Below, in pieces: positions 1 through 64,000 of a stretch of DNA of 64,000 bases. The position numbers were made by a program, and so were the translations under genes. The stretch is from Clavibacter californiensis (GTDB lineage: Bacteria; Actinomycetota; Actinomycetes; Actinomycetales; Microbacteriaceae). Positions within the stretch are counted from its first letter, which is position 1. Each line of letters begins with the position of its first letter. The notes beneath the pieces were generated by a model, which saw only the letters and a list, made by a program, of their open reading frames with translations, had not been told where the DNA came from and searched no databases. The stretch is taken from the NCBI RefSeq assembly GCF_021952865.1, contig NZ_CP040792.1, forward strand, positions 1,302,001 through 1,366,000, in the 5' to 3' direction.

Positions 1-2
1 GG

Positions 3-323
3 CTAGGGAACGGTCTAACCGTATCCGTTCCGGATGCCCTCGGGGGCAGCGGGCACGCACCCCTATCATCGTCGTTGATCGGTGCCGGCTACGAAAATAG
101 AAGGGGTGCATACATCTCGTTCAATAAGACCGATCAAACTGCTTTGGCTTCTGGGGCGGGCGCGGCGCTCGGTGCTGCGATTTGTTTCGCGGGTCCGGTA
201 GCGTGCGGTAACGCGGCAACCATCATAGCGGTCGCCCTGGTCTACATCAACGATCAGGGTCTCTGCGCGGGCAATGGGGAACTCCGCATCTATACTGCGA
301 CTCTGCAGGGTCGTTGTGTCTGA
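3..323 (+). CDS. Small secreted-type protein, 5' end outside the window
   Basis: The frame is open to the left edge, so this is the C-terminal part (at least 106 residues) of a protein that begins upstream; an internal TTG at 75 is not needed as a start. What is visible is a Gly/Ala-rich hydrophobic stretch (ALASGAGAALGAAICFAG onward) and four cysteines (in AICF, VACG, QGLC and a terminal GRC), a pattern that suggests an exported protein with two disulfides. I do not recognise the family with confidence; small Gly-rich four-Cys secreted proteins of this look occur in actinobacteria, and a bacteriocin-like or signalling role is only a guess. Base composition here is clearly more AT-rich than in the rest of the window (codons such as AAA, ATA, TTG and AAT are common), a possible sign of recent acquisition. 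Confidence 0.5.
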   Translation, partial: LGNGLTVSVPDALGGSGHAPLSSSLIGAGYENRRGAYISFNKTDQTALASGAGAALGAAICFAGPVACGNAATIIAVALVYINDQGLCAGNGELRIYTATLQGRCV

Positions 324-407
324 CGCATTTCGTGGATGCTGTGCTGACGCGCGAGGATACAATTCATCAGGCAAAGGCGTCTACAGAGATGAAAGAGGGT
401 GCATGAC

Positions 408-581
408 GTGAGATCCCGCGTGGTGTTGTGGGTCATCGGCACTGCTTCTGTCTTGATCGCAGGTTGGGCCCTGGCCGGGCAGGATGGCAGCCGTTTTGTC
501 GCCCTCGTGACCGTCCCGCTCTTCGTTCTCTTCGTGCTCCTGGCCGTGTCGCTATCCCGGCGCAGACGTCCGCCGGGCTGA
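408..581 (+). CDS. Very small two-helix membrane protein
   Basis: A 57-residue protein with two hydrophobic segments (about residues 5-22 and 30-48) ending in a basic SRRRR tail, so both ends probably face the cytoplasm. I chose the GTG at 408 because AGAGG at 394-398 lies 9 nt upstream; the earlier in-frame GTG at 399 would abut that Shine-Dalgarno. It follows the partial secreted-protein gene by 84 nt and may be cotranscribed with it. No family recognised. A small membrane partner of the upstream product (for example immunity or export) is possible but is only inferred from adjacency. Confidence 0.45.
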   Translation: MRSRVVLWVIGTASVLIAGWALAGQDGSRFVALVTVPLFVLFVLLAVSLSRRRRPPG

Positions 582-658
582 GAAGAGGCATCACGGTCCG
601 CCGTTGACAGGATGGGGCACGAGCTGAGGCAATCATCCGGCGCTGCGAAGCGCAGACG

Positions 659-695
659 ACGAGAGCCGCCCCCGTGATCCGGGAGCGGCTCTCGT
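659..695. terminator. Terminator hairpin after xylA
   Basis: An 11-bp perfect stem, ACGAGAGCCGC (659-669) with GCGGCTCTCGT (685-695), and a 15-nt loop. It sits 18 nt beyond the xylA stop on the minus strand and could also end transcripts from 408-581. There is no U-tract, as is common in high-GC actinobacteria. Confidence 0.6.
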
Positions 696-713
696 GTCGT
701 GCGGGTGCGGACT

Positions 714-1907
714 CTAGGAGCGCGCGCCCATCAGGTGCTCGAGCGCCAGCTGGTTGAGGCGGACGAAGCCGAAGCCCTTCGCGTCGAAGTACGACGGGGC
801 GTCGAAGTCCTCGTAGGAGGAGCGGTCGGCGAGGATGTCGTCGTACGACTCGCCCTCGTTCAGCGTCGGCGTGTAGATGTCGGCGACCTTGGCGGCGGCG
901 AGCGCCTCCTGGACCTCGGGGTCGGCGCGGAACGCCTGCGCGCGCTCCTTGAGGAGCAGGTACATGCGCATGTTCGCGGCGGCGGAGTCCCACACGCCCG
1001 TGATGTCCTCGGTGCGGCTGGGCTTGTAGTCGAAGTGACGGGGGCCGTCGTAGGAGCGGCCGCCGCCCACGCCGCCGTTCTCCAGCAGGTCGACGAGCGA
1101 GAACGCGTTCTGCAGGTCGCCGTGGCCGAAGACGAGGTCCTGGTCGTACTTGATGCCGCGCTGGCCGTTGAGGTCGATGTGGAAGAGCTTGCCCTGGTAC
1201 AGCGCCTGCATGATGCCGGCGGTGAAGTTGAGGCCCGCCATCTGCTCGTGGCCGACCTCGGGGTTCACGCCGACGAGCTCGGGGCGCTCGAGGGTCTCGA
1301 TGAAGGCGAGCGCGTGGCCGAGGGTGGGCAGCAGGATGTCGCCGCGGGGCTCGTTGGGCTTCGGCTCGATCGCGAAGCGGATGTCGTAGCCCTTGTCGGT
1401 GACGTAGTCGCCGAGGAGGTTGACGGCCTCGCGGTAGCGCTCGAGCGCGCCGCGGACGTCCTTGGCGGAGTCGTACTCGGCGCCCTCGCGGCCGCCCCAC
1501 ATGACGAACGTCTGCGCGCCGAGCTCGGCGGCGAGGTCGATGTTGCGGAGCACCTTGCGGATCGCGAACCGGCGGACGGCGCGGTCGTTGCTGGTGAAGC
1601 CGCCGTCCTTGAAGACGGGCGCGCTGAAGAGGTTGGTGGTGACCATCGGCACGACGATGCCGGTGTCGCTGAGGGCGCCCTTGAGGCGGTCGATCTGCGT
1701 CTGGCGCTCCGCGTCGGTGGATCCGAAGGCGAAGAGGTCGTCGTCGTGGAAGGTGAGGCCGTAGGCGCCCAGCTCCGAGATGCGCTCGACGCCCTCGACC
1801 ACGTCGAGGTCGGAGCGGGTCGGGCCGCCGAAGGGATCGGCCCCCGTGTAGCCGATGGTCCAGAGTCCGAACGAGAACTTGTCCTCGCGGGTGGGGGTGA
1901 GCGCCAT
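714..1907 (-). CDS. xylA: Xylose isomerase
   Basis: Converts D-xylose to D-xylulose (and glucose to fructose) with two divalent metals in a tetrameric TIM barrel. At 397 residues it has the short class I length of Streptomyces and Arthrobacter enzymes, and the catalytic residues fall at the Streptomyces numbering: His54 and Asp57 (in FHDDDL), Trp137, Glu181 and Lys183 (in AIEPKP), Glu217, His220, Asp245, Asp255, Asp257 and Asp287. The ATG is preceded by AGGAGA at a good distance. No xylulokinase or xylose transporter lies in the window. The upstream gap toward the divergent glycosidase gene holds a GTTG/CAAC inverted repeat that could be a ROK-type XylR operator. Confidence 0.97.
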
Positions 1908-1932
1908 GGTGTCTCCTGTCAGCGTCGTCGGT

Positions 1933-1957
1933 GATTTGTTGCTAACTACAACCTAAC
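1933..1957 (-). promoter_or_regulatory. Possible XylR-type operator upstream of xylA
   Basis: The local AT-rich island contains TTTGTTG (1935-1941) and CAACCTAA (1949-1956), an imperfect inverted repeat 26-50 nt upstream of the xylA start. ROK-family xylose repressors in actinobacteria are known to bind TTxGTTG/CAACxAA-like repeats. Only the inner GTTG/CAAC arms are perfectly symmetrical, so this is tentative; no rok gene is in the window. Confidence 0.35.
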
Positions 1958-2111
1958 CGGAGCGCGGCCGGGGCACAACGCCGACACGACGCTGGGGCGG
2001 GTCGGCTGGACGCGCGACGGGCACCCCGGCAGGATGGCAGGAGGTCGTCGTCGACCGCGCGCGTGCGCATCCGCCGGCCTGCCATCGCCCCGACGGAGAG
2101 GTCCACCCGAC

Positions 2112-3614
2112 ATGACCGACGCATCGCCCGCCGCAGCCGGACCGGACGCGGATCCCGCCGACGACCGGGGCGAGGGCCTCGAGTTCCCGCCCGGCTTCCT
2201 CTTCGGATCCGCCACCGCCGCCTACCAGATCGAGGGCGCGGTCGACGAGGGCGGGCGCGGCCCCTCCATCTGGGACACGTTCAGCCGCACGCCCGGGAAG
2301 GTCCTCGGAGGGGACACGGGCGACGTCGCCGACGACCACCACCACCGGCTCGAGTCCGACCTCGACCTGATGCAGGCGCTCGGCCTGGAGGCGTACCGCT
2401 TCTCGATCGCGTGGCCGCGCATCCAGCCGACCGGGCGCGGGCCGGCGAACGCGGAGGGCCTGGCGTTCTACGGGCGGCTGGTCGACGGGCTCGTGGCCCG
2501 GGGGATCACGCCCATCGCGACGCTCTACCACTGGGACCTCCCGCAGGCGCTCGAGGACGAGGGCGGCTGGGCGAGCCGCGACACCGCGTACGCGTTCGCC
2601 GACTACGCGCGGATCGTGGGCGAGGCGCTCGGGGACCGCGTCGGCACCTGGACCACGCTCAACGAGCCGTGGTGCTCGGCCTACCTCGGCTACGCGGCCG
2701 GCGTGCACGCGCCGGGCCGCACGGACGCCGAGGACTCGTTCCGCGCCGTGCACCACCTCAACCTCGCGCACGGCCTCGCGGTCCGGGCGCTCCGGGAGGT
2801 CGTGCCGGCCGACGCGCGCTTCTCCATCACGCTGAACCTGCACGTGATCCGCGGCGAGGGCGACACGGGGCCCGAGGCCGTCCGCCGCGTCGACGGCGTC
2901 GGCAACCGCGTGTTCCTCGACCCGCTGCTGCACGGCCGCTACCCGGCCGACGTGCTCGAGGACACCGCCTCGATCACCGACTGGTCGTTCGTGCTCCCCG
3001 GCGACACCGAGCTCATCCGCCAGCCGCTGCACCTGCTGGGCGTCAACTACTACAACACCAGCCGGGTGCGGATGCGGGACGGCTCCGTCGCGGGCGGCGG
3101 CACCTCCATCCACGGCGACGTCGCCGCGACGCCGTTCCCCGGCACCGACGACGTCGAGTTCCTCGAGCAGCCGGGCCCGTACACGGCGATGGGCTGGAAC
3201 ATCGAGCCCCAGGGCCTGGAGGACCTGCTCGTGTCGCTGCACGACGAGTTCCCCGACCTGCCGCTCATGGTGACGGAGAACGGCGCTGCGTTCGACGACG
3301 AGGTGACCGTGGAGGACGGCGTGCGCGCGGTCCACGACCCCGAGCGGATCGACTACCTGTCGCGCCACTTCGCGGCGGCCCACCGCGCGATCGAGCGCGG
3401 CGTCGACCTCCGCGGCTACCAGGTGTGGTCGCTCCTCGACAACTTCGAGTGGGCATACGGGTACTCGAAGCGGTTCGGCATCGTGCACGTGGACTACGCC
3501 ACCCAGGAGCGGACGCCCAAGGACAGCGCCCTCTGGTACGCGCGGCTCATCGCCGACCGCACCATCCCGGCGGTCGACGCGCGGCCCGAGCGCCACGTGC
3601 GCCCCGGGGCGTGA
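2112..3614 (+). CDS. GH1 family beta-glucosidase
   Basis: A 500-residue glycoside hydrolase family 1 retaining enzyme that would hydrolyse beta-glucosides (cellobiose, aryl-glucosides) in the cytoplasm; there is no signal peptide. The family signature near the N-terminus ([15 protein letters not shown], residues 30-43) is intact, the acid/base Glu185 lies in TLNEPW and the nucleophile Glu389 in VTENGAAF, and the C-terminal [13 protein letters not shown] motif is present. The ATG at 2112 follows a GGAGAGG about 10 nt upstream; longer in-frame starts add an Arg/Pro-rich stretch atypical of the family. Its stop overlaps the GTG of the acetyltransferase gene, so the two are translationally coupled. 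It may also act on plant-derived glucosides. Confidence 0.95.
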
Positions 3615-4177
3615 GCGGGCCTGCGCCCGGCACGGACGAGCGTGCGGTGCTCGCCGCCGGGATCGTGATGCGGCCCGCGCGGATCACCGACGCCGCAGCG
3701 CTCGCCGCGGCGTACCGCGAGAACCGGGAGCACCTCCGGCCGTTCGAGCCCGCCCGCACCGACGCGTTCTTCACGTCGGCGGGGCAGCGCGCACAGCTCG
3801 CGGGGCGCATCGCCGAGCGGGCGGCCGGATCCGGCCTGCCTTACCTCATCGTGGAGCGCGACCGCGTCATCGGCCGCTGCGACCTGTTCGCGGTGAAGCG
3901 CGGCGCGGCGCAGAGCGCGAGCCTCGGCTACTGGATCGACCGCGAGCGCCAGGGCGCCGGGCTCGCGACGGCGGCTGCCCGGGAGGCGGTCCGCATAGCC
4001 CGCGCCGCCGGGCTGCACCGGCTGGAGGCGTCGACGCTGGTGGGGAACGGCGGATCCGAGGAGGTGCTCACGCGCGCCGGGTTCGACGCCATCGGGATCG
4101 CGCCGGCGTACCTGCGGATCGACGGCGCGTGGAGCGACCACACGCTGTGGCAGCGCGTGGTCGACGGAGCGCACTGA
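3611..4177 (+). CDS. GNAT family N-acetyltransferase (RimJ/RimL-like)
   Basis: A 188-residue single-domain acetyltransferase using acetyl-CoA; the substrate is unknown. The RimJ/RimL-like pattern is visible: [16 protein letters not shown] at the start of the fold, [18 protein letters not shown] as the acetyl-CoA loop (the R-Q-G-A-G segment) and [21 protein letters not shown] at the C-terminal helix-strand. The GTG start overlaps the glycosidase stop in GTGA; an internal GTG at 3665 or ATG at 3668 would remove the first 18-19 residues without touching the fold. Thirty bases separate it from the convergent MarR gene, with no strong terminator between. Confidence 0.85.
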
Positions 4178-4207
4178 CGGGCGCCGCGTGGGTCGGTCGG
4201 CGTCCGC

Positions 4208-4645
4208 TCAGGCCTCGAGGAGCAGCTCGGTCATGCTGCGCAGGCGCGCCTGCGCGGTCGAGTCGGCTCCGCTGCGGCGGACGACGTCGTCGTGCACCTG
4301 CTCGGCGACCCGCAGGAGGTCGGGCAGGATCCCGCGCCCGCGACCGGTGAGGGCGATGAGGAGGCGGCGTTCGTCGGCCAGGTCACGCTGGCGCGTGATG
4401 TAGCCGAGGAGCTCGAGGCGCTTGAACAGCGGAGACAGGGTGCCCGGAGTGAGCTGCACGGCATCGCTCAGATCGCCCGCGCGACGCGGGTCGTGCTCGT
4501 GCAGGGCGAGCATGACGAGGTACTGCGGGTGCGTCAGGTTGTACGGCTTGAGCAACGGCCTGTAGAGCGAGATCACCGCTCGGGACGCGGCGGCGAGCAG
4601 CAGTCCCATGTCGCGGTCGAGCAGCGCTCCGTCGTGGTCCGTCAT
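4208..4645 (-). CDS. MarR family transcriptional regulator
   Basis: A 145-residue winged-helix repressor of the MarR/OhrR type. The helices around LTHPQYLVMLALHEHD, the recognition region LSDAVQLTPGTLSPLFKRLE and the wing YITRQRDLADERRLLIALT are clear. There is no cysteine in the N-terminal region, which argues against an OhrR-type peroxide sensor. The ATG at 4645 is preceded by AGGAGG. No divergent target gene is adjacent: the next gene upstream is a hypothetical protein on the same strand, 124 bp away, so its regulon cannot be read from context. Confidence 0.9.
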   Translation of the reverse strand: MTDHDGALLDRDMGLLLAAASRAVISLYRPLLKPYNLTHPQYLVMLALHEHDPRRAGDLSDAVQLTPGTLSPLFKRLELLGYITRQRDLADERRLLIALTGRGRGILPDLLRVAEQVHDDVVRRSGADSTAQARLRSMTELLLEA

Positions 4646-4769
4646 GTGTCCTCCTGGCCGTCCGCGGGACGCGTCCCCCGACGGCCTGATCCCTTCGGAC
4701 GCTACTCCCGAGACCGAGCAGCGGCGCGACCCGGGTCCGCACGCACAGGGCGCGCGGAGGCGCGCGTCA

Positions 4770-5105
4770 TCACTCGGTCGTGGGCGACATCCACCCCTGC
4801 TCCATCTGGTGGCGTCGCACCTCGGCGACGGCCCGGTCGGCGTCGACCGGCACCGCGTCCCAGATGATGCCGGAGCCGTCGAGCCAGCCCAGCGCGAGCA
4901 TGGCGTCGGCCAGGTCCTCCACGAACATCGCCACCGTCGTGCCGTGGGAGCGGATGCGGTCGCCGTGCAGGCTCCAGCCGAAGTAGGCCGACAGGTACCT
5001 GGCCTGCTCCGAGTGGCTGCGCTGCAGGTGCCGGTTCGACCGCTCGGTGGATCCGCCCGAGGCCTGGACCTCGTCCTGCAGCTCGTCGCCGTGCTCGTCC
5101 GACAT
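4770..5105 (-). CDS. Hypothetical protein, 111 aa
   Basis: I do not recognise this protein. It starts with a charged, probably disordered section (residues 1-30, ELQDEVQASGGSTERSN) followed by a compact region with many aromatic residues (YLSAYFGWSLHGDRIRSHGTT, then LADAMLALGWLDGSGIIWDAVP), and ends with MEQGWMSPTTE. There is no signal peptide or membrane segment. A GGAGG lies 11 nt before the ATG. Codon use is like its neighbours, which supports a real gene. It is followed after 124 bp by marR on the same strand. Confidence 0.65.
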   Translation of the reverse strand: MSDEHGDELQDEVQASGGSTERSNRHLQRSHSEQARYLSAYFGWSLHGDRIRSHGTTVAMFVEDLADAMLALGWLDGSGIIWDAVPVDADRAVAEVRRHQMEQGWMSPTTE

Positions 5106-5188
5106 GCGTCACCGTTCCTCCGCGTCAGGGTGCCCGCGGTGGACACCGGAGGCAGACCCCTCAGACATTACGTAGCGCCACCGACAAT

Positions 5189-5213
5189 CCGCCAGGGGCG
5201 GCTGTCCTGGCGG
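5189..5213. terminator. Hairpin after the LysR-type gene
   Basis: CCGCCAGG (5189-5196) pairs perfectly with CCTGGCGG (5206-5213) across a 9-nt loop, about 20 nt beyond the LysR-gene stop on the minus strand. It separates that gene from the hypothetical gene at 4770-5105. Confidence 0.45.
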
Positions 5214-5231
5214 CGTGCGGGCCCTGGGCGC

Positions 5232-6188
5232 TCACGCCCGACGGAGCTCCCAGTCGCCGACGCGCAGCCGGACGAGCGCCGCGACGGCGGCGTGCACGGC
5301 GGGCGAGGCGGATCCGCCCGGAGCCGTGACGACGTGGACGACGCGCTCGCCGACGCCGGAGATCCGCCGCCGGACGACGCCGCGGGGGAGGGGCGCGGTC
5401 GCGAGGGCGAGCGACGGGAGGAGCGCGACCCCGAGCCCCGCCTGCACCATGCCCACTGCGGCGGCCGCGTTGTCGGTCTCGAAGGCCGTCGCCGGCGCGA
5501 AGCCGCTGCGGGCGCACGCGCTCACGAGGTGGCGGCGGCAGCGCACGCAGCCGGCGATCCACCTGTCGTCGGCCAGGTCGTGGAGCGCGAGCGGGCCGCG
5601 GTGCCGCAGCGCCCGCGACTCCGGCAGCACGGCCCACAGCGTCTCGCGCCAGAGCGGCCGGGACTCGAGGCCGTCGAGGGAGCGCGCGCCCGGGTCGTCG
5701 GGGTCGTCCGGGTAGGCGAAGGTGACGGCGACGTCGGCCTCGCGCGCACGGACGGCCGCGACGGCCTCGGGCGGCTCGGCCTCGAGGTAGCCGAACCCGA
5801 GGCCCGGGTGCGCCGCCGCGAGGCCGCCGAGCAGCCGCGGGACGACGGTCGACGACGCGGAGGGGAACGCCGCGACGCGCACGGTCCCGGCGCGCAGGCC
5901 CCGCAGGTCGTCGAGCTCGTCGGCGGCCTGGTCGATGGCGTGCACCACGGTCTCGGCGTGCCTCGCGAGGACGCGGCCGGCCTCCGTGAGGACGACGCCG
6001 CGGCCGGCGCGCGCCGTGACGGGCACGCCGATGCGCGCCTCGAGGCGCCGGAGGGTCTGCGACAGGGCCGGCTGGCTGACGCCGAGGGAGGCCGCAGCCG
6101 CGGTGATCGAGCCGCGCACGGCGAGGGCGTGCACCGCCGCGAGGGCGGCGGAGTCGAGGTCGCGCGCGGTCGGGGGAGCGTCGGTCAT
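5232..6188 (-). CDS. LysR family transcriptional regulator
   Basis: A 318-residue LysR-type regulator with an N-terminal winged HTH (residues 12-72; TAAAASLGVSQPALSQTLRRLE is the recognition region) and a C-terminal periplasmic-binding-like effector domain. It is transcribed divergently from the class V aminotransferase gene, the classic LysR arrangement, so that gene is its likely target. The ATG has no Shine-Dalgarno; instead TATGCT (6195-6200, minus strand) lies 6 nt upstream, suggesting a leaderless message whose -10 overlaps a T-N11-A palindrome (autoregulation). The effector domain contains a CVRCRRH motif with two close cysteines that could be redox- or metal-responsive; this is speculative. 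Confidence 0.93.
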   Translation of the reverse strand: MTDAPPTARDLDSAALAAVHALAVRGSITAAAASLGVSQPALSQTLRRLEARIGVPVTARAGRGVVLTEAGRVLARHAETVVHAIDQAADELDDLRGLRAGTVRVAAFPSASSTVVPRLLGGLAAAHPGLGFGYLEAEPPEAVAAVRAREADVAVTFAYPDDPDDPGARSLDGLESRPLWRETLWAVLPESRALRHRGPLALHDLADDRWIAGCVRCRRHLVSACARSGFAPATAFETDNAAAAVGMVQAGLGVALLPSLALATAPLPRGVVRRRISGVGERVVHVVTAPGGSASPAVHAAVAALVRLRVGDWELRRA

Positions 6189-6197
6189 TCACGGAGC

Positions 6198-6212
6198 ATA
6201 ACGCGGGCTTAT
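6198..6212. promoter_or_regulatory. T-N11-A palindrome, likely LysR binding site
   Basis: ATAA-N7-TTAT is a perfect 15-bp interrupted palindrome in the 81-bp gap between the divergent LysR and aminotransferase genes and fits the LysR consensus T-N11-A. It overlaps the putative -10 (TATGCT, 6195-6200) of the LysR gene itself. Confidence 0.6.
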
Positions 6213-6269
6213 GGGACGCATGCCGGGCGGGGTCTTGCTCGATGGATCCGCCCTCGTCACGCTGGACGC

Positions 6270-7325
6270 ATGACGACCGCGCCCCTGCCCGCCGACCTGC
6301 GCGACCTGTTCGAGGCCGGGCCCGGCTACCTGTCCGCCTGCACCATGGGCCTGCCCACGCGCGCGACGGTCGAGCGCCTGCGCGCCGATCTCACGACGTG
6401 GTCGGCCGGCGGATCCACCGCGCACGGCTACGGCGGCGTCGTCGAGGGCGTGCGCGCGTCCTACGCGTCGCTCGTGGGCGTGCCGGTCGGATCCGTCGCC
6501 GTCGGCTCGCAGACCGCCTCCTTCGTGAGCGTGCTCGCCGCCGCCGTGCCCGCGGGCGCCGAGGTGCTGTGCGTGACGGGCGACTTCAGCTCTCTCACGT
6601 ACCCGTTCGTGGTGGCGGAGGCGCGCGGGGTCGTGGTGCGGCACGTGCCGCTCGAGGAGCTCGCGGCCGAGATCGGCCCGCGCACGCACCTGGTCGCGTT
6701 CTCCCTCGTGCAGTCCGCCGACGGCCGGGTCGCCGACGTCGCCGCGATCCGGGAGGCCGCGCGGATCCACGACGCCCTCACCCTCTGCGACACCACGCAG
6801 GCGGCGGGCGCCATGCCCATCGACGCGAGCCTGTTCGACGCGACCGCCTGCCACGCGTACAAGTGGCTCTGCGCGCCGCGCGGCGCGGCCTTCCTCACGC
6901 TGTCCGACCGCTACCGCAGGACCCTCGTCCCCGTGCAGGCGAACTGGTACGCGGGAGCCGACGTGTGGGCGTCCTGCTACGGGCCCGCGATGGCGCTCGC
7001 CGAGGACGCGCGCGCGTTCGACGTCTCGCCCGCGTTCGGCGCGTGGGTGGGCGCCGCTCCGGCGATCGCGCTCTTCGCGCGCCTCGACCTCGATGCCGTG
7101 CACCGCAGGAACGTCGAGCTCGGCGACCTCGTGAGCGTGGGCCTCGGCATCGAGCCGCGCGGGCAGGCCATCGTGACCTGGCCGGACGCGGACGGCGCCG
7201 ACCTCGCCTCCCTCGGGGCGGCGGGGATCGTCGCCTCGGGCCGCGCCGGCCGCGCGCGCATCGCGTTCCACCTCTGGAACGACGAGGACGACGTGGAGCG
7301 GGTCGTCCGCGCGCTCCGGCGCTGA
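6270..7325 (+). CDS. Class V aminotransferase (cysteine desulfurase-like fold), PLP-dependent
   Basis: A 351-residue PLP enzyme of the class V aminotransferase / selenocysteine lyase / isopenicillin N epimerase-like group. The PLP-binding Asp lies in LCDTTQAAG (Asp174) and the Schiff-base Lys in HAYKWL (Lys198), followed by CAPRGAAFL; GSQTASFVSVLAAA fits the phosphate-binding region. No conserved active-site Cys loop typical of NifS/SufS desulfurases is evident, so a lyase, kynureninase-like or epimerase role is as likely as a desulfurase. It is divergent from the LysR gene, from which it is probably controlled. The ATG at 6270 has no obvious Shine-Dalgarno. Confidence 0.85.
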   Translation: MTTAPLPADLRDLFEAGPGYLSACTMGLPTRATVERLRADLTTWSAGGSTAHGYGGVVEGVRASYASLVGVPVGSVAVGSQTASFVSVLAAAVPAGAEVLCVTGDFSSLTYPFVVAEARGVVVRHVPLEELAAEIGPRTHLVAFSLVQSADGRVADVAAIREAARIHDALTLCDTTQAAGAMPIDASLFDATACHAYKWLCAPRGAAFLTLSDRYRRTLVPVQANWYAGADVWASCYGPAMALAEDARAFDVSPAFGAWVGAAPAIALFARLDLDAVHRRNVELGDLVSVGLGIEPRGQAIVTWPDADGADLASLGAAGIVASGRAGRARIAFHLWNDEDDVERVVRALRR

Positions 7326-7456
7326 GGAGCGGCAGCGCGGCGATTCCCTGGGCTGGGAATATGCCGGGCGCGAGCCAGTTGGACTTCGAGGCGGCGCACG
7401 CGCACGTCCTCCGTCCTCCGGCGCCCCGCGCCCCCCTCATCCCGAAGGAACGCTCC

Positions 7457-8692
7457 GTGTCGTCTGCCGTCCTCCACCCCGGCGATGCGCTCTCCCGTCG
7501 AGAGCGCATCGTCTACATCATCGTGCTGGGCGCCCTCGTCGGCCTCGGGCCGTTCACGATCGACCTCTACCTGCCCGCCTTCCCGGTGATCAAGGACCAG
7601 TTCGGCGTCTCGGACGCGGCCGTGCAGCTGACCCTCACGGGCACCACCGTCGGGTTCGCGCTCGGCCAGCTCGTCGTCGGCCCGTGGAGCGACCGCGTGG
7701 GCCGGCGCCTGCCGCTCATCGTCGCCACGAGCCTGCACATCCTCGCGTCGCTCGGCGCCGCGCTCGCCCCCGACGTCACGGCGCTGCTCGTCTTCCGCAT
7801 CCTCCAGGGCGCCGGTGCCGCCGGCGGCGCGGTCGTCGCCATGGCCATGGTCCGCGACCTCTTCGGCGGCCGCCCGCTCGTGCGCATGCTCTCGCGCCTC
7901 GCGCTCGTGACCGGGCTCGCGCCGATCCTCGCGCCCGTGATCGGCTCGCAGCTGCTGCGCTTCGTCGACTGGCGTGGCGTGTTCTACGCGCTCACCGCCT
8001 ACGCGCTCCTCGTCGTGATCGCCGTCACCTTCTTCATCGTCGAGACGCTGCCGAAGGACCGCGTGCGCATCGAGGAGAAGGGGACGCTCCTCCGCCGCTA
8101 CCGCTCGGTGCTCGGTGACCGCGTGTTCGTCGGCGTCGCCCTCATCGGGGGGATGCAGTTCGCGGGGCTGTTCTCCTACCTCTCCAGCTCGTCGTTCCTG
8201 TTCCAGGACGTGTACGGATTCGACGCGCAGCAGTTCGGGATCCTGTTCGGGATCAACTCGCTCGGGGTCGTGATCGGCAACCAGATCGCCGCCAGGCTCA
8301 CGAAGGTCATCGGGCCGCAGTGGATCCTCGCGGGCGTCGTCACCGTGCAGTTCCTGTCGTCGGCGACGATCGTGCTGCTCGGGACGTTCACCGACGCGGG
8401 GCTGCTGGGCACCCTGATCCCGCTGTTCTTCTTCATCCTCGCGTGCGGCTTCGGGTTCCCGTGCGTGCAGGTGCTCGGGCTCGTCAACCACGGGCACGAG
8501 GCCGGCACGGCCGCGTCGCTGCTCGGTGCCGTGAACTTCGGGCTGGCGGGTGCGATCTCGCCCATCGTCGGCGTGATCGGCATCACCTCGGGCGTGCCGA
8601 TGGCGGCCGTCATGGGGGCGTGCGCGGTCGTCTCCATCCTCTCGATGTGGCTCATCGTCCAGCCGCGGACGGTGCCGGCGCTCACGAACTGA
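7457..8692 (+). CDS. Bcr/CflA family multidrug efflux MFS transporter
   Basis: A 411-residue drug:H+ antiporter of the major facilitator superfamily with twelve predicted helices. The first helix carries the Bcr/CflA signature (GPFTIDLYLPAFPVIKDQF), motif A is WSDRVGRRLP between helices 2 and 3, and helix 4-5 has the drug-antiporter motif C-like GLAPILAPVIGSQLL. The GTG at 7457 was chosen because GAAGGA (7444-7449) is 7 nt upstream; longer frames add a non-conserved stretch. It follows the aminotransferase by 131 bp on the same strand. Likely substrates (bicyclomycin, chloramphenicol, sulfonamides or a native metabolite) cannot be told from sequence. Confidence 0.92.
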   Translation: MSSAVLHPGDALSRRERIVYIIVLGALVGLGPFTIDLYLPAFPVIKDQFGVSDAAVQLTLTGTTVGFALGQLVVGPWSDRVGRRLPLIVATSLHILASLGAALAPDVTALLVFRILQGAGAAGGAVVAMAMVRDLFGGRPLVRMLSRLALVTGLAPILAPVIGSQLLRFVDWRGVFYALTAYALLVVIAVTFFIVETLPKDRVRIEEKGTLLRRYRSVLGDRVFVGVALIGGMQFAGLFSYLSSSSFLFQDVYGFDAQQFGILFGINSLGVVIGNQIAARLTKVIGPQWILAGVVTVQFLSSATIVLLGTFTDAGLLGTLIPLFFFILACGFGFPCVQVLGLVNHGHEAGTAASLLGAVNFGLAGAISPIVGVIGITSGVPMAAVMGACAVVSILSMWLIVQPRTVPALTN

Positions 8693-8720
8693 CGGCCGTC
8701 GACCGGCCGGGAGCGCTGGG

Positions 8721-8726
8721 TAGGGT
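8721..8726 (+). promoter_or_regulatory. -10 element, probable leaderless start of the gene at 8733
   Basis: TAGGGT ends 6 nt before the ATG at 8733; there is no convincing Shine-Dalgarno and no clear -35. Confidence 0.45.
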
Positions 8727-8732
8727 GAGGCC

Positions 8733-9842
8733 ATGAGCCCCGCCCGCGACCCGGCCCGCCTCCGGGGCGTCGACGCCGCCCGGGGCCTCGCGGTCCTCGG
8801 GATGATGGCGGCGCACGTCGCCGTGCCGCGGACCCTCGAGCTCGACGAGCCGGCGACCTGGCTCGCCATCACGGACGGCCGCTCCTCCATCCTCTTCGCG
8901 ACGCTCGCGGGGCTGTCCATCGCGCTGATGTCGGGGCGCGAGCGGCCGGCGGACGGGAGCGACCTCGCGCGCGTGCGCCTGCGGATCCTCGTGCGCGCCG
9001 CGTGCCTGTTCCTCCTCGGCGGGCTGCTGGCGTCGCTGCAGACGTACGTCGCGGTGATCCTCGAGGTCTACGCGGTGCTGTTCGTGGCCGTGCTGCCGCT
9101 GCTGCGCTGGCGCGCGTCGCGGCTGCTGGCGCTGGCCGCGGTCGCCGCCGTCGCGCTGCCGGTCACGACCACCGCGCTCGCCATCCACTTCGACGGCGCG
9201 CTGATGCGGCCGGATCCGTTCGTGGTGCTCGTCGTCACGGGCCACTACCCGGCGCTCACCTGGGTGGTGTTCGCCATCGTCGGCCTCGGGATCGGCCGGC
9301 TCGCGCTCGGAGCCGCGCGCGTGCAGCTGCTGCTCGTGACCGTCGGCGCCGGCCTCGCCGTGCTCGCGTACGGCGGCTCGGCGCTCGTCGAGGCCGCGCT
9401 GCCCGCGCCGCCGCCGGGGTGGGAGTTCATCCTCTCGACGACGCCGCACGGGGGCTCGCCGTTCGAGGTCGTGGGGTCCGGCGGGTTCGCCATCGCGGTG
9501 ATCGGCCTGTGCCTGCGCGTCGCCGCCCTGCTCCCGGCCGTGCTCGTGCCGCTCGAGGCGGTGGGGCAGCTCGCGCTCACCGTGTACGCGGTGCACATCG
9601 TGGTCATCGACCTCGTCGCGCCCGAGGGCGAGCTCATCGCGGACGACGGCGCGTACCTGGCGTTCGTGGTCGTGACCGTCGTGCTCTGCCTCCTCTGGAC
9701 GCGGACCATCGGGCGCGGGCCGTTCGAGCGCGCGCTGGGCGCGGTCGCCGGGCGCGCGTCCGCCCTCGCGCCGCGCGGGACGGGGGAGCGCGGGACGGGG
9801 GAGCGCGAGCCGGGGGAGCGCGAGCCGGAGGGCGTCCGTTAG
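8733..9842 (+). CDS. Multi-pass membrane protein, DUF418/DUF1624 (acyltransferase-like) type
   Basis: A 369-residue integral membrane protein with about ten helices. Its start (RLRGVDAARGLAVLGMMAAHV) is the R-x-x-x-x-D-x-x-R-G signature shared by heparan-alpha-glucosaminide acetyltransferase-like and acyltransferase-3-like proteins, and the later LTVYAVHIVVIDL helix fits a DUF418 C-terminal half. It probably modifies a carbohydrate or lipid at the membrane, but the substrate is unknown. The last 35 residues are a hydrophilic repeat (GTGERGTGEREPGEREPEG) likely in the cytosol. The ATG is 6 nt after TAGGGT (probably leaderless). The stop codon overlaps the stop of the convergent kinase gene by 4 nt. 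Confidence 0.8.
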   Translation: MSPARDPARLRGVDAARGLAVLGMMAAHVAVPRTLELDEPATWLAITDGRSSILFATLAGLSIALMSGRERPADGSDLARVRLRILVRAACLFLLGGLLASLQTYVAVILEVYAVLFVAVLPLLRWRASRLLALAAVAAVALPVTTTALAIHFDGALMRPDPFVVLVVTGHYPALTWVVFAIVGLGIGRLALGAARVQLLLVTVGAGLAVLAYGGSALVEAALPAPPPGWEFILSTTPHGGSPFEVVGSGGFAIAVIGLCLRVAALLPAVLVPLEAVGQLALTVYAVHIVVIDLVAPEGELIADDGAYLAFVVVTVVLCLLWTRTIGRGPFERALGAVAGRASALAPRGTGERGTGEREPGEREPEGVR

Positions 9843-10741
9843 AGCAGCGGGCCGGATCCGGTTCGGGCGTCGCGCGCGGCGGCCCCGAGCCGGCCGAGCG
9901 CGTCCACCCGGGACAGGCTCGCGGCGTCGTCCACGTCCCACGCGGCGGACAGCGCGCACCACGCCTCCGTCCACGCGAGCACGGCATCGAGGTCGGCGCC
10001 CGTCTCCTCGGCGACCACGCGCGCGCGGCGGGCCAGGCGTCCCGGCCGCAGCGCGATCGCGGGGGTGGGATTCGCGAGCACGTTCGCGGTGTCGAAGCCG
10101 GGGTCGCCGACGAGGGCCTTCGGGTCGATGGCGCGCCAGGCGTCGCTGTCGCTGTCGTCGCGGTCGTCGTCGCCGTTGCCGTCGCCGAAGCGCATGACGT
10201 TGCCGTGGTGGACGTCGCCGTGCAGCACGACGCCCGGCCCGGATCCGGCGAGCAGCTCGCGGGCGACGCCGGCGCCGCGGTCCAGGGGCCGGGGGAGCGG
10301 GCGCACGGGCTCGAGGAGCTCGCGGAACCAGACGGTCAGCGGCACGGCCTCGGCGACCATCGTCGCGTCCAGCGGGACCAGGTGAAGCCGGGCGGCGGCG
10401 CGGGCGAGGATCCGCGTGGCCCGGTCGTCGCGAGCGTCCGCGTCCGGCCCGTCGGCCGAGGCCTCCCGCACGAGGATCCCCGGGTCGCCCGAGCGCGCCA
10501 TGAGCACGGTGCCGTCGGCGTCCGACTCGAGCACGGGCGCGGCGCCGCGGCCGGCCCAGGCCGCCATCAGCCGCCCGCCGCGCCGCTCCTCCTCCACGAG
10601 CGGCACCTTGAGCATCAGGCGCGCGCCGTCGCGGCGGACCGGGGCGAGCACGCTGCTGGCTGTGCGCGTGGCAGGGCCGTCCTGATCCAGCCGCCAGCGC
10701 TCGAGCAGCGGCGCGAGCATCGAGGGGGCCGGGTCCGTCAC
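9839..10741 (-). CDS. Aminoglycoside/hydroxyurea phosphotransferase-like kinase
   Basis: A 300-residue protein-kinase-fold small-molecule kinase of the streptomycin 6-phosphotransferase / hydroxyurea kinase group. The N-lobe Lys is probably in LMLKVP (Lys45), the catalytic loop is VVLHGDVHHGNV (His174, Asp176, Asn181) and the metal-binding region reads AIDPKALVGDPGFD. Whether it gives resistance or acts on a cell metabolite is not known; an actinobacterial chromosome often carries several such kinases. The GTG start overlaps the stop of the upstream PH-like gene (GTGA), indicating coupling; an internal ATG at 10720 would give 293 residues. An acidic insertion (GDGNGDDDRDDSDSD) lies between the two motifs and is unusual. 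Confidence 0.85.
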   Translation of the reverse strand: MTDPAPSMLAPLLERWRLDQDGPATRTASSVLAPVRRDGARLMLKVPLVEEERRGGRLMAAWAGRGAAPVLESDADGTVLMARSGDPGILVREASADGPDADARDDRATRILARAAARLHLVPLDATMVAEAVPLTVWFRELLEPVRPLPRPLDRGAGVARELLAGSGPGVVLHGDVHHGNVMRFGDGNGDDDRDDSDSDAWRAIDPKALVGDPGFDTANVLANPTPAIALRPGRLARRARVVAEETGADLDAVLAWTEAWCALSAAWDVDDAASLSRVDALGRLGAAARDARTGSGPLL

Positions 10742-11388
10742 AGCCGGATCGACACGGGGACGCCCGTGAGCGCCATGATGCCGACGACGGCGCCGATCAC
10801 GCACACGCCCAGGAGCACGAGCGCCCCCGCCATCGCGATCCGCGACCGCTCGTACCAGGGCAGGATCCCGCGCCTGGCCCCGCGCAGCTCCGCCATCGTG
10901 AGCACCTTCGCCTGCTCCGTCAGCGGGAGGTCGAGGTCGGCCGCCATCGAGCGCATGGTCCACAGGTCGTACACGTGGCCGCTCAGGCGGAGGAGGAGCC
11001 GGCCGTCGACGTCCATGACGAACAGGCGCGGTCGCGTGTCGAGCGTGAGGCCCTGGTAGACGTGCACGACCAGGAGGTCGTGGACGGTGCTGCCGCGGAT
11101 GCGCGTGCGGCGCCCGAGGAAGCGGGACTCGACGTCGCCCGTGATGTGCGAGATCCGCACGTAGGAGGTGAGGTACAGGCCGGCGAGCACGGCGCCCAGC
11201 AGCACGATCAGGACCACGCCGAGGATCACGGCCTCCGCGTTCCCCGTGGGGACGGCGAGCACGAGCAGCGCCGCGCCCAGCGGGATCACGAGCGCGAGCG
11301 TGGCGAGGCCGAGCTGCCGGAGCAGCGCCGCGCGAGGGCGGATGAGCGTGCTCGTGCCCGCGGGGGGCGCGTCGCCGTCGTCCTGCAC
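10738..11388 (-). CDS. Membrane protein with PH-like domain
   Basis: A 216-residue protein with two N-terminal helices (about 26-46 and 53-75), a central soluble beta-rich section (YVRISHITGDVESRFLGRRTRIRGSTVHDLLVV, about 76-135) resembling bacterial PH-like domains, and a C-terminal helix (about 188-210). Function unknown; such proteins are usually of the YdbS/PH-domain membrane type. GTG start with GGAGG upstream. It forms a two-gene operon with the overlapping kinase gene, although no functional link is evident. Confidence 0.65.
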   Translation of the reverse strand: MQDDGDAPPAGTSTLIRPRAALLRQLGLATLALVIPLGAALLVLAVPTGNAEAVILGVVLIVLLGAVLAGLYLTSYVRISHITGDVESRFLGRRTRIRGSTVHDLLVVHVYQGLTLDTRPRLFVMDVDGRLLLRLSGHVYDLWTMRSMAADLDLPLTEQAKVLTMAELRGARRGILPWYERSRIAMAGALVLLGVCVIGAVVGIMALTGVPVSIRL

Positions 11389-11558
11389 GTGGCCTCCGGT
11401 CGTCCGACGCCGTCGCCGCGTCTGCCGTCGTCCGGCGCGCCGCGCATCCAGGGATGGGCGGCGCCCGCGGGTGCGGGCGGGACGACCGGTCCAGCCTAGG
11501 CGGGTGCCGACCCGGCGGGCAGAGGCGCTATGGGGGACACGGGGAGGCCGCCGGGGTA

Positions 11559-11600
11559 CACGAGAGCCCCGGCGGACCGGGGTCCGTCGGGGCTCTCGTG
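11559..11600. terminator. Long hairpin terminator after tRNA-Ser
   Basis: A 20-bp stem with one mismatch, CACGAGAGCCCC... (11559-11578) against ...GGGGCTCTCGTG (11581-11600), closed by a 2-nt spacer (effectively a small loop of the inner bases). It ends 5 nt before the CCA end of the tRNA gene on the minus strand, so it most likely terminates the tRNA transcript. Confidence 0.7.
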
Positions 11601-11604
11601 CGAC

Positions 11605-11692
11605 TGGCGGAGGATAGGGGATTCGAACCCCTGAGGGCTTTCACCCAACACGCTTTCCAAGCGTGCGCCATAGGCCACTAGGCGAATCCTCC
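11605..11692 (-). tRNA. tRNA-Ser (anticodon GGA)
   Basis: Read on the minus strand: acceptor GGAGGAT pairs with ATCCTCC, followed by discriminator G and an encoded CCA (11605-11607). The anticodon loop TTGGAAA gives anticodon GGA (decoding UCC/UCU), and the GTTCGAA-type T-loop and a long variable arm typical of class II tRNA-Ser are present. Length is 88 nt. Confidence 0.95.
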
Positions 11693-11737
11693 ATGACGCG
11701 TGCCGCGGCGTCAGGAACGCGGCGGCACCCGTCGATA

Positions 11738-14524
11738 CTACCTGCCCGCGAGGAGGCTCGATGCACCAGGGGTGTCGAGCAGCCCGGCGAGGGCCCGACG
11801 GGAGGGCGCGCCGAGCTTGGCGCGCGCCTGGTACAGGTGCGACTCGACCGTGCGCACGGACAGGAAGAGGCGCCCGGCGATCTCCCGGTTGCTCAGCCCC
11901 TGCGCCGCGAGCACGCCGATCTCGAGCTCCCGGCGGGTGAGCATGCTGACGTCGAGGACGGGCGTGACCGTCACAGCGGCGGCGGCCGGCGCACCACGGT
12001 CGATGCGCGCTTGGATCCGCGCCAGCGTAGCCCGCGCCTCGGAGAGGGCGGTCCCGGTCTCGCCGCCCGCCAGCATGCGGAGGAGGTCCTCGCATGCGGT
12101 CAGGGCCTGCTGGTGCAGGCCGGACTCCTCGAGCGTGCGGACGCCCTGCGCGACGAGCGCCGCGTCCGCCGTGCGGGATCCCTCCACCACCTCGGCCATG
12201 CCGTGCAGGGCCGGCACGTCGGTGCGATCGCGCACCAGGCGGGCGCCCGAGACGAGGCGGGGATCCGCGGATCCGAGCGTCCAGGCCCGGAACAGCATGC
12301 CCGCCCGGAGCGCGTGGGCGTCGCCGCTCAGGTCGCCCACGTCGAGGAGCAGCGTCGCCGCCTCCTCCGGCCGGCCGCGGGACGCGAGGATCTCCACGCG
12401 CACGCCCTCGGCGAGCATGCGCTGGTACGGGTAGCGCGGATCGGCCCGGTGCGCGATCTCCGTCGCGATGCGCTCGGCCTCCTCGGTGCGGCCGCGGAGC
12501 GCGAGCACGCGGGCGCGCTGCATGCCGATCCAGAGCCGCCACGTGCCGATGTCCGGGCCGATCAGGCGGTCGTCCGCGAGGGTCAGCTCGGCCTCCGCGC
12601 GGTCGAGCCGGCCGAGGTCGAGGGCGACGCCGCCCGTGATGGCGCCGAGGACGGGGATGAACCACTGCGCGTCCTGCGCGATCGCCGACTCCACCCACGC
12701 GTCGAGCTCGCGCTCGAGGTCGGGCAGGTCGAGGCGGCACAGGCGGCGGCTGAACGCGCTCGCCGAGAGGAGCTCGAGGCGCGCCTCCTCGAGGAGGATG
12801 TCGTCGTAGGTCCCGCGGCGGTCGGAGCGGCGGGAGACGAGGCCGAGCCCCTCGTCGATGGCGTCGCCGAGCTCGGCGCCGCGCCCGAGGTGGCCGAGCG
12901 CGAGGACGACGGCGCGCTGGGCCCTGAGGCGCACGAGCGGGCTGGCCGTGAGGGTGGAGGCGTCCCGGGCGGCGCGGAGCGCGGACTCCCACTCCATCAG
13001 CCCGAGCGACATGGCGGCGCCGATGACGGCCGCCTGCGCGCGCTCGTCGGGATCCGCGTCGGCCCCGTTCGCGATCTGGTCGAGCAGGCGGCGGACGCGG
13101 TCGGTCCCCGGCATCGCGGCATGCGTCGAGAGGACGCGCCAGTGCAGCGCCTCGACGCGCTCGGCCGCGGTGAGGGACGTCGTGTCCAGCGACTCCAGCA
13201 CCGCCATCGCGCGCGCCGGGTTGCCGAGGACGGTCAGGGCGCGTCCCCGCTCGCAGGCCGCGTACGCGTCTGAGCCGCCGCGACCGGCGATCTCCGCGAA
13301 GGCGAGCGCGTCGTGCGTCATGCCGACGTCGTTGGCGAGCCGCGAGGCGACGAGGTGCACGACCGCGAGCGTGTCCTCGCCGAAGCGCTCGACGGCGTCG
13401 CGGCGATCGTCCTCGGTGAGCGTGCGCGCGATCAGCAGGCTCTCCTTGGGGTTGAGGGGGACGCCGTGCGCCGCCTCCTGCAGGAGCGACCCGACGACGC
13501 GACGGGTGAGGGCGTCGACGGCCTCCGGGTCGGTGCGGGCGAGCGCGGCCTCGGCCTCCAGCAGGTCGGCGCGGAGGATCCGGTCGCCCTGGCCCTGCAC
13601 GCGCGCGAGGCCGCGGGCGCCGAGCACCCGCAGGATCGTCTCGCCGAACAGCCGGGCGGCACGCTGGTAGGGGACGCCGTCGAGGCGGGCGAGGAGCACC
13701 AGCGTGCTCCGCTCGTCGTCGTCGAGCATCGAGACGCGCGAGGAGACCAGCTCGAGGATCCGGGCGCGCGGCGCGTGCGGGCTCGGGAAGGCGTAGCCCG
13801 TGATGGTGCGATCCGGGCCGTCCGACTCGAGCGCCTCGAAGGTCAGCTCGCGGACGAGGAACGGCCGTCCGCCGCTGCGCCGCTGGATCTGCACACGCGT
13901 CGCCTGGTCGAGCGCGACGTGGCCCGCGATCGAGTCGATCATCGCGTCGACCTCGGCCGCATCCAGCGGGGCGAGGTCGAGCCGCTCGGCGTAGCCGTTG
14001 CGCCAGAGGCCGAGGATCTCGTGGGCCGCCTGCGCGTTGCGCACGGCCTGGTCCCCGCCCGCCTCGAGGTCCCTGGCGCGGAGGTGGCGGGGATCGCCGC
14101 CCGTGTCGTCGACGGTCACGAGCAGCGTGCAGCGCTCGCTCGCTCGCGCGTCGACGAGGGCGGCGCGCAGGTCGGGTGCCATCAGGTGCCCGTCGTCGAT
14201 GACCACGACGGGTCGCACGGCGGGGAGTGGTCGCGCGGTGCGGATCCCGGGGACCTGGTCGACGACCCGGCGCAGGACGTCGGCGAGGTCGGGCGTGGAG
14301 GCGTGGGCGCGGATCACGGTGAGGCCGTTGCGCGTGAGGGCGTCCGCGACGCGACCGGCGACGTAGCTGCGACCCGAGCCGACGCTGCCGGTGACCACGG
14401 CGCTCGTGCCGGCCGCGAGCCACCGCTCGAGCGTCTCCAGGTCGCGGGCGCGGCCGCCCCGAGCGGCAGCCGGGCTCTCGACGCGGCCGCTCGACCGCAT
14501 GTAGGTGTGCGTCATCTGCTTCAT
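11738..14524 (-). CDS. Large LuxR-type regulator with AAA/STAND-like ATPase domain
   Basis: A 928-residue regulator: ATPase domain at the N-terminus (Walker A-like GSVGSGRS, residues 46-53; Walker B-like VVVIDDGHLM), a long helical TPR-like middle, and a C-terminal LuxR HTH (LTRRELEIGVLAAQGLSNREI onward, about 868-920). The layout resembles LAL/MalT regulators, though shorter in the middle. The P-loop lysine is replaced by Arg52, so nucleotide hydrolysis may be impaired. The start at 14524 has a GGGGG-rich Shine-Dalgarno. It is monocistronic, preceded by a 400-bp leader and the SDR terminator; no target gene can be named from context. Confidence 0.88.
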   Translation of the reverse strand: MKQMTHTYMRSSGRVESPAAARGGRARDLETLERWLAAGTSAVVTGSVGSGRSYVAGRVADALTRNGLTVIRAHASTPDLADVLRRVVDQVPGIRTARPLPAVRPVVVIDDGHLMAPDLRAALVDARASERCTLLVTVDDTGGDPRHLRARDLEAGGDQAVRNAQAAHEILGLWRNGYAERLDLAPLDAAEVDAMIDSIAGHVALDQATRVQIQRRSGGRPFLVRELTFEALESDGPDRTITGYAFPSPHAPRARILELVSSRVSMLDDDERSTLVLLARLDGVPYQRAARLFGETILRVLGARGLARVQGQGDRILRADLLEAEAALARTDPEAVDALTRRVVGSLLQEAAHGVPLNPKESLLIARTLTEDDRRDAVERFGEDTLAVVHLVASRLANDVGMTHDALAFAEIAGRGGSDAYAACERGRALTVLGNPARAMAVLESLDTTSLTAAERVEALHWRVLSTHAAMPGTDRVRRLLDQIANGADADPDERAQAAVIGAAMSLGLMEWESALRAARDASTLTASPLVRLRAQRAVVLALGHLGRGAELGDAIDEGLGLVSRRSDRRGTYDDILLEEARLELLSASAFSRRLCRLDLPDLERELDAWVESAIAQDAQWFIPVLGAITGGVALDLGRLDRAEAELTLADDRLIGPDIGTWRLWIGMQRARVLALRGRTEEAERIATEIAHRADPRYPYQRMLAEGVRVEILASRGRPEEAATLLLDVGDLSGDAHALRAGMLFRAWTLGSADPRLVSGARLVRDRTDVPALHGMAEVVEGSRTADAALVAQGVRTLEESGLHQQALTACEDLLRMLAGGETGTALSEARATLARIQARIDRGAPAAAAVTVTPVLDVSMLTRRELEIGVLAAQGLSNREIAGRLFLSVRTVESHLYQARAKLGAPSRRALAGLLDTPGASSLLAGR

Positions 14525-14851
14525 GTGACCCCCGTCGCGTCAAAGCGGTGGTCCACGCCGCATCCCCCGAGGCTGCGCGGTCCTTGTGAGTACATCTTGC
14601 GCGGAATGCGGGGTTCGAGCCAGGCGAACCGACGTTTACTGATCGGATGGGTCGCGGAAATAAGTAGTCCGCACTGTGGGGGACACGCTCCGACGCTCCT
14701 AACGTCTTCTACATGTCCGGGCATGGGGATGCTCCGGACGGTGCGCTCCGACGCATCATGCGTGCGACGCACGGGACCACGACGGCTTCGGGTGCCGTCG
14801 GCCCGAAGCGTCGCCCGTGGCACGACCCGGGTGCCTCAGCAGCCCGGAAGC
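14525..14851. other. Regulator leader region, no gene seen
   Basis: This stretch between the LuxR-type gene and the SDR terminator has no convincing ORF on either strand. Its unusually low GC portion (about 14590-14720, with GAAATAAGTAGT) probably holds the promoter and operator sites of the large regulator, but I cannot assign a -10/-35 pair with confidence. Confidence 0.4.
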
Positions 14852-14890
14852 GGATGACGGCCCCCTCCATGGAGGAGGGGGCCGTCATCC
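14852..14890. terminator. Strong terminator after the SDR gene
   Basis: A 17-bp perfect stem (14852-14868 with 14874-14890, GGATGACGGCCCCCTCC and its complement) and a 5-nt loop ATGGA, located 35 nt beyond the SDR stop on the minus strand. Confidence 0.8.
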
Positions 14891-14924
14891 AGATCCGCGC
14901 GGCTCGCGCGCGAGGCGGGTGCCG

Positions 14925-15578
14925 CTAGTAGCGGAGGCCCGCGATGGCCTCGGCGACGGGCTCCTCGCCCGAGATCGCCTCGAACTGGACGCGGACGCCC
15001 GTGCCGTCCACGAGCGCGGTCGCGACGATCTCGGCGACGTCGGCGCGCGGGATGGAGCCGCGTCCCGTGGACGTGCCCACCTGGATGCGGCCGGTTCCCG
15101 CGTCGTCGGTGAGGCCGCCGGGACGCACGATGGTCCAGTCGATGTCGCGGGCGCGGAGGTCGGCGTCCGCCTCGGACTTGGCGCGCTGGTAGATCTCGTA
15201 CGTGTCGTCGCTGTCGGGGTCGAAGCCGTCGACGGCCATGGCCGAGATCATCACGTAGCGCGTGACGCCCGCCTTCTCGGCGGCGTCGGCCAGCAGGATG
15301 GCGCCGTCGCGGTCGATCGTGAGCTTGCGCTCGGGACCGGAGTCGGGCCCGCCGCCGGCCGCGAAGACCACGGCGTCGGCGCCCTGGAGCGCCTGGGCGA
15401 CCTGGTCCACGTCGCTCTTCTCCAGATCCAGCACGAGCGCCTCGGCGCCCGCCTCGGCGAGGTCGGACGCGTGGTCCGGGTTGCGGACGATGCCGACGGG
15501 CTGGTGGCCCTGGTCGGCGAGGCGTCGTTCGAGCAGTCGGGCGATCTGGCCGTGTCCTCCGGCGATGATGATGCGCAT
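14925..15578 (-). CDS. NAD(P)-binding atypical SDR (NmrA/YwnB-like)
   Basis: A 217-residue Rossmann-fold protein of the atypical short-chain dehydrogenase type. The start MRIIIAGGHGQIARLL carries the dinucleotide-binding G-G-x-G-x-I loop, DAVVFAAGGG and YVMISAMAVDG are the usual core strands, and YQRAKSEADADLR holds the Tyr-x-x-x-Lys pair; DWTIVRPGGLTDD is the typical C-terminal landmark. Such proteins act as NAD(P)H-dependent reductases or redox sensors; substrate unknown. The start at 15578 has TAGCGT (15586-15591, minus strand) 7 nt upstream and no Shine-Dalgarno, hence probably leaderless. Confidence 0.88.
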   Translation of the reverse strand: MRIIIAGGHGQIARLLERRLADQGHQPVGIVRNPDHASDLAEAGAEALVLDLEKSDVDQVAQALQGADAVVFAAGGGPDSGPERKLTIDRDGAILLADAAEKAGVTRYVMISAMAVDGFDPDSDDTYEIYQRAKSEADADLRARDIDWTIVRPGGLTDDAGTGRIQVGTSTGRGSIPRADVAEIVATALVDGTGVRVQFEAISGEEPVAEAIAGLRY

Positions 15579-15654
15579 GCCGCCCACGCTACGCCCGGCG
15601 CGGTGACCGGCTCCTGGGCGCCGCCGCCCGCCCGACCGGGCTCCCGCGTCGGGT

Positions 15655-15660
15655 ACACTC
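15655..15660 (+). promoter_or_regulatory. -10 element of the SRP RNA gene
   Basis: TACACT lies 6 nt upstream of the inferred RNA 5' end at about 15667. A -35 cannot be recognised in the GC-rich DNA before it. Confidence 0.5.
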
Positions 15661-15666
15661 GGTGTC

Positions 15667-15756
15667 GGCTCCTCGCGTGGTGCCATCCAGGTGAACTCCC
15701 CCAGGGCGGAGACGCAGCAAGGGCAGCCGGGCTCTGGCAGGTGCGCGAGGGGTCTT
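15667..15756 (+). ncRNA. ffs: Signal recognition particle RNA, small (4.5S) type
   Basis: The highly conserved SRP domain IV is present: GAACTCCCCCAGGGCGGAG followed by ACGCAGCAAGGG. The ends pair (CTCGCG near 15672 with CGCGAG near 15744), giving a hairpin RNA of about 90 nt. A pyrimidine/T-rich tail (CTTCTCCTTTT) follows and probably acts as terminator. The exact ends are inferred from pairing and the -10. It works with Ffh to deliver nascent membrane proteins; the position just before pta is a transcriptionally separate unit. Confidence 0.9.
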
Positions 15757-15797
15757 CTCCTTTTAACACGCGCAGGCTGCCGCGCAGGCGACGCCCA

Positions 15798-15803
15798 TAG
15801 GCT
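15798..15803 (+). promoter_or_regulatory. -10 element, probable leaderless pta start
   Basis: TAGGCT ends 7 nt before the pta ATG at 15811 and there is no Shine-Dalgarno in between. Confidence 0.45.
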
Positions 15804-15810
15804 TGCGGGC

Positions 15811-17928
15811 ATGGCTCGGAGCATCTACATCACGTCCGCCGAAGGGCACTCGGGCAAGTCGACGGTCGCGCTGGGCGTGCTCGACACCCTCACCCACCAG
15901 ATCCAGCGGGTGGGCGTCTTCCGTCCCATCGCGCGCTCCATCGAGGAGCCCGACTACGTGCTCCAGGCGCTGCTCGCGCACGACGGCGTCGACCTCGACT
16001 ACGACGAGTGCGTGGGCGTCACCTACGACGACGTGCACGCGGATCCCGAGGCCGCCCTCTCGCGCATCGTGGAGCGCTACAAGGCCGTCGAGGCGAAGTG
16101 CGACGCGGTCGTCATCGTCGGCAGCGACTACACCGACGTCGGCAGCCCCACCGAGCTGTCCTTCAACGCGCGCATCGCCGCGAACCTCGGCGCCCCCGTG
16201 CTCCTGGTGCTCACCGGCCGCCGCGCGGACGAGACCGGCGGCCGCAGCCCCGACGAGATGCGCCAGATCGCCGACCTCGCCATCCCCGAGCTGGTCACCG
16301 CGCACGCGGCCCTGCTCGGCGTCGTCGTTAACCGCGCCGACCCCGAGCAGCTCGACGCCATCACGGCCGCGATCCCCGCTGCCGTCCCCGCGTCGCTCCA
16401 GGCGCGGGCGCCGCACGTGCCGGTGTGGGCGATCCCGGAGGACGCGTTCCTCGTCGCCCCCACGGTCTCGGAGCTGCTCGACGCGGTCGACGGCACGCTC
16501 GTCAAGGGCGACCAGGCGCTCCTCAGCCGCGAGGCGCTCGGCGTCGTCGTCTCGGCCATGTCCATGGAGAACGTGCTCGCGCGCCTCACCGAGGGCGCCA
16601 TCGTCGTGATCCCCGGCGACCGCAGCGAGGTCCTCCTGGGTGTGCTCACGGCGCACGCCTCCGAGACCTTCCCCACGGTCGCGGGCATCGTGCTGAACGG
16701 CGGGTTCGCGCTGTCGCCCACCATCGAGACGCTCATCGCCGGGCTCGACCAGACCCTGCCGATCATCTCCACCGAGCTCGGCACCTACGAGACCGCGAAG
16801 CGCATCACGCAGACCCGCGGCCGGCTCTCGCCCGAGTCCACCCGCAAGATGGACACGGCGCTCGCAGCCTTCGAGCAGCACGTCGACACGTCGCGGCTGC
16901 TCGAGCTGCTGGACGTCAGCCGCTCCGACGTGGTCACGCCGCTCATGTTCGAGTACGGCCTCATCGAGCGGGCCAGGACGGCCGGCAAGCGGATCGTGCT
17001 GCCCGAGGGCACCGACGACCGCGTGCTGCGCGCCGCCGGGACGATCCTCAGCCGCGGCATCGCGGACGTCACGATCCTGGGCGAGGAGATCGAGGTGCGC
17101 TCCCGCGCCATCGGCCTCGGCATCGACATCGGCCGCGCGACCGTGCTCAGCCCGTTCGACGCGGTGCTCCGCGAGCGCTTCGCGGAGGAGTACGTCCGCT
17201 TGCGCGCCCACAAGGGCATGGTGCTCGACATCGCGCGCGAGACCGTGACCGACGTGTCCTACTTCGGCACGATGATGGTCCAGCTGGGCCTCGCCGACGG
17301 CATGGTGTCGGGGGCCGCGCACACGACGGCGCACACCATCCGGCCGGGCTTCGAGATCATCAAGACCACCGAGGGCGTCTCCGTCGTCTCGTCCGTGTTC
17401 CTCATGGCGCTCGCCGACCGCGTGCTCGTCTACGGCGACTGCGCCGTGAACCCGGATCCCACGGCCGACCAGCTCGCCGACATCGCCATCTCCTCGGCCG
17501 AGACCGCGGCGCAGTTCGGCATCGAGCCGCGCATCGCGATGCTGTCGTACTCGACGGGGGAGTCGGGCGCCGGCGCCGACGTGGAGAAGGTGCGCCAGGC
17601 GACGGCGCGCGTGCGGGAGCTGCGGCCGGACCTCGCGGTCGAGGGCCCCATCCAGTACGACGCTGCGGCGGACGCGGCGGTCGCGGCCACGAAGATGCCC
17701 GGCTCGGCGGTCGCCGGCCGCGCGACGGTGTTCATCTTCCCGGACCTCAACACGGGCAACAACACCTACAAGGCCGTGCAGCGCTCGGCCGGCGCGGTCG
17801 CCATCGGGCCCGTCCTGCAGGGGCTCCGCAAGCCCATCAACGACCTGTCGCGCGGCGCGCTCGTGCAGGACATCGTCAACACCGTCGCCATCACCGCCAT
17901 CCAGGCCGAGGGGATCGAGGCGGGCTGA
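15811..17928 (+). CDS. pta: Phosphate acetyltransferase, long form
   Basis: Interconverts acetyl-CoA and acetyl phosphate; with AckA it produces or uses acetate. At 705 residues it is the long three-domain form: an N-terminal BioD-like P-loop domain (YITSAEGHSGKST, residues 7-18), a central DRTGG domain (about 215-330), and the catalytic PTA/PTB domain from about 390 (FEYGLIERARTAGKRIVLPEG; DGMVSGAAHTTAHTIRPGF; NPDPTADQLADIAI). The ATG at 15811 gives the expected N-terminus directly before the P-loop. It is followed after 60 nt by ackA on the same strand, forming an operon. Confidence 0.97.
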   Translation: MARSIYITSAEGHSGKSTVALGVLDTLTHQIQRVGVFRPIARSIEEPDYVLQALLAHDGVDLDYDECVGVTYDDVHADPEAALSRIVERYKAVEAKCDAVVIVGSDYTDVGSPTELSFNARIAANLGAPVLLVLTGRRADETGGRSPDEMRQIADLAIPELVTAHAALLGVVVNRADPEQLDAITAAIPAAVPASLQARAPHVPVWAIPEDAFLVAPTVSELLDAVDGTLVKGDQALLSREALGVVVSAMSMENVLARLTEGAIVVIPGDRSEVLLGVLTAHASETFPTVAGIVLNGGFALSPTIETLIAGLDQTLPIISTELGTYETAKRITQTRGRLSPESTRKMDTALAAFEQHVDTSRLLELLDVSRSDVVTPLMFEYGLIERARTAGKRIVLPEGTDDRVLRAAGTILSRGIADVTILGEEIEVRSRAIGLGIDIGRATVLSPFDAVLRERFAEEYVRLRAHKGMVLDIARETVTDVSYFGTMMVQLGLADGMVSGAAHTTAHTIRPGFEIIKTTEGVSVVSSVFLMALADRVLVYGDCAVNPDPTADQLADIAISSAETAAQFGIEPRIAMLSYSTGESGAGADVEKVRQATARVRELRPDLAVEGPIQYDAAADAAVAATKMPGSAVAGRATVFIFPDLNTGNNTYKAVQRSAGAVAIGPVLQGLRKPINDLSRGALVQDIVNTVAITAIQAEGIEAG

Positions 17929-17988
17929 GCGCCCGTCCGTCCCGTCCGTCCCGCCCGCACTCGCACCCGCACCGTCAGGAGAATCCCC

Positions 17989-19179
17989 GTGCCCGTCGTC
18001 CTCGTCGTCAACTCCGGATCGTCGTCGTTCAAGTACCAGCTCATCGAGATGGACACGGAGTCCGTGCTCGCGTCCGGGCTCGTGGAGCGCATCGGCGAGC
18101 CGACCGGATCCACGCGTCACAAGGCCGGCGGCGACTCGTGGGAGCGCGAGCTGCCCATCGCGGACCACACCGCCGGGTTCCAGGCGATGCTCGACGCGTT
18201 CGCCGAGCACGGGCCGTCGCTCGACGAGGAGCCGCCCGTCGCGGTCGGCCACCGGGTCGTGCACGGCGGCGACGTGTTCGTCGAGCCGACCGTCGTCACC
18301 GACGAGGTGAAGGCCGACATCGACGACCTCTCCGCGCTGGCGCCGCTGCACAACCCGGGCGCGCTGCAGGGGATCGAGGCAGCGCAGACCGCGTTCCCCG
18401 ACGTGCCGCACGTCGCCGTCTTCGACACCGCGTTCCACCAGACGCTGCCGGCCGAGGCGTACACCTACGCCATCGACCGGGAGCTCGCCGCGGCGCACCG
18501 CATCCGCCGCTACGGCTTCCACGGCACGAGCCACAAGTTCGTCTCGGAGGCCGCCGCGCGCCTGCTCGGCAAGCCGCTCGAGGAGACGCGGATCATCGTT
18601 CTGCACCTCGGCAATGGCGCGTCGGCCGCGGCCGTGCAGGGCGGGCGCTCCATCGACACGTCCATGGGCCTCACGCCGCTCGAGGGCCTGGTGATGGGGA
18701 CCCGCTCCGGCGACATCGACCCGGCGATCCTGTTCCACCTCGCCCGCCACACCGACCTCGGCCTCGACGAGCTCGAGACGCTGCTCAACCGGAGGAGCGG
18801 CCTGCTCGGGCTGACCGGTCTCGGCGACATGCGCGACGTGCAGCGCGCGGCGGCCGATGGCGACGAGGCCGCGCAGACGGCGCTCGGCGTGTACCGGCAC
18901 CGGATCCGCCACTACGTGGGCGCGTACGCGGCCCAGCTCGGCGGTGTCGACGCGGTCGTCTTCACGGCCGGCGTCGGCGAGAACAACCCGCTCGTGCGGC
19001 GACGCTCCCTCGCGGGCCTCGAGTTCATGGGCATCGGGGTCGACGACGACCGCAACGAGCTGATCAGCTCCGAGGCGCGCTTCGTGAGCCCCGAGGGATC
19101 CCCCGTCGCGGTGCTGGTGATCCCCACCGACGAGGAGCTCGAGATCGCCCGGCAGTCGTTCGCGGCGACGGCGGGCTGA
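17989..19179 (+). CDS. ackA: Acetate kinase
   Basis: A 396-residue ASKHA-fold kinase forming acetyl phosphate from acetate and ATP, or ATP from acetyl phosphate. The family signatures are intact: VLVVNSGSSSFKYQLIEM at the N-terminus, VGHRVVHGGD, FDTAFHQTLP, YGFHGTSHKFV, LGNGAS and VFTAGVGENN. The GTG start follows AGGAGAA at 7 nt. It is the second gene of pta-ackA and is ended by a strong hairpin at 19213-19250. Confidence 0.97.
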   Translation: MPVVLVVNSGSSSFKYQLIEMDTESVLASGLVERIGEPTGSTRHKAGGDSWERELPIADHTAGFQAMLDAFAEHGPSLDEEPPVAVGHRVVHGGDVFVEPTVVTDEVKADIDDLSALAPLHNPGALQGIEAAQTAFPDVPHVAVFDTAFHQTLPAEAYTYAIDRELAAAHRIRRYGFHGTSHKFVSEAAARLLGKPLEETRIIVLHLGNGASAAAVQGGRSIDTSMGLTPLEGLVMGTRSGDIDPAILFHLARHTDLGLDELETLLNRRSGLLGLTGLGDMRDVQRAAADGDEAAQTALGVYRHRIRHYVGAYAAQLGGVDAVVFTAGVGENNPLVRRRSLAGLEFMGIGVDDDRNELISSEARFVSPEGSPVAVLVIPTDEELEIARQSFAATAG

Positions 19180-19212
19180 TCCGGCCGCGCCCTCCGCTCT
19201 CCCCGCACGCTC

Positions 19213-19250
19213 CGCGAGGCCCGCGATCCACTCGGATCGCGGGCCTCGCG
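19213..19250. terminator. Terminator of pta-ackA
   Basis: A 17-bp perfect stem, CGCGAGGCCCGCGATCC (19213-19229) with its complement at 19234-19250, and a 4-nt loop ACTC. Confidence 0.85.
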
Positions 19251-19274
19251 TCGTCGTGCCCTGGTCCGCGCGGT

Positions 19275-19300
19275 CAGTAGGGCTACTGGGATGCCTACTG
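19275..19300. promoter_or_regulatory. Inverted repeat upstream of the surface-protein gene
   Basis: CAGTAGG (19275-19281) and CCTACTG (19294-19300) are perfect inverted arms 12 nt apart; the spacer contains a third CTACTG-like half (GGCTACTGGG). It lies about 170 nt before the surface-protein start and could be an operator; no regulator is known. Confidence 0.3.
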
Positions 19301-19466
19301 AAGCGAGTGCGTGCTCTGCGCACGGGCAGACCAGTGCCCCGCAGTGTTGTCCGCTCCGCGACCGGATGAAAGCCTCATAAGACCGTGGGAGTGGTGGGGG
19401 CCGCCCCGTGGTGACGCACGGCCGCGTCCACGAGCGCGGCCGGCCATGCAATCGAGGGGAACGCAG

Positions 19467-22400
19467 ATGGCACTACACATGCCCAGCCGCAGAAGCAGGC
19501 TGGCGACCGCGACGGCCTTCGGGCTCGCCGCGGCGATCGTCGCATTCGGGGGCACCGCGCCCGCGAACGCCGAACCGGGGGACACGGCGGAAGCTGAGGG
19601 CCGATTCCTGACCCTGACGAACGTCCCGCAGGTGATCGCCCTCGATGGCGCGTACACCTCCTACGGACCCGGCGACACCGCCGCGCAGGTGGAGGACGCG
19701 CCCCTGGACGTGGACGTCCTGAACGGGCTCGCGAACGCGCAGCTCTCCGCTGGCGTCACCCTCGGCTCCCTCCTCGACCTGGACCAGGCCGCATCGGCCG
19801 GCGTGCTCCAGCAATACGCGTCCGCGGGACCGGCCGGCGCCACGGGCGCGGCAGGAGCCGTCTCGGACAGCGGCGCCATCACGGTCGGCGCCGGCGGCGG
19901 CGGACAGCAGACGGTCATCGACCTCGGCTCCACCATCGCCTCGATCGGTGCGCAGAACACCCTCTCCGACCTCTCGCTGCGCTTCGGCGCCATCTCCTCC
20001 ACCGTCACCTCGACGGGCACGGGGACGCCCGCCTCGGACTACGACATCGCGTCGGCCGAGGCCGTGCTCACGAGCCCGCTCGTCGCGCAGATCAGCTCGC
20101 GGCTCACCACGGCCGTGAACGGGATCGCGCCCGGCATCGCCGGATCGGTCGACGTCTCGGCCGCCACGGGGCCGCTCCTCGAGGGCATCCTCGGGGAGAA
20201 CCTCGTCACGAGCGTCCTGCGGGTCGGCACCCCCACCGTCGTCGCCACGGCGAACGTCAACACGGCAGCCGTGGTGAACGCCGCGCTCGCGCAGCCCCTC
20301 ACCAACGCCGACGGGACGGTCTCGATCGACGTCTCGGCCGGCACGATCACGGTCGACCTCGACCGGATCCAGGCGCTCAACGACCGCCCGGCCGGCACCT
20401 CGGTCCTGTCATCGGAGCTGCTCGCGGGCGTCGTCGACTCCGCGATCACGAACATCTTCACGGAGGTGCTGCCGAACCGCCTGGTGACCGCGCTCCGCAC
20501 CTCCACCACGGTGAACGTCGCGGTCACCGCGCCGCTCACGACGGGGCTGCTCAATGCCAACGCCGGCACGCTCGGCGTGGACGTCAACCTGTCGCTCGAC
20601 CGCCTCCTCGGCGGCACGACGGGCACGGCGCCCACGATCAGCCTCGCCCGGACCAACCTGATCGGTCTCACGGTCAACCTGACGACCCTCGCGCCGCTGT
20701 TCGACGACCTCGTGACCGGGCTCCTCGGCTCCAACGCCGACACCGACCTGCTGCCGGCCATCGGCACCGCGCTGACCGGCGTCAGCACGGGGGTCATCAC
20801 CGCGCTCGCCCCGGCCTTCCCGGTCGTCGACCAGGTGGTGCGCCTCACGGTCAACGAGCAGGCGCCGGACGCCTTCATCGACGAGGACGGCGTCGACGCC
20901 GGATCCTCGTCGGTGACCGCCCTCCGCGTGCGGCTGCTCGGGAACGGCGGGCCGACCGTCGACCTGGCCCGCTCGACCGTGCGTGCCGTGCCGGCCCCCG
21001 TCGCCGACGACGTGACCATCACGACCCCGACGCCGAACCAGGTGATCGAGCTGCCCGCCGGGCAGACGACCGTCGTGGTGCCCGTCACCGGCACCGCCGA
21101 CCCGGATGCCGAGGTCACGCTGACCGTCGGCGGCCAGACGGTCGGCCCGCAGCCGGTCGGCCCCGGGAACGCCTACACGCTCACGCCCCCCGCCCTCCCG
21201 GCGGGCACGTACACGGCCACGGTCACCCAGACGATCGACGGCCAGGCCGCGGGCTCGGCGACGGTGACCTTCACCGTCGCCCCGGCCGCCACCGGCATCA
21301 CGATCACGACGCCCACCGCTGGCCAGGTCTTCCTGACCACCGCGACGGACCCGACTGTCGACGTGCCCGTCGAGGGCGCAGCGGACGTCCGCGCCTCCGT
21401 GACCGTCTCGATCCCCGGCCAGACCGCGCAGACCGAGCTGGTCGGCACGGACGGCCGCTACGACGTGGTCTTCGCCGACCTCCCGGTCGGCACGTACACG
21501 GCGACGGCCACCCAGTCGATCGACGGCGTGGTCCGCGGAACCGAGACGGTCACCTTCACGGTGGGCGCCCCGGCAGTGGGGATCGCGATCGACTCGCCCA
21601 CCGACGACCAGGAGATCCCGAGCAGCGGGACCGGGCCGAACCCGACCGCTGACGTCCCCGTGACCGGATCCGCGGACCCCCGCGCCTCCGTGACGGTGAC
21701 GATCCCCGGACGGACGTCCCAGACGGACACGACGGTCACGAACGGCCGCTTCGACGTCCTGTTCCCGAACCTGCCCGTGGGCACCTACACGGCCACGGCG
21801 ACGCAGACGATCGGCGGAGTCGCGGTGGGGACGGACATGGTGACCTTCGTGGTCGGCGCGCCCGCCGAGGACGTGGTCATCGACACGCCGACCAACGGAC
21901 AGACGTTCACGATCCCCGCGGGCGGCACCACGACCGACGTGATCGTGAACGGCAGCGCGGATCCCCGTGCCACGGTGGTCATCTCCCTCCCGGGACGCGA
22001 CGACGTCACGCAGGTCGTCGGGGACGACGGCCGCTTCGAGACGACGTTCACCGGCCTGACGGCCGCGTCGTACGACGTGACCGTCACGCAGTCCATCGGC
22101 GGCGCGCCCGCCGGCTCGGACACCGCCTCCTTCACCGTCCAGATCGCAGGGATCGAGCAGGTCGTCATCGAGACGCCCGAGCCCGGCGACTTCATCCCGC
22201 TGGCCGCCGGCACCACGACGGTCGTCGTCCCGGTGACGGGAACGGCCGACCCGGCCGCGACCGTCACGCTGACCGTCGGCGGCACCACGACGGGCCCCGT
22301 GGAGGTGGACGACGACGGTGGCTTCACGCTGACGCCGCCTGCCCTCCCGGCGGGCACCTACACGGCCACCGTCACCCAGACCATCGGCGGGCAGCCGGTG

Positions 22401-24863
22401 GGATCCGACACCGTGACCTTCACCATCGGCGCTCCGGTGACCATCACGGCGCCGACCGCCGGCCAGGAGTACACGCTGCCCACCGGCGCGACCGGGGTCG
22501 ACGTGACCGTCTCCGGCCGGGCCGACCCGATCGGGACCGTCACGGTCACGATCACCGGGCGTACGCCCATCGAGGTCGAGGTGGGCGACGACGGCACCTA
22601 CGAGGCCACCTTCACGGGCGTCCCCGTCGGCTCCTACACCGCCACCGCCACCCAGACGATCGGCGGCGCAGCGGCAGGATCCGCCGACCCTGTGACCTTC
22701 ACCGTCACCGCCGGCGCTGCTGACGGCGGCACCGACGCAACCGCTGCCGTGGATGTCGACGGCGGCGCGGACGCGGCTGGTGCGGATGCGGCTGGGACGG
22801 ACGCGGCTGGAACGGATGCGGCTGGGACTGACGCGGCTGGTACGGACGCGGCTGGTACGGACGCGGCTGGTACGGACGCGGCTGGCACTGACGCGGCTGG
22901 CACTGACGCGGCTGGTACGGACGCTGCTGGGACAGACGCTGCCGGAACGGATGCGGCTGGAGCGGACGCTGCCGGAACCGACGCGGCTGGAACGGATGCC
23001 GCCGGAACTGACGCTGCTGGGACCGACGCTGCCGGGACCGACGCTGCCGGGACTGACGCTGCTGGGACGGACGCTGCCGGGACTGACGCTGCCGGTACGG
23101 ACGCTGCTGGGACGGACGCGGCTGGGACGGACGCGGCTGGTACGGACGCTGCTGGTACGGACGCTGCCGGAACCGACGCTGCCGGAACCGACGCTGCTGG
23201 AACGGACGCTGCCGGTACGGACGCTGCCGGAACCGACGCTGCCGGAACCGACGCTGCTGGGACGGACGCGGCTGGTACGGACGCTGCTGGGACGGACGCT
23301 GCCGGAACCGACGCGGCCGGAACCGACGCTGCTGGAACGGACGCTGCCGGTACGGACGCGGCTGGTACGGACGCTGCCGGAACCGACGCTGCCGGGACTG
23401 ACGCGGCTGGTACGGATGCGGCCGGAACGGACGCTGCCGGAACCGACGCTGCCGGGACTGACGCGGCTGGTACGGATGCGGCTGGTACGGACGCTGCCGG
23501 AACCGACGCTGCCGGAACCGACGCTGCTGGAACTGACGCTGCCGGGACTGACGCTGCCGGAACCGACGCTGCTGGAACTGACGCGGCTGGTACGGATGCG
23601 GCTGGTACGGATGCTGCCGGTGCGGACGCGGCTGGTACGGACGCTGCCGGGACTGACGCGGCTGGTACGGACGCTGCCGGGACTGACGCGGCTGGTACGG
23701 ACGCTGCCGGGACTGACGCGGCTGGTACGGACGCTGCCGGTACGGACGCTGCCGGAACCGACGCTGCCGGAACCGACGCTGCTGGAACTGACGCTGCCGG
23801 GACTGACGCTGCCGGAACCGACGCTGCCGGAACTGACGCGGCTGGTACGGATGCGGCTGGTACGGATGCGGCTGGTACGGATGCTGCCGGGACTGACGCG
23901 GCTGGTACGGACGCTGCTGGTACGGACGCTGCTGGTACGGACGCTGCTGGTACGGACGCTGCTGGTACGGACGCTGCTGGTACGGACGCTGCTGGTACGG
24001 ACGCTGCTGGTACGGACGCTGCTGGTACGGACGCGGCTGGTACGGACGCGGCTGGTACGGATGCTGCCGGGACTGACGCGGCCGGGACGGACGCTGCTGG
24101 AACTGACGCGGCTGGTACGGACGCTGCCGGAACGGACGCTGCCGGGACTGACGCTTCGGATGCTGCTGGAACGGATGCGACGGATGCTGCTGGGGCTGAC
24201 GCTTCGGACGCTGCCGGTACGGATGCGATGGATGCTGCTGGGGCTGACGCTTCGGACGCGGCCGGTACGGATGCGACGGATGCTGCTGGGGCTGACGCTT
24301 CGGACGCTGCCGGTACGGATGCGACGGATGCTGCTGGGGCTGACGCCTCCGACGCGGCCGGCGCCGATGCCAGCGACGCCAGCGATGGATCCACGGACGG
24401 CTCGGACGCTCCCACCCGGGCGACCGTCTCCCTTCCGGTGATCGTCCGCGGGACGGGCGTCGTCCAGGAGGTGACCGCCGAGAACTTCACTCCTGGCGAG
24501 ACGATCCTGGCGACGGTCAACTCCACGCCGATGCCGCTGGAGCCGAAGATCGCGGACGCGGACGGGCGGGCGACCTTCACCTTCCCGGTCGGTGCCGACT
24601 TCGAGCTCGGAGCGCACTCGGTCACGGTGACGGGTACGGAATCCGGCCCGGCCGACGAGATGCTCACGCAGTTCCAGGTGGTCGCCGCGACGGTCCCGGC
24701 CGGCCAGCCGGGCCCGGTGCTCGGCGGAGGCGGTTACGGCGGCGGGATCCTCCCGGTGACGGGCGGCGACGCCGACGGGCTGCTGCTGCTCGGCGGGATC
24801 GCGCTCCTGATGATGCTGACCGGCGCCGGTGCCCTGCACCGCAGCCGCAGCCGTCGGGTGTGA
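19467..24863 (+). CDS. Giant sortase-anchored surface protein with Ig-like repeats and a DAAGT stalk
   Basis: A 1798-residue cell-wall protein. Order: signal peptide (1-35, cut after APANA); a large N-terminal domain (about 36-510) resembling what is called choice-of-anchor G family; six Ig-like repeats of about 95 residues (about 514-1082), each running from an ITTPTxGQ-like strand to GTYTATxTQTIxG and TVTFTV; 92 tandem DAAG[TA] pentapeptides (1102-1561); a DASDAAGT-type octapeptide section (about 1562-1640); a C-terminal folded module; and LPVTG (1762-1766) with hydrophobic helix and basic tail. The ATG at 19467 has GAGGGGA 6 nt upstream; upstream in-frame codons are non-conserved. Likely an adhesin or stalk-borne surface protein; the ligand is unknown. 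No sortase gene is in the window. Confidence 0.9.
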   Translation: MALHMPSRRSRLATATAFGLAAAIVAFGGTAPANAEPGDTAEAEGRFLTLTNVPQVIALDGAYTSYGPGDTAAQVEDAPLDVDVLNGLANAQLSAGVTLGSLLDLDQAASAGVLQQYASAGPAGATGAAGAVSDSGAITVGAGGGGQQTVIDLGSTIASIGAQNTLSDLSLRFGAISSTVTSTGTGTPASDYDIASAEAVLTSPLVAQISSRLTTAVNGIAPGIAGSVDVSAATGPLLEGILGENLVTSVLRVGTPTVVATANVNTAAVVNAALAQPLTNADGTVSIDVSAGTITVDLDRIQALNDRPAGTSVLSSELLAGVVDSAITNIFTEVLPNRLVTALRTSTTVNVAVTAPLTTGLLNANAGTLGVDVNLSLDRLLGGTTGTAPTISLARTNLIGLTVNLTTLAPLFDDLVTGLLGSNADTDLLPAIGTALTGVSTGVITALAPAFPVVDQVVRLTVNEQAPDAFIDEDGVDAGSSSVTALRVRLLGNGGPTVDLARSTVRAVPAPVADDVTITTPTPNQVIELPAGQTTVVVPVTGTADPDAEVTLTVGGQTVGPQPVGPGNAYTLTPPALPAGTYTATVTQTIDGQAAGSATVTFTVAPAATGITITTPTAGQVFLTTATDPTVDVPVEGAADVRASVTVSIPGQTAQTELVGTDGRYDVVFADLPVGTYTATATQSIDGVVRGTETVTFTVGAPAVGIAIDSPTDDQEIPSSGTGPNPTADVPVTGSADPRASVTVTIPGRTSQTDTTVTNGRFDVLFPNLPVGTYTATATQTIGGVAVGTDMVTFVVGAPAEDVVIDTPTNGQTFTIPAGGTTTDVIVNGSADPRATVVISLPGRDDVTQVVGDDGRFETTFTGLTAASYDVTVTQSIGGAPAGSDTASFTVQIAGIEQVVIETPEPGDFIPLAAGTTTVVVPVTGTADPAATVTLTVGGTTTGPVEVDDDGGFTLTPPALPAGTYTATVTQTIGGQPVGSDTVTFTIGAPVTITAPTAGQEYTLPTGATGVDVTVSGRADPIGTVTVTITGRTPIEVEVGDDGTYEATFTGVPVGSYTATATQTIGGAAAGSADPVTFTVTAGAADGGTDATAAVDVDGGADAAGADAAGTDAAGTDAAGTDAAGTDAAGTDAAGTDAAGTDAAGTDAAGTDAAGTDAAGTDAAGADAAGTDAAGTDAAGTDAAGTDAAGTDAAGTDAAGTDAAGTDAAGTDAAGTDAAGTDAAGTDAAGTDAAGTDAAGTDAAGTDAAGTDAAGTDAAGTDAAGTDAAGTDAAGTDAAGTDAAGTDAAGTDAAGTDAAGTDAAGTDAAGTDAAGTDAAGTDAAGTDAAGTDAAGTDAAGTDAAGTDAAGTDAAGTDAAGTDAAGTDAAGTDAAGTDAAGTDAAGADAAGTDAAGTDAAGTDAAGTDAAGTDAAGTDAAGTDAAGTDAAGTDAAGTDAAGTDAAGTDAAGTDAAGTDAAGTDAAGTDAAGTDAAGTDAAGTDAAGTDAAGTDAAGTDAAGTDAAGTDAAGTDAAGTDAAGTDAAGTDAAGTDAAGTDAAGTDAAGTDAAGTDAAGTDAAGTDASDAAGTDATDAAGADASDAAGTDAMDAAGADASDAAGTDATDAAGADASDAAGTDATDAAGADASDAAGADASDASDGSTDGSDAPTRATVSLPVIVRGTGVVQEVTAENFTPGETILATVNSTPMPLEPKIADADGRATFTFPVGADFELGAHSVTVTGTESGPADEMLTQFQVVAATVPAGQPGPVLGGGGYGGGILPVTGGDADGLLLLGGIALLMMLTGAGALHRSRSRRV
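21006..22715 (+). repeat. Six tandem Ig-like domain repeats (about 285 bp each)
   Basis: Units begin near 21006, 21291, 21576, 21867, 22158 and 22434 with spacing 276-291 bp. Conserved landmarks are a TPT/SPT-x-x-Q start, a V-P-V-x-G-x-A-D-P strand, and a GTYTATATQT ending. Units 1 and 5 share longer nearly identical DNA at their ends, suggesting recombination or duplication. Confidence 0.8.
22770..24149 (+). repeat. Minisatellite: 92 tandem copies of a 15-bp unit coding DAAG[TA]
   Basis: The 1380-bp tract is exactly 92 units of 15 bp with no frame break. Third positions vary (GCG/GCT/GCC, GGT/GGG/GGA, ACG/ACT/ACC) while the encoded peptide is nearly constant (occasional A for T in the fifth position). 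A run of eight identical GACGCTGCTGGTACG units lies at 23910-24029, and 30-bp higher-order pairs recur near 23640-23730. Confidence 0.95.
24150..24388 (+). repeat. 24-bp repeat coding DA[ST/M]DAAG[TA]
   Basis: A second repeat register (DASDAAGTDATDAAGA...) follows the pentapeptide tract, coding eight-residue units built from the pentapeptide plus a DAS, DAT or DAM insert. It runs into DGSTDGSD before the C-terminal module. Confidence 0.8.
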
Positions 24864-24885
24864 TGCTCCGGCACTGAACACGGAA

Positions 24886-24926
24886 GGGGCGGGCGTCCCG
24901 GCAGATCCTGCCGGGACGTCCGCCCC
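24886..24926. terminator. Terminator of the surface-protein gene
   Basis: A 19-bp stem with one G:T pair (24886-24904 with 24908-24926, GGGGCGGGCGTCCCGGCAG-like) around a 3-nt loop, 22 nt after the stop. Confidence 0.75.
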
Positions 24927-25027
24927 GCTCCACTCGATCAGCTCGAGCGCGTGACCTGCACGACCCGCACGACCTGCACGACCGGCACGACCCGAGACCC
25001 ACCCGACGCACGAAGGGGACGGCGCAG

Positions 25028-25981
25028 ATGACCGACACGAAGCACGAGCACGACGCGGAGGCGGATCTCGAGGAGGCCACCGCCTCCCCGCAGCAGCCGG
25101 ATCCCGAGGATCCCGCGGACCCCGCGGATCCCGCGGATCCCGCGGACGAGCATCCCGACGACCACGAGACCGGCGCCCCGGGCGACGCGCCGTCGTCCCC
25201 CACGGGCACGACGCGCCCGTCCACGCCCCCCGGCCTCACCCGCGGCGCGCGCATCGGGACGGCCGTCGCCGCCGCCGCCATCGCGATCTACGTCGCCACC
25301 TCGATCCTCATGGTGGTGCCGCAGGGCGACGCCACCCGCGCGCTCACGGCCGCCGCGCGCCCCTACTTCAGCCAGCAGTGGAACGTGTTCGCCCCCTCCA
25401 TCCAGAAGACCAACCGCCACCTCGAGATGCAGGCGCAGTGGCGGGACGCGTCCGGGACCCTGGTCAAGAGCGACTGGGCCGACATCACCGGCGTCGAGTA
25501 CGCCGCGGGGGAGGGGACGCTGCAAGGATCCCGCACGGTGAAGCAGAGCGCCAACCTGCTCAAGACGTACACCGAGCGGTTCCAGACCCTCACGCCGGAG
25601 CAGAAGGCCATCGTGCAGGACACCTTCATCCGCCGCGCGGACACCGACTCGGGCTTCGCCGCGAAGTCGGACACGTCCCTCATCGAGCAGCTCACCGCGC
25701 TGGACGAGGGCAGCCAGGGCCGCGTGATCCGGCTGCTCCGAGCGGACTACGTGATGAAGGAGTTCACGACCTACTGGGCGACCGCCTGGTTCGGCCGCGA
25801 CATCGAGCGCGTGCGCTGGCGGGTCGTGACCGACAGGCCCAACGACTTCGCGCACCGGGACGACGCCACGCAGCAGTTCAGCCAGAACGTGCTCCCGTTC
25901 GGATGGCGGGAGGCGGACGACATCATCGATCCGCAGGCGCTCAGCGTCTACCAGGGAGTCATGGAGAGGTACGGACGATGA
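25028..25981 (+). CDS. DUF5819 family membrane-anchored protein
   Basis: A 317-residue protein with an acidic, Asp/Pro-rich cytoplasmic N-terminus (1-70, containing a DPA triplet repeat), one transmembrane helix (about 76-97) and an extracytoplasmic domain starting with an aromatic QQWNVFAPSIQKTNRHLEMQAQW motif. I recognise this as the DUF5819 family, function unknown. An AAGGGG lies 8 nt before the ATG. The stop overlaps the ATG of the HTTM gene (ATGA), so the two are translationally coupled, and DUF5819/HTTM pairing is a known actinobacterial association. Confidence 0.8.
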   Translation: MTDTKHEHDAEADLEEATASPQQPDPEDPADPADPADPADEHPDDHETGAPGDAPSSPTGTTRPSTPPGLTRGARIGTAVAAAAIAIYVATSILMVVPQGDATRALTAAARPYFSQQWNVFAPSIQKTNRHLEMQAQWRDASGTLVKSDWADITGVEYAAGEGTLQGSRTVKQSANLLKTYTERFQTLTPEQKAIVQDTFIRRADTDSGFAAKSDTSLIEQLTALDEGSQGRVIRLLRADYVMKEFTTYWATAWFGRDIERVRWRVVTDRPNDFAHRDDATQQFSQNVLPFGWREADDIIDPQALSVYQGVMERYGR

Positions 25982-27321
25982 GCGCGGATCAGCACGAGCC
26001 CGACCGGTCGACGGCCGAGAGCACCCCGGCGGGGCGCGCGAGCACGACCGCCTCCGCGAAGAAGCCGGCGAAGGCGACCACCGCGACGACGTCCACGAAG
26101 CCGAAGGCGCCGGCCGCGGGATCCTGGACCGGTCGCCACCATCCCCGCAACGCGTCGTCACGACCCCGCGGTGCCGTCGCGCGCCGGGCGTCCGGCGTCC
26201 GCGCCGCCCGCCTCCGGCAGATGCTCCAGGACCGCGAGCTCCTGACCGCGCTCCGCGACCCGCGAGGCTGGCCGCGCGGCATCGCGACGTGGATGACGGA
26301 GCGCGAGCACGCGACGTACAGCTTCGCGGCCTTCCGCATCACGATCGGCGCCGTGATCCTCATGGTGCTCGTGACGTGCTTCAGCGACCGCCACTACCTC
26401 TGGGGCGTCGGCGCCCGCTTCATCGACCCGGAGTCCACGCGCCGCGGGTGGCTGCCCCTGTTCACGGGCCTGTTCTCCAAGACCGACGCGACGCTCTTCG
26501 ACCTGGCCTACCTGCTCCTCGTGGTGCTGGCCGCCCTCTTCACGCTCGGCTGGCGCACGCGCATCGTGACGCCGTTCCTCCTGGTCTTCTGGGTCGGCCT
26601 GTCCACGAACAGCACGCTGCTCACGAACGGGGGCGACACCGTCCTGCGGCTCGTGCTGTTCTTCGCGCTCTTCGCCGACCTCTCGCGGCACTTCTCCATG
26701 GACGCCGCACGGCGTAGGCGGGCGGCGGTCACGCCGGCTGTCGGGACCGCGGGCCGGGCTCCGGTCGGCCTCGTGCAGGTCGCCCGTGCGCAGATCGACC
26801 GCATCCCGCGGCTGGTCCCCGTGCTCCTGCACAACACCGCGCTGGTGCTCTGCGCCTACCAGATCATGCTCGTCTACGTGAACTCGGCCCTCCTCAAGCT
26901 GCAGGGCGCGGAGTGGCGCGACGGGACCGCGACCTACTACTCGCTCATCCTCGACGGCTACCGCCCCTGGCCGTGGCTGAACGACCTCCTCGTGCAGTCG
27001 AGCCTCGGCATCGTGGTCGCGAGCTTCGTCGCCGTGACCTTCCAGGGCCTCTTCCCGCTCCTCATCCTGTGGCGTCCGACGCGGATCGTCGCGCTCGTCG
27101 CCATCACCGGCATGCACCTGATGATCGGGCTCCTGCTCGGACTCTGGCCGTTCTCGCTCGCGATGATCGCGCTCGACTTCCTCTTCATCCGGGACGCGAC
27201 CTGGCGCGAGGGGCGGGCGCTGATCGGGCGCTGGAGCGAGGACAGGCCGGACCGGATCCGGGCGGCGCACGCGCGTCGCTCCTCCCCAGCACCGGCAGCG
27301 GAGGTGCCGGCCGAGGCGTGA
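25978..27321 (+). CDS. HTTM domain membrane protein (vitamin K-dependent carboxylase-like)
   Basis: A 447-residue multi-pass protein. Residues 1-80 are a basic, Ala/Thr/Lys-rich, probably cytoplasmic extension; from about 109 (EREHATYSFAAFRITIGAVIL) it follows the HTTM pattern of horizontally arranged membrane helices related to vitamin K-dependent gamma-carboxylase. SAxLKLQGAEWRDGTATYYS is the family landmark in the middle. In bacteria the substrate is unknown and the carboxylase chemistry is unproven. Coupled to the DUF5819 gene; it sits directly after the surface-protein gene, which may or may not be a functional link. Confidence 0.85.
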   Translation: MSADQHEPDRSTAESTPAGRASTTASAKKPAKATTATTSTKPKAPAAGSWTGRHHPRNASSRPRGAVARRASGVRAARLRQMLQDRELLTALRDPRGWPRGIATWMTEREHATYSFAAFRITIGAVILMVLVTCFSDRHYLWGVGARFIDPESTRRGWLPLFTGLFSKTDATLFDLAYLLLVVLAALFTLGWRTRIVTPFLLVFWVGLSTNSTLLTNGGDTVLRLVLFFALFADLSRHFSMDAARRRRAAVTPAVGTAGRAPVGLVQVARAQIDRIPRLVPVLLHNTALVLCAYQIMLVYVNSALLKLQGAEWRDGTATYYSLILDGYRPWPWLNDLLVQSSLGIVVASFVAVTFQGLFPLLILWRPTRIVALVAITGMHLMIGLLLGLWPFSLAMIALDFLFIRDATWREGRALIGRWSEDRPDRIRAAHARRSSPAPAAEVPAEA

Positions 27322-27355
27322 CGCCGCGGGCGGCCGGACGGTCGGGGGTGCCCGG

Positions 27356-27361
27356 TATCCT
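27356..27361 (+). promoter_or_regulatory. -10 element, probable leaderless dnaX start
   Basis: TATCCT ends 7 nt before the dnaX GTG at 27369; no Shine-Dalgarno is present. Confidence 0.45.
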
Positions 27362-27368
27362 CGGGACC

Positions 27369-29873
27369 GTGGTCACCGCCCTGTATCGCCGTTACCGGCC
27401 AGAGAACTTCGCCGAGCTCATCGGCCAGACGCAGGTGACGGATCCGCTGCGCACCGCCCTCCGCACCAACCGCGTCAACCACGCGTACCTGTTCAGCGGC
27501 CCGCGCGGATGCGGCAAGACCACGTCGGCCCGCATCCTCGCGCGCTGCCTCAACTGCGCCGAGGGCCCCACCGACACCCCGTGCGGCGTCTGCCCCAGCT
27601 GCGTCGAGCTCAGCCGGGACGGCAGCGGATCCCTCGACGTGGTCGAGATCGACGCCGCGAGCCACAACGGCGTCGACGACGCGCGCGACATCCGCGAGCG
27701 CGCGGTGTTCGCCCCGGCGCGCGACCGCTACAAGATCTTCATCCTCGACGAGGCGCACATGGTCACGCCGCAGGGCTTCAACGCGCTGCTGAAGATCGTG
27801 GAGGAGCCGCCGGAGCACGTGAAGTTCATCTTCGCCACCACCGAGCCCGACAAGGTCATCGGCACCATCCGCTCCCGCACGCACCACTACCCGTTCCGGC
27901 TCGTGCCGCCCTCGCAGATGCTCGACTACGTGGAGCACCTGTCCCGCGAGGAGAGCGTGCAGGTGGCGCCCGGCGTGCTGCCGCTCGTGGTCCGTGCCGG
28001 CGGCGGATCGGTGCGCGACACCCTCTCCCTGCTCGACCAGCTCATCGCCGGGTCGGAGGACGAGAGCGTGGAGTACGAGCGCGCCGTCGCCCTCCTCGGC
28101 TACACGCACGCGGCGCTGCTCGACGAGGTCATCGACGCGGTCGCCCGGCACGACGCGGCCGCGGCGTTCGCAGGGGTGGACCGGGTCATCCAGACCGGCC
28201 AGGATCCGCGCCGCTTCGTGGAGGACCTGCTCGAGCGGCTGCGCGACCTCATCATCGTGGGCGCCACATCCGCCGAGGGCGCCGCCGCCGTGCTGCGCGG
28301 CACCCCGGAGGACGAGCTCGAGCGCATGCGCGCGCAGGCCGTCGCCTTCGGCGCCGTCGAGCTGTCGCGCGCCGCCGACGTGGTCAACGCCGCCCTCACC
28401 GAGATGACCGGCGCGACCTCGCCGCGCCTCCACCTCGAGCTCCTGGTCGCGCGCGTGCTCGTGCCCGCGAGCGACGACACGCACCGCGGCGCCCTCGCGC
28501 GGGTCGAGCGCCTCGAGCGCCGGGTCGGCGTGGCCGACGCGGGGGCGGATCCGGCGCCCGCCGCGGTCGCGCCCGTCACGACGCCCGCTGCCGCGCCCGC
28601 AGCGGCTCCCGCGCCTGTCGCCACGCCTGCTCCCGTCGCCACGCCTGCTCCCGTCGCCACGCCCGCACCGGTCGCGGCTGCGGATCCGGCCCCCAAGACG
28701 AAGCCCACGGAGACCGGCACGTCGGCATCGGCCGCATCCGCTCCCGAGGAGCCCTCCACGTCCTCGTCCGGCACGAGCGCGCCGTCGGCGGAGGTGCCGC
28801 CGGCGACCGCATCCGCCGCATCCGCCGCATCCGCCGCGCCCGTCGGCCCCGTCACCTTCGAGCAGCTGCGCGACTCCTGGCCGTCGGTCGTCGAGGCGGT
28901 CGAGAAGGCCAAGCGCAGCGCCTGGCTCGTCGCCGTCACGGCTACGCCGCGCGCCCTCGCGGGCGACGTGCTCACGCTGTCCTTCGTCAGCGCGAACGAC
29001 GCGGAGAGGTTCAAGGAGCGCGGCGCTCCCGGCCAGGGCGTCAGCGACATCCTGCGCACCGCCATCCTCGACGTGCTCGGCATCCGCGTGAAGTTCATCG
29101 CCCGCGTCGAGCCGCACGGGGGCACCGGGGCTCCCACCGGCACGCCCGCTCCCACCGGCGGCGGATCCGCGTCGACCGCGCCCGAGGCCTCCCGACCGGC
29201 GGCGTCCCCCGGCACGTCGAACGGCACGCGATCGAAGGGCGGGAGCGCCACCGCGACGTCCGCTCCGACCAGCCCGTCGGCGTCGACCGCGGCGTCGTCA
29301 CCCGCGGTGACGGCCCCAGCGGCGAAGGCACCGCCCGCGAAGACCACCCCCGCAGGCGGCGGCTGGGCCACCGTGGCCATCCCCACCTCCGATCCCGGCG
29401 TATCAGAGGCCCGGTCCGTCCGGCCGCCCGCCTCCCGCCCCGAGCTGTCCGCTCCCGCGGCCCCCGCGGTCCCGCCGACGGCACCGGCCGCCGCACCGCG
29501 AGCCGCGGCCCCGAGCGCGCCCGCCCGCGGATCGTCGGTCGTGCCCGACGCGCACGTCCCCGACTTCGAGGAGCCCGAGCCCGACGAGTTCGGCCCCGCC
29601 GAGCCCGGCTGGGCCACCGGCGGTGCCTCTCCGGACTCGGCCCCGCCCGTGGCCCGATCCGTCCCCGCGCAGCAGCAGCCCGCCGCCGCCGCCGTCTCCG
29701 GATCCGCTCCACGGCCGGACACGCCCGCCGCCGCCCCGGCCGCGTCTGCGTCCGCGGCGCCCCAGCGCTACGGCGAGTCGGTCGTCCGCGAGCTCCTCCA
29801 GGCGACCTTCATCGAGGAGAAGCCCGTCGAGCGCAAGGCCCGCCCCACCATCCGCCCCACAGGTCAGGACTAG
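27369..29873 (+). CDS. dnaX: DNA polymerase III subunit gamma/tau
   Basis: The 834-residue clamp-loader ATPase. Domains: AAA+ module with Walker A GPRGCGKT (44-51), a four-Cys zinc module (Cys63, 72, 75, 78), DEAH (127-130) and the sensor/arginine-finger SRT motif near 169; domains II-III to about 370; then a very long Ala/Pro/Thr/Ser-rich linker (about 390-490 and 590-780, with ATPAPV tandem units near 28615-28675) around a small folded module ([21 protein letters not shown]). Full tau type; no A-rich slippery site for a gamma product was seen. The GTG gives the typical actinobacterial [11 protein letters not shown]-terminus. Confidence 0.96.
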
Positions 29874-29879
29874 CGCCGC

Positions 29880-30479
29880 ATGTACGAGGGAATCGTCCAG
29901 GAGCTCATCGACGAGCTCGGCCGTCTGCCGGGCATCGGCCCGAAGTCCGCCCAGCGCATCGCGTTCCACATCCTGCAGACCGAGACGTTCGACGTCTCGC
30001 GCCTGGCCGAGGTGCTCACGGTGGTCCGCGACAAGGTGCGCTTCTGCGCCATCTGCGGCAACGTCAGCGAGGAGGAGACCTGCGGCATCTGCCGGGATCC
30101 CCGCCGCAGCCCCGCCACCATCTGCGTGGTCGAGGAGGCGAAGGACGTCGTCGCCATCGAGCGCACGCGCGAGTTCCGCGGGCTCTACCATGTGCTGGGC
30201 GGGGCCATCAGCCCCATCGACGGCATCGGGCCGGACGACCTCCGCATCCGACAGCTCATGCAGCGCCTCGCCGACGCCACGGTCACCGAGGTCATCATCG
30301 CCACGGATCCGAACCTGGAGGGCGAGGCGACCGCCACCTACCTCTCGCGGCTGCTCTCCACCTTCGACATCCGCGTCACGCGCCTCGCCTCGGGCCTCCC
30401 CGTCGGCGGCGACCTCGAGTACGCCGACGAGGTCACCCTCGGCCGGGCCTTCGAGGGCCGGCGCCTCGTGGGGGAGTGA
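29880..30479 (+). CDS. recR: Recombination mediator RecR
   Basis: A 199-residue protein that loads RecA onto gapped DNA with RecF/RecO. It has the N-terminal HhH region ([20 protein letters not shown], 13-32), a four-Cys zinc finger (Cys56, 59, 68, 71 in CAICGN...CGIC) and a Toprim domain from about residue 80 ([26 protein letters not shown]). It starts 6 nt after the dnaX stop, so the two are cotranscribed. The YbaB/EbfC gene commonly found between dnaX and recR is missing here. Confidence 0.97.
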
Positions 30480-30525
30480 CCGGAGCGCACCGCGTCACGC
30501 GGCGGATCCTCCGATGCCGCGCCCA

Positions 30526-30531
30526 TATGAT
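30526..30531 (+). promoter_or_regulatory. -10 element of ask
   Basis: TATGAT lies 46 nt upstream of the ask GTG in the 97-bp gap after recR; a start near 30538 would leave a leader of about 39 nt with an AGGAG. No clear -35. Confidence 0.4.
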
Positions 30532-30536
30532 CGTGA

Positions 30537-32999
<2,463 letters not shown>

Positions 33000-33074
33000 T
33001 CCCTGCCCGGCCGGCGCGCGTGAGGGTTCCCGTACCACTCCCGGCAGCTCCGAGGGGGCCCCGAGGAGCGGGCG

Positions 33075-33080
33075 TAGACT
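33075..33080 (+). promoter_or_regulatory. -10 element, probable leaderless mqo start
   Basis: TAGACT ends 6 nt before the mqo GTG at 33087, with no Shine-Dalgarno in the intervening GATCCG. Confidence 0.5.
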
Positions 33081-33086
33081 GATCCG

Positions 33087-34565
33087 GTGAGCGAATCAGC
33101 GGAACCGGTAGACGTCGTCCTCGTCGGTGGCGGGATCATGAGCGCGACGCTCGGCACCCTCATCAAGCAGCTCGAACCCGACTGGACCATCCAGATCTTC
33201 GAGCGCCTGGGCGAGGTCGCCATGGAGTCGAGCAACCCGTGGAACAACGCGGGAACGGGTCACGCCGCCCTCTGCGAGCTGAACTACACGCCGGAGAAGG
33301 ACGGGAAGATCGAGATCGGGTCCGCGACCCGCATCAACGAGCAGTTCCAGCTCTCCCGCCAGTTCTGGGCGCACCTGGTCACGGCCGGCGCCGTGCCGGA
33401 GCCCAAGGAGTTCATCAACCCCACCCCGCACATGACGTTCGTCCGCGGCACGGAGAACGCCGAGTTCCTCCGCCGTCGCTTCGACGCGTTGCGCGCCCAT
33501 CCCCTCTTCGAGGCGATGGAGTACTCGGAGGACCCCGCGGTCATCCACTCCTGGGCCCCGCTCCTCGTGCTGCAGCGCGAGAAGGACGAGGTCATCGCGG
33601 CCACGCGCTTCGAGGGCGGCACCGACGTCGACTTCGGCGCCCTCACCAACAAGCTCATCGACTACCTCACGGAGCACGGCGCTGCCCTGCACCTCAACCA
33701 CGAGGTCCGCGGCCTGTCGCAGAACCCGGACGGCAGCTGGCACCTCCGCATCCGCAACGACGTCGGCCGCTCGACCGTGCAGGTGGATGCGAGGTTCGTC
33801 TTCATCGGCGCGGGCGGCGGTGCTCTGCCCCTCCTGCAGAAGTCGGGCATCCCCGAGATCAAGGGCTTCGGCGGGTTCCCCATCAGCGGCGAGTGGTTCC
33901 GCACGGACGACCCCGAGATCGTCGCGAAGCACCGCGCGAAGGTCTACGGCAAGGCGGCCATCGGTTCGCCGCCCATGTCCGTGCCGCACCTCGACACGCG
34001 CGTGGTGGGGGGCGAGACCTCGCTGCTCTTCGGGCCCTACGCCGGCTTCAGCCCGCGCTTCCTCAAGAAGGGCTCGCTGCTCGACCTGTTCGCGTCGATC
34101 CGGCCGCACAACATCATCCCGATGCTCGCCGTCGCGAAGGACAACCTGAGCCTCATCAAGTACCTCGTCAGCCAGCTCATCGCCTCGAAGGAGACGAAGT
34201 TCGACGCGCTCCGCGAGTTCATGCCCACGGCCGACCCGAAGGACTGGTACCAGGTCACGGCCGGCCAGCGCGTCCAGGTCATGAAGAAGGACGCGAAGAA
34301 GGGGGGCGTCCTGCAGTTCGGCACCGAGGTCGTCGCGGCCGCGGACGGCAGCATCGCCGGCCTCCTCGGTGCTTCGCCCGGCGCGTCCACGGCGGTCCCG
34401 ATCATGCTCGACGTCCTCGAGCGCTGCTTCCCCCACCGCATCGCGGGATGGAAGAAGCCCCTCACGCGCATGATCCCGAACTACGGGACCCTCGTGGCGT
34501 CCGACCCGAAGAAGACGCCGAAGATCATCCAGGAGACCGCCGAGGTCCTCGAGCTCCAGCACTGA
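33087..34565 (+). CDS. mqo: Malate:quinone oxidoreductase
   Basis: A 492-residue peripheral membrane flavoprotein of the TCA cycle that oxidises malate and passes electrons to menaquinone. The FAD-binding [14 protein letters not shown] (10-23), [18 protein letters not shown] (52-69), [18 protein letters not shown] and the C-terminal [20 protein letters not shown] are all characteristic. No transmembrane helix. Monocistronic by spacing (87 nt after asd). Confidence 0.97.
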
Positions 34566-34610
34566 TCGGACGGGCGGGCGCGAGATCGCGCCCGGCCGCT
34601 CGCATCCCGT

Positions 34611-34626
34611 TCGAATGTGTGTTCGA
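34611..34626 (+). promoter_or_regulatory. SOS box (LexA site) before the radical SAM gene
   Basis: TCGAAT-GTGT-GTTCGA fits the actinobacterial SOS box TCGAAC-N4-GTTCGA with one mismatch (T for C at position 6). It lies 9-24 nt before the ATG at 34635 and abuts a -10-like TCGAAT (34623-34628), so LexA binding would block transcription. lexA and recA are not in the window. Confidence 0.7.
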
Positions 34627-34634
34627 ATGGGCGC

Positions 34635-35819
34635 ATGAGATGGAGCGCGCAGAGGCTGTCCGACGCGAGCGCTGATGCGCTGCCCGGGCTCGCCCGCCTG
34701 AGCAACCTCGTGCAGAGCGTCCGCACCCCGGAGTTCCAGGGCGTCACCTTCCACGAGGTGCTCGCCAAGTCGGCCCTCAACCGCGTGCCGGGGGAGTCGA
34801 AGGTCATGCCGTACGGGTGGACCATCAACCCCTACCGCGGCTGCACCCACGCCTGCGTCTACTGCTTCGCGCGCCCCACCCACGAGTACCTCGACCTCGA
34901 CGGTGGCCGCGACTTCGACGACCAGATCGTCGTCAAGGTCAACGTCGCCGAGGTGCTGGCCCGCGAGCTCGCGAAGCCCACGTGGACGCACGACGCCGTG
35001 GCGCTCGGCACCAACACCGATCCGTACCAGCGGGCCGAGGGCCGCTACGCGCTCATGCCCGGCATCATCGCGGCGCTCGCGTCGTCGGGCACGCCGCTGT
35101 CCATCCTCACCAAGGGCACGCTCCTGCGCCGCGACCTCCCGCTGCTCGCCGAGGCCTCGACGAGCGTGCCGGTGGACCTCGCTATGAGCATCGCCGTGCT
35201 CGACGACGACCTGCAGCAGTCGGTGGAGCCCGGCACCCCCACGACGACCGCGCGGCTCGCGACCGTCACGGCGATCCGCGATGCGGGCCTCGACTGCACC
35301 GTGTTCATGATGCCGATCCTGCCCATGCTCACGGACGGCGTGGAGCACCTGGACCACGCGCTCACCCGCATCCGCGAGGCCGGCGGCACGCGCGTCCTCT
35401 ACTCCGCGCTGTACCTGAAGCCCGGCGTGAAGGAGTGGTACCTCCAGTGGCTCGAGCGCGAGCGCCCGGATCTCGTGGGCCGCTACCTCGACCTCTACGC
35501 GCGCGGCGCGTACGCCCCGCAGGCGTACCGGTCGTGGCTGAAGGCGCGCATGGATCCGCTGGTCCGCCGGCACGGGCTCGGCGGCGGGCGGGTGGATCCG
35601 CGCACCGGCGGCGTGCTGTCCCGCGCAGACCTCCCGGACGTCGAGGCCGCGCGCGCTCCGGTCGGGGTCCGGCCGCGTCCCGGCTGGAGCCAGGAGGGCG
35701 CGGACAGCCGCGCCACGACGGCACGCGGTCGCGGCAGCTGGACGCAGGCGCCGACCCCCGGCCCGCTGGTCGCCGCGGCGCTGCCCGCCGCCTCGGCGAC
35801 GCAGGCCACGCTGTTCTGA
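34635..35819 (+). CDS. Rv2578c-like radical SAM protein, probably SOS-induced
   Basis: A 394-residue radical SAM enzyme with the CxxxCxxC cluster in YRGCTHACVYCFAR (Cys70, 74, 77). It belongs to the family related to mycobacterial Rv2578c and to the SPL/photoproduct-lyase-like radical SAM group (the ELP3-like core with GTNTDPYQRAEGRYALMPGI). Function unproven; a DNA-repair role would fit the SOS box at 34611-34626. I chose ATG 34635 because the -10-like TCGAAT is 6 nt upstream and an earlier GTG (34617) lies within the SOS box. The last 70 residues are Ala/Gly/Thr-rich and probably disordered. Confidence 0.85.
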   Translation: MRWSAQRLSDASADALPGLARLSNLVQSVRTPEFQGVTFHEVLAKSALNRVPGESKVMPYGWTINPYRGCTHACVYCFARPTHEYLDLDGGRDFDDQIVVKVNVAEVLARELAKPTWTHDAVALGTNTDPYQRAEGRYALMPGIIAALASSGTPLSILTKGTLLRRDLPLLAEASTSVPVDLAMSIAVLDDDLQQSVEPGTPTTTARLATVTAIRDAGLDCTVFMMPILPMLTDGVEHLDHALTRIREAGGTRVLYSALYLKPGVKEWYLQWLERERPDLVGRYLDLYARGAYAPQAYRSWLKARMDPLVRRHGLGGGRVDPRTGGVLSRADLPDVEAARAPVGVRPRPGWSQEGADSRATTARGRGSWTQAPTPGPLVAAALPAASATQATLF

Positions 35820-35869
35820 CCCGGGGTGTCCGCCCACGCCCCCGGATGCCGTCCGGGCGCGCCCCTGGC

Positions 35870-35875
35870 TAAAGT
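35870..35875 (+). promoter_or_regulatory. -10 element, probable leaderless start of the gene at 35882
   Basis: TAAAGT ends 6 nt before the ATG at 35882; no Shine-Dalgarno. Confidence 0.5.
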
Positions 35876-35881
35876 TCTGAC

Positions 35882-36580
35882 ATGACCACGCTGCGCGACC
35901 CCGGGGCGGTCACGCGCGACGCCTCCGGGCGGTCGTCGCCGCAGCCCGTGCGCGTCGGCGTGCTCATGGGCCACGAGCCCGCGCTGGACGAGGTCTGCGC
36001 GATCCTCCGCCGCCGGGCTCCTGAGATCGACGTCGTGGTGAGCACGACGGGCTGGCTCCAGCTGGTGCGCTCGCCGCGCTTCCCGACGGACGTCGTCGTC
36101 GTCGACTACGACCTCGCCGACGAGGTCAGCCTCGAGGGCCGGATCCGCTCCTGCCGCGCGGCCGGAGCGGCCGTCGTGGTCCTGTCGCGTTCGGGTGCCG
36201 AGGAGGTACGCCGTCGCGTGGTCGACGCGGGGGCCGCCGCGCTGCTGACCGGGCCCGTGCCCGCGGCGGACATCGTGGCCGCCGTCCGCGCCGTCGCCGC
36301 GGGATCCCGATCCGGGCAGCGGCGCGACGACGCGGGGGCGGGCGAGGTCGGCGCACGCGACTTCGCGAGCCCCCGCCTCAGCCAGGGCGAGGAGCAGGCG
36401 CTCCGCCTGTACGTCACGGGTCGATCGACCCTGGCCGTCGCCACGGCCATGAACGTCCAGTACGAGACCGCGAAGACGTACCTCCGTCGCGTCCGCGCGA
36501 AGTACCGCCTCGTCGGGAGGATCGCGAGCCGTCGGTCCGACCTGATCGATCGCGCCACCGAGGACGGCTACCTTCGGTAG
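35882..36580 (+). CDS. LuxR/NarL-type response regulator with degenerate receiver
   Basis: A 232-residue protein with a CheY-like N-terminal domain (about 22-140) and a C-terminal LuxR-type HTH (LSQGEEQALRLYVTGRSTLAVATAMNV onward, about 165-225). The phospho-acceptor position is plausible (Asp75 in VVVVDYDL), but the acidic pair before it is missing (LMGHEP instead of a DD motif) and the conserved Lys near the end is replaced (ALLTGPVP), so this looks like a pseudo-receiver that acts without phosphorylation. No histidine kinase is adjacent. Its stop codon directly abuts the tdk ATG. Confidence 0.8.
   Translation: MTTLRDPGAVTRDASGRSSPQPVRVGVLMGHEPALDEVCAILRRRAPEIDVVVSTTGWLQLVRSPRFPTDVVVVDYDLADEVSLEGRIRSCRAAGAAVVVLSRSGAEEVRRRVVDAGAAALLTGPVPAADIVAAVRAVAAGSRSGQRRDDAGAGEVGARDFASPRLSQGEEQALRLYVTGRSTLAVATAMNVQYETAKTYLRRVRAKYRLVGRIASRRSDLIDRATEDGYLR
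36569..36574 (+). promoter_or_regulatory. -10 element, probable leaderless tdk start
   Basis: TACCTT ends 6 nt before the tdk ATG at 36581 and lies within the end of the preceding regulator gene. Confidence 0.4.
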
Positions 36581-37255
36581 ATGGCCAAGCTCTACTTCCG
36601 TTTCGGCGCGATGAACAGCGGCAAGAGCACCTCGATGCTCCAGGCCGCCTACAACTACGAGGAGCGCGGGCAGCACGTGCTGCTCACGAAGCCCGTGATC
36701 GACACCAAGGGCGACCGCGACATCGTGTCCCGCCTCGGCGTCCGTCGCCCGGTGGACTTCCTCCTCGAGCCGGACGCGGACGTCTGGCAGGAGTTCGGGA
36801 TCCATCGCGAGCGCGTCCTGCAGGAGAAGGGCGGCCCGACGGCGTGCCTCCTCGTCGACGAGGCGCAGTTCCTCCGCGAGTCGCAGGTGGACGACCTGCT
36901 GCGCATCGCGATCCTGCAGGACGTGCCCGTCATCGCCTACGGGATCCGCACCGACTTCCAGACGGTCGCGTTCCCCGGGAGCCGGCGGCTGCTGGAGATC
37001 GCGCACAGCCTGGAGGAGATGAAGACCATCTGCCGCTGCGGCCGCAAGGCCGTCTTCAACGCCCGCCAGGTCGGCGAGCGGTTCATCTTCGCCGGCGACC
37101 AGGTGGCGATCGACGGCGAGGACGTCACGTACATGTCGCTCTGCGGCGCCTGCTACCTCGCGGAGAGCGGGGGAGTGCTCACGAGCGGCCGGCCCGTCGA
37201 GGCGGGCGTGTCGGCCTTCGGCTACCCCGCGGGCCCCGACGCCGACTTCGCCTGA
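36581..37255 (+). CDS. tdk: Thymidine kinase (type II)
   Basis: A 224-residue salvage enzyme phosphorylating thymidine. It has the P-loop GAMNSGKST (9-17), the Walker-B-like LLVDEAQFL, the substrate lasso region, and zinc-site cysteines (CRCGRK ... SLCGACY). Last gene in its cluster; the next region is the CpsD stretch. Confidence 0.96.
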   Translation: MAKLYFRFGAMNSGKSTSMLQAAYNYEERGQHVLLTKPVIDTKGDRDIVSRLGVRRPVDFLLEPDADVWQEFGIHRERVLQEKGGPTACLLVDEAQFLRESQVDDLLRIAILQDVPVIAYGIRTDFQTVAFPGSRRLLEIAHSLEEMKTICRCGRKAVFNARQVGERFIFAGDQVAIDGEDVTYMSLCGACYLAESGGVLTSGRPVEAGVSAFGYPAGPDADFA

Positions 37256-37285
37256 TCCGACCCGGGGGCCGGGCGGCGCGGGTCG

Positions 37286-37378
37286 TCAGTCGCGCAGGTA
37301 GCGGAGGCCGAACGCGGTGAGGACCCCCGTGATCAGCAGGGTGACGAGCGGCAGGAGGGCGGCGCAGGCGTCGAGCAT
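37286..37378 (-). CDS. Tiny 30-aa membrane protein
   Basis: On the minus strand, an ATG ORF encodes a 30-residue peptide starting MLDACAALLPLVTLLITGVL, almost entirely one transmembrane helix (about 5-24), with a basic RYLRD end. A GAGG lies 9 nt upstream. The ORF is short, so it may be chance, but its hydrophobic composition in 73% GC DNA is notable. It lies in the gap between tdk and the Wzz/BY-kinase gene. Confidence 0.35.
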   Translation of the reverse strand: MLDACAALLPLVTLLITGVLTAFGLRYLRD

Positions 37379-37608
37379 GGGGGCGGACCTCGTCTTCGGG
37401 TGAGCGGGCGGCGATGCATGGGGCAGGTGGGTGGCCTGACCTGCAGCCACGCTAGACCGAGCGTCCCACCATGGGTCCGCCCCAGATGCTGGGGCGTCGT
37501 CCCCGGGGCGTCATTCCCGTCTCCGGGGAACCGGGACGGGTCCGCGGCTGTGGGAGCATGGGGCTCGGGCGCCGCTGGGGGGCGCTCCATCGACGAGGGG
37601 GATCGCTT

Positions 37609-39003
37609 GTGGAACTGCGTGAATACATCCGGATCCTGCGACGGTCGTGGGTGCTCATCCTGCTGGTCCTGCTGCTCGGCGTGGGCGCCGCGGCCGGCTA
37701 CTCGCTCGTGCAGACCCCCGAGTACCGGGCGTCGTCCAAGGTCTTCGTCTCGACGCAGTCGGCGGGCACCGTGCAGGACCTGAGCCAGGGCAGCACGTTC
37801 ACGCAGCAGGCGGTCAAGAGCTACGCCGACGTGGTGGCGACGCCCGCGGTGCTCGAGCCGGTCATCGCCCAGCTCGGCCTCGACGCGACCGCCGAGTCGC
37901 TGGCACCGAAGATCACCGCCACCGCGGCCGCCGACACCGTCATCATCCAGATCTCCGTGGAGGACGAGCAGGCCGAGGCCGCCGCCACCATCGCGAACGC
38001 GGTTGCCCGGAGCTTCACCGACTTCGTCGCCGACCTCACGCCGCTGGACGTCAACGGCCAGCCGCAGGTGAAGATCACCACCCTGCAGGAGGCGCGGATC
38101 CCGGCGTCGCCCGTCTCCCCGCAGGTCCCGCTGAACCTCGCGCTGGGCGGTCTCATCGGCCTCGCGCTCGGCGTCGCGGCGGCCGTGCTGCGCGCCACGC
38201 TGGACACGCGGATCCGCGGCGAGCGCGACCTGCGTCTCGTGACGCACGCACCCATCCTCGGCGGCATCGCGTACGACCCGAAGGCCAAGGATCGCCCGCT
38301 CATCGTGCAGTCGGATCCGCGCAGCCCGCGCGCCGAGTCCTTCCGCAGCCTGCGCACGAACCTGCAGTTCCTCGACTTCGGCGGCCGCGCGCGCAGCTTC
38401 GTCATCACGAGCGCGGTGGAGTCCGAGGGCAAGTCCACCACGAGCGCCAACCTCGCCATCGCGCTGAGCGACGCGGGCGCCCGGGTCGCGGTCATCGACG
38501 CCGACCTGCGCCGTCCCAAGCTCGCGTCCTACCTCGGGCTCGAGGGGGCGGTCGGGCTCACCGACGTGCTCATCGGCCGCGCGGAGCTGAAGGACGTCCT
38601 GCAGCCGTGGGGCAACCGCAACATGTTCGTGCTGCCGGCCGGGCAGATCCCGCCGAACCCGAGCGAGCTGCTCGGATCGCGCACCATGGTCACGCTCCTC
38701 AAGGAGCTCGAGGCCGAGTTCGACACCGTGCTCATCGCCGCGCCGCCCCTCCTCCCCGTCACGGACAGCGCCGTGCTGTCGAAGAGCGCGGGCGGGGCGA
38801 TCCTCATCGTGTCGTCCGGTCGCGCGCATCGCGGCCAGGTCCACGCGGCCATCGAGTCGCTGAACAGCGTCGGCGCCGAGGTGCTCGGCGTCGTGCTGAC
38901 CATGCTCCCGACCAAGGGCCCCGACGCCTACGGGTACGGCCAGTACGGCTACTCGTACGTGCGCCCCGACAGCGCCGAGACCGCGAGCCCGGCCGCTCCC
39001 TGA
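37609..39003 (+). CDS. Fused Wzz chain-length determinant / BY-type tyrosine kinase
   Basis: A 464-residue exopolysaccharide regulator. N-terminal Wzz domain with two helices (14-34 and 177-197) and an extracytoplasmic loop, then a cytoplasmic P-loop kinase: Walker A SAVESEGKST (268-277, Lys275), Walker A' VIDADLRRPK (295-304) and Walker B-like VLIAAPPLLP. The C-terminus is Tyr-rich (DAYGYGQYGYSYV), the usual autophosphorylation cluster. This is the CpsD/CapB plus CapA fusion typical of actinobacteria and controls capsule/EPS polymer length. GTG start with GAGGGGGA 7 nt upstream. No glycosyltransferases are in the window. Confidence 0.93.
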   Translation: MELREYIRILRRSWVLILLVLLLGVGAAAGYSLVQTPEYRASSKVFVSTQSAGTVQDLSQGSTFTQQAVKSYADVVATPAVLEPVIAQLGLDATAESLAPKITATAAADTVIIQISVEDEQAEAAATIANAVARSFTDFVADLTPLDVNGQPQVKITTLQEARIPASPVSPQVPLNLALGGLIGLALGVAAAVLRATLDTRIRGERDLRLVTHAPILGGIAYDPKAKDRPLIVQSDPRSPRAESFRSLRTNLQFLDFGGRARSFVITSAVESEGKSTTSANLAIALSDAGARVAVIDADLRRPKLASYLGLEGAVGLTDVLIGRAELKDVLQPWGNRNMFVLPAGQIPPNPSELLGSRTMVTLLKELEAEFDTVLIAAPPLLPVTDSAVLSKSAGGAILIVSSGRAHRGQVHAAIESLNSVGAEVLGVVLTMLPTKGPDAYGYGQYGYSYVRPDSAETASPAAP

Positions 39004-39305
39004 CCCGCCGCCGACCCGTGTCGTCCCGGCTGGTCCCGCGGGGGCCTGTACGATCCGGATGACACCACCGCTCGACCCCGCATCTCCCGTCGCGCGGATC
39101 GGCGGCCCGTGCTCCACCGAGAGGAGCGGGTCGCGGCTCGTCGGCGGGACGCGGACCGGATCCGGCCCCCCGCGAGGGTGAGCCGCCCGCGGCCGCACGA
39201 TGCCCGCCACACCGGGAGACACCATGTCGGCTCACGCCGAGGCGCGACCGCGCCGCCCACGACGTCCGTCCGGCCACCGCGCCACTCGATCCGCGGGCGC
39301 CGCGC
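39004..39305. other. Intergenic region with a promoter-like -10
   Basis: This gap has no established gene. TACGAT (39049-39054) is a -10 candidate. A 29-codon Arg-rich ORF (39224-39313, MSAHAEARPRRPRR...) has a good GGGAGA Shine-Dalgarno and ends overlapping the GTG of the next gene; it may be a leader peptide or a chance ORF. Confidence 0.35.
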
Positions 39306-39313
39306 GTGGCTAG
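39224..39313 (+). CDS. Possible 29-aa Arg-rich leader ORF
   Basis: ATG at 39224 is preceded by GGGAGA at 5 nt. The stop TAG (39311-39313) overlaps the start region of the BNR-like gene, which could couple their translation. The product is basic and probably disordered; no homologue known to me. Confidence 0.25.
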   Translation: MSAHAEARPRRPRRPSGHRATRSAGAARG

Positions 39314-40289
39314 GTCGGCGCCGGACGGCCGGAAGCCCATGGCCGTCACGGGACGCACCCGCCGGCGTCGTCCGTCGCTCGGCCGCATCATCCCCGGGGT
39401 CGGCGTCACCGCTGTGGTCGCCTTCCTCGTCATCGACCTGATCCTCGTCTCGGCCGCCGTGACCCGCACCGGCGGGGGATCCCCCGACGAGGGCACCGCA
39501 GCCCCTTCGCCGTCCGCCACCAGCACCGACGCCGCCGCGAGCCCGACGCCCGCGCCGAGCGCCACCCCGAGCACGACCGTGGCCGCGCCCACCGTCTTCC
39601 TCGCGGCGGGGAACGCCGAGGTCGCCTGGCGCACCACGGGTGGCTCCTGCACGGGCGAGCCCGCCCGCATCCAGACCACCATCGACGAGGGCCGCACCTG
39701 GGACACCCGCTCGACGGGCTCGTTCGATGCGCGCCGTATCCTCGCGCTGCAGGTGGAGAGCCCGGACGTCGGCAGCATCGTCGCCGACGTGACCGCCGCG
39801 TGCACCCGCACCACGCTCCAGAGCTTCACGGGCGGCGAGTTCTGGCGCGACGCGCCCGCGCTCACGGCGACGACCGCGTACGTCGACCCGGCACAGCCCG
39901 GCACGGTCCAGCTCGTCCAGGGCCCGCGGGAGGCTCCGTGCGACGACGCCGTCCAGGTCGTCGACAGCGGCCAGGCCGCGGCGGTGCTCTGCGGATCCGG
40001 CGCGCTGCACGTCCGCTCGGGCAGCGGCGACTTCCGCCAGGTCGACGCCCCCGGTGTCCTCGCGCTGGCGCTCGGCACGGACGGCATCCTCACGGCGGGC
40101 ACCGCCGGATCCTGCGCGGGCACGAGCGTCGGCCGCATCGTGCCGGCCTCGGGCGCCGTGAGCGTCCTCGGCTGCGCGGCGGCCGCCCCCACCAGCGGAT
40201 CCGTCGCCATCTCGGCAGCGGGTCGCGACGTCTGGCTGCTCACCGGCGACTCCGTCAGCATCTCCGCCGACGGAGGGGCCACCTGGTGA
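39306..40289 (+). CDS. Membrane-anchored protein with Asp-box (BNR-like) motifs
   Basis: A 327-residue protein with a basic N-terminus, one transmembrane helix (about 32-52, VGVTAVVAFLVIDLILVSAAV), a Ser/Thr/Pro-rich linker (58-92) and an extracytoplasmic beta-rich domain. The IDEGRTW and SADGGATW segments are Asp-box/BNR repeats as in beta-propeller sialidase-like proteins. Enzymatic residues of sialidase are not apparent, so a binding or structural role is more likely. GTG start is uncertain; ATG at 39339 is an alternative. Its stop overlaps the GTG of the DUF4012 gene. Confidence 0.6.
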   Translation: MARSAPDGRKPMAVTGRTRRRRPSLGRIIPGVGVTAVVAFLVIDLILVSAAVTRTGGGSPDEGTAAPSPSATSTDAAASPTPAPSATPSTTVAAPTVFLAAGNAEVAWRTTGGSCTGEPARIQTTIDEGRTWDTRSTGSFDARRILALQVESPDVGSIVADVTAACTRTTLQSFTGGEFWRDAPALTATTAYVDPAQPGTVQLVQGPREAPCDDAVQVVDSGQAAAVLCGSGALHVRSGSGDFRQVDAPGVLALALGTDGILTAGTAGSCAGTSVGRIVPASGAVSVLGCAAAAPTSGSVAISAAGRDVWLLTGDSVSISADGGATW

Positions 40290-42106
40290 CCTCGGCGCCC
40301 GGCCTCGCGCCGTCGCCGCGTCGACGCCGGGCTCGGCGCCCCTGGACGCGTCGCCGTGTCGTGACGGTCGCCGTCGCCGCGATCGCCGTCCTCCTCCTCC
40401 TCTGGATCGCGTGGGTCGCCGCCCGCGCCCTCCTCGCCCGCGGGGAGCTCGAGCAGGCAGTGCCGCTCGCGTCCTCCGTGCAGAGCGACCTCCTGGCGGG
40501 CGACCCCGCGGGAGCGTCGGCGAACGTCGCGCAGCTGCGCGATCACTCCGCGCGCGCGGTGTCGCTCACGGGGGATCCGGTCTGGGCCGTCACCGAGCAC
40601 GTGCCGTTCGTGGGCCCCAACCTCCGCGCCTTCCGCGAGATCGCCGGGATCGTCGACCGCATCGGCGGCGAGGCGCTCCAGCCCGTCGTCGGCATCGCCG
40701 GCACGCTCGACGTCGCGAGCCTCACGCCGAAGGACGGGCGGCTCGACCTCGACCCCATCGTGGCCGCGCAGGAGCCCGTCCGCCAGGCCGACGACGCGCT
40801 CGACGCGGCGCTGACCGACGTGACGGCCATCGACACCGGCAGCACCATCCGCCCGGTCGCCGACGCCGTCGCGCGCCTCGAGGAGACGGTGGGCAAGGCC
40901 GCCGAGACGCTCGCCGTCGTGCGCCACGTCACCGACCTCGCGCCCGCCATGCTCGGCGCCGACGGCGACCGCAGCTACCTGCTCATGTTCCAGAACAACG
41001 CCGAGGTGCGCTCCACGGGAGGCATCCCCGGCGCCCTGGCGCTCGTCCGCACGGGCGGCGGCGCGTTCTCGCTCGCCGCCCAGGACTCGGCGCGCGCGTT
41101 CCCGCGCCTCGCGGAGCCCGCCCTGCCGCTGGATCCCCAGACCGCCGGCCTCTACGGCACGATCACCGGCCGCTACATGCAGGACGTCACGCTGACTCCC
41201 GAGTTCCCCCAGGCCGCACCGCTCGCCGCCGAGATGTGGCGGCTCAAGCACGGCCAGGCGGTCGACGGCGTGATCAGCATCGACCCGGTCGCCCTCTCGT
41301 ACCTGCTCGAGGCCACCGGCCCCATCACGCTCGCGACCGGCGACGTGCTCCGCTCCGACGACGCCGTCGACCTGCTCCTGCACGACGTCTACCTGCGCTA
41401 CCCGAACCCGGACGTCCAGGACGCCGTCTTCGCGAGCGTCGCCGACTCGGTGTTCGCGAAGGTCTCCTCCGGGGACGTGGATCCGGCCGCGCTGGTGAAG
41501 GCGCTGGGGCACGCCGCCGAGGAGCGTCGCATCCTGATCTGGAACTCGCGCGCCGACGAGCAGGCGACCCTCGACGGCACCACGTTCCAGGGCTCGCTGC
41601 CCGCCGACAACGACGAGTCGACGGTCTTCGGCGTTTTCCTCAACGACTCGACCGGCGCGAAGATGGACTACTTCCTCTCGCTGCGGACCACGCTCGCGAT
41701 GGCCATGTGCCGGGACGACGGCAGGCCGGACTACCGCACCGAGGTGATCCTCGGATCCACGGCGCCGGCCGACGCGGCCTCGCTGCCCTTCGTGGTCACG
41801 GGCGGAGGCGTGTACGGCGTCGCGCCCGGTGACGTCAAGACGCGCGTGGCGGTGTACGGTCCCCCTGGCACGGTTCCGCTGCGGGTGCACATCGACGGCC
41901 AGGAGACGCAGTTCCAGCCGGAGATCGTGGGCGGGCGGGCCGTCGCGCAGGTCGAGGTGACGCTGAAGCCCGGTCAGGAGGTCCGCATAACGGTGGACAC
42001 GCTGGGTGACAAAAAGACCGACACCCCCCTCTCCATCGTCACGACGCCCGTAATTAACACGATCGCAACGCAGTTCCGCTCGCTGTCCTGCGATCCGGCC
42101 CAGTAG
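40286..42106 (+). CDS. DUF4012 family envelope protein
   Basis: A 606-residue membrane-anchored protein. A basic N-terminus with an Arg-rich stretch precedes one helix (about 27-47), then the extracytoplasmic DUF4012 domain with the family landmarks LMFQNNAEVRSTGGIPGALALV and MQDVTLTPEFPQAAPLAAEMW and WNSRADEQATL. DUF4012 proteins are encoded near exopolysaccharide genes in actinobacteria, and the fold is thought to resemble cell-wall glycopolymer transferases of the LCP type, but the activity is unproven. Coupled with the upstream BNR-like gene (GTGA overlap). Confidence 0.85.
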   Translation: MTSAPGLAPSPRRRRARRPWTRRRVVTVAVAAIAVLLLLWIAWVAARALLARGELEQAVPLASSVQSDLLAGDPAGASANVAQLRDHSARAVSLTGDPVWAVTEHVPFVGPNLRAFREIAGIVDRIGGEALQPVVGIAGTLDVASLTPKDGRLDLDPIVAAQEPVRQADDALDAALTDVTAIDTGSTIRPVADAVARLEETVGKAAETLAVVRHVTDLAPAMLGADGDRSYLLMFQNNAEVRSTGGIPGALALVRTGGGAFSLAAQDSARAFPRLAEPALPLDPQTAGLYGTITGRYMQDVTLTPEFPQAAPLAAEMWRLKHGQAVDGVISIDPVALSYLLEATGPITLATGDVLRSDDAVDLLLHDVYLRYPNPDVQDAVFASVADSVFAKVSSGDVDPAALVKALGHAAEERRILIWNSRADEQATLDGTTFQGSLPADNDESTVFGVFLNDSTGAKMDYFLSLRTTLAMAMCRDDGRPDYRTEVILGSTAPADAASLPFVVTGGGVYGVAPGDVKTRVAVYGPPGTVPLRVHIDGQETQFQPEIVGGRAVAQVEVTLKPGQEVRITVDTLGDKKTDTPLSIVTTPVINTIATQFRSLSCDPAQ

Positions 42107-42193
42107 TCTCCTCCGTGGGGGAATGAACGACGGCGGACCCGAGTCCGCTAGTGGCCCCTGTGCACCACGCGCAACTCACACTGGGGGAACCAC

Positions 42194-42778
42194 ATGCTCA
42201 AGAAGATCCTCGCCGGGGCGGCCATCGCCCTCGCCGCGACGTTCACCGTCGCCACCGCCGCCAACGCGGACCCGTACACGCCCGAGGGCGGCGTCACCGT
42301 CAGCGACCCGACCGTTGCGCCCGGCGAGAGCACCGTCCTGTCCTTCGGGCCTGGTTCGTTCGCTCCCGTCAGCCCCGTCACCATCACCATCTCCGGTGAG
42401 GACGCGGCGAACGCCACGCTCGCCTCCTTCCGCACGGCCCCCATGGCCGTGACGACCAACTCCATCACCAAGACCTCGGCCAACGACGGCAGCCTCCGCG
42501 TCACCGTCACGCTGCCGGCTGGTAGCGCCGCGGGCTCCTACGCCCTCACCGGCACGGACGCCCAGGGCAACACCGTCTCCACGACCATCTCGGTCGTCGC
42601 GGCCGCCGGCAACGGCACCGCGACCGGTGGCTCCAGCGCCGACGGCGCCGCGGGCCTCCCCGTCACGGGTGGACAGCTGCCCGTCGTCCTCATCTGGACC
42701 GGCGGCGGCCTGCTGCTGCTCGGTGCCGCTCTCGTGGTCGTGCTCGCCACGGTCCGTCGCCAGCGCGCCACGGTCTGA
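42194..42778 (+). CDS. Small LPVTG-anchored surface protein
   Basis: A 194-residue secreted protein: signal peptide (1-25, cut after ATAANA), an Ig-like or carboxypeptidase-regulatory-like beta-domain (about 30-140; APGESTVLSFGPGSF), a Gly/Ser/Ala linker, LPVTG at about 154-158, a hydrophobic helix and a basic RRQRATV tail. A GGGGGA lies 6 nt before the ATG. Function unknown; paralogous in layout to the next gene. Ended by the 17-bp hairpin at 42824-42863. Confidence 0.85.
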   Translation: MLKKILAGAAIALAATFTVATAANADPYTPEGGVTVSDPTVAPGESTVLSFGPGSFAPVSPVTITISGEDAANATLASFRTAPMAVTTNSITKTSANDGSLRVTVTLPAGSAAGSYALTGTDAQGNTVSTTISVVAAAGNGTATGGSSADGAAGLPVTGGQLPVVLIWTGGGLLLLGAALVVVLATVRRQRATV

Positions 42779-42823
42779 CCCACATCACGGACAGCGTCGC
42801 CTGACTCCCTCCCGGAGCCTGGT

Positions 42824-42863
42824 GGCGGAAGGCCCCGAGGCATCCGCCTCGGGGCCTTCCGCC
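42824..42863. terminator. Terminator after the LPVTG gene
   Basis: GGCGGAAGGCCCCGAGG (42824-42840) pairs perfectly with 42847-42863 across a 6-nt loop. Confidence 0.85.
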
Positions 42864-43096
42864 GTCTCCGGGCGCCGTGACGAGGCGGCGGTTGACCCCA
42901 GTCCGGGGCAGATCCCGCCGTCCACTCGGCAGGGGCGGCGGACGCGGCTAGCATCTCCAACGTGGGTTTACCCGACCCGCTGTCTGCCTGAAGGCGTCGA
43001 CCCGAAATCGCGCCCCGCGGACACCACCGCTCCGAGGCGATACCCGTCGTGCCCCCGCACGTCCGTCCCGGGCGCATCAGAGAAGGCCCACCCGAG

Positions 43097-43639
43097 ATGC
43101 TCGCCAAGACCCTGGCGGGCGCGTTCGTCGCGCTCGTGATCACCGTTTCCGTCCCCGTCGCCGCCCAGGCGGAGAACTACGTCCCCAAGGACTCCACCGT
43201 CGCCTGCAGCGGCATGACCGTCACCCCGGCCGCCGTCGCCCCCGGCGAGTCGGTCCGGATCGCCGGCGTCGCCGGATCCTTCACCGCGGGCGAGACCGTC
43301 GCCGTGCGCCTCTCCGCCGCGGCAGGCGCACCCGCCGCAGCCGGCGACCCCGCCGCATCCCTCACCGCGGCCGCCGACGGCTCCGTCTCGGGCACGCTCG
43401 TCGTCCCGACGACGGCGACCGGCACCTGGCGCGCCAACCAGACCGCCGCGTCGGGCGACCACTGGTGCGGCATCGTCTCCGTCGTCCCGGCGAGCACCCG
43501 CACTGCGGCGGATGCGGGCTCGCTGCCCATCACCGGCGGCACGCTGCCCATCGGCCCCGCGATCACCGGCGGCGGGCTGCTCCTCGCCGGCGCCGCGGCC
43601 GCGGGCATCGCGACGGCTCGCCGTCGTCGCGCCTCCTGA
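43097..43639 (+). CDS. Small LPITG-anchored surface protein
   Basis: A 180-residue secreted protein of the same build as the gene at 42194: MLAKTLAGAFVALVITVSVPVAAQA signal (cut near 25), an extracytoplasmic domain that includes the same APGESxxI motif, two Cys (in VACSG and HWCGI), LPITG, a helix and RRRRAS. Start ATG 43097 chosen over an upstream frame because the signal peptide starts here; an AGAAGG is 10 nt upstream. The two small proteins are evidently paralogous. Confidence 0.85.
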   Translation: MLAKTLAGAFVALVITVSVPVAAQAENYVPKDSTVACSGMTVTPAAVAPGESVRIAGVAGSFTAGETVAVRLSAAAGAPAAAGDPAASLTAAADGSVSGTLVVPTTATGTWRANQTAASGDHWCGIVSVVPASTRTAADAGSLPITGGTLPIGPAITGGGLLLAGAAAAGIATARRRRAS

Positions 43640-43678
43640 CGCCCGACGCCGCTCCCGACCCGACGTGGGCGGATCCGA

Positions 43679-44083
43679 TCACGACCGGATCCGCCCGCGT
43701 CGTCGTGTCCGCGCCCCGATGAGCGCCGCCGTCGCCGCGCCGAGGAGAGCTCCTGCCCCGTTGGCCGCCACGTCGGTGACGGACGCCACGCGCACCGGCA
43801 GGAACGCGCCCTGCGCGAGCTCCACCGTCGCCGACATGGCGGTCCCGGCGAGCACGACGACCCACCAGCGGGGAACCCCGAAGGCGAGCACGCCGAGCAT
43901 GCCGAGCGGGGCGAACAGGGCGACGTTCGCGGCCTCCTCGAGCATCGTGTAGCGGAACCATGGCATCCCGTGGTGCTGCACGAACACGACGCCGCGCATC
44001 AGATGGGGATGGACGCCGCGGTCGACGCTGTCCGGGGTGAGCGTGACCAGCCTGATCAGGGCGACGTACGCCAGGAGCAGCAC
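43679..44083 (-). CDS. VanZ-like membrane protein
   Basis: A roughly 134-residue protein with four helices and the VanZ features [27 protein letters not shown] and [31 protein letters not shown]. VanZ-like proteins are linked to teicoplanin resistance in one case and otherwise of unknown function. The GTG at 44083 is the only plausible start codon in frame but is close to the first helix, so the true start may be a little different. Confidence 0.75.
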
Positions 44084-44272
44084 GGTGGCCTGCCGCCGGC
44101 GGATGCGTCGGCGCTCGCGATCCCGCCGGGCGCCCCAGGCCGAACGGCCGGTCGCGGTGCCATCGGCCGTCGCGCCAGGCGGGGAGCGGGGGCGGCGGGA
44201 CCCATCGGGCCGCAGCCTGGCAACGCGCCCCCGGCGGGGAATGCGCCGCGGATCGCGCCCGTTCTCCCCGGG

Positions 44273-45304
44273 GTGACCCACCTCGAACGCGTGCCCCTGG
44301 ACGTCCTCGACCTCGCTCCCCGTCCCTTCGGCGGCACGAACGCCGACGCCGTCGCGGGCAGCATCCGGCTCGCGCAGGCCGCCGAGGCCGCGGGGTACTC
44401 GAGGTTCTGGGTGGCCGAGCACCACGGCATGCCCGGGATCGCGAGCTCCGCCCCCGCCGTCCTGCTGGCCGGCATCGCCGCGCGCACGTCCACCATCCGC
44501 GTCGGCAGCGGGGGCGTCATGCTGCCGAACCACACGCCGCTCGTCGTCGCCGAGCAGTTCGGGACCCTCCGCGCCCTCTACGGCGACCGCATCGACCTCG
44601 GCATCGGCCGGGCTCCCGGCACCGACGGCGCGACCGCGATGGCGCTCCGCCGCAGCGAGGCGGGCCTCGGCGTCGACGACTTCCCGCAGCAGCTCGTCGA
44701 CCTGGTCGGCTTCTTCTCGGGCGGCATGGCGGACGACAACCCGCTGCGTGGCATCACGGCCGTCCCGGGGCTCGGCGACCGCCCGCAGATGTGGCTCCTG
44801 GGATCCAGCGGCTACTCCGCGCAGGTCGCCGCCGCGCTCGGGATCCGGTTCGCCTTCGCGCACCACTTCGCCGGCGACCGCACGGAGCAGGCGCTCGCGC
44901 TGTACCGCGAGCGCTTCGAGCCGAGCGACGACCTCGCCGCGCCGCACAGCGCCATCGCGGTGAACGTCATCGCCGACGAGGACCCCGAGGTCGTCGAGCG
45001 CGAGGCGCGTGCGGGCCGCATCACGTGGCTCCGCATGCGGCAGGGCGGGAAGCCCCAGCCCGTGGATCCGGCCAAGGCCGCCGCGTATGCGTTCAGCGAC
45101 CTCGAGCGCGAGATCATCGGGGCGCGTGACCGCCGCCAGGCGATCGGCTCTCCCGACGCCGTGCGCATCGGCCTCGAGCGCCTGCTCTCGAGCACGGGCG
45201 CCGACGAGCTCATCGTCGCGCCGTCGTCCACGACGCTCGAGCACCGCATCCAGACGCTCCGCATCGTGCGCGATCTGGCTATCGGGGAGGCTCGCGCGGC
45301 CTGA
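44273..45304 (+). CDS. LLM class flavin-dependent oxidoreductase
   Basis: A 343-residue luciferase-like monooxygenase fold, probably using FMNH2 or F420. It starts with [18 protein letters not shown], then the hallmark [21 protein letters not shown], and later [13 protein letters not shown] and [16 protein letters not shown]. The GTG at 44273 is followed by another possible GTG at 44291 with the same N-terminal core. Reaction unknown. Divergent from the VanZ gene. Confidence 0.87.
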
Positions 45305-45384
45305 TCGCGAGTGCACTCATCACATTTCGGCCACGGGGAGCTGAGACCCTCCCTGAGGCGGATGTCGCGCCTCCGGGCGCGGGT

Positions 45385-45390
45385 TAGATT
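45385..45390 (+). promoter_or_regulatory. -10 element, probable leaderless start of the PBP gene
   Basis: TAGATT ends 6 nt before the ATG at 45397; no Shine-Dalgarno. Confidence 0.5.
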
Positions 45391-45396
45391 CGTACC

Positions 45397-47628
45397 ATGA
45401 GGAAAACTGACCTGACCATCTCGACCCGGTTGGGCGCGTTCCTCGGACTCGTCGGCATGAGCACGATCGCCGGCGTGCTCGTCGCCGCCATGGTGACCCC
45501 GGCCATCGCCGTCTCCGGCATCGCGGCCAACAGCACGATCGGGGTCTTCGAGGACATCCCCGACAACCTGCAGATCGACAACCTCGCCCAGAAGACCGTG
45601 CTGTACGCCAAGCAGGGCGACCAGCAGGTCCCCTTCGCCGAGTTCTTCTCGCAGGACCGCGAGGAGGTCCCGTGGGAGGCCGTCTCGTCGTACGCGAAGG
45701 ACGCCGCGATCGCGACCGAGGACCCCCGCTACTACGAGCACGGCGGCGTCGACGTCCTCTCGGCCGCTCGCGCGCTCGCGCAGAACGTGCTGAACAAGGA
45801 GGTCCAGTCCGGCGCCTCCACCATCACGATGCAGTACGTCCGCAACGTCCTGGTCCAGAAGGCCCAGAACATGGTCGACTCCTCCGACGAGGCCACTCAG
45901 GCCGAGGGACGCAAGGCCTTCCAGGAGGCCACCCAGCCCGACATGCCCCGCAAGCTCAAGGAGATGCGGATGGCGATCGGGGTGGAGAAGAAGTACTCCA
46001 AGAACGAGATCCTCCTCGCCTACCTCAACATCGCGAACTTCGGCAGCCGGGTCTACGGCATCGAGTCCGCGGCGCGCTACTACTTCAACGTCTCCGCCGC
46101 CGACCTGACCCTCGAGCAGGCCGCGAGCCTCATCGCCACGGTCAACGCGCCCGAGGTCTTCAAGATCGACAACCCGGACAACCTCGGGCGCAACAAGGAG
46201 CGCCGCGACCTGCTGCTGCGGAACATGCTCAAGGAGCAGAAGATCACGCAGGAGCAGTACGACACGGCGTCTGCCGCCGCCATCACGCCGACGATCACGC
46301 CCTCCACGAGCGGCTGCATCCAGGCGAACCCGATCTCGGCCGCCTACTTCTGCGACTACGTGAAGAACGAGATCCTGACGAACCCGGAGTTCGGCGCGAC
46401 CCCGGCCGAGCGCGACGCCGTGCTCAAGCGCGGCGGCATGCAGGTCTACACGACGCTCGACCTCGACATCCAGGGCAACGCGGCGGAGCAGATGCGCAAG
46501 CAGGTGCCGACGACCGCGCGGTTCACGAAGATCGGCGGATCGGTGGTCTCCCGCGAGGTGAAGACCGGCCGCATCATCGCGATGGCGCAGAACACCGACT
46601 ACGGCGTCGCGGCCGACCAGGCCGGCGTCACGGAGATCAACTACTCGGCCGACAAGGCCCACGGCGGCTCCGCCGGGTTCCAGGTCGGATCCACGTACAA
46701 GATCTTCACCCTGGTGGACTGGCTGAAGAGCGGGAAGTCCGTCTACCAGACCGTGAACGCGTCGAAGACGAAGTGGAACCAGTCCGAGTTCCGCGCCTGC
46801 GGGGAGCGCGTGGGATCCGAGCCGTACACGGTCACCAACGACACGAACACGGGTGCGACCTCGAACCAGACGGTCCTCCAGGCGACCGTGGCGTCCGTGA
46901 ACTCGGCGTTCATCGCCATGGCCAGCCAGCTCGACATCTGCGACATCAACCAGACGGCGAAGGACATGGGCGTCTACAACGCCGACAACCGCGATCTGCA
47001 GAACTACCCGCCGGACGTGGTCGGCTCGGGCGGCAACAACGTCGCCCCGCTCCAGATGGCGACCGCCTTCGCCTCCGTGGCGAACCAGGGCACGATGTGC
47101 CCGCCCATCGCGATCGACAAGGTCGTCCTCCCGGACGAGTCGGAGCTCGTGACCCCGAAGAGCGAGTGCGCGCAGGCCATGAGCCCGGAGGTCGCCAACA
47201 CGGCCGCCTTCACGCTCAAGGCGGTCATGGGCGGCACCGGCGCGGCGTCGAACCCGCGCGACGGCACCGAGATCATGGGCAAGACCGGCACGACCGACCG
47301 CTCGAAGGACACCTGGTTCGTCGGATCCTCGACCGAGGTCACGACGGCCGTCTGGGTCGGCAACGTCGAGGGCTTCGCGTCCATGCGCCGCAACGTCCTC
47401 AACGGCTCGGCCGCGGACAGCGCGCGTCACCGGATCTTCAAGCCGCTGCAGACGTTCATCGACGACCGCTACCCGGCGGAGGGCTTCCCCGCCCCGAGCA
47501 GCACGCTGACGAAGAAGCCGTACGTGCCGCCGGCACCGAAGCCCACGCAGTCGGCGGCGCCCACGGCACCCGAGGCGCCCGCCGCTCCGGCGGCGCCCGC
47601 CCAGCCCGCCCCTCCCGCGGAGGAGTGA
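45397..47628 (+). CDS. Class A penicillin-binding protein (bifunctional peptidoglycan synthase)
   Basis: A 743-residue membrane-anchored enzyme: N-terminal helix (about 12-38), GT51 glycosyltransferase domain with catalytic Glu108 in TEDPRYYEHGG, and a transpeptidase domain with the Ser432 STYK box, SVN and KTGT (Lys629) motifs. The C-terminus is a Pro/Ala-rich tail (PAPKPTQSAAPTAPEAPAAPAA). No PASTA domains. It is closely related to the PBP at 50164 (see there). Leaderless start likely. Monocistronic; followed by the acyltransferase gene after 145 bp. Confidence 0.96.
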   Translation: MRKTDLTISTRLGAFLGLVGMSTIAGVLVAAMVTPAIAVSGIAANSTIGVFEDIPDNLQIDNLAQKTVLYAKQGDQQVPFAEFFSQDREEVPWEAVSSYAKDAAIATEDPRYYEHGGVDVLSAARALAQNVLNKEVQSGASTITMQYVRNVLVQKAQNMVDSSDEATQAEGRKAFQEATQPDMPRKLKEMRMAIGVEKKYSKNEILLAYLNIANFGSRVYGIESAARYYFNVSAADLTLEQAASLIATVNAPEVFKIDNPDNLGRNKERRDLLLRNMLKEQKITQEQYDTASAAAITPTITPSTSGCIQANPISAAYFCDYVKNEILTNPEFGATPAERDAVLKRGGMQVYTTLDLDIQGNAAEQMRKQVPTTARFTKIGGSVVSREVKTGRIIAMAQNTDYGVAADQAGVTEINYSADKAHGGSAGFQVGSTYKIFTLVDWLKSGKSVYQTVNASKTKWNQSEFRACGERVGSEPYTVTNDTNTGATSNQTVLQATVASVNSAFIAMASQLDICDINQTAKDMGVYNADNRDLQNYPPDVVGSGGNNVAPLQMATAFASVANQGTMCPPIAIDKVVLPDESELVTPKSECAQAMSPEVANTAAFTLKAVMGGTGAASNPRDGTEIMGKTGTTDRSKDTWFVGSSTEVTTAVWVGNVEGFASMRRNVLNGSAADSARHRIFKPLQTFIDDRYPAEGFPAPSSTLTKKPYVPPAPKPTQSAAPTAPEAPAAPAAPAQPAPPAEE

Positions 47629-47773
47629 GCCCGCGCTCGATGGGGAGCGCGCGCCGACGGCCGTCGCCTCCGGGCGGCGGCCGTCGTGCTGTGCGCCGCC
47701 GGGCCCCGGATGCCTCGGATCGCGCGACTCGTAGACTGGACGACCGCTCCACCACCGACCCGGGAAGGCCATC

Positions 47774-48979
47774 ATGACCGGGACCCCGACGTCCGCACCC
47801 GCGCGCGTGCGCACGCTCCTGCCCGGCATCGAGGGGCTCCGCGGGGTCGCCGCCGTCGCCGTGCTGCTGTACCACGTGCAGCGCCAGCTGGCCCGGCCCA
47901 CCACCGACGTCCCGCTCGTCGGCGAGGTCGCCTTCTTCAGCCACGGCGTCACGCTGTTCTTCGTGCTGAGCGGCTTCCTGCTGTTCCTGCCGTTCGCGCG
48001 CGGACTCGTCGACGGCGGCGCGATGCCGCGGCTGTCGCGCTACGCCGCCAACCGCGTCCTCCGCGTCTTCCCGGGCTACATCGTGGTGCTGCTGCTCGTG
48101 AGCCTCGTGCTGCGCATCGCGATCCTGCCGCGCGAGACCCGTGACGCCGGCATCTCGGTGGGCACGCTCGGACCGGTCGACACGGTCGTGAACGCGCTGC
48201 TGCTGCAGGGCTACACGCCGCGCACGCTCCGCAGCGGGATCGAGGTCGCGTGGACGCTCGCCGTCGAGGTGTCCTTCTACGTGGTGCTGCCCGTCGTGGC
48301 GCTCCTCGCGGCGCGGCTGCTGCGGGGGAGGGCCACGTGGATCCGCGCCCTCGCACCCGCGGCCGTGCTCCTGCTGATCGGCGTGGCCGGCAAGGTGTGG
48401 TCGATGATCGCCCAGGCCCCGCTCGGTCACCGCGGACGCCTCGCGAGCGAGTGGGGCGTCACGTGGGAGGCAGTTGCGAACCGCAGCATCCTCGTGCACG
48501 CGGACCTCTTCGCCTACGGGATGGCGGCGGCCGTCGTCCTGCTCACCCTGTCGGCGGACGAGGCGCTGCGCGACCGCGTCGCCGCCTGGCGGGTGCCCGC
48601 CGGGATCGTCGCCGCCGCGCTCATCGTCGTCGCCTCGGAGGCGCCCGTGGGCGCGTTCGAGGAGAGCATCGTGGCCGCCTCGTGCGCGATGCTGCTGCTG
48701 CTCGTGGCGCTGCCGCGGCGCGGGGGATCCCTCGGCCCGGTGACGCGGTTCCTCGAGCTGCGGTGGATCGCCTGGCTCGGCACGATCTCGTTCAGCGTGT
48801 ACCTCTGGCACCTGCCGGTGATCCGCTTCCTCCGCCGCGCGGGCCTCGTGCTGCCGGACACGCTCGCGGGCTTCGCCCTGAACACGCTCGTGGTCGGAGC
48901 GGTGACGCTCGCGCTCTCGGCGGCGACCTACTACGCGATCGAGCGGCCGGCGCTGCGGCTGAAGGCCGTCACGCGCTAG
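47774..48979 (+). CDS. Acyltransferase 3 (OafA/YrhL-like)
   Basis: A 401-residue multi-pass acyltransferase that would O-acetylate a cell-envelope glycan. The start IEGLRGVAAVAVLLYH is the family R-G...H motif, followed by FFVLSGFLLF, and the C-terminal FSVYLWHLPVIRF is present. About ten helices. GGGAAGG is 6 nt before the ATG. It lies next to two PBPs, which would suit a peptidoglycan or teichoic/EPS target, but this is inference. Confidence 0.9.
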   Translation: MTGTPTSAPARVRTLLPGIEGLRGVAAVAVLLYHVQRQLARPTTDVPLVGEVAFFSHGVTLFFVLSGFLLFLPFARGLVDGGAMPRLSRYAANRVLRVFPGYIVVLLLVSLVLRIAILPRETRDAGISVGTLGPVDTVVNALLLQGYTPRTLRSGIEVAWTLAVEVSFYVVLPVVALLAARLLRGRATWIRALAPAAVLLLIGVAGKVWSMIAQAPLGHRGRLASEWGVTWEAVANRSILVHADLFAYGMAAAVVLLTLSADEALRDRVAAWRVPAGIVAAALIVVASEAPVGAFEESIVAASCAMLLLLVALPRRGGSLGPVTRFLELRWIAWLGTISFSVYLWHLPVIRFLRRAGLVLPDTLAGFALNTLVVGAVTLALSAATYYAIERPALRLKAVTR

Positions 48980-49009
48980 ACCACGCCGCGACACGGGCCC
49001 GGCACGACG

Positions 49010-49037
49010 AAGGGCCGCTCCCGGAGGAGCGGCCCTT
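49010..49037. terminator. Terminator between acyltransferase and tRNA-Pro genes
   Basis: AAGGGCCGCTCC (49010-49021) pairs perfectly with 49026-49037 around CGGA. Confidence 0.75.
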
Positions 49038-49082
49038 GGCGTTCGTGCCTGTCCTGCTGTGCCTCCCGGAGGAGGCGGTGTG

Positions 49083-49156
<74 letters not shown>

Positions 49157-49219
49157 ATGGCCCGAGGGCCGGGCTCTACGATACCCGATGTTCGCGGGTC
49201 CGGAGTACGCCGCGGGCGG

Positions 49220-50164
49220 TCAGACCGCCGTGAGCGTGAGCAGCGTCGCCTCGGGGAAGCAGGCGAAGCGCACGGGCGCGTAGATCGAGGTGCCGAGGCC
49301 AGCGCTCACGTGGAGGAACGACGCCCGGTCGGCGTGAGGCCAGACGCTGAGGCCCTTCACCTGGCGGCGCGGGATGTCGCAGTTGGTGACGAGCGCGCCG
49401 TAGCCGGGCACGCAGACCTGGCCGCCGTGCGTGTGCCCGGCGAAGATCATGCGGGCGCCGTTGGTGACGAACGAGTCGAGCACCCGGCGGTAGGGCGCGT
49501 GCGCGACGCCGATCGACACGACCGGCGCGTCCGAGGCGCCCTGGTAGGCGTCCCCGTCCTCGCGCAGCGCGTCGAGGGCTCCGGGGAGCGCCTCGAGGTG
49601 GTCGAAGTCCCGGTGAGGGTCGTCCACGCCGAAGAACTCCAGCAGCGTGCCGTTGACCTCGATCGCGCCGGCCGCGTTGTTGAGGTCGACCCAGCCGAGC
49701 GACGCGTAGAGCCGCTCGAGCCGCGCGAGGTCGAGGTCGGCGGGCCGCTGCGTGGCGTGCGTGTTGGCGGTGAAGTACTTGAACGGGTTCTTGAGCATCG
49801 GCCCGTAGTAGTCGTTCGAGCCGTGCACGAAGACGCCGGGGATCCCGCGGAAGGCCTCGAGCGTCTCCTCGACCGCGATGATGCCCTGTTCGTGGCCCGT
49901 GTTGTCGCCGGTGTCGACGACGAGGTCGGGCTCGAGGTCCGCGAGCTCCCGAACCCAGCGCTGCTTCTTGTGCTGCCACGGTGCCATGTGCATGTCCGAC
50001 AGGTGGAGCACGCGGATGGGGTCCGCGCCCACGGGGAGCACCGGCACCGTCACCTCGCGGAGGGTGAAGCGGCGGCGCTCGTAGAAGGACGCGTACGCGA
50101 AGACCGCCGCGCCGGCCGCGGCGACGCCGCCGACGGTGCGTGCGATGGTGCCGACGACGCTCAT
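49220..50164 (-). CDS. Membrane-anchored calcineurin-like metallophosphoesterase
   Basis: A 314-residue phosphoesterase with an N-terminal helix (about 5-26) and the full metal-binding set: DMH (57-59), GDN (86-88), GSND (115-118), a conserved His later, and GHTHGGQV. It resembles YkuE/YaeI-like phosphodiesterases acting on envelope lipids. The ATG overlaps the stop of the upstream PBP gene by one nt (TGATG), so it is the second gene of that operon. Confidence 0.9.
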
Positions 50165-52707
50165 CAGCTGCGCCCGATGTAGAGCGTCACGGGACCGCTG
50201 CTCTGTTGACCGGCGGCGGGATCCGTGCGGGTCGCCTTCCCGATCTGCGAGTTGTCCTGCACCTGCTCCTGCGCCATGGTGACGTCGAATCCAGCGCCAC
50301 GGAGCGTCTGCCGGGCGCTCGTCATGTCCTGCCCGCGCACGTCAGGGACGGTGCCCGGGGTGCCCTGCTGCTGGCCCTGGTCGGGCCCGCTGCTGATGAA
50401 CACCGTGACGGTCGATCCACGCGCCGCGTTGGCGCCGGCACCCGGGTCGGATCCGGCGACCTGACCGACGGCCACGTTCGCGGAGGACCGCGAGCCGCCC
50501 TGGGCGAAGGACAGGCCCGCGCCCTCGATGGCCGACTGGGCGTCGGCGGGCGACATGCCCGACACGTCCGGCACCTGGACCGTCGGCGTGCGGGTGAGGT
50601 CCGCTGCCGGGCCGGGGAACGCCGACCCCTTGTAGACCGCGTTGACGGCCTGCATGAACGGCTTCCACACGGCGAAGCGAGCGGTGGACATCAGCTGCCC
50701 GTTCGGGAGCTTCGTCAGGCGCTGGCGGATGTCCTGTCCGCCGTAGCTGCCCACCCAGATGGCGGTGGTGACCTCGGTGCTGGATCCCACGAACCAGGTG
50801 TCCTTGGCCCTGTCCGTGGTACCCGTCTTGCCGATGAGGGGCGTGCCGTCGTTCGTGTTGGCGGCGGCACCGGTCGCGCTCATGACCCCGCCGAGCGCGT
50901 AGGCGGCCGTGTGGGCGACGTCCGGGCTCACGGTCTCCGTGCAGTTCGCGGAGGGAGGCGTGATCTCGGTGTCATCGGGCAGCACGACCTTGTCGATCAG
51001 GATCGGCGTGCACGTGGTGCCGTTGTTCGCGACCGTGGCATACGCCGAGGCCATCGTGAGCGGCGCGATGTTGTTGCCACCGGACCCGATGATGTCGGAC
51101 ACGAGGCCGGAGAGCGGCTTGCTCTTGTCCGCCTGATGGATCCCGATGTCCTTCGCGGTCTGCACGATGCCGCACATGTCGAGCTCGGAGGCCATGGCCA
51201 TGAACGCGGTGTTGGTGGAGTTCGCGGTCCCGGACATGACGGTCCGGTTGGCACCCGGCGCGGCACCGTCGTTCGTGACCGTCAGCGGCTTCGAGCTCAA
51301 CGTCCCGCCCGTGCACGAGTCGCGGAAGTCGCTCCCGGCCCATGTCCCCTTGGAGGAGTTGACGACCTCGTTCACCGAGTGCCCCTCCTTCAGCCACTCG
51401 AGGAGGGTGACGATCTTGTACGTCGATCCCACCTGGAAGCCACGCGACCCGCCCATGTCCTGGTCGGTGTTGAAGTTGACGCTCTGCACACCAGCGCCCG
51501 CGTCGTTGCCGTAGTCGGTGTTCTGCACCATGGCGATGACGCGACCGGTCTTCGCCTCGACGCTGGTCATCGCCGACCCGAGCTCCGGGATGCTGTTCAT
51601 CGTCGTGGGGATCTGCTTGCGCAGGTCGTCCGTGGCCTTGGCCTGCAGGTCGAGGTTCAGCGTCGTGTAGATCTTGTAGCCGTTGCGGTTGAGGTTCCGA
51701 CGGGCCTCGTCGGGGGTCTGGCCGAACTCCTTCGAGTTCTCGACCGTGTACTTCACCGCGTCGCAGAAGTACGCGGCGCTGGCGGGCTGGGCCGCGTTGC
51801 AGCCGCTCACCGAGGGGGTGATCGCCGGTGTGACGGGGGTGGCGATCGCCTCGTCGTGCTGTTGCTGCGTGATGCTGTGGTGCTTGAGCATGTTGTCGAT
51901 GAGCACGTCGCGGCGCTCCTGGTTGGCCGTGATGTTCCCGGGCTCGTCGATCCGCAGGGCCGTGGGGTAGTTGACCGTGGCGACGAGGCTCGCGGCCTGG
52001 GCGATGCTGAGGTCCTTCGCGTCCACGCCGTAGTAGTACTTCGCAGCCGACTGGATGCCGTAGACGCTGCCGCCGTAGTTCGCGATGTTGAGGTAGCCGA
52101 GGAGGATGTCGTTCTTCGAGAACTTCTTCTCCAGGCCGATCGCGAGGCGCATCTCCTTGAGCTTGCGGGCGGTCGACTCCTGCGTCGCCTCCGCATACGC
52201 CTTCTTGCCCGCGTCCGGGTCCGTCTCGGCGAGCGTCTCCGCCTTCTGCACGAGCACGTTCTTCACGTACTGCATGGTGATGGTGCTGGCGCCCGACTCG
52301 ACGCCGCCGCCGATGACGTTCTGGGCGAGCGCGCGGAACGTGGACTGCACGTCGACGCCGCCGTGCTCGTAGAAGCGGGGATCCTCCGTGTCGACGGCCG
52401 CGGCCTTCGCGTTGTCGGAGACCTCGTCCCAGCTCACCTCCTGGCGGTTCTGCGCGTAGAACTCCGCGAACTTGACCGGCTGGCCGCCCTGCGTGGCGTA
52501 CAGCTCGGTCTTCTGGGCGAGGTTGTCGATCTGCAGGTAGTCCGGCAGGTCCTCGAAGAGGCCGATCGTGTTGTTGGCCGCGAGGCTCGTGACGGCGATG
52601 GCGGGGGTGACCATAGCCGCGACCAGCACGCCGGCGACGGCGCTCATGCCGAGGACGCCCGTGAGCGCGGCGGCGACGCGGCCGGGCGTGTTCTTGGAAG
52701 CAGACAT
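50164..52707 (-). CDS. Class A penicillin-binding protein with two PASTA domains
   Basis: An 847-residue paralogue of the PBP at 45397: the same N-terminus (VAGVLVAAMVTPAIAV and FEDLPDYLQIDNLAQKT at identical offsets), catalytic Glu108 in TEDPRFYEHGG, GSTYK, STN and KTGT boxes. It differs by two C-terminal PASTA domains (about 690-847, DVSGMSPADAQSAIEGAGL and DVRGQDMTSARQTLRGAGF). Major peptidoglycan polymerase/transpeptidase of the PonA type. TACTCT (52715-52720, minus strand) lies 7 nt before the ATG, with GGAG nearer. Coupled to the metallophosphoesterase. Confidence 0.96.
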   Translation of the reverse strand: MSASKNTPGRVAAALTGVLGMSAVAGVLVAAMVTPAIAVTSLAANNTIGLFEDLPDYLQIDNLAQKTELYATQGGQPVKFAEFYAQNRQEVSWDEVSDNAKAAAVDTEDPRFYEHGGVDVQSTFRALAQNVIGGGVESGASTITMQYVKNVLVQKAETLAETDPDAGKKAYAEATQESTARKLKEMRLAIGLEKKFSKNDILLGYLNIANYGGSVYGIQSAAKYYYGVDAKDLSIAQAASLVATVNYPTALRIDEPGNITANQERRDVLIDNMLKHHSITQQQHDEAIATPVTPAITPSVSGCNAAQPASAAYFCDAVKYTVENSKEFGQTPDEARRNLNRNGYKIYTTLNLDLQAKATDDLRKQIPTTMNSIPELGSAMTSVEAKTGRVIAMVQNTDYGNDAGAGVQSVNFNTDQDMGGSRGFQVGSTYKIVTLLEWLKEGHSVNEVVNSSKGTWAGSDFRDSCTGGTLSSKPLTVTNDGAAPGANRTVMSGTANSTNTAFMAMASELDMCGIVQTAKDIGIHQADKSKPLSGLVSDIIGSGGNNIAPLTMASAYATVANNGTTCTPILIDKVVLPDDTEITPPSANCTETVSPDVAHTAAYALGGVMSATGAAANTNDGTPLIGKTGTTDRAKDTWFVGSSTEVTTAIWVGSYGGQDIRQRLTKLPNGQLMSTARFAVWKPFMQAVNAVYKGSAFPGPAADLTRTPTVQVPDVSGMSPADAQSAIEGAGLSFAQGGSRSSANVAVGQVAGSDPGAGANAARGSTVTVFISSGPDQGQQQGTPGTVPDVRGQDMTSARQTLRGAGFDVTMAQEQVQDNSQIGKATRTDPAAGQQSSGPVTLYIGRS

Positions 52708-52811
52708 AGACTCCAGAGTACGGGAAGGGTGTATGGGAACCCGTGAGACCTGTGCGCCGGCCGCCCGCGCCCGTCCCGTCATGCACCCGACCCGACCGGC
52801 AAGGAGCCGAG

Positions 52812-52994
52812 ATGACCGCAACGCCCGCGCAGTGGGAGTACCTCACCACGCCGCTGATGATCCACAACACCGCCGCCATCCTCAACACCTGGGGATCGCA
52901 GGGCTGGGAGCTCGTGCAGGTCGTCACCGGCCCCGAGGGCGGGCTCGTCGCCTACATGAAGCGCCCGGTCGCCGGTGCGGAGCACGGCGCCTGA
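52812..52994 (+). CDS. DUF4177 family protein
   Basis: A 60-residue protein, WEYLTTPLMIHNTAAILNTWGSQGWELVQVV, matching the short DUF4177 pattern (Trp-Glu-Tyr start and GWELV core). Function unknown. AAGGAG is 7 nt upstream. Its TGA overlaps the ATG of ridA, a conserved pairing in related actinobacteria as far as I recall. Confidence 0.85.
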   Translation: MTATPAQWEYLTTPLMIHNTAAILNTWGSQGWELVQVVTGPEGGLVAYMKRPVAGAEHGA

Positions 52995-53458
52995 TGGGCG
53001 CGATCTCCGACCGGCTGGCCGAGCTGGGCATCGAGCTGCCCGCGGTCGCGGCCCCCGTCGCCGCCTACGTCCCCGCGGTCGTGCACGGCGGATTCGTCTA
53101 CACGAGCGGCCAGCTGCCCTTCGTCGACGGCGCGCTCGCCGCGACCGGGAAGGTCGGTGCCGAGGTGTCGGCCGAGGACGCCAAGGCGCACGCCCGCACG
53201 TGCGCGCTGAACGGGCTCGCGGCCGCGGCGGATGCGGCCGGCGGCGTCGACCGCATCGCGCGCGTGATCAAGGTCACGGGCTTCGTCGCCTCGGCCGAGG
53301 GCTTCACCGGGCAGCCGGGCGTCATCAACGGCGCGAGCGAGGTGCTGGGGGAGATCCTCGGCGATGCAGGGATCCACGCCCGCTCTGCCGTGGGCGTCGC
53401 CGAGCTGCCGCTCGGCTCGCCCGTCGAGGTCGAGCTCGTGGTGGCGCTCGTCGAGTAG
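52994..53458 (+). CDS. RidA family protein
   Basis: A 154-residue YjgF/YER057c/UK114-fold protein. RidA hydrolyses reactive enamine/imine intermediates made by PLP enzymes; this longer variant (GIELPAVAAPVAAYVPAVVHGGFVYTSGQLPFVDG) is of the YjgF subgroup with unknown specificity. The catalytic-type Arg of canonical RidA is not apparent at its usual place, so activity is uncertain. Coupled to the DUF4177 gene. Confidence 0.85.
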   Translation: MGAISDRLAELGIELPAVAAPVAAYVPAVVHGGFVYTSGQLPFVDGALAATGKVGAEVSAEDAKAHARTCALNGLAAAADAAGGVDRIARVIKVTGFVASAEGFTGQPGVINGASEVLGEILGDAGIHARSAVGVAELPLGSPVEVELVVALVE

Positions 53459-53482
53459 CCGTCGTCCGCCGTGGCGGACAGG

Positions 53483-53515
53483 GGAGGGCCGGGTGCGCAT
53501 CGCACCCGGCCCTCC
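53483..53515. terminator. Bidirectional terminator between ridA and acsA
   Basis: A 15-bp perfect stem (53483-53497 with 53501-53515, GGAGGGCCGGGTGCG) and a 3-nt loop. It serves both convergent units. Confidence 0.8.
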
Positions 53516-53540
53516 TGTCGTCCCGCGCCGTGATGTCGGA

Positions 53541-55580
<2,040 letters not shown>

Positions 55581-55593
55581 CGTCATCCTCTCC

Positions 55594-55903
55594 GCGACCC
55601 ACGTTAGCGGGTGGGTCGTGCGCCACCGCGGCCGACAGGGGGATGCGGCGACCCCGCTGCCCGGGAGTACGGTGGGGGAACGGCCAGAACACGCATGACC
55701 CTCCCCTGGGGGGAGGCTCGCGGCGTATGCTCATGCCGTCGGGTCAAGCCCGGCGTGTGGCGGATCCAGGATTCCCCCGATCCTTCGTCACGTGGCGGCG
55801 CCCGTTCCCCCGATGGGCGCCGCCCCTCTTCCTCCCCAACGTGTCGCGATGACGGCTCCTCACCGGCTCGTGCCGGCCCGCGAGGACGGCGAGCGGCCGC
55901 GCC
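55594..55903. other. Intergenic region between acsA and the Tad operon
   Basis: About 310 bp without a gene. It holds the acsA promoter and inverted repeat (55596-55617), a 7-bp CCTCCCC/GGGGAGG hairpin (55700-55716), and the -10 of tadA at its right end. ORFs seen here read as out-of-frame GC-rich sequence. Confidence 0.45.
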
Positions 55904-55909
55904 TAGTGT
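55904..55909 (+). promoter_or_regulatory. -10 element, probable leaderless tadA start
   Basis: TAGTGT ends 6 nt before the ATG at 55916; no Shine-Dalgarno in the CCGCGC spacer. Confidence 0.45.
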
Positions 55910-55915
55910 CCGCGC

Positions 55916-57181
55916 ATGATCGAGTGGCAGGCATCCGTCGTGGGTCGAGGCGTCCTCCCGGGGGAGGCGTCGCGGCACCGGTCCGCGGGCGGCGCGGGGC
56001 CGGGCTATCGTCCGCTCGTCGTCGCCCCCGCGGCCTTCGTCCCTCGGACCCGGACGCCCGGCGGCGCTGGTCGGGGCGTCGCGTCGTCCGACGCCCGGGG
56101 CACGGGGGTCGGCGGGGTCCTCCGTCTCCCGGCGGACGGCGTCGTCGCCGAGCCCGCATCGCACCCGACCCTGCGCCGGGTCCCGTCCGCGCTCGGTCCC
56201 CTCGCGCATCTGGCGCAGGACCCCCGGACGACGGACGTGTTCGTCAACGGCGACGGCGAGGTCTGGGTCGACCGCGGATCCGGCCCCGAACGCCGACCCG
56301 ACGTCGACCTCGGCGGTGAGCCGTCCGTGCGCGCGCTGGCCGTGCGGCTGGCCGCGGAGGGCGGGCGGCATCTGGACGAGGCGGCGCCGTGCGTGGACGT
56401 GAGGCTGGGTGACGGGATGCGCATCCACGCGGTGCTGCCACCCGTGTCGACACGCGGCACGCTGCTCTCCATCCGGCTCCCCTCGCGGGCGAGGCCGACG
56501 CTCGACGCGCTCGACGCGGCGGGGGCATTCCCGCCCGGATGCCGCGCTCTGCTCGAGGAGGCGGTGCGACGGCGCACGAACCTCCTGATCACCGGGGCCG
56601 GCGGCAGCGGGAAGACGACCCTGCTCGGCGCGCTGCTCGCCCGAGCGGATCCGCGGGAGCGCATCGTGCTCGTCGAGGACGTCGCCGAGCTGCGCGTGCG
56701 TCATGCGCACGTCGTGTCGCTCGAGGCCAGGCAGGCGAACATCGAGGGGGCCGGGGAGCTGTCCCTGCCGCGCCTGGTGCGGGAGGCGCTGAGGATGCGT
56801 CCGGACCGGCTGGTGGTGGGGGAGTGCCGGGGCAGCGAGATCAGGGACCTGCTCGGAGCGCTCAACACCGGGCACGACGGAGGCGCGGGCACCCTGCACG
56901 CCAACGGCGTCGCGGACGTGCCGGCCCGGCTCGAGGCGCTGGGCGCGCTCGCCGGCATGGACGCGGTCACGACGGCACGCCAGGCGGTGAGCGCGATCGG
57001 CCTGGTCGTCCACCTCGCCCGGACGCCGCGGGGACGCCGGGTGACCGCCGCCGGACGCCTCGCGACGGGCGACGACGGCCGCCTCCGCATCGTGCCGGTG
57101 CGCTGGGATCCCGGCGCGGGTCCGGTGGCGCGGCCCGCGGTGGCGGTGTGGGCCTCGGATGCGCGCGGGGGGCGTGGATGA
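55916..57181 (+). CDS. tadA: TadA/CpaF-type secretion ATPase
   Basis: A 421-residue type II/IV secretion ATPase powering flp-pilus assembly. Domain: FVNGDGEVWVDRG (109-121), the Walker A GAGGSGKT (227-234, Lys233), an Asp box VLVEDVAEL, the Walker B-type RPDRLVVGECRG, and a His box GTLHANG. The first 85 residues are a poorly conserved basic/Pro-rich extension. It opens a compact operon: tadB, DUF4244, TadE-like and an Rv3654c-like gene follow with overlapping stops and starts. Confidence 0.93.
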   Translation: MIEWQASVVGRGVLPGEASRHRSAGGAGPGYRPLVVAPAAFVPRTRTPGGAGRGVASSDARGTGVGGVLRLPADGVVAEPASHPTLRRVPSALGPLAHLAQDPRTTDVFVNGDGEVWVDRGSGPERRPDVDLGGEPSVRALAVRLAAEGGRHLDEAAPCVDVRLGDGMRIHAVLPPVSTRGTLLSIRLPSRARPTLDALDAAGAFPPGCRALLEEAVRRRTNLLITGAGGSGKTTLLGALLARADPRERIVLVEDVAELRVRHAHVVSLEARQANIEGAGELSLPRLVREALRMRPDRLVVGECRGSEIRDLLGALNTGHDGGAGTLHANGVADVPARLEALGALAGMDAVTTARQAVSAIGLVVHLARTPRGRRVTAAGRLATGDDGRLRIVPVRWDPGAGPVARPAVAVWASDARGGRG

Positions 57182-58203
57182 TCCGGGACGCGCACCCCTT
57201 CCGCCCAGGGCTGCGTCGGCGGCTGCGTCCGCGTCTGCGGGGCGCGGGCGACGAGGCGGTCGTCGAGGAGGCCGAGGAGATCGCCGCGTTCGTGCGACGA
57301 CTCGCGGTGCTGCTCGGCGCGGGGCTGCACCTCGAACGCGCGTGGTCGCAGCTGGCGCCGCCGGGCGGGCGCGCCCGGCGCGGCGAGCGCGCGGTTCCCG
57401 CCCTGGTCCGTCGCGTGGCCGCGGGCGCAGGGTCGGCTCCCCTCGCCGACCGCGTCGTGGCGGCGGCCACCGCGTGCGAGGCGGCAGGCGGAGGCACCGC
57501 GGGTTCGTGGTCCGCGCTCGCCGCGGGGCTGGAGGTCGCGGATCGCACGGGAGCGCCGCTCGCGCGGTCCCTCGATCGGCTCGCCGGCTCCCTCGTCGAC
57601 ATCGCCCGGGTGCGCCGCGAGGCGGGGACGGCGCTCGCCGGCCCGGTGGCGACCAGCCGCACCGTCCTCCTCATGCCCGGCGCCGGTCTGCTCCTGGCGG
57701 CCGGGCTCGGGTTCGATCCGCTCCGCGTCCTCGTCACCACCGTGCCCGGGCTCGTGTGCCTCGTGGTGGGCTCCTCGCTCGTGGCGATCGGCTGGCGGTG
57801 GAACCGCCGTCTGGTGAGCCGGGCCCTTCCGCGGGAACCCGCACCTGGGCTCGTCCTCGACCTGGTGGCGATGGCCATGTCTGGTGGGGCGTCCGTGCCT
57901 CGTGCGGTCGCGGTCGTCCGACGTGCGTGCGAGCGCGCCGGCCTGCGCGCTGGCGACGACCTCGACGCCGTCGGGCCGGTCGTCGACGCGGCCGCCCGCA
58001 CCGGTGCTCCCGTGGCCGTGCTCCTCGGGAGCGAGGCGGAGCGGATCCGCAGGGACGCCGCCACCTGGGCGGAGCGGGCGGCGGCGCGTCTGGCGGCGCG
58101 GCTCATGCTGCCGCTGGGCGTGTGCATCCTGCCGGCGTTCCTGGCGGTGGGCGTGGTGCCGATGCTGCTGGCCGTCGTGTCCTCAACACTCGGCCGCGGA
58201 TGA
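57178..58203 (+). CDS. TadB/TadC-type pilus assembly membrane protein (fused)
   Basis: A 341-residue protein of the type II secretion F-domain family. It seems to contain both halves usually seen as TadB and TadC: a first F-like segment (VRRLAVLLGAGLHLERAWSQL, about 39-59) and a second (LDLVAMAMSGGASVPRAVAVVRRACERAG, about 225-252), with about four transmembrane helices (two at about 160-205, two at the C-terminus). The ATG overlaps the tadA stop (ATGA). Confidence 0.8.
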   Translation: MIRDAHPFRPGLRRRLRPRLRGAGDEAVVEEAEEIAAFVRRLAVLLGAGLHLERAWSQLAPPGGRARRGERAVPALVRRVAAGAGSAPLADRVVAAATACEAAGGGTAGSWSALAAGLEVADRTGAPLARSLDRLAGSLVDIARVRREAGTALAGPVATSRTVLLMPGAGLLLAAGLGFDPLRVLVTTVPGLVCLVVGSSLVAIGWRWNRRLVSRALPREPAPGLVLDLVAMAMSGGASVPRAVAVVRRACERAGLRAGDDLDAVGPVVDAAARTGAPVAVLLGSEAERIRRDAATWAERAAARLAARLMLPLGVCILPAFLAVGVVPMLLAVVSSTLGRG

Positions 58204-58775
58204 GGGCATCCACCATCGCGGATCCCGCCACGGGCCGACGTCGTCGGACGGGGCATGGTGGCGTCCCGGCCGATGGTCGGCAGGGACAGGACAGCGGGGA
58301 TGGCCCGCCAGAGGGAGAGGACGAGGACATGGGACGAGTCGAGGAACGGGCGCACGGGATCGGCGTGCGCGGCGCGGAGGTCGCGGCCGCGCGGGGGTGC
58401 GGATCCGGCACGGCGGGAGCCGCGTTGGCAGCGGAGGGCCGCGCCGTATGGCCGCTGGCCGCGGCGGAGGCTGCGCCTGACGCTCCGTCGCGTCCATCGG
58501 CGCGGGTGATGACCTGCGCGAGGGCCTGCGGCGGGGAGGTGGTCACGGCGGCCCCGAGGCTCGCGCCGTCGCGTTCCGCTCGCGTCGCTCGCGCGGTGCG
58601 GCGTGCGCTCCTCTGCCGTCCAGCGGGCGACGGGGGTGCGGCCACCGCCGAGTACGCCATCGCGACCATGGCGGCGGTGGCGTTCGCGGGCCTGCTCGTG
58701 GTCATCCTGCAGAGCGACGAGGTCCGCGGGATGCTCCTCGACCTCGTGCGGCGCGCGCTGACGTACGACCGGTGA
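58200..58775 (+). CDS. DUF4244 Flp pilin-like protein
   Basis: A 191-residue ORF overlapping the tadB stop in ATGA. The last 50 residues are the pilin-like unit: GGAATAEYAIATMAAVAFAGLLVVILQSDEVR, a type IV pilin hydrophobic helix preceded by a Gly/Ala cut region and a Glu at the +5-like position. The long Arg/Gly/Ala-rich N-terminal part is unusual; internal starts at 58329 (Shine-Dalgarno-like GAGG upstream) or 58509 would give the more typical short DUF4244 protein. Likely the major pilin. No prepilin peptidase in the window. Confidence 0.7.
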   Translation: MRASTIADPATGRRRRTGHGGVPADGRQGQDSGDGPPEGEDEDMGRVEERAHGIGVRGAEVAAARGCGSGTAGAALAAEGRAVWPLAAAEAAPDAPSRPSARVMTCARACGGEVVTAAPRLAPSRSARVARAVRRALLCRPAGDGGAATAEYAIATMAAVAFAGLLVVILQSDEVRGMLLDLVRRALTYDR

Positions 58776-59173
58776 TCCCGTCCACCTCGGCGGAGGCGAT
58801 TCCGCACGGCGATCCGCGTGCCTGCCCGGTCGCGGATCGCGGGGCGGCGGCCGCGGAGCTGGCGGTCGTGCTGCCCGCGGTCGTGCTGGTCCTCGGGCTG
58901 TGCATGGGCGCGGTGCAGACGGTCGGCCAGCAGGTCGTGCTGACATCCGCGGCGGAGGAGGCGGCACGGAGCATCGGACGCGGGGAGGACGCGGGCACTG
59001 CGGCGGCGCGCATCGACGGCGCGGCGGGGGGAGCGTCGATGGCGGTGGATCGGTCGGGTCACACCGTCTGCGTCCGGCTCACGGCGCCCAGCCGCTTCGG
59101 CCCCGCTGGCGCTGCCGGGCTCCGCGTGTCGGCGCGGGGCTGCGCATGGCAGGAGGATCCGGGTGTCCCGTGA
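58772..59173 (+). CDS. TadE-like minor pilin/assembly protein
   Basis: A 133-residue protein with a basic N-terminus, the TadE motif GAAAAELAVVLPAVVLVLGLCMGAVQ (about 24-49) as its pilin-like helix, and an extracytoplasmic C-terminus with two Cys. The GTG overlaps the DUF4244 stop (GTGA). Confidence 0.75.
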   Translation: MIPSTSAEAIPHGDPRACPVADRGAAAAELAVVLPAVVLVLGLCMGAVQTVGQQVVLTSAAEEAARSIGRGEDAGTAAARIDGAAGGASMAVDRSGHTVCVRLTAPSRFGPAGAAGLRVSARGCAWQEDPGVP

Positions 59174-59522
59174 CGGCGACGTCGGCTCGGGCACCGTGGT
59201 CGCGGTCGGCCTGCTCGGCGCGGTCACCGCGCTCGCGCTGGCCACTGTGGCCGTCTCGTCCGCGCTGGTGGAGAGGGCGGCAGCGGCGGGCGCCGCGGAC
59301 TCCGGGGCGCTCGCCGCGGCGGACGTCGCCGCGGGGTTCGCGGCCGGCTCTCCCTGCTCGGCGGCCGAGGAGGTCGTGGTCGCCGCCGGGGCGGCGCTCG
59401 CGGGCTGCGAGATCACGGGCACGACGGCGGTCGTGGTCGCAGAGCGTCGCGGTGGCCCGATGGGCCTCCAGGTCACGGCGCGCGCGAGAGCCGGTCAACC
59501 GCCGTCCCGGGCGTCGGGATGA
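59163..59522 (+). CDS. Rv3654c-like (TadE-neighbour) protein
   Basis: A 119-residue protein with the Rv3654c-like start GSGTVVAVGLLGAVTALALATVAV (pilin-like helix, about 8-31), followed by an Ala-rich helical region and two Cys in a SPCSAAEE...AGCEITG context. The GTG overlaps the TadE-like gene by 11 nt. This is the final gene of the tad operon. Confidence 0.75.
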   Translation: MSRDGDVGSGTVVAVGLLGAVTALALATVAVSSALVERAAAAGAADSGALAAADVAAGFAAGSPCSAAEEVVVAAGAALAGCEITGTTAVVVAERRGGPMGLQVTARARAGQPPSRASG

Positions 59523-59863
59523 CCCGGGGCAGCCCGGTCGTCCGGGGCGTCCTCGCCCTCCTGGCGGAGCCGAGGCGCGCTGTTCGAGAGCATCTCGCAG
59601 GCGGCCCACGAGAGGGGTCGGGCCCCCGTCGAGCGTCCTCGTCCACGTGCGCGGGGGGCGCTCCTGCCCGGCCGATGCGCCTCCCGGACGCGGTGCATCC
59701 GGGAGGCACCGCGATTAGGTGCCCGGTCGGTGCGCGTGTGTATGGTGTGCCTTGTCGGGGACCCCGCCGCACGTCGCCCCGGATCGGATCCGATCCGAGC
59801 GGGCACGCATCTCGGACACCGGGCCGGCCACCGGCCCCCATGAACGCATATATAAGGAGTCAC
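59523..59863. other. Upstream region of topA with a GGATC palindrome
   Basis: A 341-bp gap without a convincing gene. GGATCGGATCCGATCC at 59781-59796 is a perfect 16-bp palindrome. An AT-rich TATATAAGGAG (59849-59859) just before topA holds the Shine-Dalgarno and possibly a -10. A longer N-terminal frame open through the gap is non-conserved. Confidence 0.4.
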
Positions 59864-62803
59864 GTGCCCGGCACGAAGAAGTTGGTCATCGTCGAGTCGC
59901 CGGCCAAGGCCAAGACGATCGCCCAGTACCTGGGCAGCGGCTACGAGGTGCAGGCCTCCGTCGGCCACATCCGCGACCTCATCGAGCCGAAGAACCTGCC
60001 GCCCGAGCTGAAGAAGGGCACGCTCGGCAAGTTCTCCGTCGACGTGGAGAACGGCTTCGAGCCCTACTACGTCGTCAGCGACCAGAAGAAGAAGACGGTC
60101 GCCGACCTCAAGCGGGCGCTCAAGGACGCCGACGAGCTCTTCCTCGCGACTGATGAGGACCGCGAGGGCGAGGCCATCGCGTGGCACCTGCTGCAGGTGC
60201 TGAAGCCGAAGGTGCCGGTCAAGCGCATGGTGTTCCACGAGATCACCAAGGAGGCCATCGAGCGGGCCCGCGACAGCACGCGCGACATCGACACGGCCCT
60301 CGTGGACGCCCAGGAGACGCGGCGCATCCTCGACCGCCTCTACGGCTACGAGGTGTCGCCCGTCCTCTGGCGCAAGGTGGGGCCCGGCCTGTCCGCTGGC
60401 CGCGTGCAGTCCGCCGCGACGCGGCTGGTCGTGGACCGCGAGCGCGAGCGGCTGGCCTTCGTCACCGCCTCGTACTGGGATCTGACGGCGTCGCTCTCGC
60501 CGGTCGACCAGCAGCTCCCGTTCGACGCCCGCCTCGTCCGCATCGACGGTGCGCGCATCGCCACGGGCCGCGACTTCGACGACAAGGGCGCGCTCAAGAA
60601 CGACTCGCGCCCGCTCGACGCGAGCAGCGCGGAAGCGCTCGCCGAGGCGCTCCGCGACCCGTCCGTGCCGCTGAAGGTGCAGAGCGTCGAGTCGAAGCCG
60701 TACACGCGTCGCCCCGCCGCGCCCTTCACCACGTCGACGCTGCAGCAGGAGGCGGCGCGCAAGCTCCGCTTCTCCGCGCGGCAGACCATGAGCGTCGCGC
60801 AGTCGCTCTACGAGAACGGCTACATCACGTACATGCGCACCGACTCGCCCTCGCTCTCGCAGCAGGCGATCAACGCGGCGCGCAAGCAGGCCGCGGAGCT
60901 CTACGGGCCCGAGACCGTGCCGGACAAGCCGCGCCTCTACGCGGGCAAGAGCAAGAACGCGCAGGAGGCCCACGAGGCCGTCCGGCCCGCCGGGGAGACC
61001 TTCCGCACGCCCCAGCAGCTCGCATCCACGCTGCGCGGCAACGACCACAAGCTCTACGACCTCATCTGGAAGCGCACCATCGCGTCGCAGATGGCTGACG
61101 CGAAGGGATCCACCGCGTCGGTCGTCATCGCCGCGGGCCCCACGTCCGTGGGCGAGGTCGCCGAGTTCGCCGCCTCGGGCACGGTCATCACATTCCGCGG
61201 GTTCCTGGCCGCGTACGAGGAGAGCCGCGACGAGGAGCGCCATGGTGCCGCCGAGCCGCGCGAGGCCAAGCTGCCCGACCTCAAGAATGGCCAGGACCTG
61301 CGCCTCGTCGACGTCGACGCGAAGGGGCACGAGACCAGCCCGCCGCCGCGCTACACGGAGGCGAGCCTCGTCAAGACGCTCGAGGAGCTGGGGATCGGTC
61401 GTCCGTCGACCTATGCCGCCATCATCTCGACGATCGTCGACCGCGGCTACGTCACGCCGCGCGGCACGGCCCTCGTCCCGAACTGGATCGCCTTCTCGGT
61501 GGTGCGGCTGCTCGAGGAGTTCTTCACGGAGCTCGTGCAGTACGACTTCACCGCAGGCATGGAGGACGACCTCGACCGCATCGCGGAGGGCTCGGCCGAG
61601 CGCGTCGACTGGCTGAAGGGCTTCTACTACGGCAACGACGCGCACAAGGGGCTCCGCCCCACGATCGACAACCTCGGCGAGATCGACGCCAAGGAGATCA
61701 ACTCCCTGCGCATCGCGGACGACATCACCCTGCGCATCGGCAAGTACGGCCCCTACCTGGAGGTCCACGAGGAGGGTGCCGCAGCGGACGCGACGCCCCG
61801 CCGCGTCAACCTGCCGGAGGACCTCGCGCCGGACGAGCTGACCGCGGCCAAGGCCCGCGAGCTGATCGACGCGCCGGTCGTCACCGACCGGGTCATCGGC
61901 ATCAACCCCGAGAACGGCAAGCAGGTCGTGGCGAAGGACGGTCGTTACGGCCCGTACGTCACCGAGCTCGACCCCGAGCCCGAGGTGGCACCGGAGGCCC
62001 CCGCTGGCGGTGCCGACACGGCGACCGGCGAGGTGCTCGAGAGCGCGTCGGCGGCGACCACGGCCGCACCCGCGAAGAAGGCGCCCGCCAAGAAGCCGGC
62101 GGCGAAGAAGGCGGCGGCCGTCAAGCCGCGCACCGCCTCCATCTTCAAGTCGATGGACCTCGCGACGGTCGACCTCGAGACGGCGCTGCGCCTGCTCGAC
62201 CTCCCGCGGGTCGTGGGCGAGGATCCGGAGACGGCCACCCCCATCACCGCCCAGAACGGCAAGTACGGCCCGTACCTGAAGAAGGGCACGGACTCGCGCT
62301 CGCTCACGAGCGAGGAGCAGATCTTCGAGATCGACCTGCCCGGTGCCCTCGAGGTCTTCGCACAGCCCAAGTACGGCGCCCGTCGTCCGTCGAGCGCGCT
62401 GAAGGAGTTCGACGCGGATCCCGTGAGCGGCAAGGGCATCAAGGTGAAGGACGGACGCTTCGGCCCGTACGTCACAGACGGCGAGACCAACGCGACGATC
62501 CCGAAGAGCGAGTCCGTCGAGGACGTCGACTTCGACCGTGCGGTCGAGCTGCTCGCCGACAAGCGCGCCAAGGGGCCGGCGAAGCCGAAGACCAAGGCCA
62601 AGGCCCCGGCCAAGGCGAAGGCCAAGGCACCCGCGAAGGCGAAGACGACGGCAACGAAGTCCACCGCGGCGAAGACGTCCACCGCGAAGACCGGCACCGC
62701 GACGACGACCGCCGCGCGCTCGGCCGCCGCCACGAAGGCGGCGGCGACCAGGGCCGCCAACAAGGCGGCCGCTGCCGCGGCGACGGCATCCGACGCGACG
62801 TGA
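59864..62803 (+). CDS. topA: DNA topoisomerase I
   Basis: A 979-residue type IA topoisomerase that relaxes negative supercoils. Toprim domain with VIVESPAKAKTI (9-19) and DEDREGEA (97-104; Asp97, Asp99, Glu101), catalytic Tyr323 in YITYMRTDS, and C-terminal repeats (GKYGPY, GRYGPY, GKYGPY, GRFGPY units) instead of zinc ribbons, ending in a Lys/Ala-rich tail (about 905-979). GTG 59864 chosen: AAGGAG at 59854-59859 and the typical PGTKKLVIVESPAKAK N-terminus. Its stop overlaps the tmk start. Confidence 0.97.
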   Translation: MPGTKKLVIVESPAKAKTIAQYLGSGYEVQASVGHIRDLIEPKNLPPELKKGTLGKFSVDVENGFEPYYVVSDQKKKTVADLKRALKDADELFLATDEDREGEAIAWHLLQVLKPKVPVKRMVFHEITKEAIERARDSTRDIDTALVDAQETRRILDRLYGYEVSPVLWRKVGPGLSAGRVQSAATRLVVDRERERLAFVTASYWDLTASLSPVDQQLPFDARLVRIDGARIATGRDFDDKGALKNDSRPLDASSAEALAEALRDPSVPLKVQSVESKPYTRRPAAPFTTSTLQQEAARKLRFSARQTMSVAQSLYENGYITYMRTDSPSLSQQAINAARKQAAELYGPETVPDKPRLYAGKSKNAQEAHEAVRPAGETFRTPQQLASTLRGNDHKLYDLIWKRTIASQMADAKGSTASVVIAAGPTSVGEVAEFAASGTVITFRGFLAAYEESRDEERHGAAEPREAKLPDLKNGQDLRLVDVDAKGHETSPPPRYTEASLVKTLEELGIGRPSTYAAIISTIVDRGYVTPRGTALVPNWIAFSVVRLLEEFFTELVQYDFTAGMEDDLDRIAEGSAERVDWLKGFYYGNDAHKGLRPTIDNLGEIDAKEINSLRIADDITLRIGKYGPYLEVHEEGAAADATPRRVNLPEDLAPDELTAAKARELIDAPVVTDRVIGINPENGKQVVAKDGRYGPYVTELDPEPEVAPEAPAGGADTATGEVLESASAATTAAPAKKAPAKKPAAKKAAAVKPRTASIFKSMDLATVDLETALRLLDLPRVVGEDPETATPITAQNGKYGPYLKKGTDSRSLTSEEQIFEIDLPGALEVFAQPKYGARRPSSALKEFDADPVSGKGIKVKDGRFGPYVTDGETNATIPKSESVEDVDFDRAVELLADKRAKGPAKPKTKAKAPAKAKAKAPAKAKTTATKSTAAKTSTAKTGTATTTAARSAAATKAAATRAANKAAAAAATASDAT

Positions 62804-63435
62804 CCGGCGTCTTCATCACCCTGGAGGGCGGCGACGGCGTGGGGAAGTCCACGCAGTCGGCGCTCCTCCGGGGATGGCTGGAGGACGAGGGCCACGAGGT
62901 CGTCGTCACCCGCGAGCCCGGGGGCAGCGACCTCGGGGTGGAGATCCGCGAGATCGTGCTGCACCGTCGCGGCCACATCGCGCCGCGCGCCGAGGCGCTC
63001 CTGTATGCGGCCGACCGCGCGCATCACGTCGACACGGTCGTCCGGCCGGCGCTCGAACGGGGCGCCGTGGTCCTGCAGGACCGCTACCTCGACTCGTCCG
63101 TCGCGTACCAGGGGGCGGGTCGCGTGCTGGACGCCGTCGAGATCCGCGAGCTGTCGCTCTGGGCCGCCCAGGGGCTCCTGCCCGACCTGACGGTGCTGCT
63201 CGACCTCGACCAGGCCGCGGCCCGCGTCCGCCTCGACGCGGCTCGCACGCGCTTCGACCGGCTCGAGGCCGAGCGCGCCGAGTTCCACGAGCGCGTGCGC
63301 CAGGCGTTCCTCGGTCTCGCCGACGCGGAGCCGGAGCGCTTCCTGGTCGTGGATGCCGCGCGCCCGCGCGAGGAGATCGCCGCGGAGATCCGGACCAGAG
63401 CGCATGCGCTGATCGCGGCGGGAGCATCGGCGTGA
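62800..63435 (+). CDS. tmk: Thymidylate kinase
   Basis: A 211-residue dTMP kinase (dTMP to dTDP). P-loop FITLEGGDGVGKST (5-18), the DR(Y/x) motif in LQDRYLDSSVAYQG, and the TREPGGS motif are present. The lid lacks many Arg, as in Gram-positive-type TMPK. Coupled to topA (GTGA overlap) and to holB. Confidence 0.97.
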   Translation: MTGVFITLEGGDGVGKSTQSALLRGWLEDEGHEVVVTREPGGSDLGVEIREIVLHRRGHIAPRAEALLYAADRAHHVDTVVRPALERGAVVLQDRYLDSSVAYQGAGRVLDAVEIRELSLWAAQGLLPDLTVLLDLDQAAARVRLDAARTRFDRLEAERAEFHERVRQAFLGLADAEPERFLVVDAARPREEIAAEIRTRAHALIAAGASA

Positions 63436-64000
63436 GCGACGCGACGACGGACCGGCAGGCTGCCGCGCCGGCGGACGGCCCGTCCGCGAGCCCCGACGGG
63501 CGGGCGATCTGGGACGAGCTCACCGGCCAGTCCGAGGCGGTCGCGCTCCTCGCCGCGGCGAGCAGCCCGCGGGCCACGGCGCGTGACGCCGCCGGCACCG
63601 CGCTCGCGCACTCGTGGCTCATCACCGGGCCCCCCGGATCCGGCCGCTCGAACCTCGCCTACGCCTTCGCGACCGCGCTGCTCAGCGACGGCACGCCGGA
63701 GGGCGACGCGGCGACCGCGCGCCAGGTCGCCGCCCGCAGCCACCCTGACCTCGGCGTGCTCGCGACCGAGCGGGTCATCATCGCCATCGACGAGGTGCGC
63801 GCCCTGGTCACGTCGTCGCAGTACTCGCCGTCGGTCGGCCGCTACCGCGTCATGGTCGTCGAGGACGCCGACCGGATGACCGAGCGCACGTCGAACCTCT
63901 TGCTGAAGGCGCTCGAGGAGCCGCCGGAGCGCACCATCTGGATCCTGTGCGCGCCCAGCGAGGCCGACCTGATCCCGACCATCCGCTCCCGCGTGCGCAG
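63432..64000 (+). CDS. holB: DNA polymerase III subunit delta' (3' end beyond the window)
   Basis: The frame is open from GTG 63432 (overlapping the tmk stop) to the window end; 189 residues are visible. An AAA+-like clamp-loader subunit: the P-loop is GPPGSGRS with Arg for Lys, as expected of the non-hydrolysing delta'; VIIAIDEVRALV, VVEDADRMTERTSNLLLKALEEPPERTIWIL and the sensor-like TIRSRVR are diagnostic. The four-Cys zinc module usual between the P-loop and the IDEVR strand has lost its cysteines (TPEGDAATARQVAARSHPD). Truncated by the window. Confidence 0.92.
   Translation, partial: MSDATTDRQAAAPADGPSASPDGRAIWDELTGQSEAVALLAAASSPRATARDAAGTALAHSWLITGPPGSGRSNLAYAFATALLSDGTPEGDAATARQVAARSHPDLGVLATERVIIAIDEVRALVTSSQYSPSVGRYRVMVVEDADRMTERTSNLLLKALEEPPERTIWILCAPSEADLIPTIRSRVR

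Follow-up and report, generated by a model that had tools for sequence, protein, structure and literature searches.

The tract analysed here lies in an open reading frame (19311–24863, forward strand) of the window, that is, the whole 64-kb stretch of Clavibacter californiensis DNA that was analysed. The longest form of this frame begins at GTG 19311; the likely initiation codon is ATG 19467, closely preceded by GAGGGG, and a MALHMP or MAIHMP start is present in all 15 other complete orthologues. The features of this gene, and of the two genes that follow it, are collected in Table 1.

Table 1. Features of the stalk gene and its downstream neighbours (positions are those of the window)
Feature	Position	Strand	Basis
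Surface protein with wall-anchor signal, 1798 aa	19467–24863	+	sequence, start motif in orthologues
Signal peptide (predicted), 35 aa	19467–19571	+	by inspection; boundary after ANA
Choice-of-anchor G N-terminal domain	19572–20987	+	NF033766 match, AlphaFold2 model
Part of N-terminal domain, model resembling SPLUNC1/BPI (possibly TULIP-like)	20115–20768	+	
Ig-like/prealbumin-like repeat array	20988–22700	+	Big_7, Big_3_5 and SpaA above Pfam cut-offs
(DAAG[TA])92 stalk, 92 × 15-bp units	22770–24149	+	unit count, TRF
Second array, 24/48-bp units coding DA[ST]DAAG[AT]	24150–24361	+	tandem-repeat row 24132–24361, in frame
Wall-proximal Ig-like domain (modelled)	24414–24686	+	AlphaFold2, Foldseek
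LPVTG sorting signal, hydrophobic segment, basic tail	24750–24860	+	TIGR01167
Strong hairpin between stalk gene and DUF5819, possible terminator	24886–24926	+	fold
DUF5819 protein, 317 aa	25028–25981	+	PF19136, E 1e-21
HTTM-domain protein	25978–27321	+	PF05090, E 2.4e-9

Architecture of the wall protein

When the repeats were cut out before the scan, the N-terminal domain matched the choice-of-anchor G model NF033766 (E 1.1e-55, 189.6 bits, cut-off 45); it was missed when the whole protein, repeats included, was scanned. Its AlphaFold2 model has a pLDDT of 76.8 and a pTM of 0.75. A single-sequence PDB search with this domain gave no match, and Pfam and NCBIfam scans of three pieces of the protein, with E values of up to 1 allowed, found no fibrinogen-binding-type N2–N3 domains. 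The Ig-like array that follows has a 291-bp tandem period.

At the other end of the protein, the LPXTG model TIGR01167 is matched with 19.4 bits (cut-off 15.9). The sorting motif is LPVTG in 17 of 18 orthologues and LPITG in the remaining one, and the genome has two sortase genes (PF04203). All the sequence features of an LPXTG sortase substrate are present, the signal peptide and membrane segment being recognized by inspection only, and we infer that the protein is anchored to the wall via sortase. Between the stalk and this signal, a small domain was modelled with block-mean pLDDT values of 92–97 over residues 21–110, and the PDB matches of the model are mostly Ig-like folds (best Foldseek E 2.4e-5). 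The stalk is a spacer between the Ig-like array and the wall-anchor signal, as had been proposed in a preliminary description of this DNA, but the predicted Ig-like domain means that it is not joined directly to the anchor. As predicted from sequence, the order is signal peptide, choice-of-anchor-G head, Ig-like array, acidic stalk, small Ig-like domain and LPVTG.

The repeat tract and its third codon positions

The 1380-bp tract consists of exactly 92 uninterrupted 15-bp units in a single frame without an indel, 89 of them coding DAAGT and 3 DAAGA; here the unit count and TRF bear out the preliminary description. The TRF row for the array (22768–24155, period 15, 92.5 copies) has a score of 1495, the top among the 36 TRF rows of the window. 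Codon positions 1 and 2 are fixed except in three units with G for A (Thr to Ala), and 27 distinct nucleotide units occur among the 92. An assembly artefact is unlikely, because no exact repeat within the tract exceeds 119 bp, a length set by a run of 8 identical units, or 89 bp when overlap is disallowed, and the genome is assembled as 2 contigs, the one with the tract being 3.17 Mb long. Block duplication inside the array has weak support: in 8 of 500 shuffles a repeated block was as long as the longest one observed (5 units). The idea that neighbouring units are kept different on purpose was rejected, as the lag-1 identity (0.853) is the second highest among 24 lags.

The third positions do vary, but to describe them as varying freely was an overstatement: Gly is GGC in 2 of 92 units, the first Ala is GCC in 1 of 92 and the second Ala is GCG in none. 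This bias extends to the other stalks of the genus. In 16 complete genes GC3 drops from 0.92–0.97 to 0.50–0.88 in the stalk, generally most where the repeats are purest, and the stalk has a lower GC3 than the remainder of the gene in 18/18 genus genes and in 14/14 choice-of-anchor-G genes near a DUF5819–HTTM pair. Among 14 stalks from the wider set, three have no such drop (L123 and L125 higher, L135 equal). The shift is towards T endings; A endings become commoner only in Gly and, to a small extent, in Val. GC3 is also low in unrelated repeats of other genera, in putative, coding-looking frames.

Two simple causes were considered and rejected. Acidic composition does not account for the low GC3, since impure acidic stretches have the higher GC3 in 14 of 15 within-gene contrasts (G014 is the exception). 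Avoidance of mRNA structure is unsupported by the folding z scores: the first 600 nt of the tract have an RNA fold z of +2.1 (99 of 100 shuffles fold more strongly) and a DNA fold z of −1.95 (more folded), and over 16 genes the mean z is −1.62 in 69 stalk pieces and −0.72 in 80 other pieces. Per base, stalks have the weaker raw fold energy (−0.435 versus −0.487 elsewhere), as their lower G+C content would give. T-rich third positions accompany repetition itself, perhaps because selection disfavours GC-rich repeats in DNA or RNA, or through a repeat-linked C-to-T mutation bias, two causes that the data do not separate.

Variation of the stalk and its gene neighbourhood

The gene and its Asp-rich stalk were found at the same place in the protein in all 18 genus genomes (one per species; 16 complete genes and two partial ones, cut by a contig edge or Ns). 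DAAGT arrays are present in only two of them, this genome (G000) and G017, whose unit orders have no more in common than in shuffles; the stalks of the others have periods of 6, 8, 9, 24 or 54–75 residues. Several sister species have an octapeptide unit that resembles the one in the second array here. Asp makes up 20–36% of the genus stalks, with at most 2 Lys/Arg per stalk. Thus the position, the acidic small-residue composition and the scarcity of Lys and Arg are kept between species, and the motif is replaced. In the 299 family genomes, scanned with the tract peptide and with no more than 10 candidates scored for the majority of them, no DAAGT relative was found outside the genus, G000 and G017 alone reaching at least 85% identity among the matches listed. 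At 16 other family loci (L046–L061) there are different repeats, for example DAGTP, DPAGT or DEPGT, or nothing acidic. The tract had no match in the plasmid collection and no relative in a first scan of genome contigs. Literature searches gave no paper on tandem repeats of Clavibacter LPXTG surface proteins, none on 'choice-of-anchor G' and, among the matches listed, no bacterial DAAGT repeat stalk by title.

The replacement of the motif bears on what selection acts upon. Turnover between species, together with some match to the tract peptide in at least 105 of the 299 family genomes, low-complexity matches being common, would fit a selfish or neutral minisatellite that is tolerated in a permissive surface protein without any stalk function. 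Against this, pN/pS between units is 0.0105, that is about 0.01, and 0.0127 in G017 (with pS of 0.57 and 0.59 in the two arrays, and 0.22–0.50 when the N, Ig and C parts of G000 are compared with nine other species), the stalk keeps its place in all 18 genus genomes, and stalks beside DUF5819–HTTM pairs also occur in other genera and families. This neutral explanation is therefore disfavoured, and we regard it as very improbable. The protein-level constraint proposed earlier is accordingly upheld by the near-absence of non-synonymous change within each array, although the constrained feature is not the motif itself.

Stalk length ranges from 211 to 1121 residues in the 16 complete genes, which raises the possibility of a periscope-type stalk whose copy number changes rapidly between strains to tune the reach of the protein. 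Eight identical units in a row suggest that slippage has acted locally and recently, and the periscope paper (PMC8201768) ties high DNA identity between repeats to length change. However, the units are on average 98.7% alike as protein and only 83% as DNA, which is less favourable to rapid change. This possibility, which is compatible with a spacer, deserves serious weight but is still the less probable side of the question. The 89 Thr residues of the tract could alternatively make it a scaffold for O-glycosylation, as in staphylococcal serine-aspartate repeats, which SdgA and SdgB are reported to glycosylate (PMC8561734, PMC3794999). Such a role is unlikely, as Thr falls to 7–8% of the stalk in G005, G006, G014 and G015 with Asp persisting.

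The DUF5819–HTTM pair, the most informative context of the gene, falls outside the region covered by the preliminary description. The HTTM start overlaps the DUF5819 stop (ATGA). The hairpin upstream of the pair is very stable (−49.8 kcal/mol, z −8.05), so the stalk gene and the pair are possibly not on one transcript; a terminator scan finds nothing there because the hairpin lacks a T run. DUF5819 has no convincing PDB relative. Among 150 family genomes, 56 have choice-of-anchor G, 19 have DUF5819 and 17 have both (Fisher p 8e-7, with related genomes not independent). In 13 of these 17 the choice-of-anchor-G match lies 0.9–8.3 kb upstream of the pair on the same strand; in G067 the pair lies upstream instead. 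A low-complexity stalk of at least 60 residues is present in 14/14 choice-of-anchor-G genes near the pair versus 0/21 elsewhere, by a metric loosened after the data were seen (the earlier one gave 8/11 versus 0/21) and among related, non-independent genomes. Of the 21 comparison genes, just 13 encode a tail resembling a sorting signal, and none of these 13 has a stalk; part of this contrast could therefore be one between anchored and unanchored proteins. At further DUF5819 loci, a stalk frame on the strand of the pair was found in 14/25, versus 0/20 control stretches. The stalk protein is thus encoded in a gene neighbourhood that recurs, together with DUF5819 and a membrane-type HTTM protein. 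An upstream stalk gene is absent at 7 of the 25 loci (L121, L124, L129, L133, L136, L139 and L141), and the pair therefore has other partners or contexts.

The pair-linked stalks also bear on whether the Asp-rich stalk mainly binds divalent cations such as Ca2+, thereby stiffening or cross-linking a surface layer. Most genus stalks have Asp every 2–5 residues, and that of G010 carries DADGxVDADG runs. On the other hand, the DAAGT spacing matches no Ca2+ loop known to us, and other linked stalks are Glu-rich (38% Glu in L099) or less acidic (11–13% Asp in L089–L091). We consider a mainly cation-binding role rather doubtful.

Stalk function and comparison with known systems

Taken together, we consider it probable that the tract is a polyanionic, wall-spanning spacer in a sortase-type wall protein, one that is probably served by the DUF5819–HTTM pair. 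The unit has no Pro, Gly at every fifth residue and one uncompensated Asp, and lends no support to the 'rigid' option of the preliminary description. Such a Gly-interrupted chain, negative with almost no positive residues, would stay unfolded and be expanded by charge repulsion, so that the stalk is presumably extended, crossing the peptidoglycan and holding the head at a distance from the cell. Selection may target composition, charge and length; any unit that slippage creates would then suffice, provided that Asp and small residues abound in it, and this would explain why unit length turns over between species alongside near-absent non-synonymous change within one array. Orthologous stalks with differing units across a whole genus separate the kept traits (charge, small residues and position) from an ignored motif. 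The pair may export, mature or chemically modify the stalked protein.

In the staphylococcal Sdr/Clf wall proteins, an acidic low-complexity stalk also links folded N-terminal domains to an LPXTG signal, and the early analogy with serine-aspartate stalks holds to that extent. The Clavibacter protein differs in its unit (Ala, Gly and Thr without Ser, and no Ser-Asp dipeptide repeat), its choice-of-anchor-G head, the turnover of its motif between species and the Ig-like domain before LPVTG. With periscope proteins (SasG, Rib, Sgo_0707) it shares a repetitive wall-protein stalk that differs in length between genomes; most periscope stalks are folded domains (PMC8201768), whereas this one is made of 5-residue units. 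The Ig-like array of the protein might itself qualify as periscope-type tandem folded domains. Other choice-of-anchor G proteins have the same head, the 21 away from DUF5819–HTTM lacking the stalk.

In codon bias alone, the tract resembles spider silk, whose Ala/Gly repeats likewise shun GC-ending codons: PySp1 of A. ventricosus has 2 GGC in 160 Gly (PMC6627382), against 2 in 92 here. Black widow dragline silk prefers A and then T endings (PMC1885213), while the Clavibacter tract gains T, with A restricted as described above, in a window of 73% G+C. The third-position change in such a G+C-rich stretch allows silk-like codon bias to be put to the test in a bacterium.

The HTTM neighbour scores 39.2 bits on PF05090 (cut-off 27.7); 5/5 homologues scanned exceed the cut-off. 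It is not SdpB, an HTTM relative, by TIGR04033, on which the four proteins scanned score 49.3–73.2 bits, below the cut-off of 178.4. A single-sequence PDB search gave no match, and the only PDB matches of the family profile are to gamma-carboxylase (GGCX), at a distant best E of 7.6e-4. Of the two residues that we take to be catalytic in that enzyme, the position of Lys218 is Lys in 54/54 HTTM sequences, whereas that of His160 is Gly in 48 and Ser in 6. That the pair forms a dedicated GGCX-related, quinone-using membrane enzyme, modifying the acidic side chains of adjacently encoded wall-protein stalks, for instance by carboxylating Glu or Asp into a densely modified polyanionic brush, is quite unlikely. 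If true, bacteria would have their own counterpart of Gla-protein modification, and a substrate class could be assigned to this HTTM branch. The recurring link to acidic or Ala/Asp-rich stalks suggests a concrete candidate substrate for two families of membrane-type proteins, of which one is related to a medically important enzyme.

Repeat tract and stalk gene across Clavibacter

The preliminary description had counted 92 in-frame 15-bp units in the tract, and this is borne out, with 89 DAAGT and three DAAGA units in 27 nucleotide variants, directly followed by a second array of the octapeptide type. The repeat is real and is the form taken here by an acidic stalk that evolves fast and belongs to a recurring wall-protein neighbourhood; the stalk likely acts as a spacer. 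The long reverse-strand open frame across the gene is expected from the repeats and the high G+C.

Features of the stalk locus, with the second choice-of-anchor G gene of the same genome (window positions unless stated)
Feature	Position	Strand	Remarks
ORF holding the tract	from GTG 19311		1850 codons
Start of stalk protein	ATG 19467		1798 aa; GAGGGG just 5' of ATG; equivalent start in orthologues
Part of choice-of-anchor G domain	20115-20768		model with a possible similarity to BPI/SPLUNC1 folds
Reverse open frame	20409-24881	-	1490 aa
DAAG[TA] tract	22770-24149		
Intergenic hairpin	24886-24926		-49.8 kcal/mol, z -8.05
DUF5819 gene	25028-25981		starts 164 bp after stalk gene end
HTTM gene	25978-27321		start overlaps DUF5819 stop as ATGA
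Second choice-of-anchor G gene (L086)	G000:C1:276500-282500		879-aa frame without stalk; separate frame with LPRTG end nearby

The N domain of the stalk protein matches the choice_anch_G family with 189.6 bits, a match absent from the whole-protein scan and seen only when repeat-free pieces were scanned. The middle matches Ig-like families, and the C-terminal part consists of an Ig-like domain (high model confidence), a Gly-rich linker, LPVTG, a hydrophobic segment and a basic tail. The genome carries two sortase genes; a review reports the SrtA sortase to be essential for blister formation by Clavibacter michiganensis (PMC10501053).

We have compared the locus of this genome (G000) with those fetched from 17 other Clavibacter genomes (G001 to G017). 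The flanks are syntenic, with 84–94% nucleotide identity in blocks outside the stalk gene (the upstream side of G016, at a contig edge, being absent from this comparison) and 74–85% in the DUF5819 block. The 16 complete stalks range from 211 to 1121 aa; those of G013 (Ns) and G016 (contig edge) are partial. Their units, some assigned from counts, are DAAGT in G000 and G017 and of the DATDAAGT type in G001, G002, G003, G004, G007, G008, G009, G011, G012 and part of G010. G006 has DAA/DGT triplets of period 9, while G005 (about 54 aa) and G014 and G015 (75 aa) have compound, Asp-rich units.

Outside the stalk the gene is a mosaic, in which the N domain, the Ig array and the C domain (loci L021 to L035), the last present in all 18 genomes, follow different species groupings. 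The G000 N domain is 86–88% identical to those of seven species and 42–48% to the other eight (16 compared); G017 has the closest Ig array (83%) and G014 the closest C domain (78%). These sequence groupings suggest that modules may have been swapped at one fixed locus.

Substitution and codon usage within the stalks

When units of the same array are compared with each other, pN/pS is 0.0105 in G000 and 0.0127 in G017, values that are only descriptive since the units are related by duplication. The corresponding pS (0.57 and 0.59) exceeds that between G000 and nine species, which is 0.22–0.38 for close alleles and up to 0.50 for others; a few founder units with differing codons would also give such a high pS.

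In each of the 18 genes, G+C at third codon positions (GC3) is lower within the stalk than outside it. Pooled over the 16 complete genes, the T-ending codons make up a larger share in stalks than elsewhere: 43% versus 3.2% for Ala GCT, 30% versus 5% for Asp GAT, 35% versus 8% for Gly GGT, 10% versus 0.6% for Thr ACT and 2.1% versus 0.1% for Val GTT. For A-ending codons, GGA is up (13.7% versus 8.4%), GTA slightly up (1.1% versus 0.5%) and GCA down. As local repeat purity rises, GC3 falls nearly stepwise at Asp, Ala, Gly and Thr codons; the fall is also seen within single genes in 14 of the 15 that could be tested, all but G014. Structure avoidance as the cause of low stalk GC3 was not supported in these genes. 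Codon bias of a similar kind is described for spider silk genes (PMC1885213, PMC3522626, PMC6627382).

Association with DUF5819 and HTTM genes

DUF5819 and HTTM are both present at all 17 other genus loci, and they lie paired on one strand in the window as well as in L089 to L144 of the survey. Among 150 family genomes, choice_anch_G was found in 56, DUF5819 in 19 and both in 17 (Fisher p 8e-7). In 13 of these 17 the choice_anch_G match lies 0.9–8.3 kb upstream on the same strand; in G067 the pair is upstream of it, and in G059, G114 and G130 the two are apart.

An acidic run of at least 60 aa was found in 8 of 11 near-pair loci versus none of 21 comparison genes (the choice_anch_G paralogue of the same genome and 20 hand-picked choice_anch_G genes that lie apart from DUF5819), in whose stretches neither DUF5819 nor HTTM was found. 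The three misses carry 562–777 aa of Ala-rich sequence with Asp, Asn, Ser and Thr. With a metric loosened post hoc, after inspection of these three, and with kinship uncorrected, a stalk is present in 14 of 14 near-pair loci (three Clavibacter included) versus 0 of 21 (Fisher p 4e-10).

The loosened metric was then kept unchanged for every six-frame ORF of at least 150 aa in a wider set, consisting of eight family loci whose DUF5819 gene has no choice_anch_G match next to it and 17 loci taken from a search of the order, which found DUF5819 in 50 of 297 genomes; the 17 represent 16 of the 18 genera of that search. A stalk ORF was present in 14 of these 25 loci versus none of 20 control stretches (p 4e-5; seven control genomes shared with the test set). 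All 14 are on the strand of the pair, the one in L125 being downstream, and HTTM is present at all 25. Among the 11 misses, stalk proteins were seen by eye directly upstream in L128 (GVEVD), L134 (DPEGT) and L138 (Ala/Asn/Asp), L127 is cut at a contig end, and inspection of the upstream region in the remaining seven found no stalk gene.

The stalk protein is associated with DUF5819-HTTM, and as an association this is well supported. By a loose pattern, a sorting-signal-like tail is present in 13 of the 21 comparison genes and absent in eight; it is also absent in two of the 11 near-pair loci, of which one is truncated at a contig end. The hairpin in the gap before DUF5819 is terminator-like but without a T run, and a scan of this gap for T-run terminators gave no match. 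Two points, the unanchored comparison genes and this strong hairpin, slightly weaken our best explanation of the locus, which we still consider probable.

HTTM and the gamma-carboxylase

Any chemistry performed by DUF5819-HTTM is a guess. When a profile of 16 HTTM proteins was run against the PDB, the eight distinct sequences at E ≤5 were all named vitamin K-dependent gamma-carboxylase, with a best E of 7.6e-4 over the full sequence and 0.0027 over the domain. Lys218 of the carboxylase (numbering of the 758-residue chain), which we take to be its catalytic base, was placed through the profile alignment and a 31-residue offset between PDB chains; its equivalent is Lys in 54 of 54 HTTM loci (18 from Clavibacter), with Trp as the next residue in all 54. 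At the equivalent of His160, which presumably matters in the carboxylase, 48 of the 54 have Gly and six have Ser, a difference that argues against HTTM being an unchanged carboxylase.
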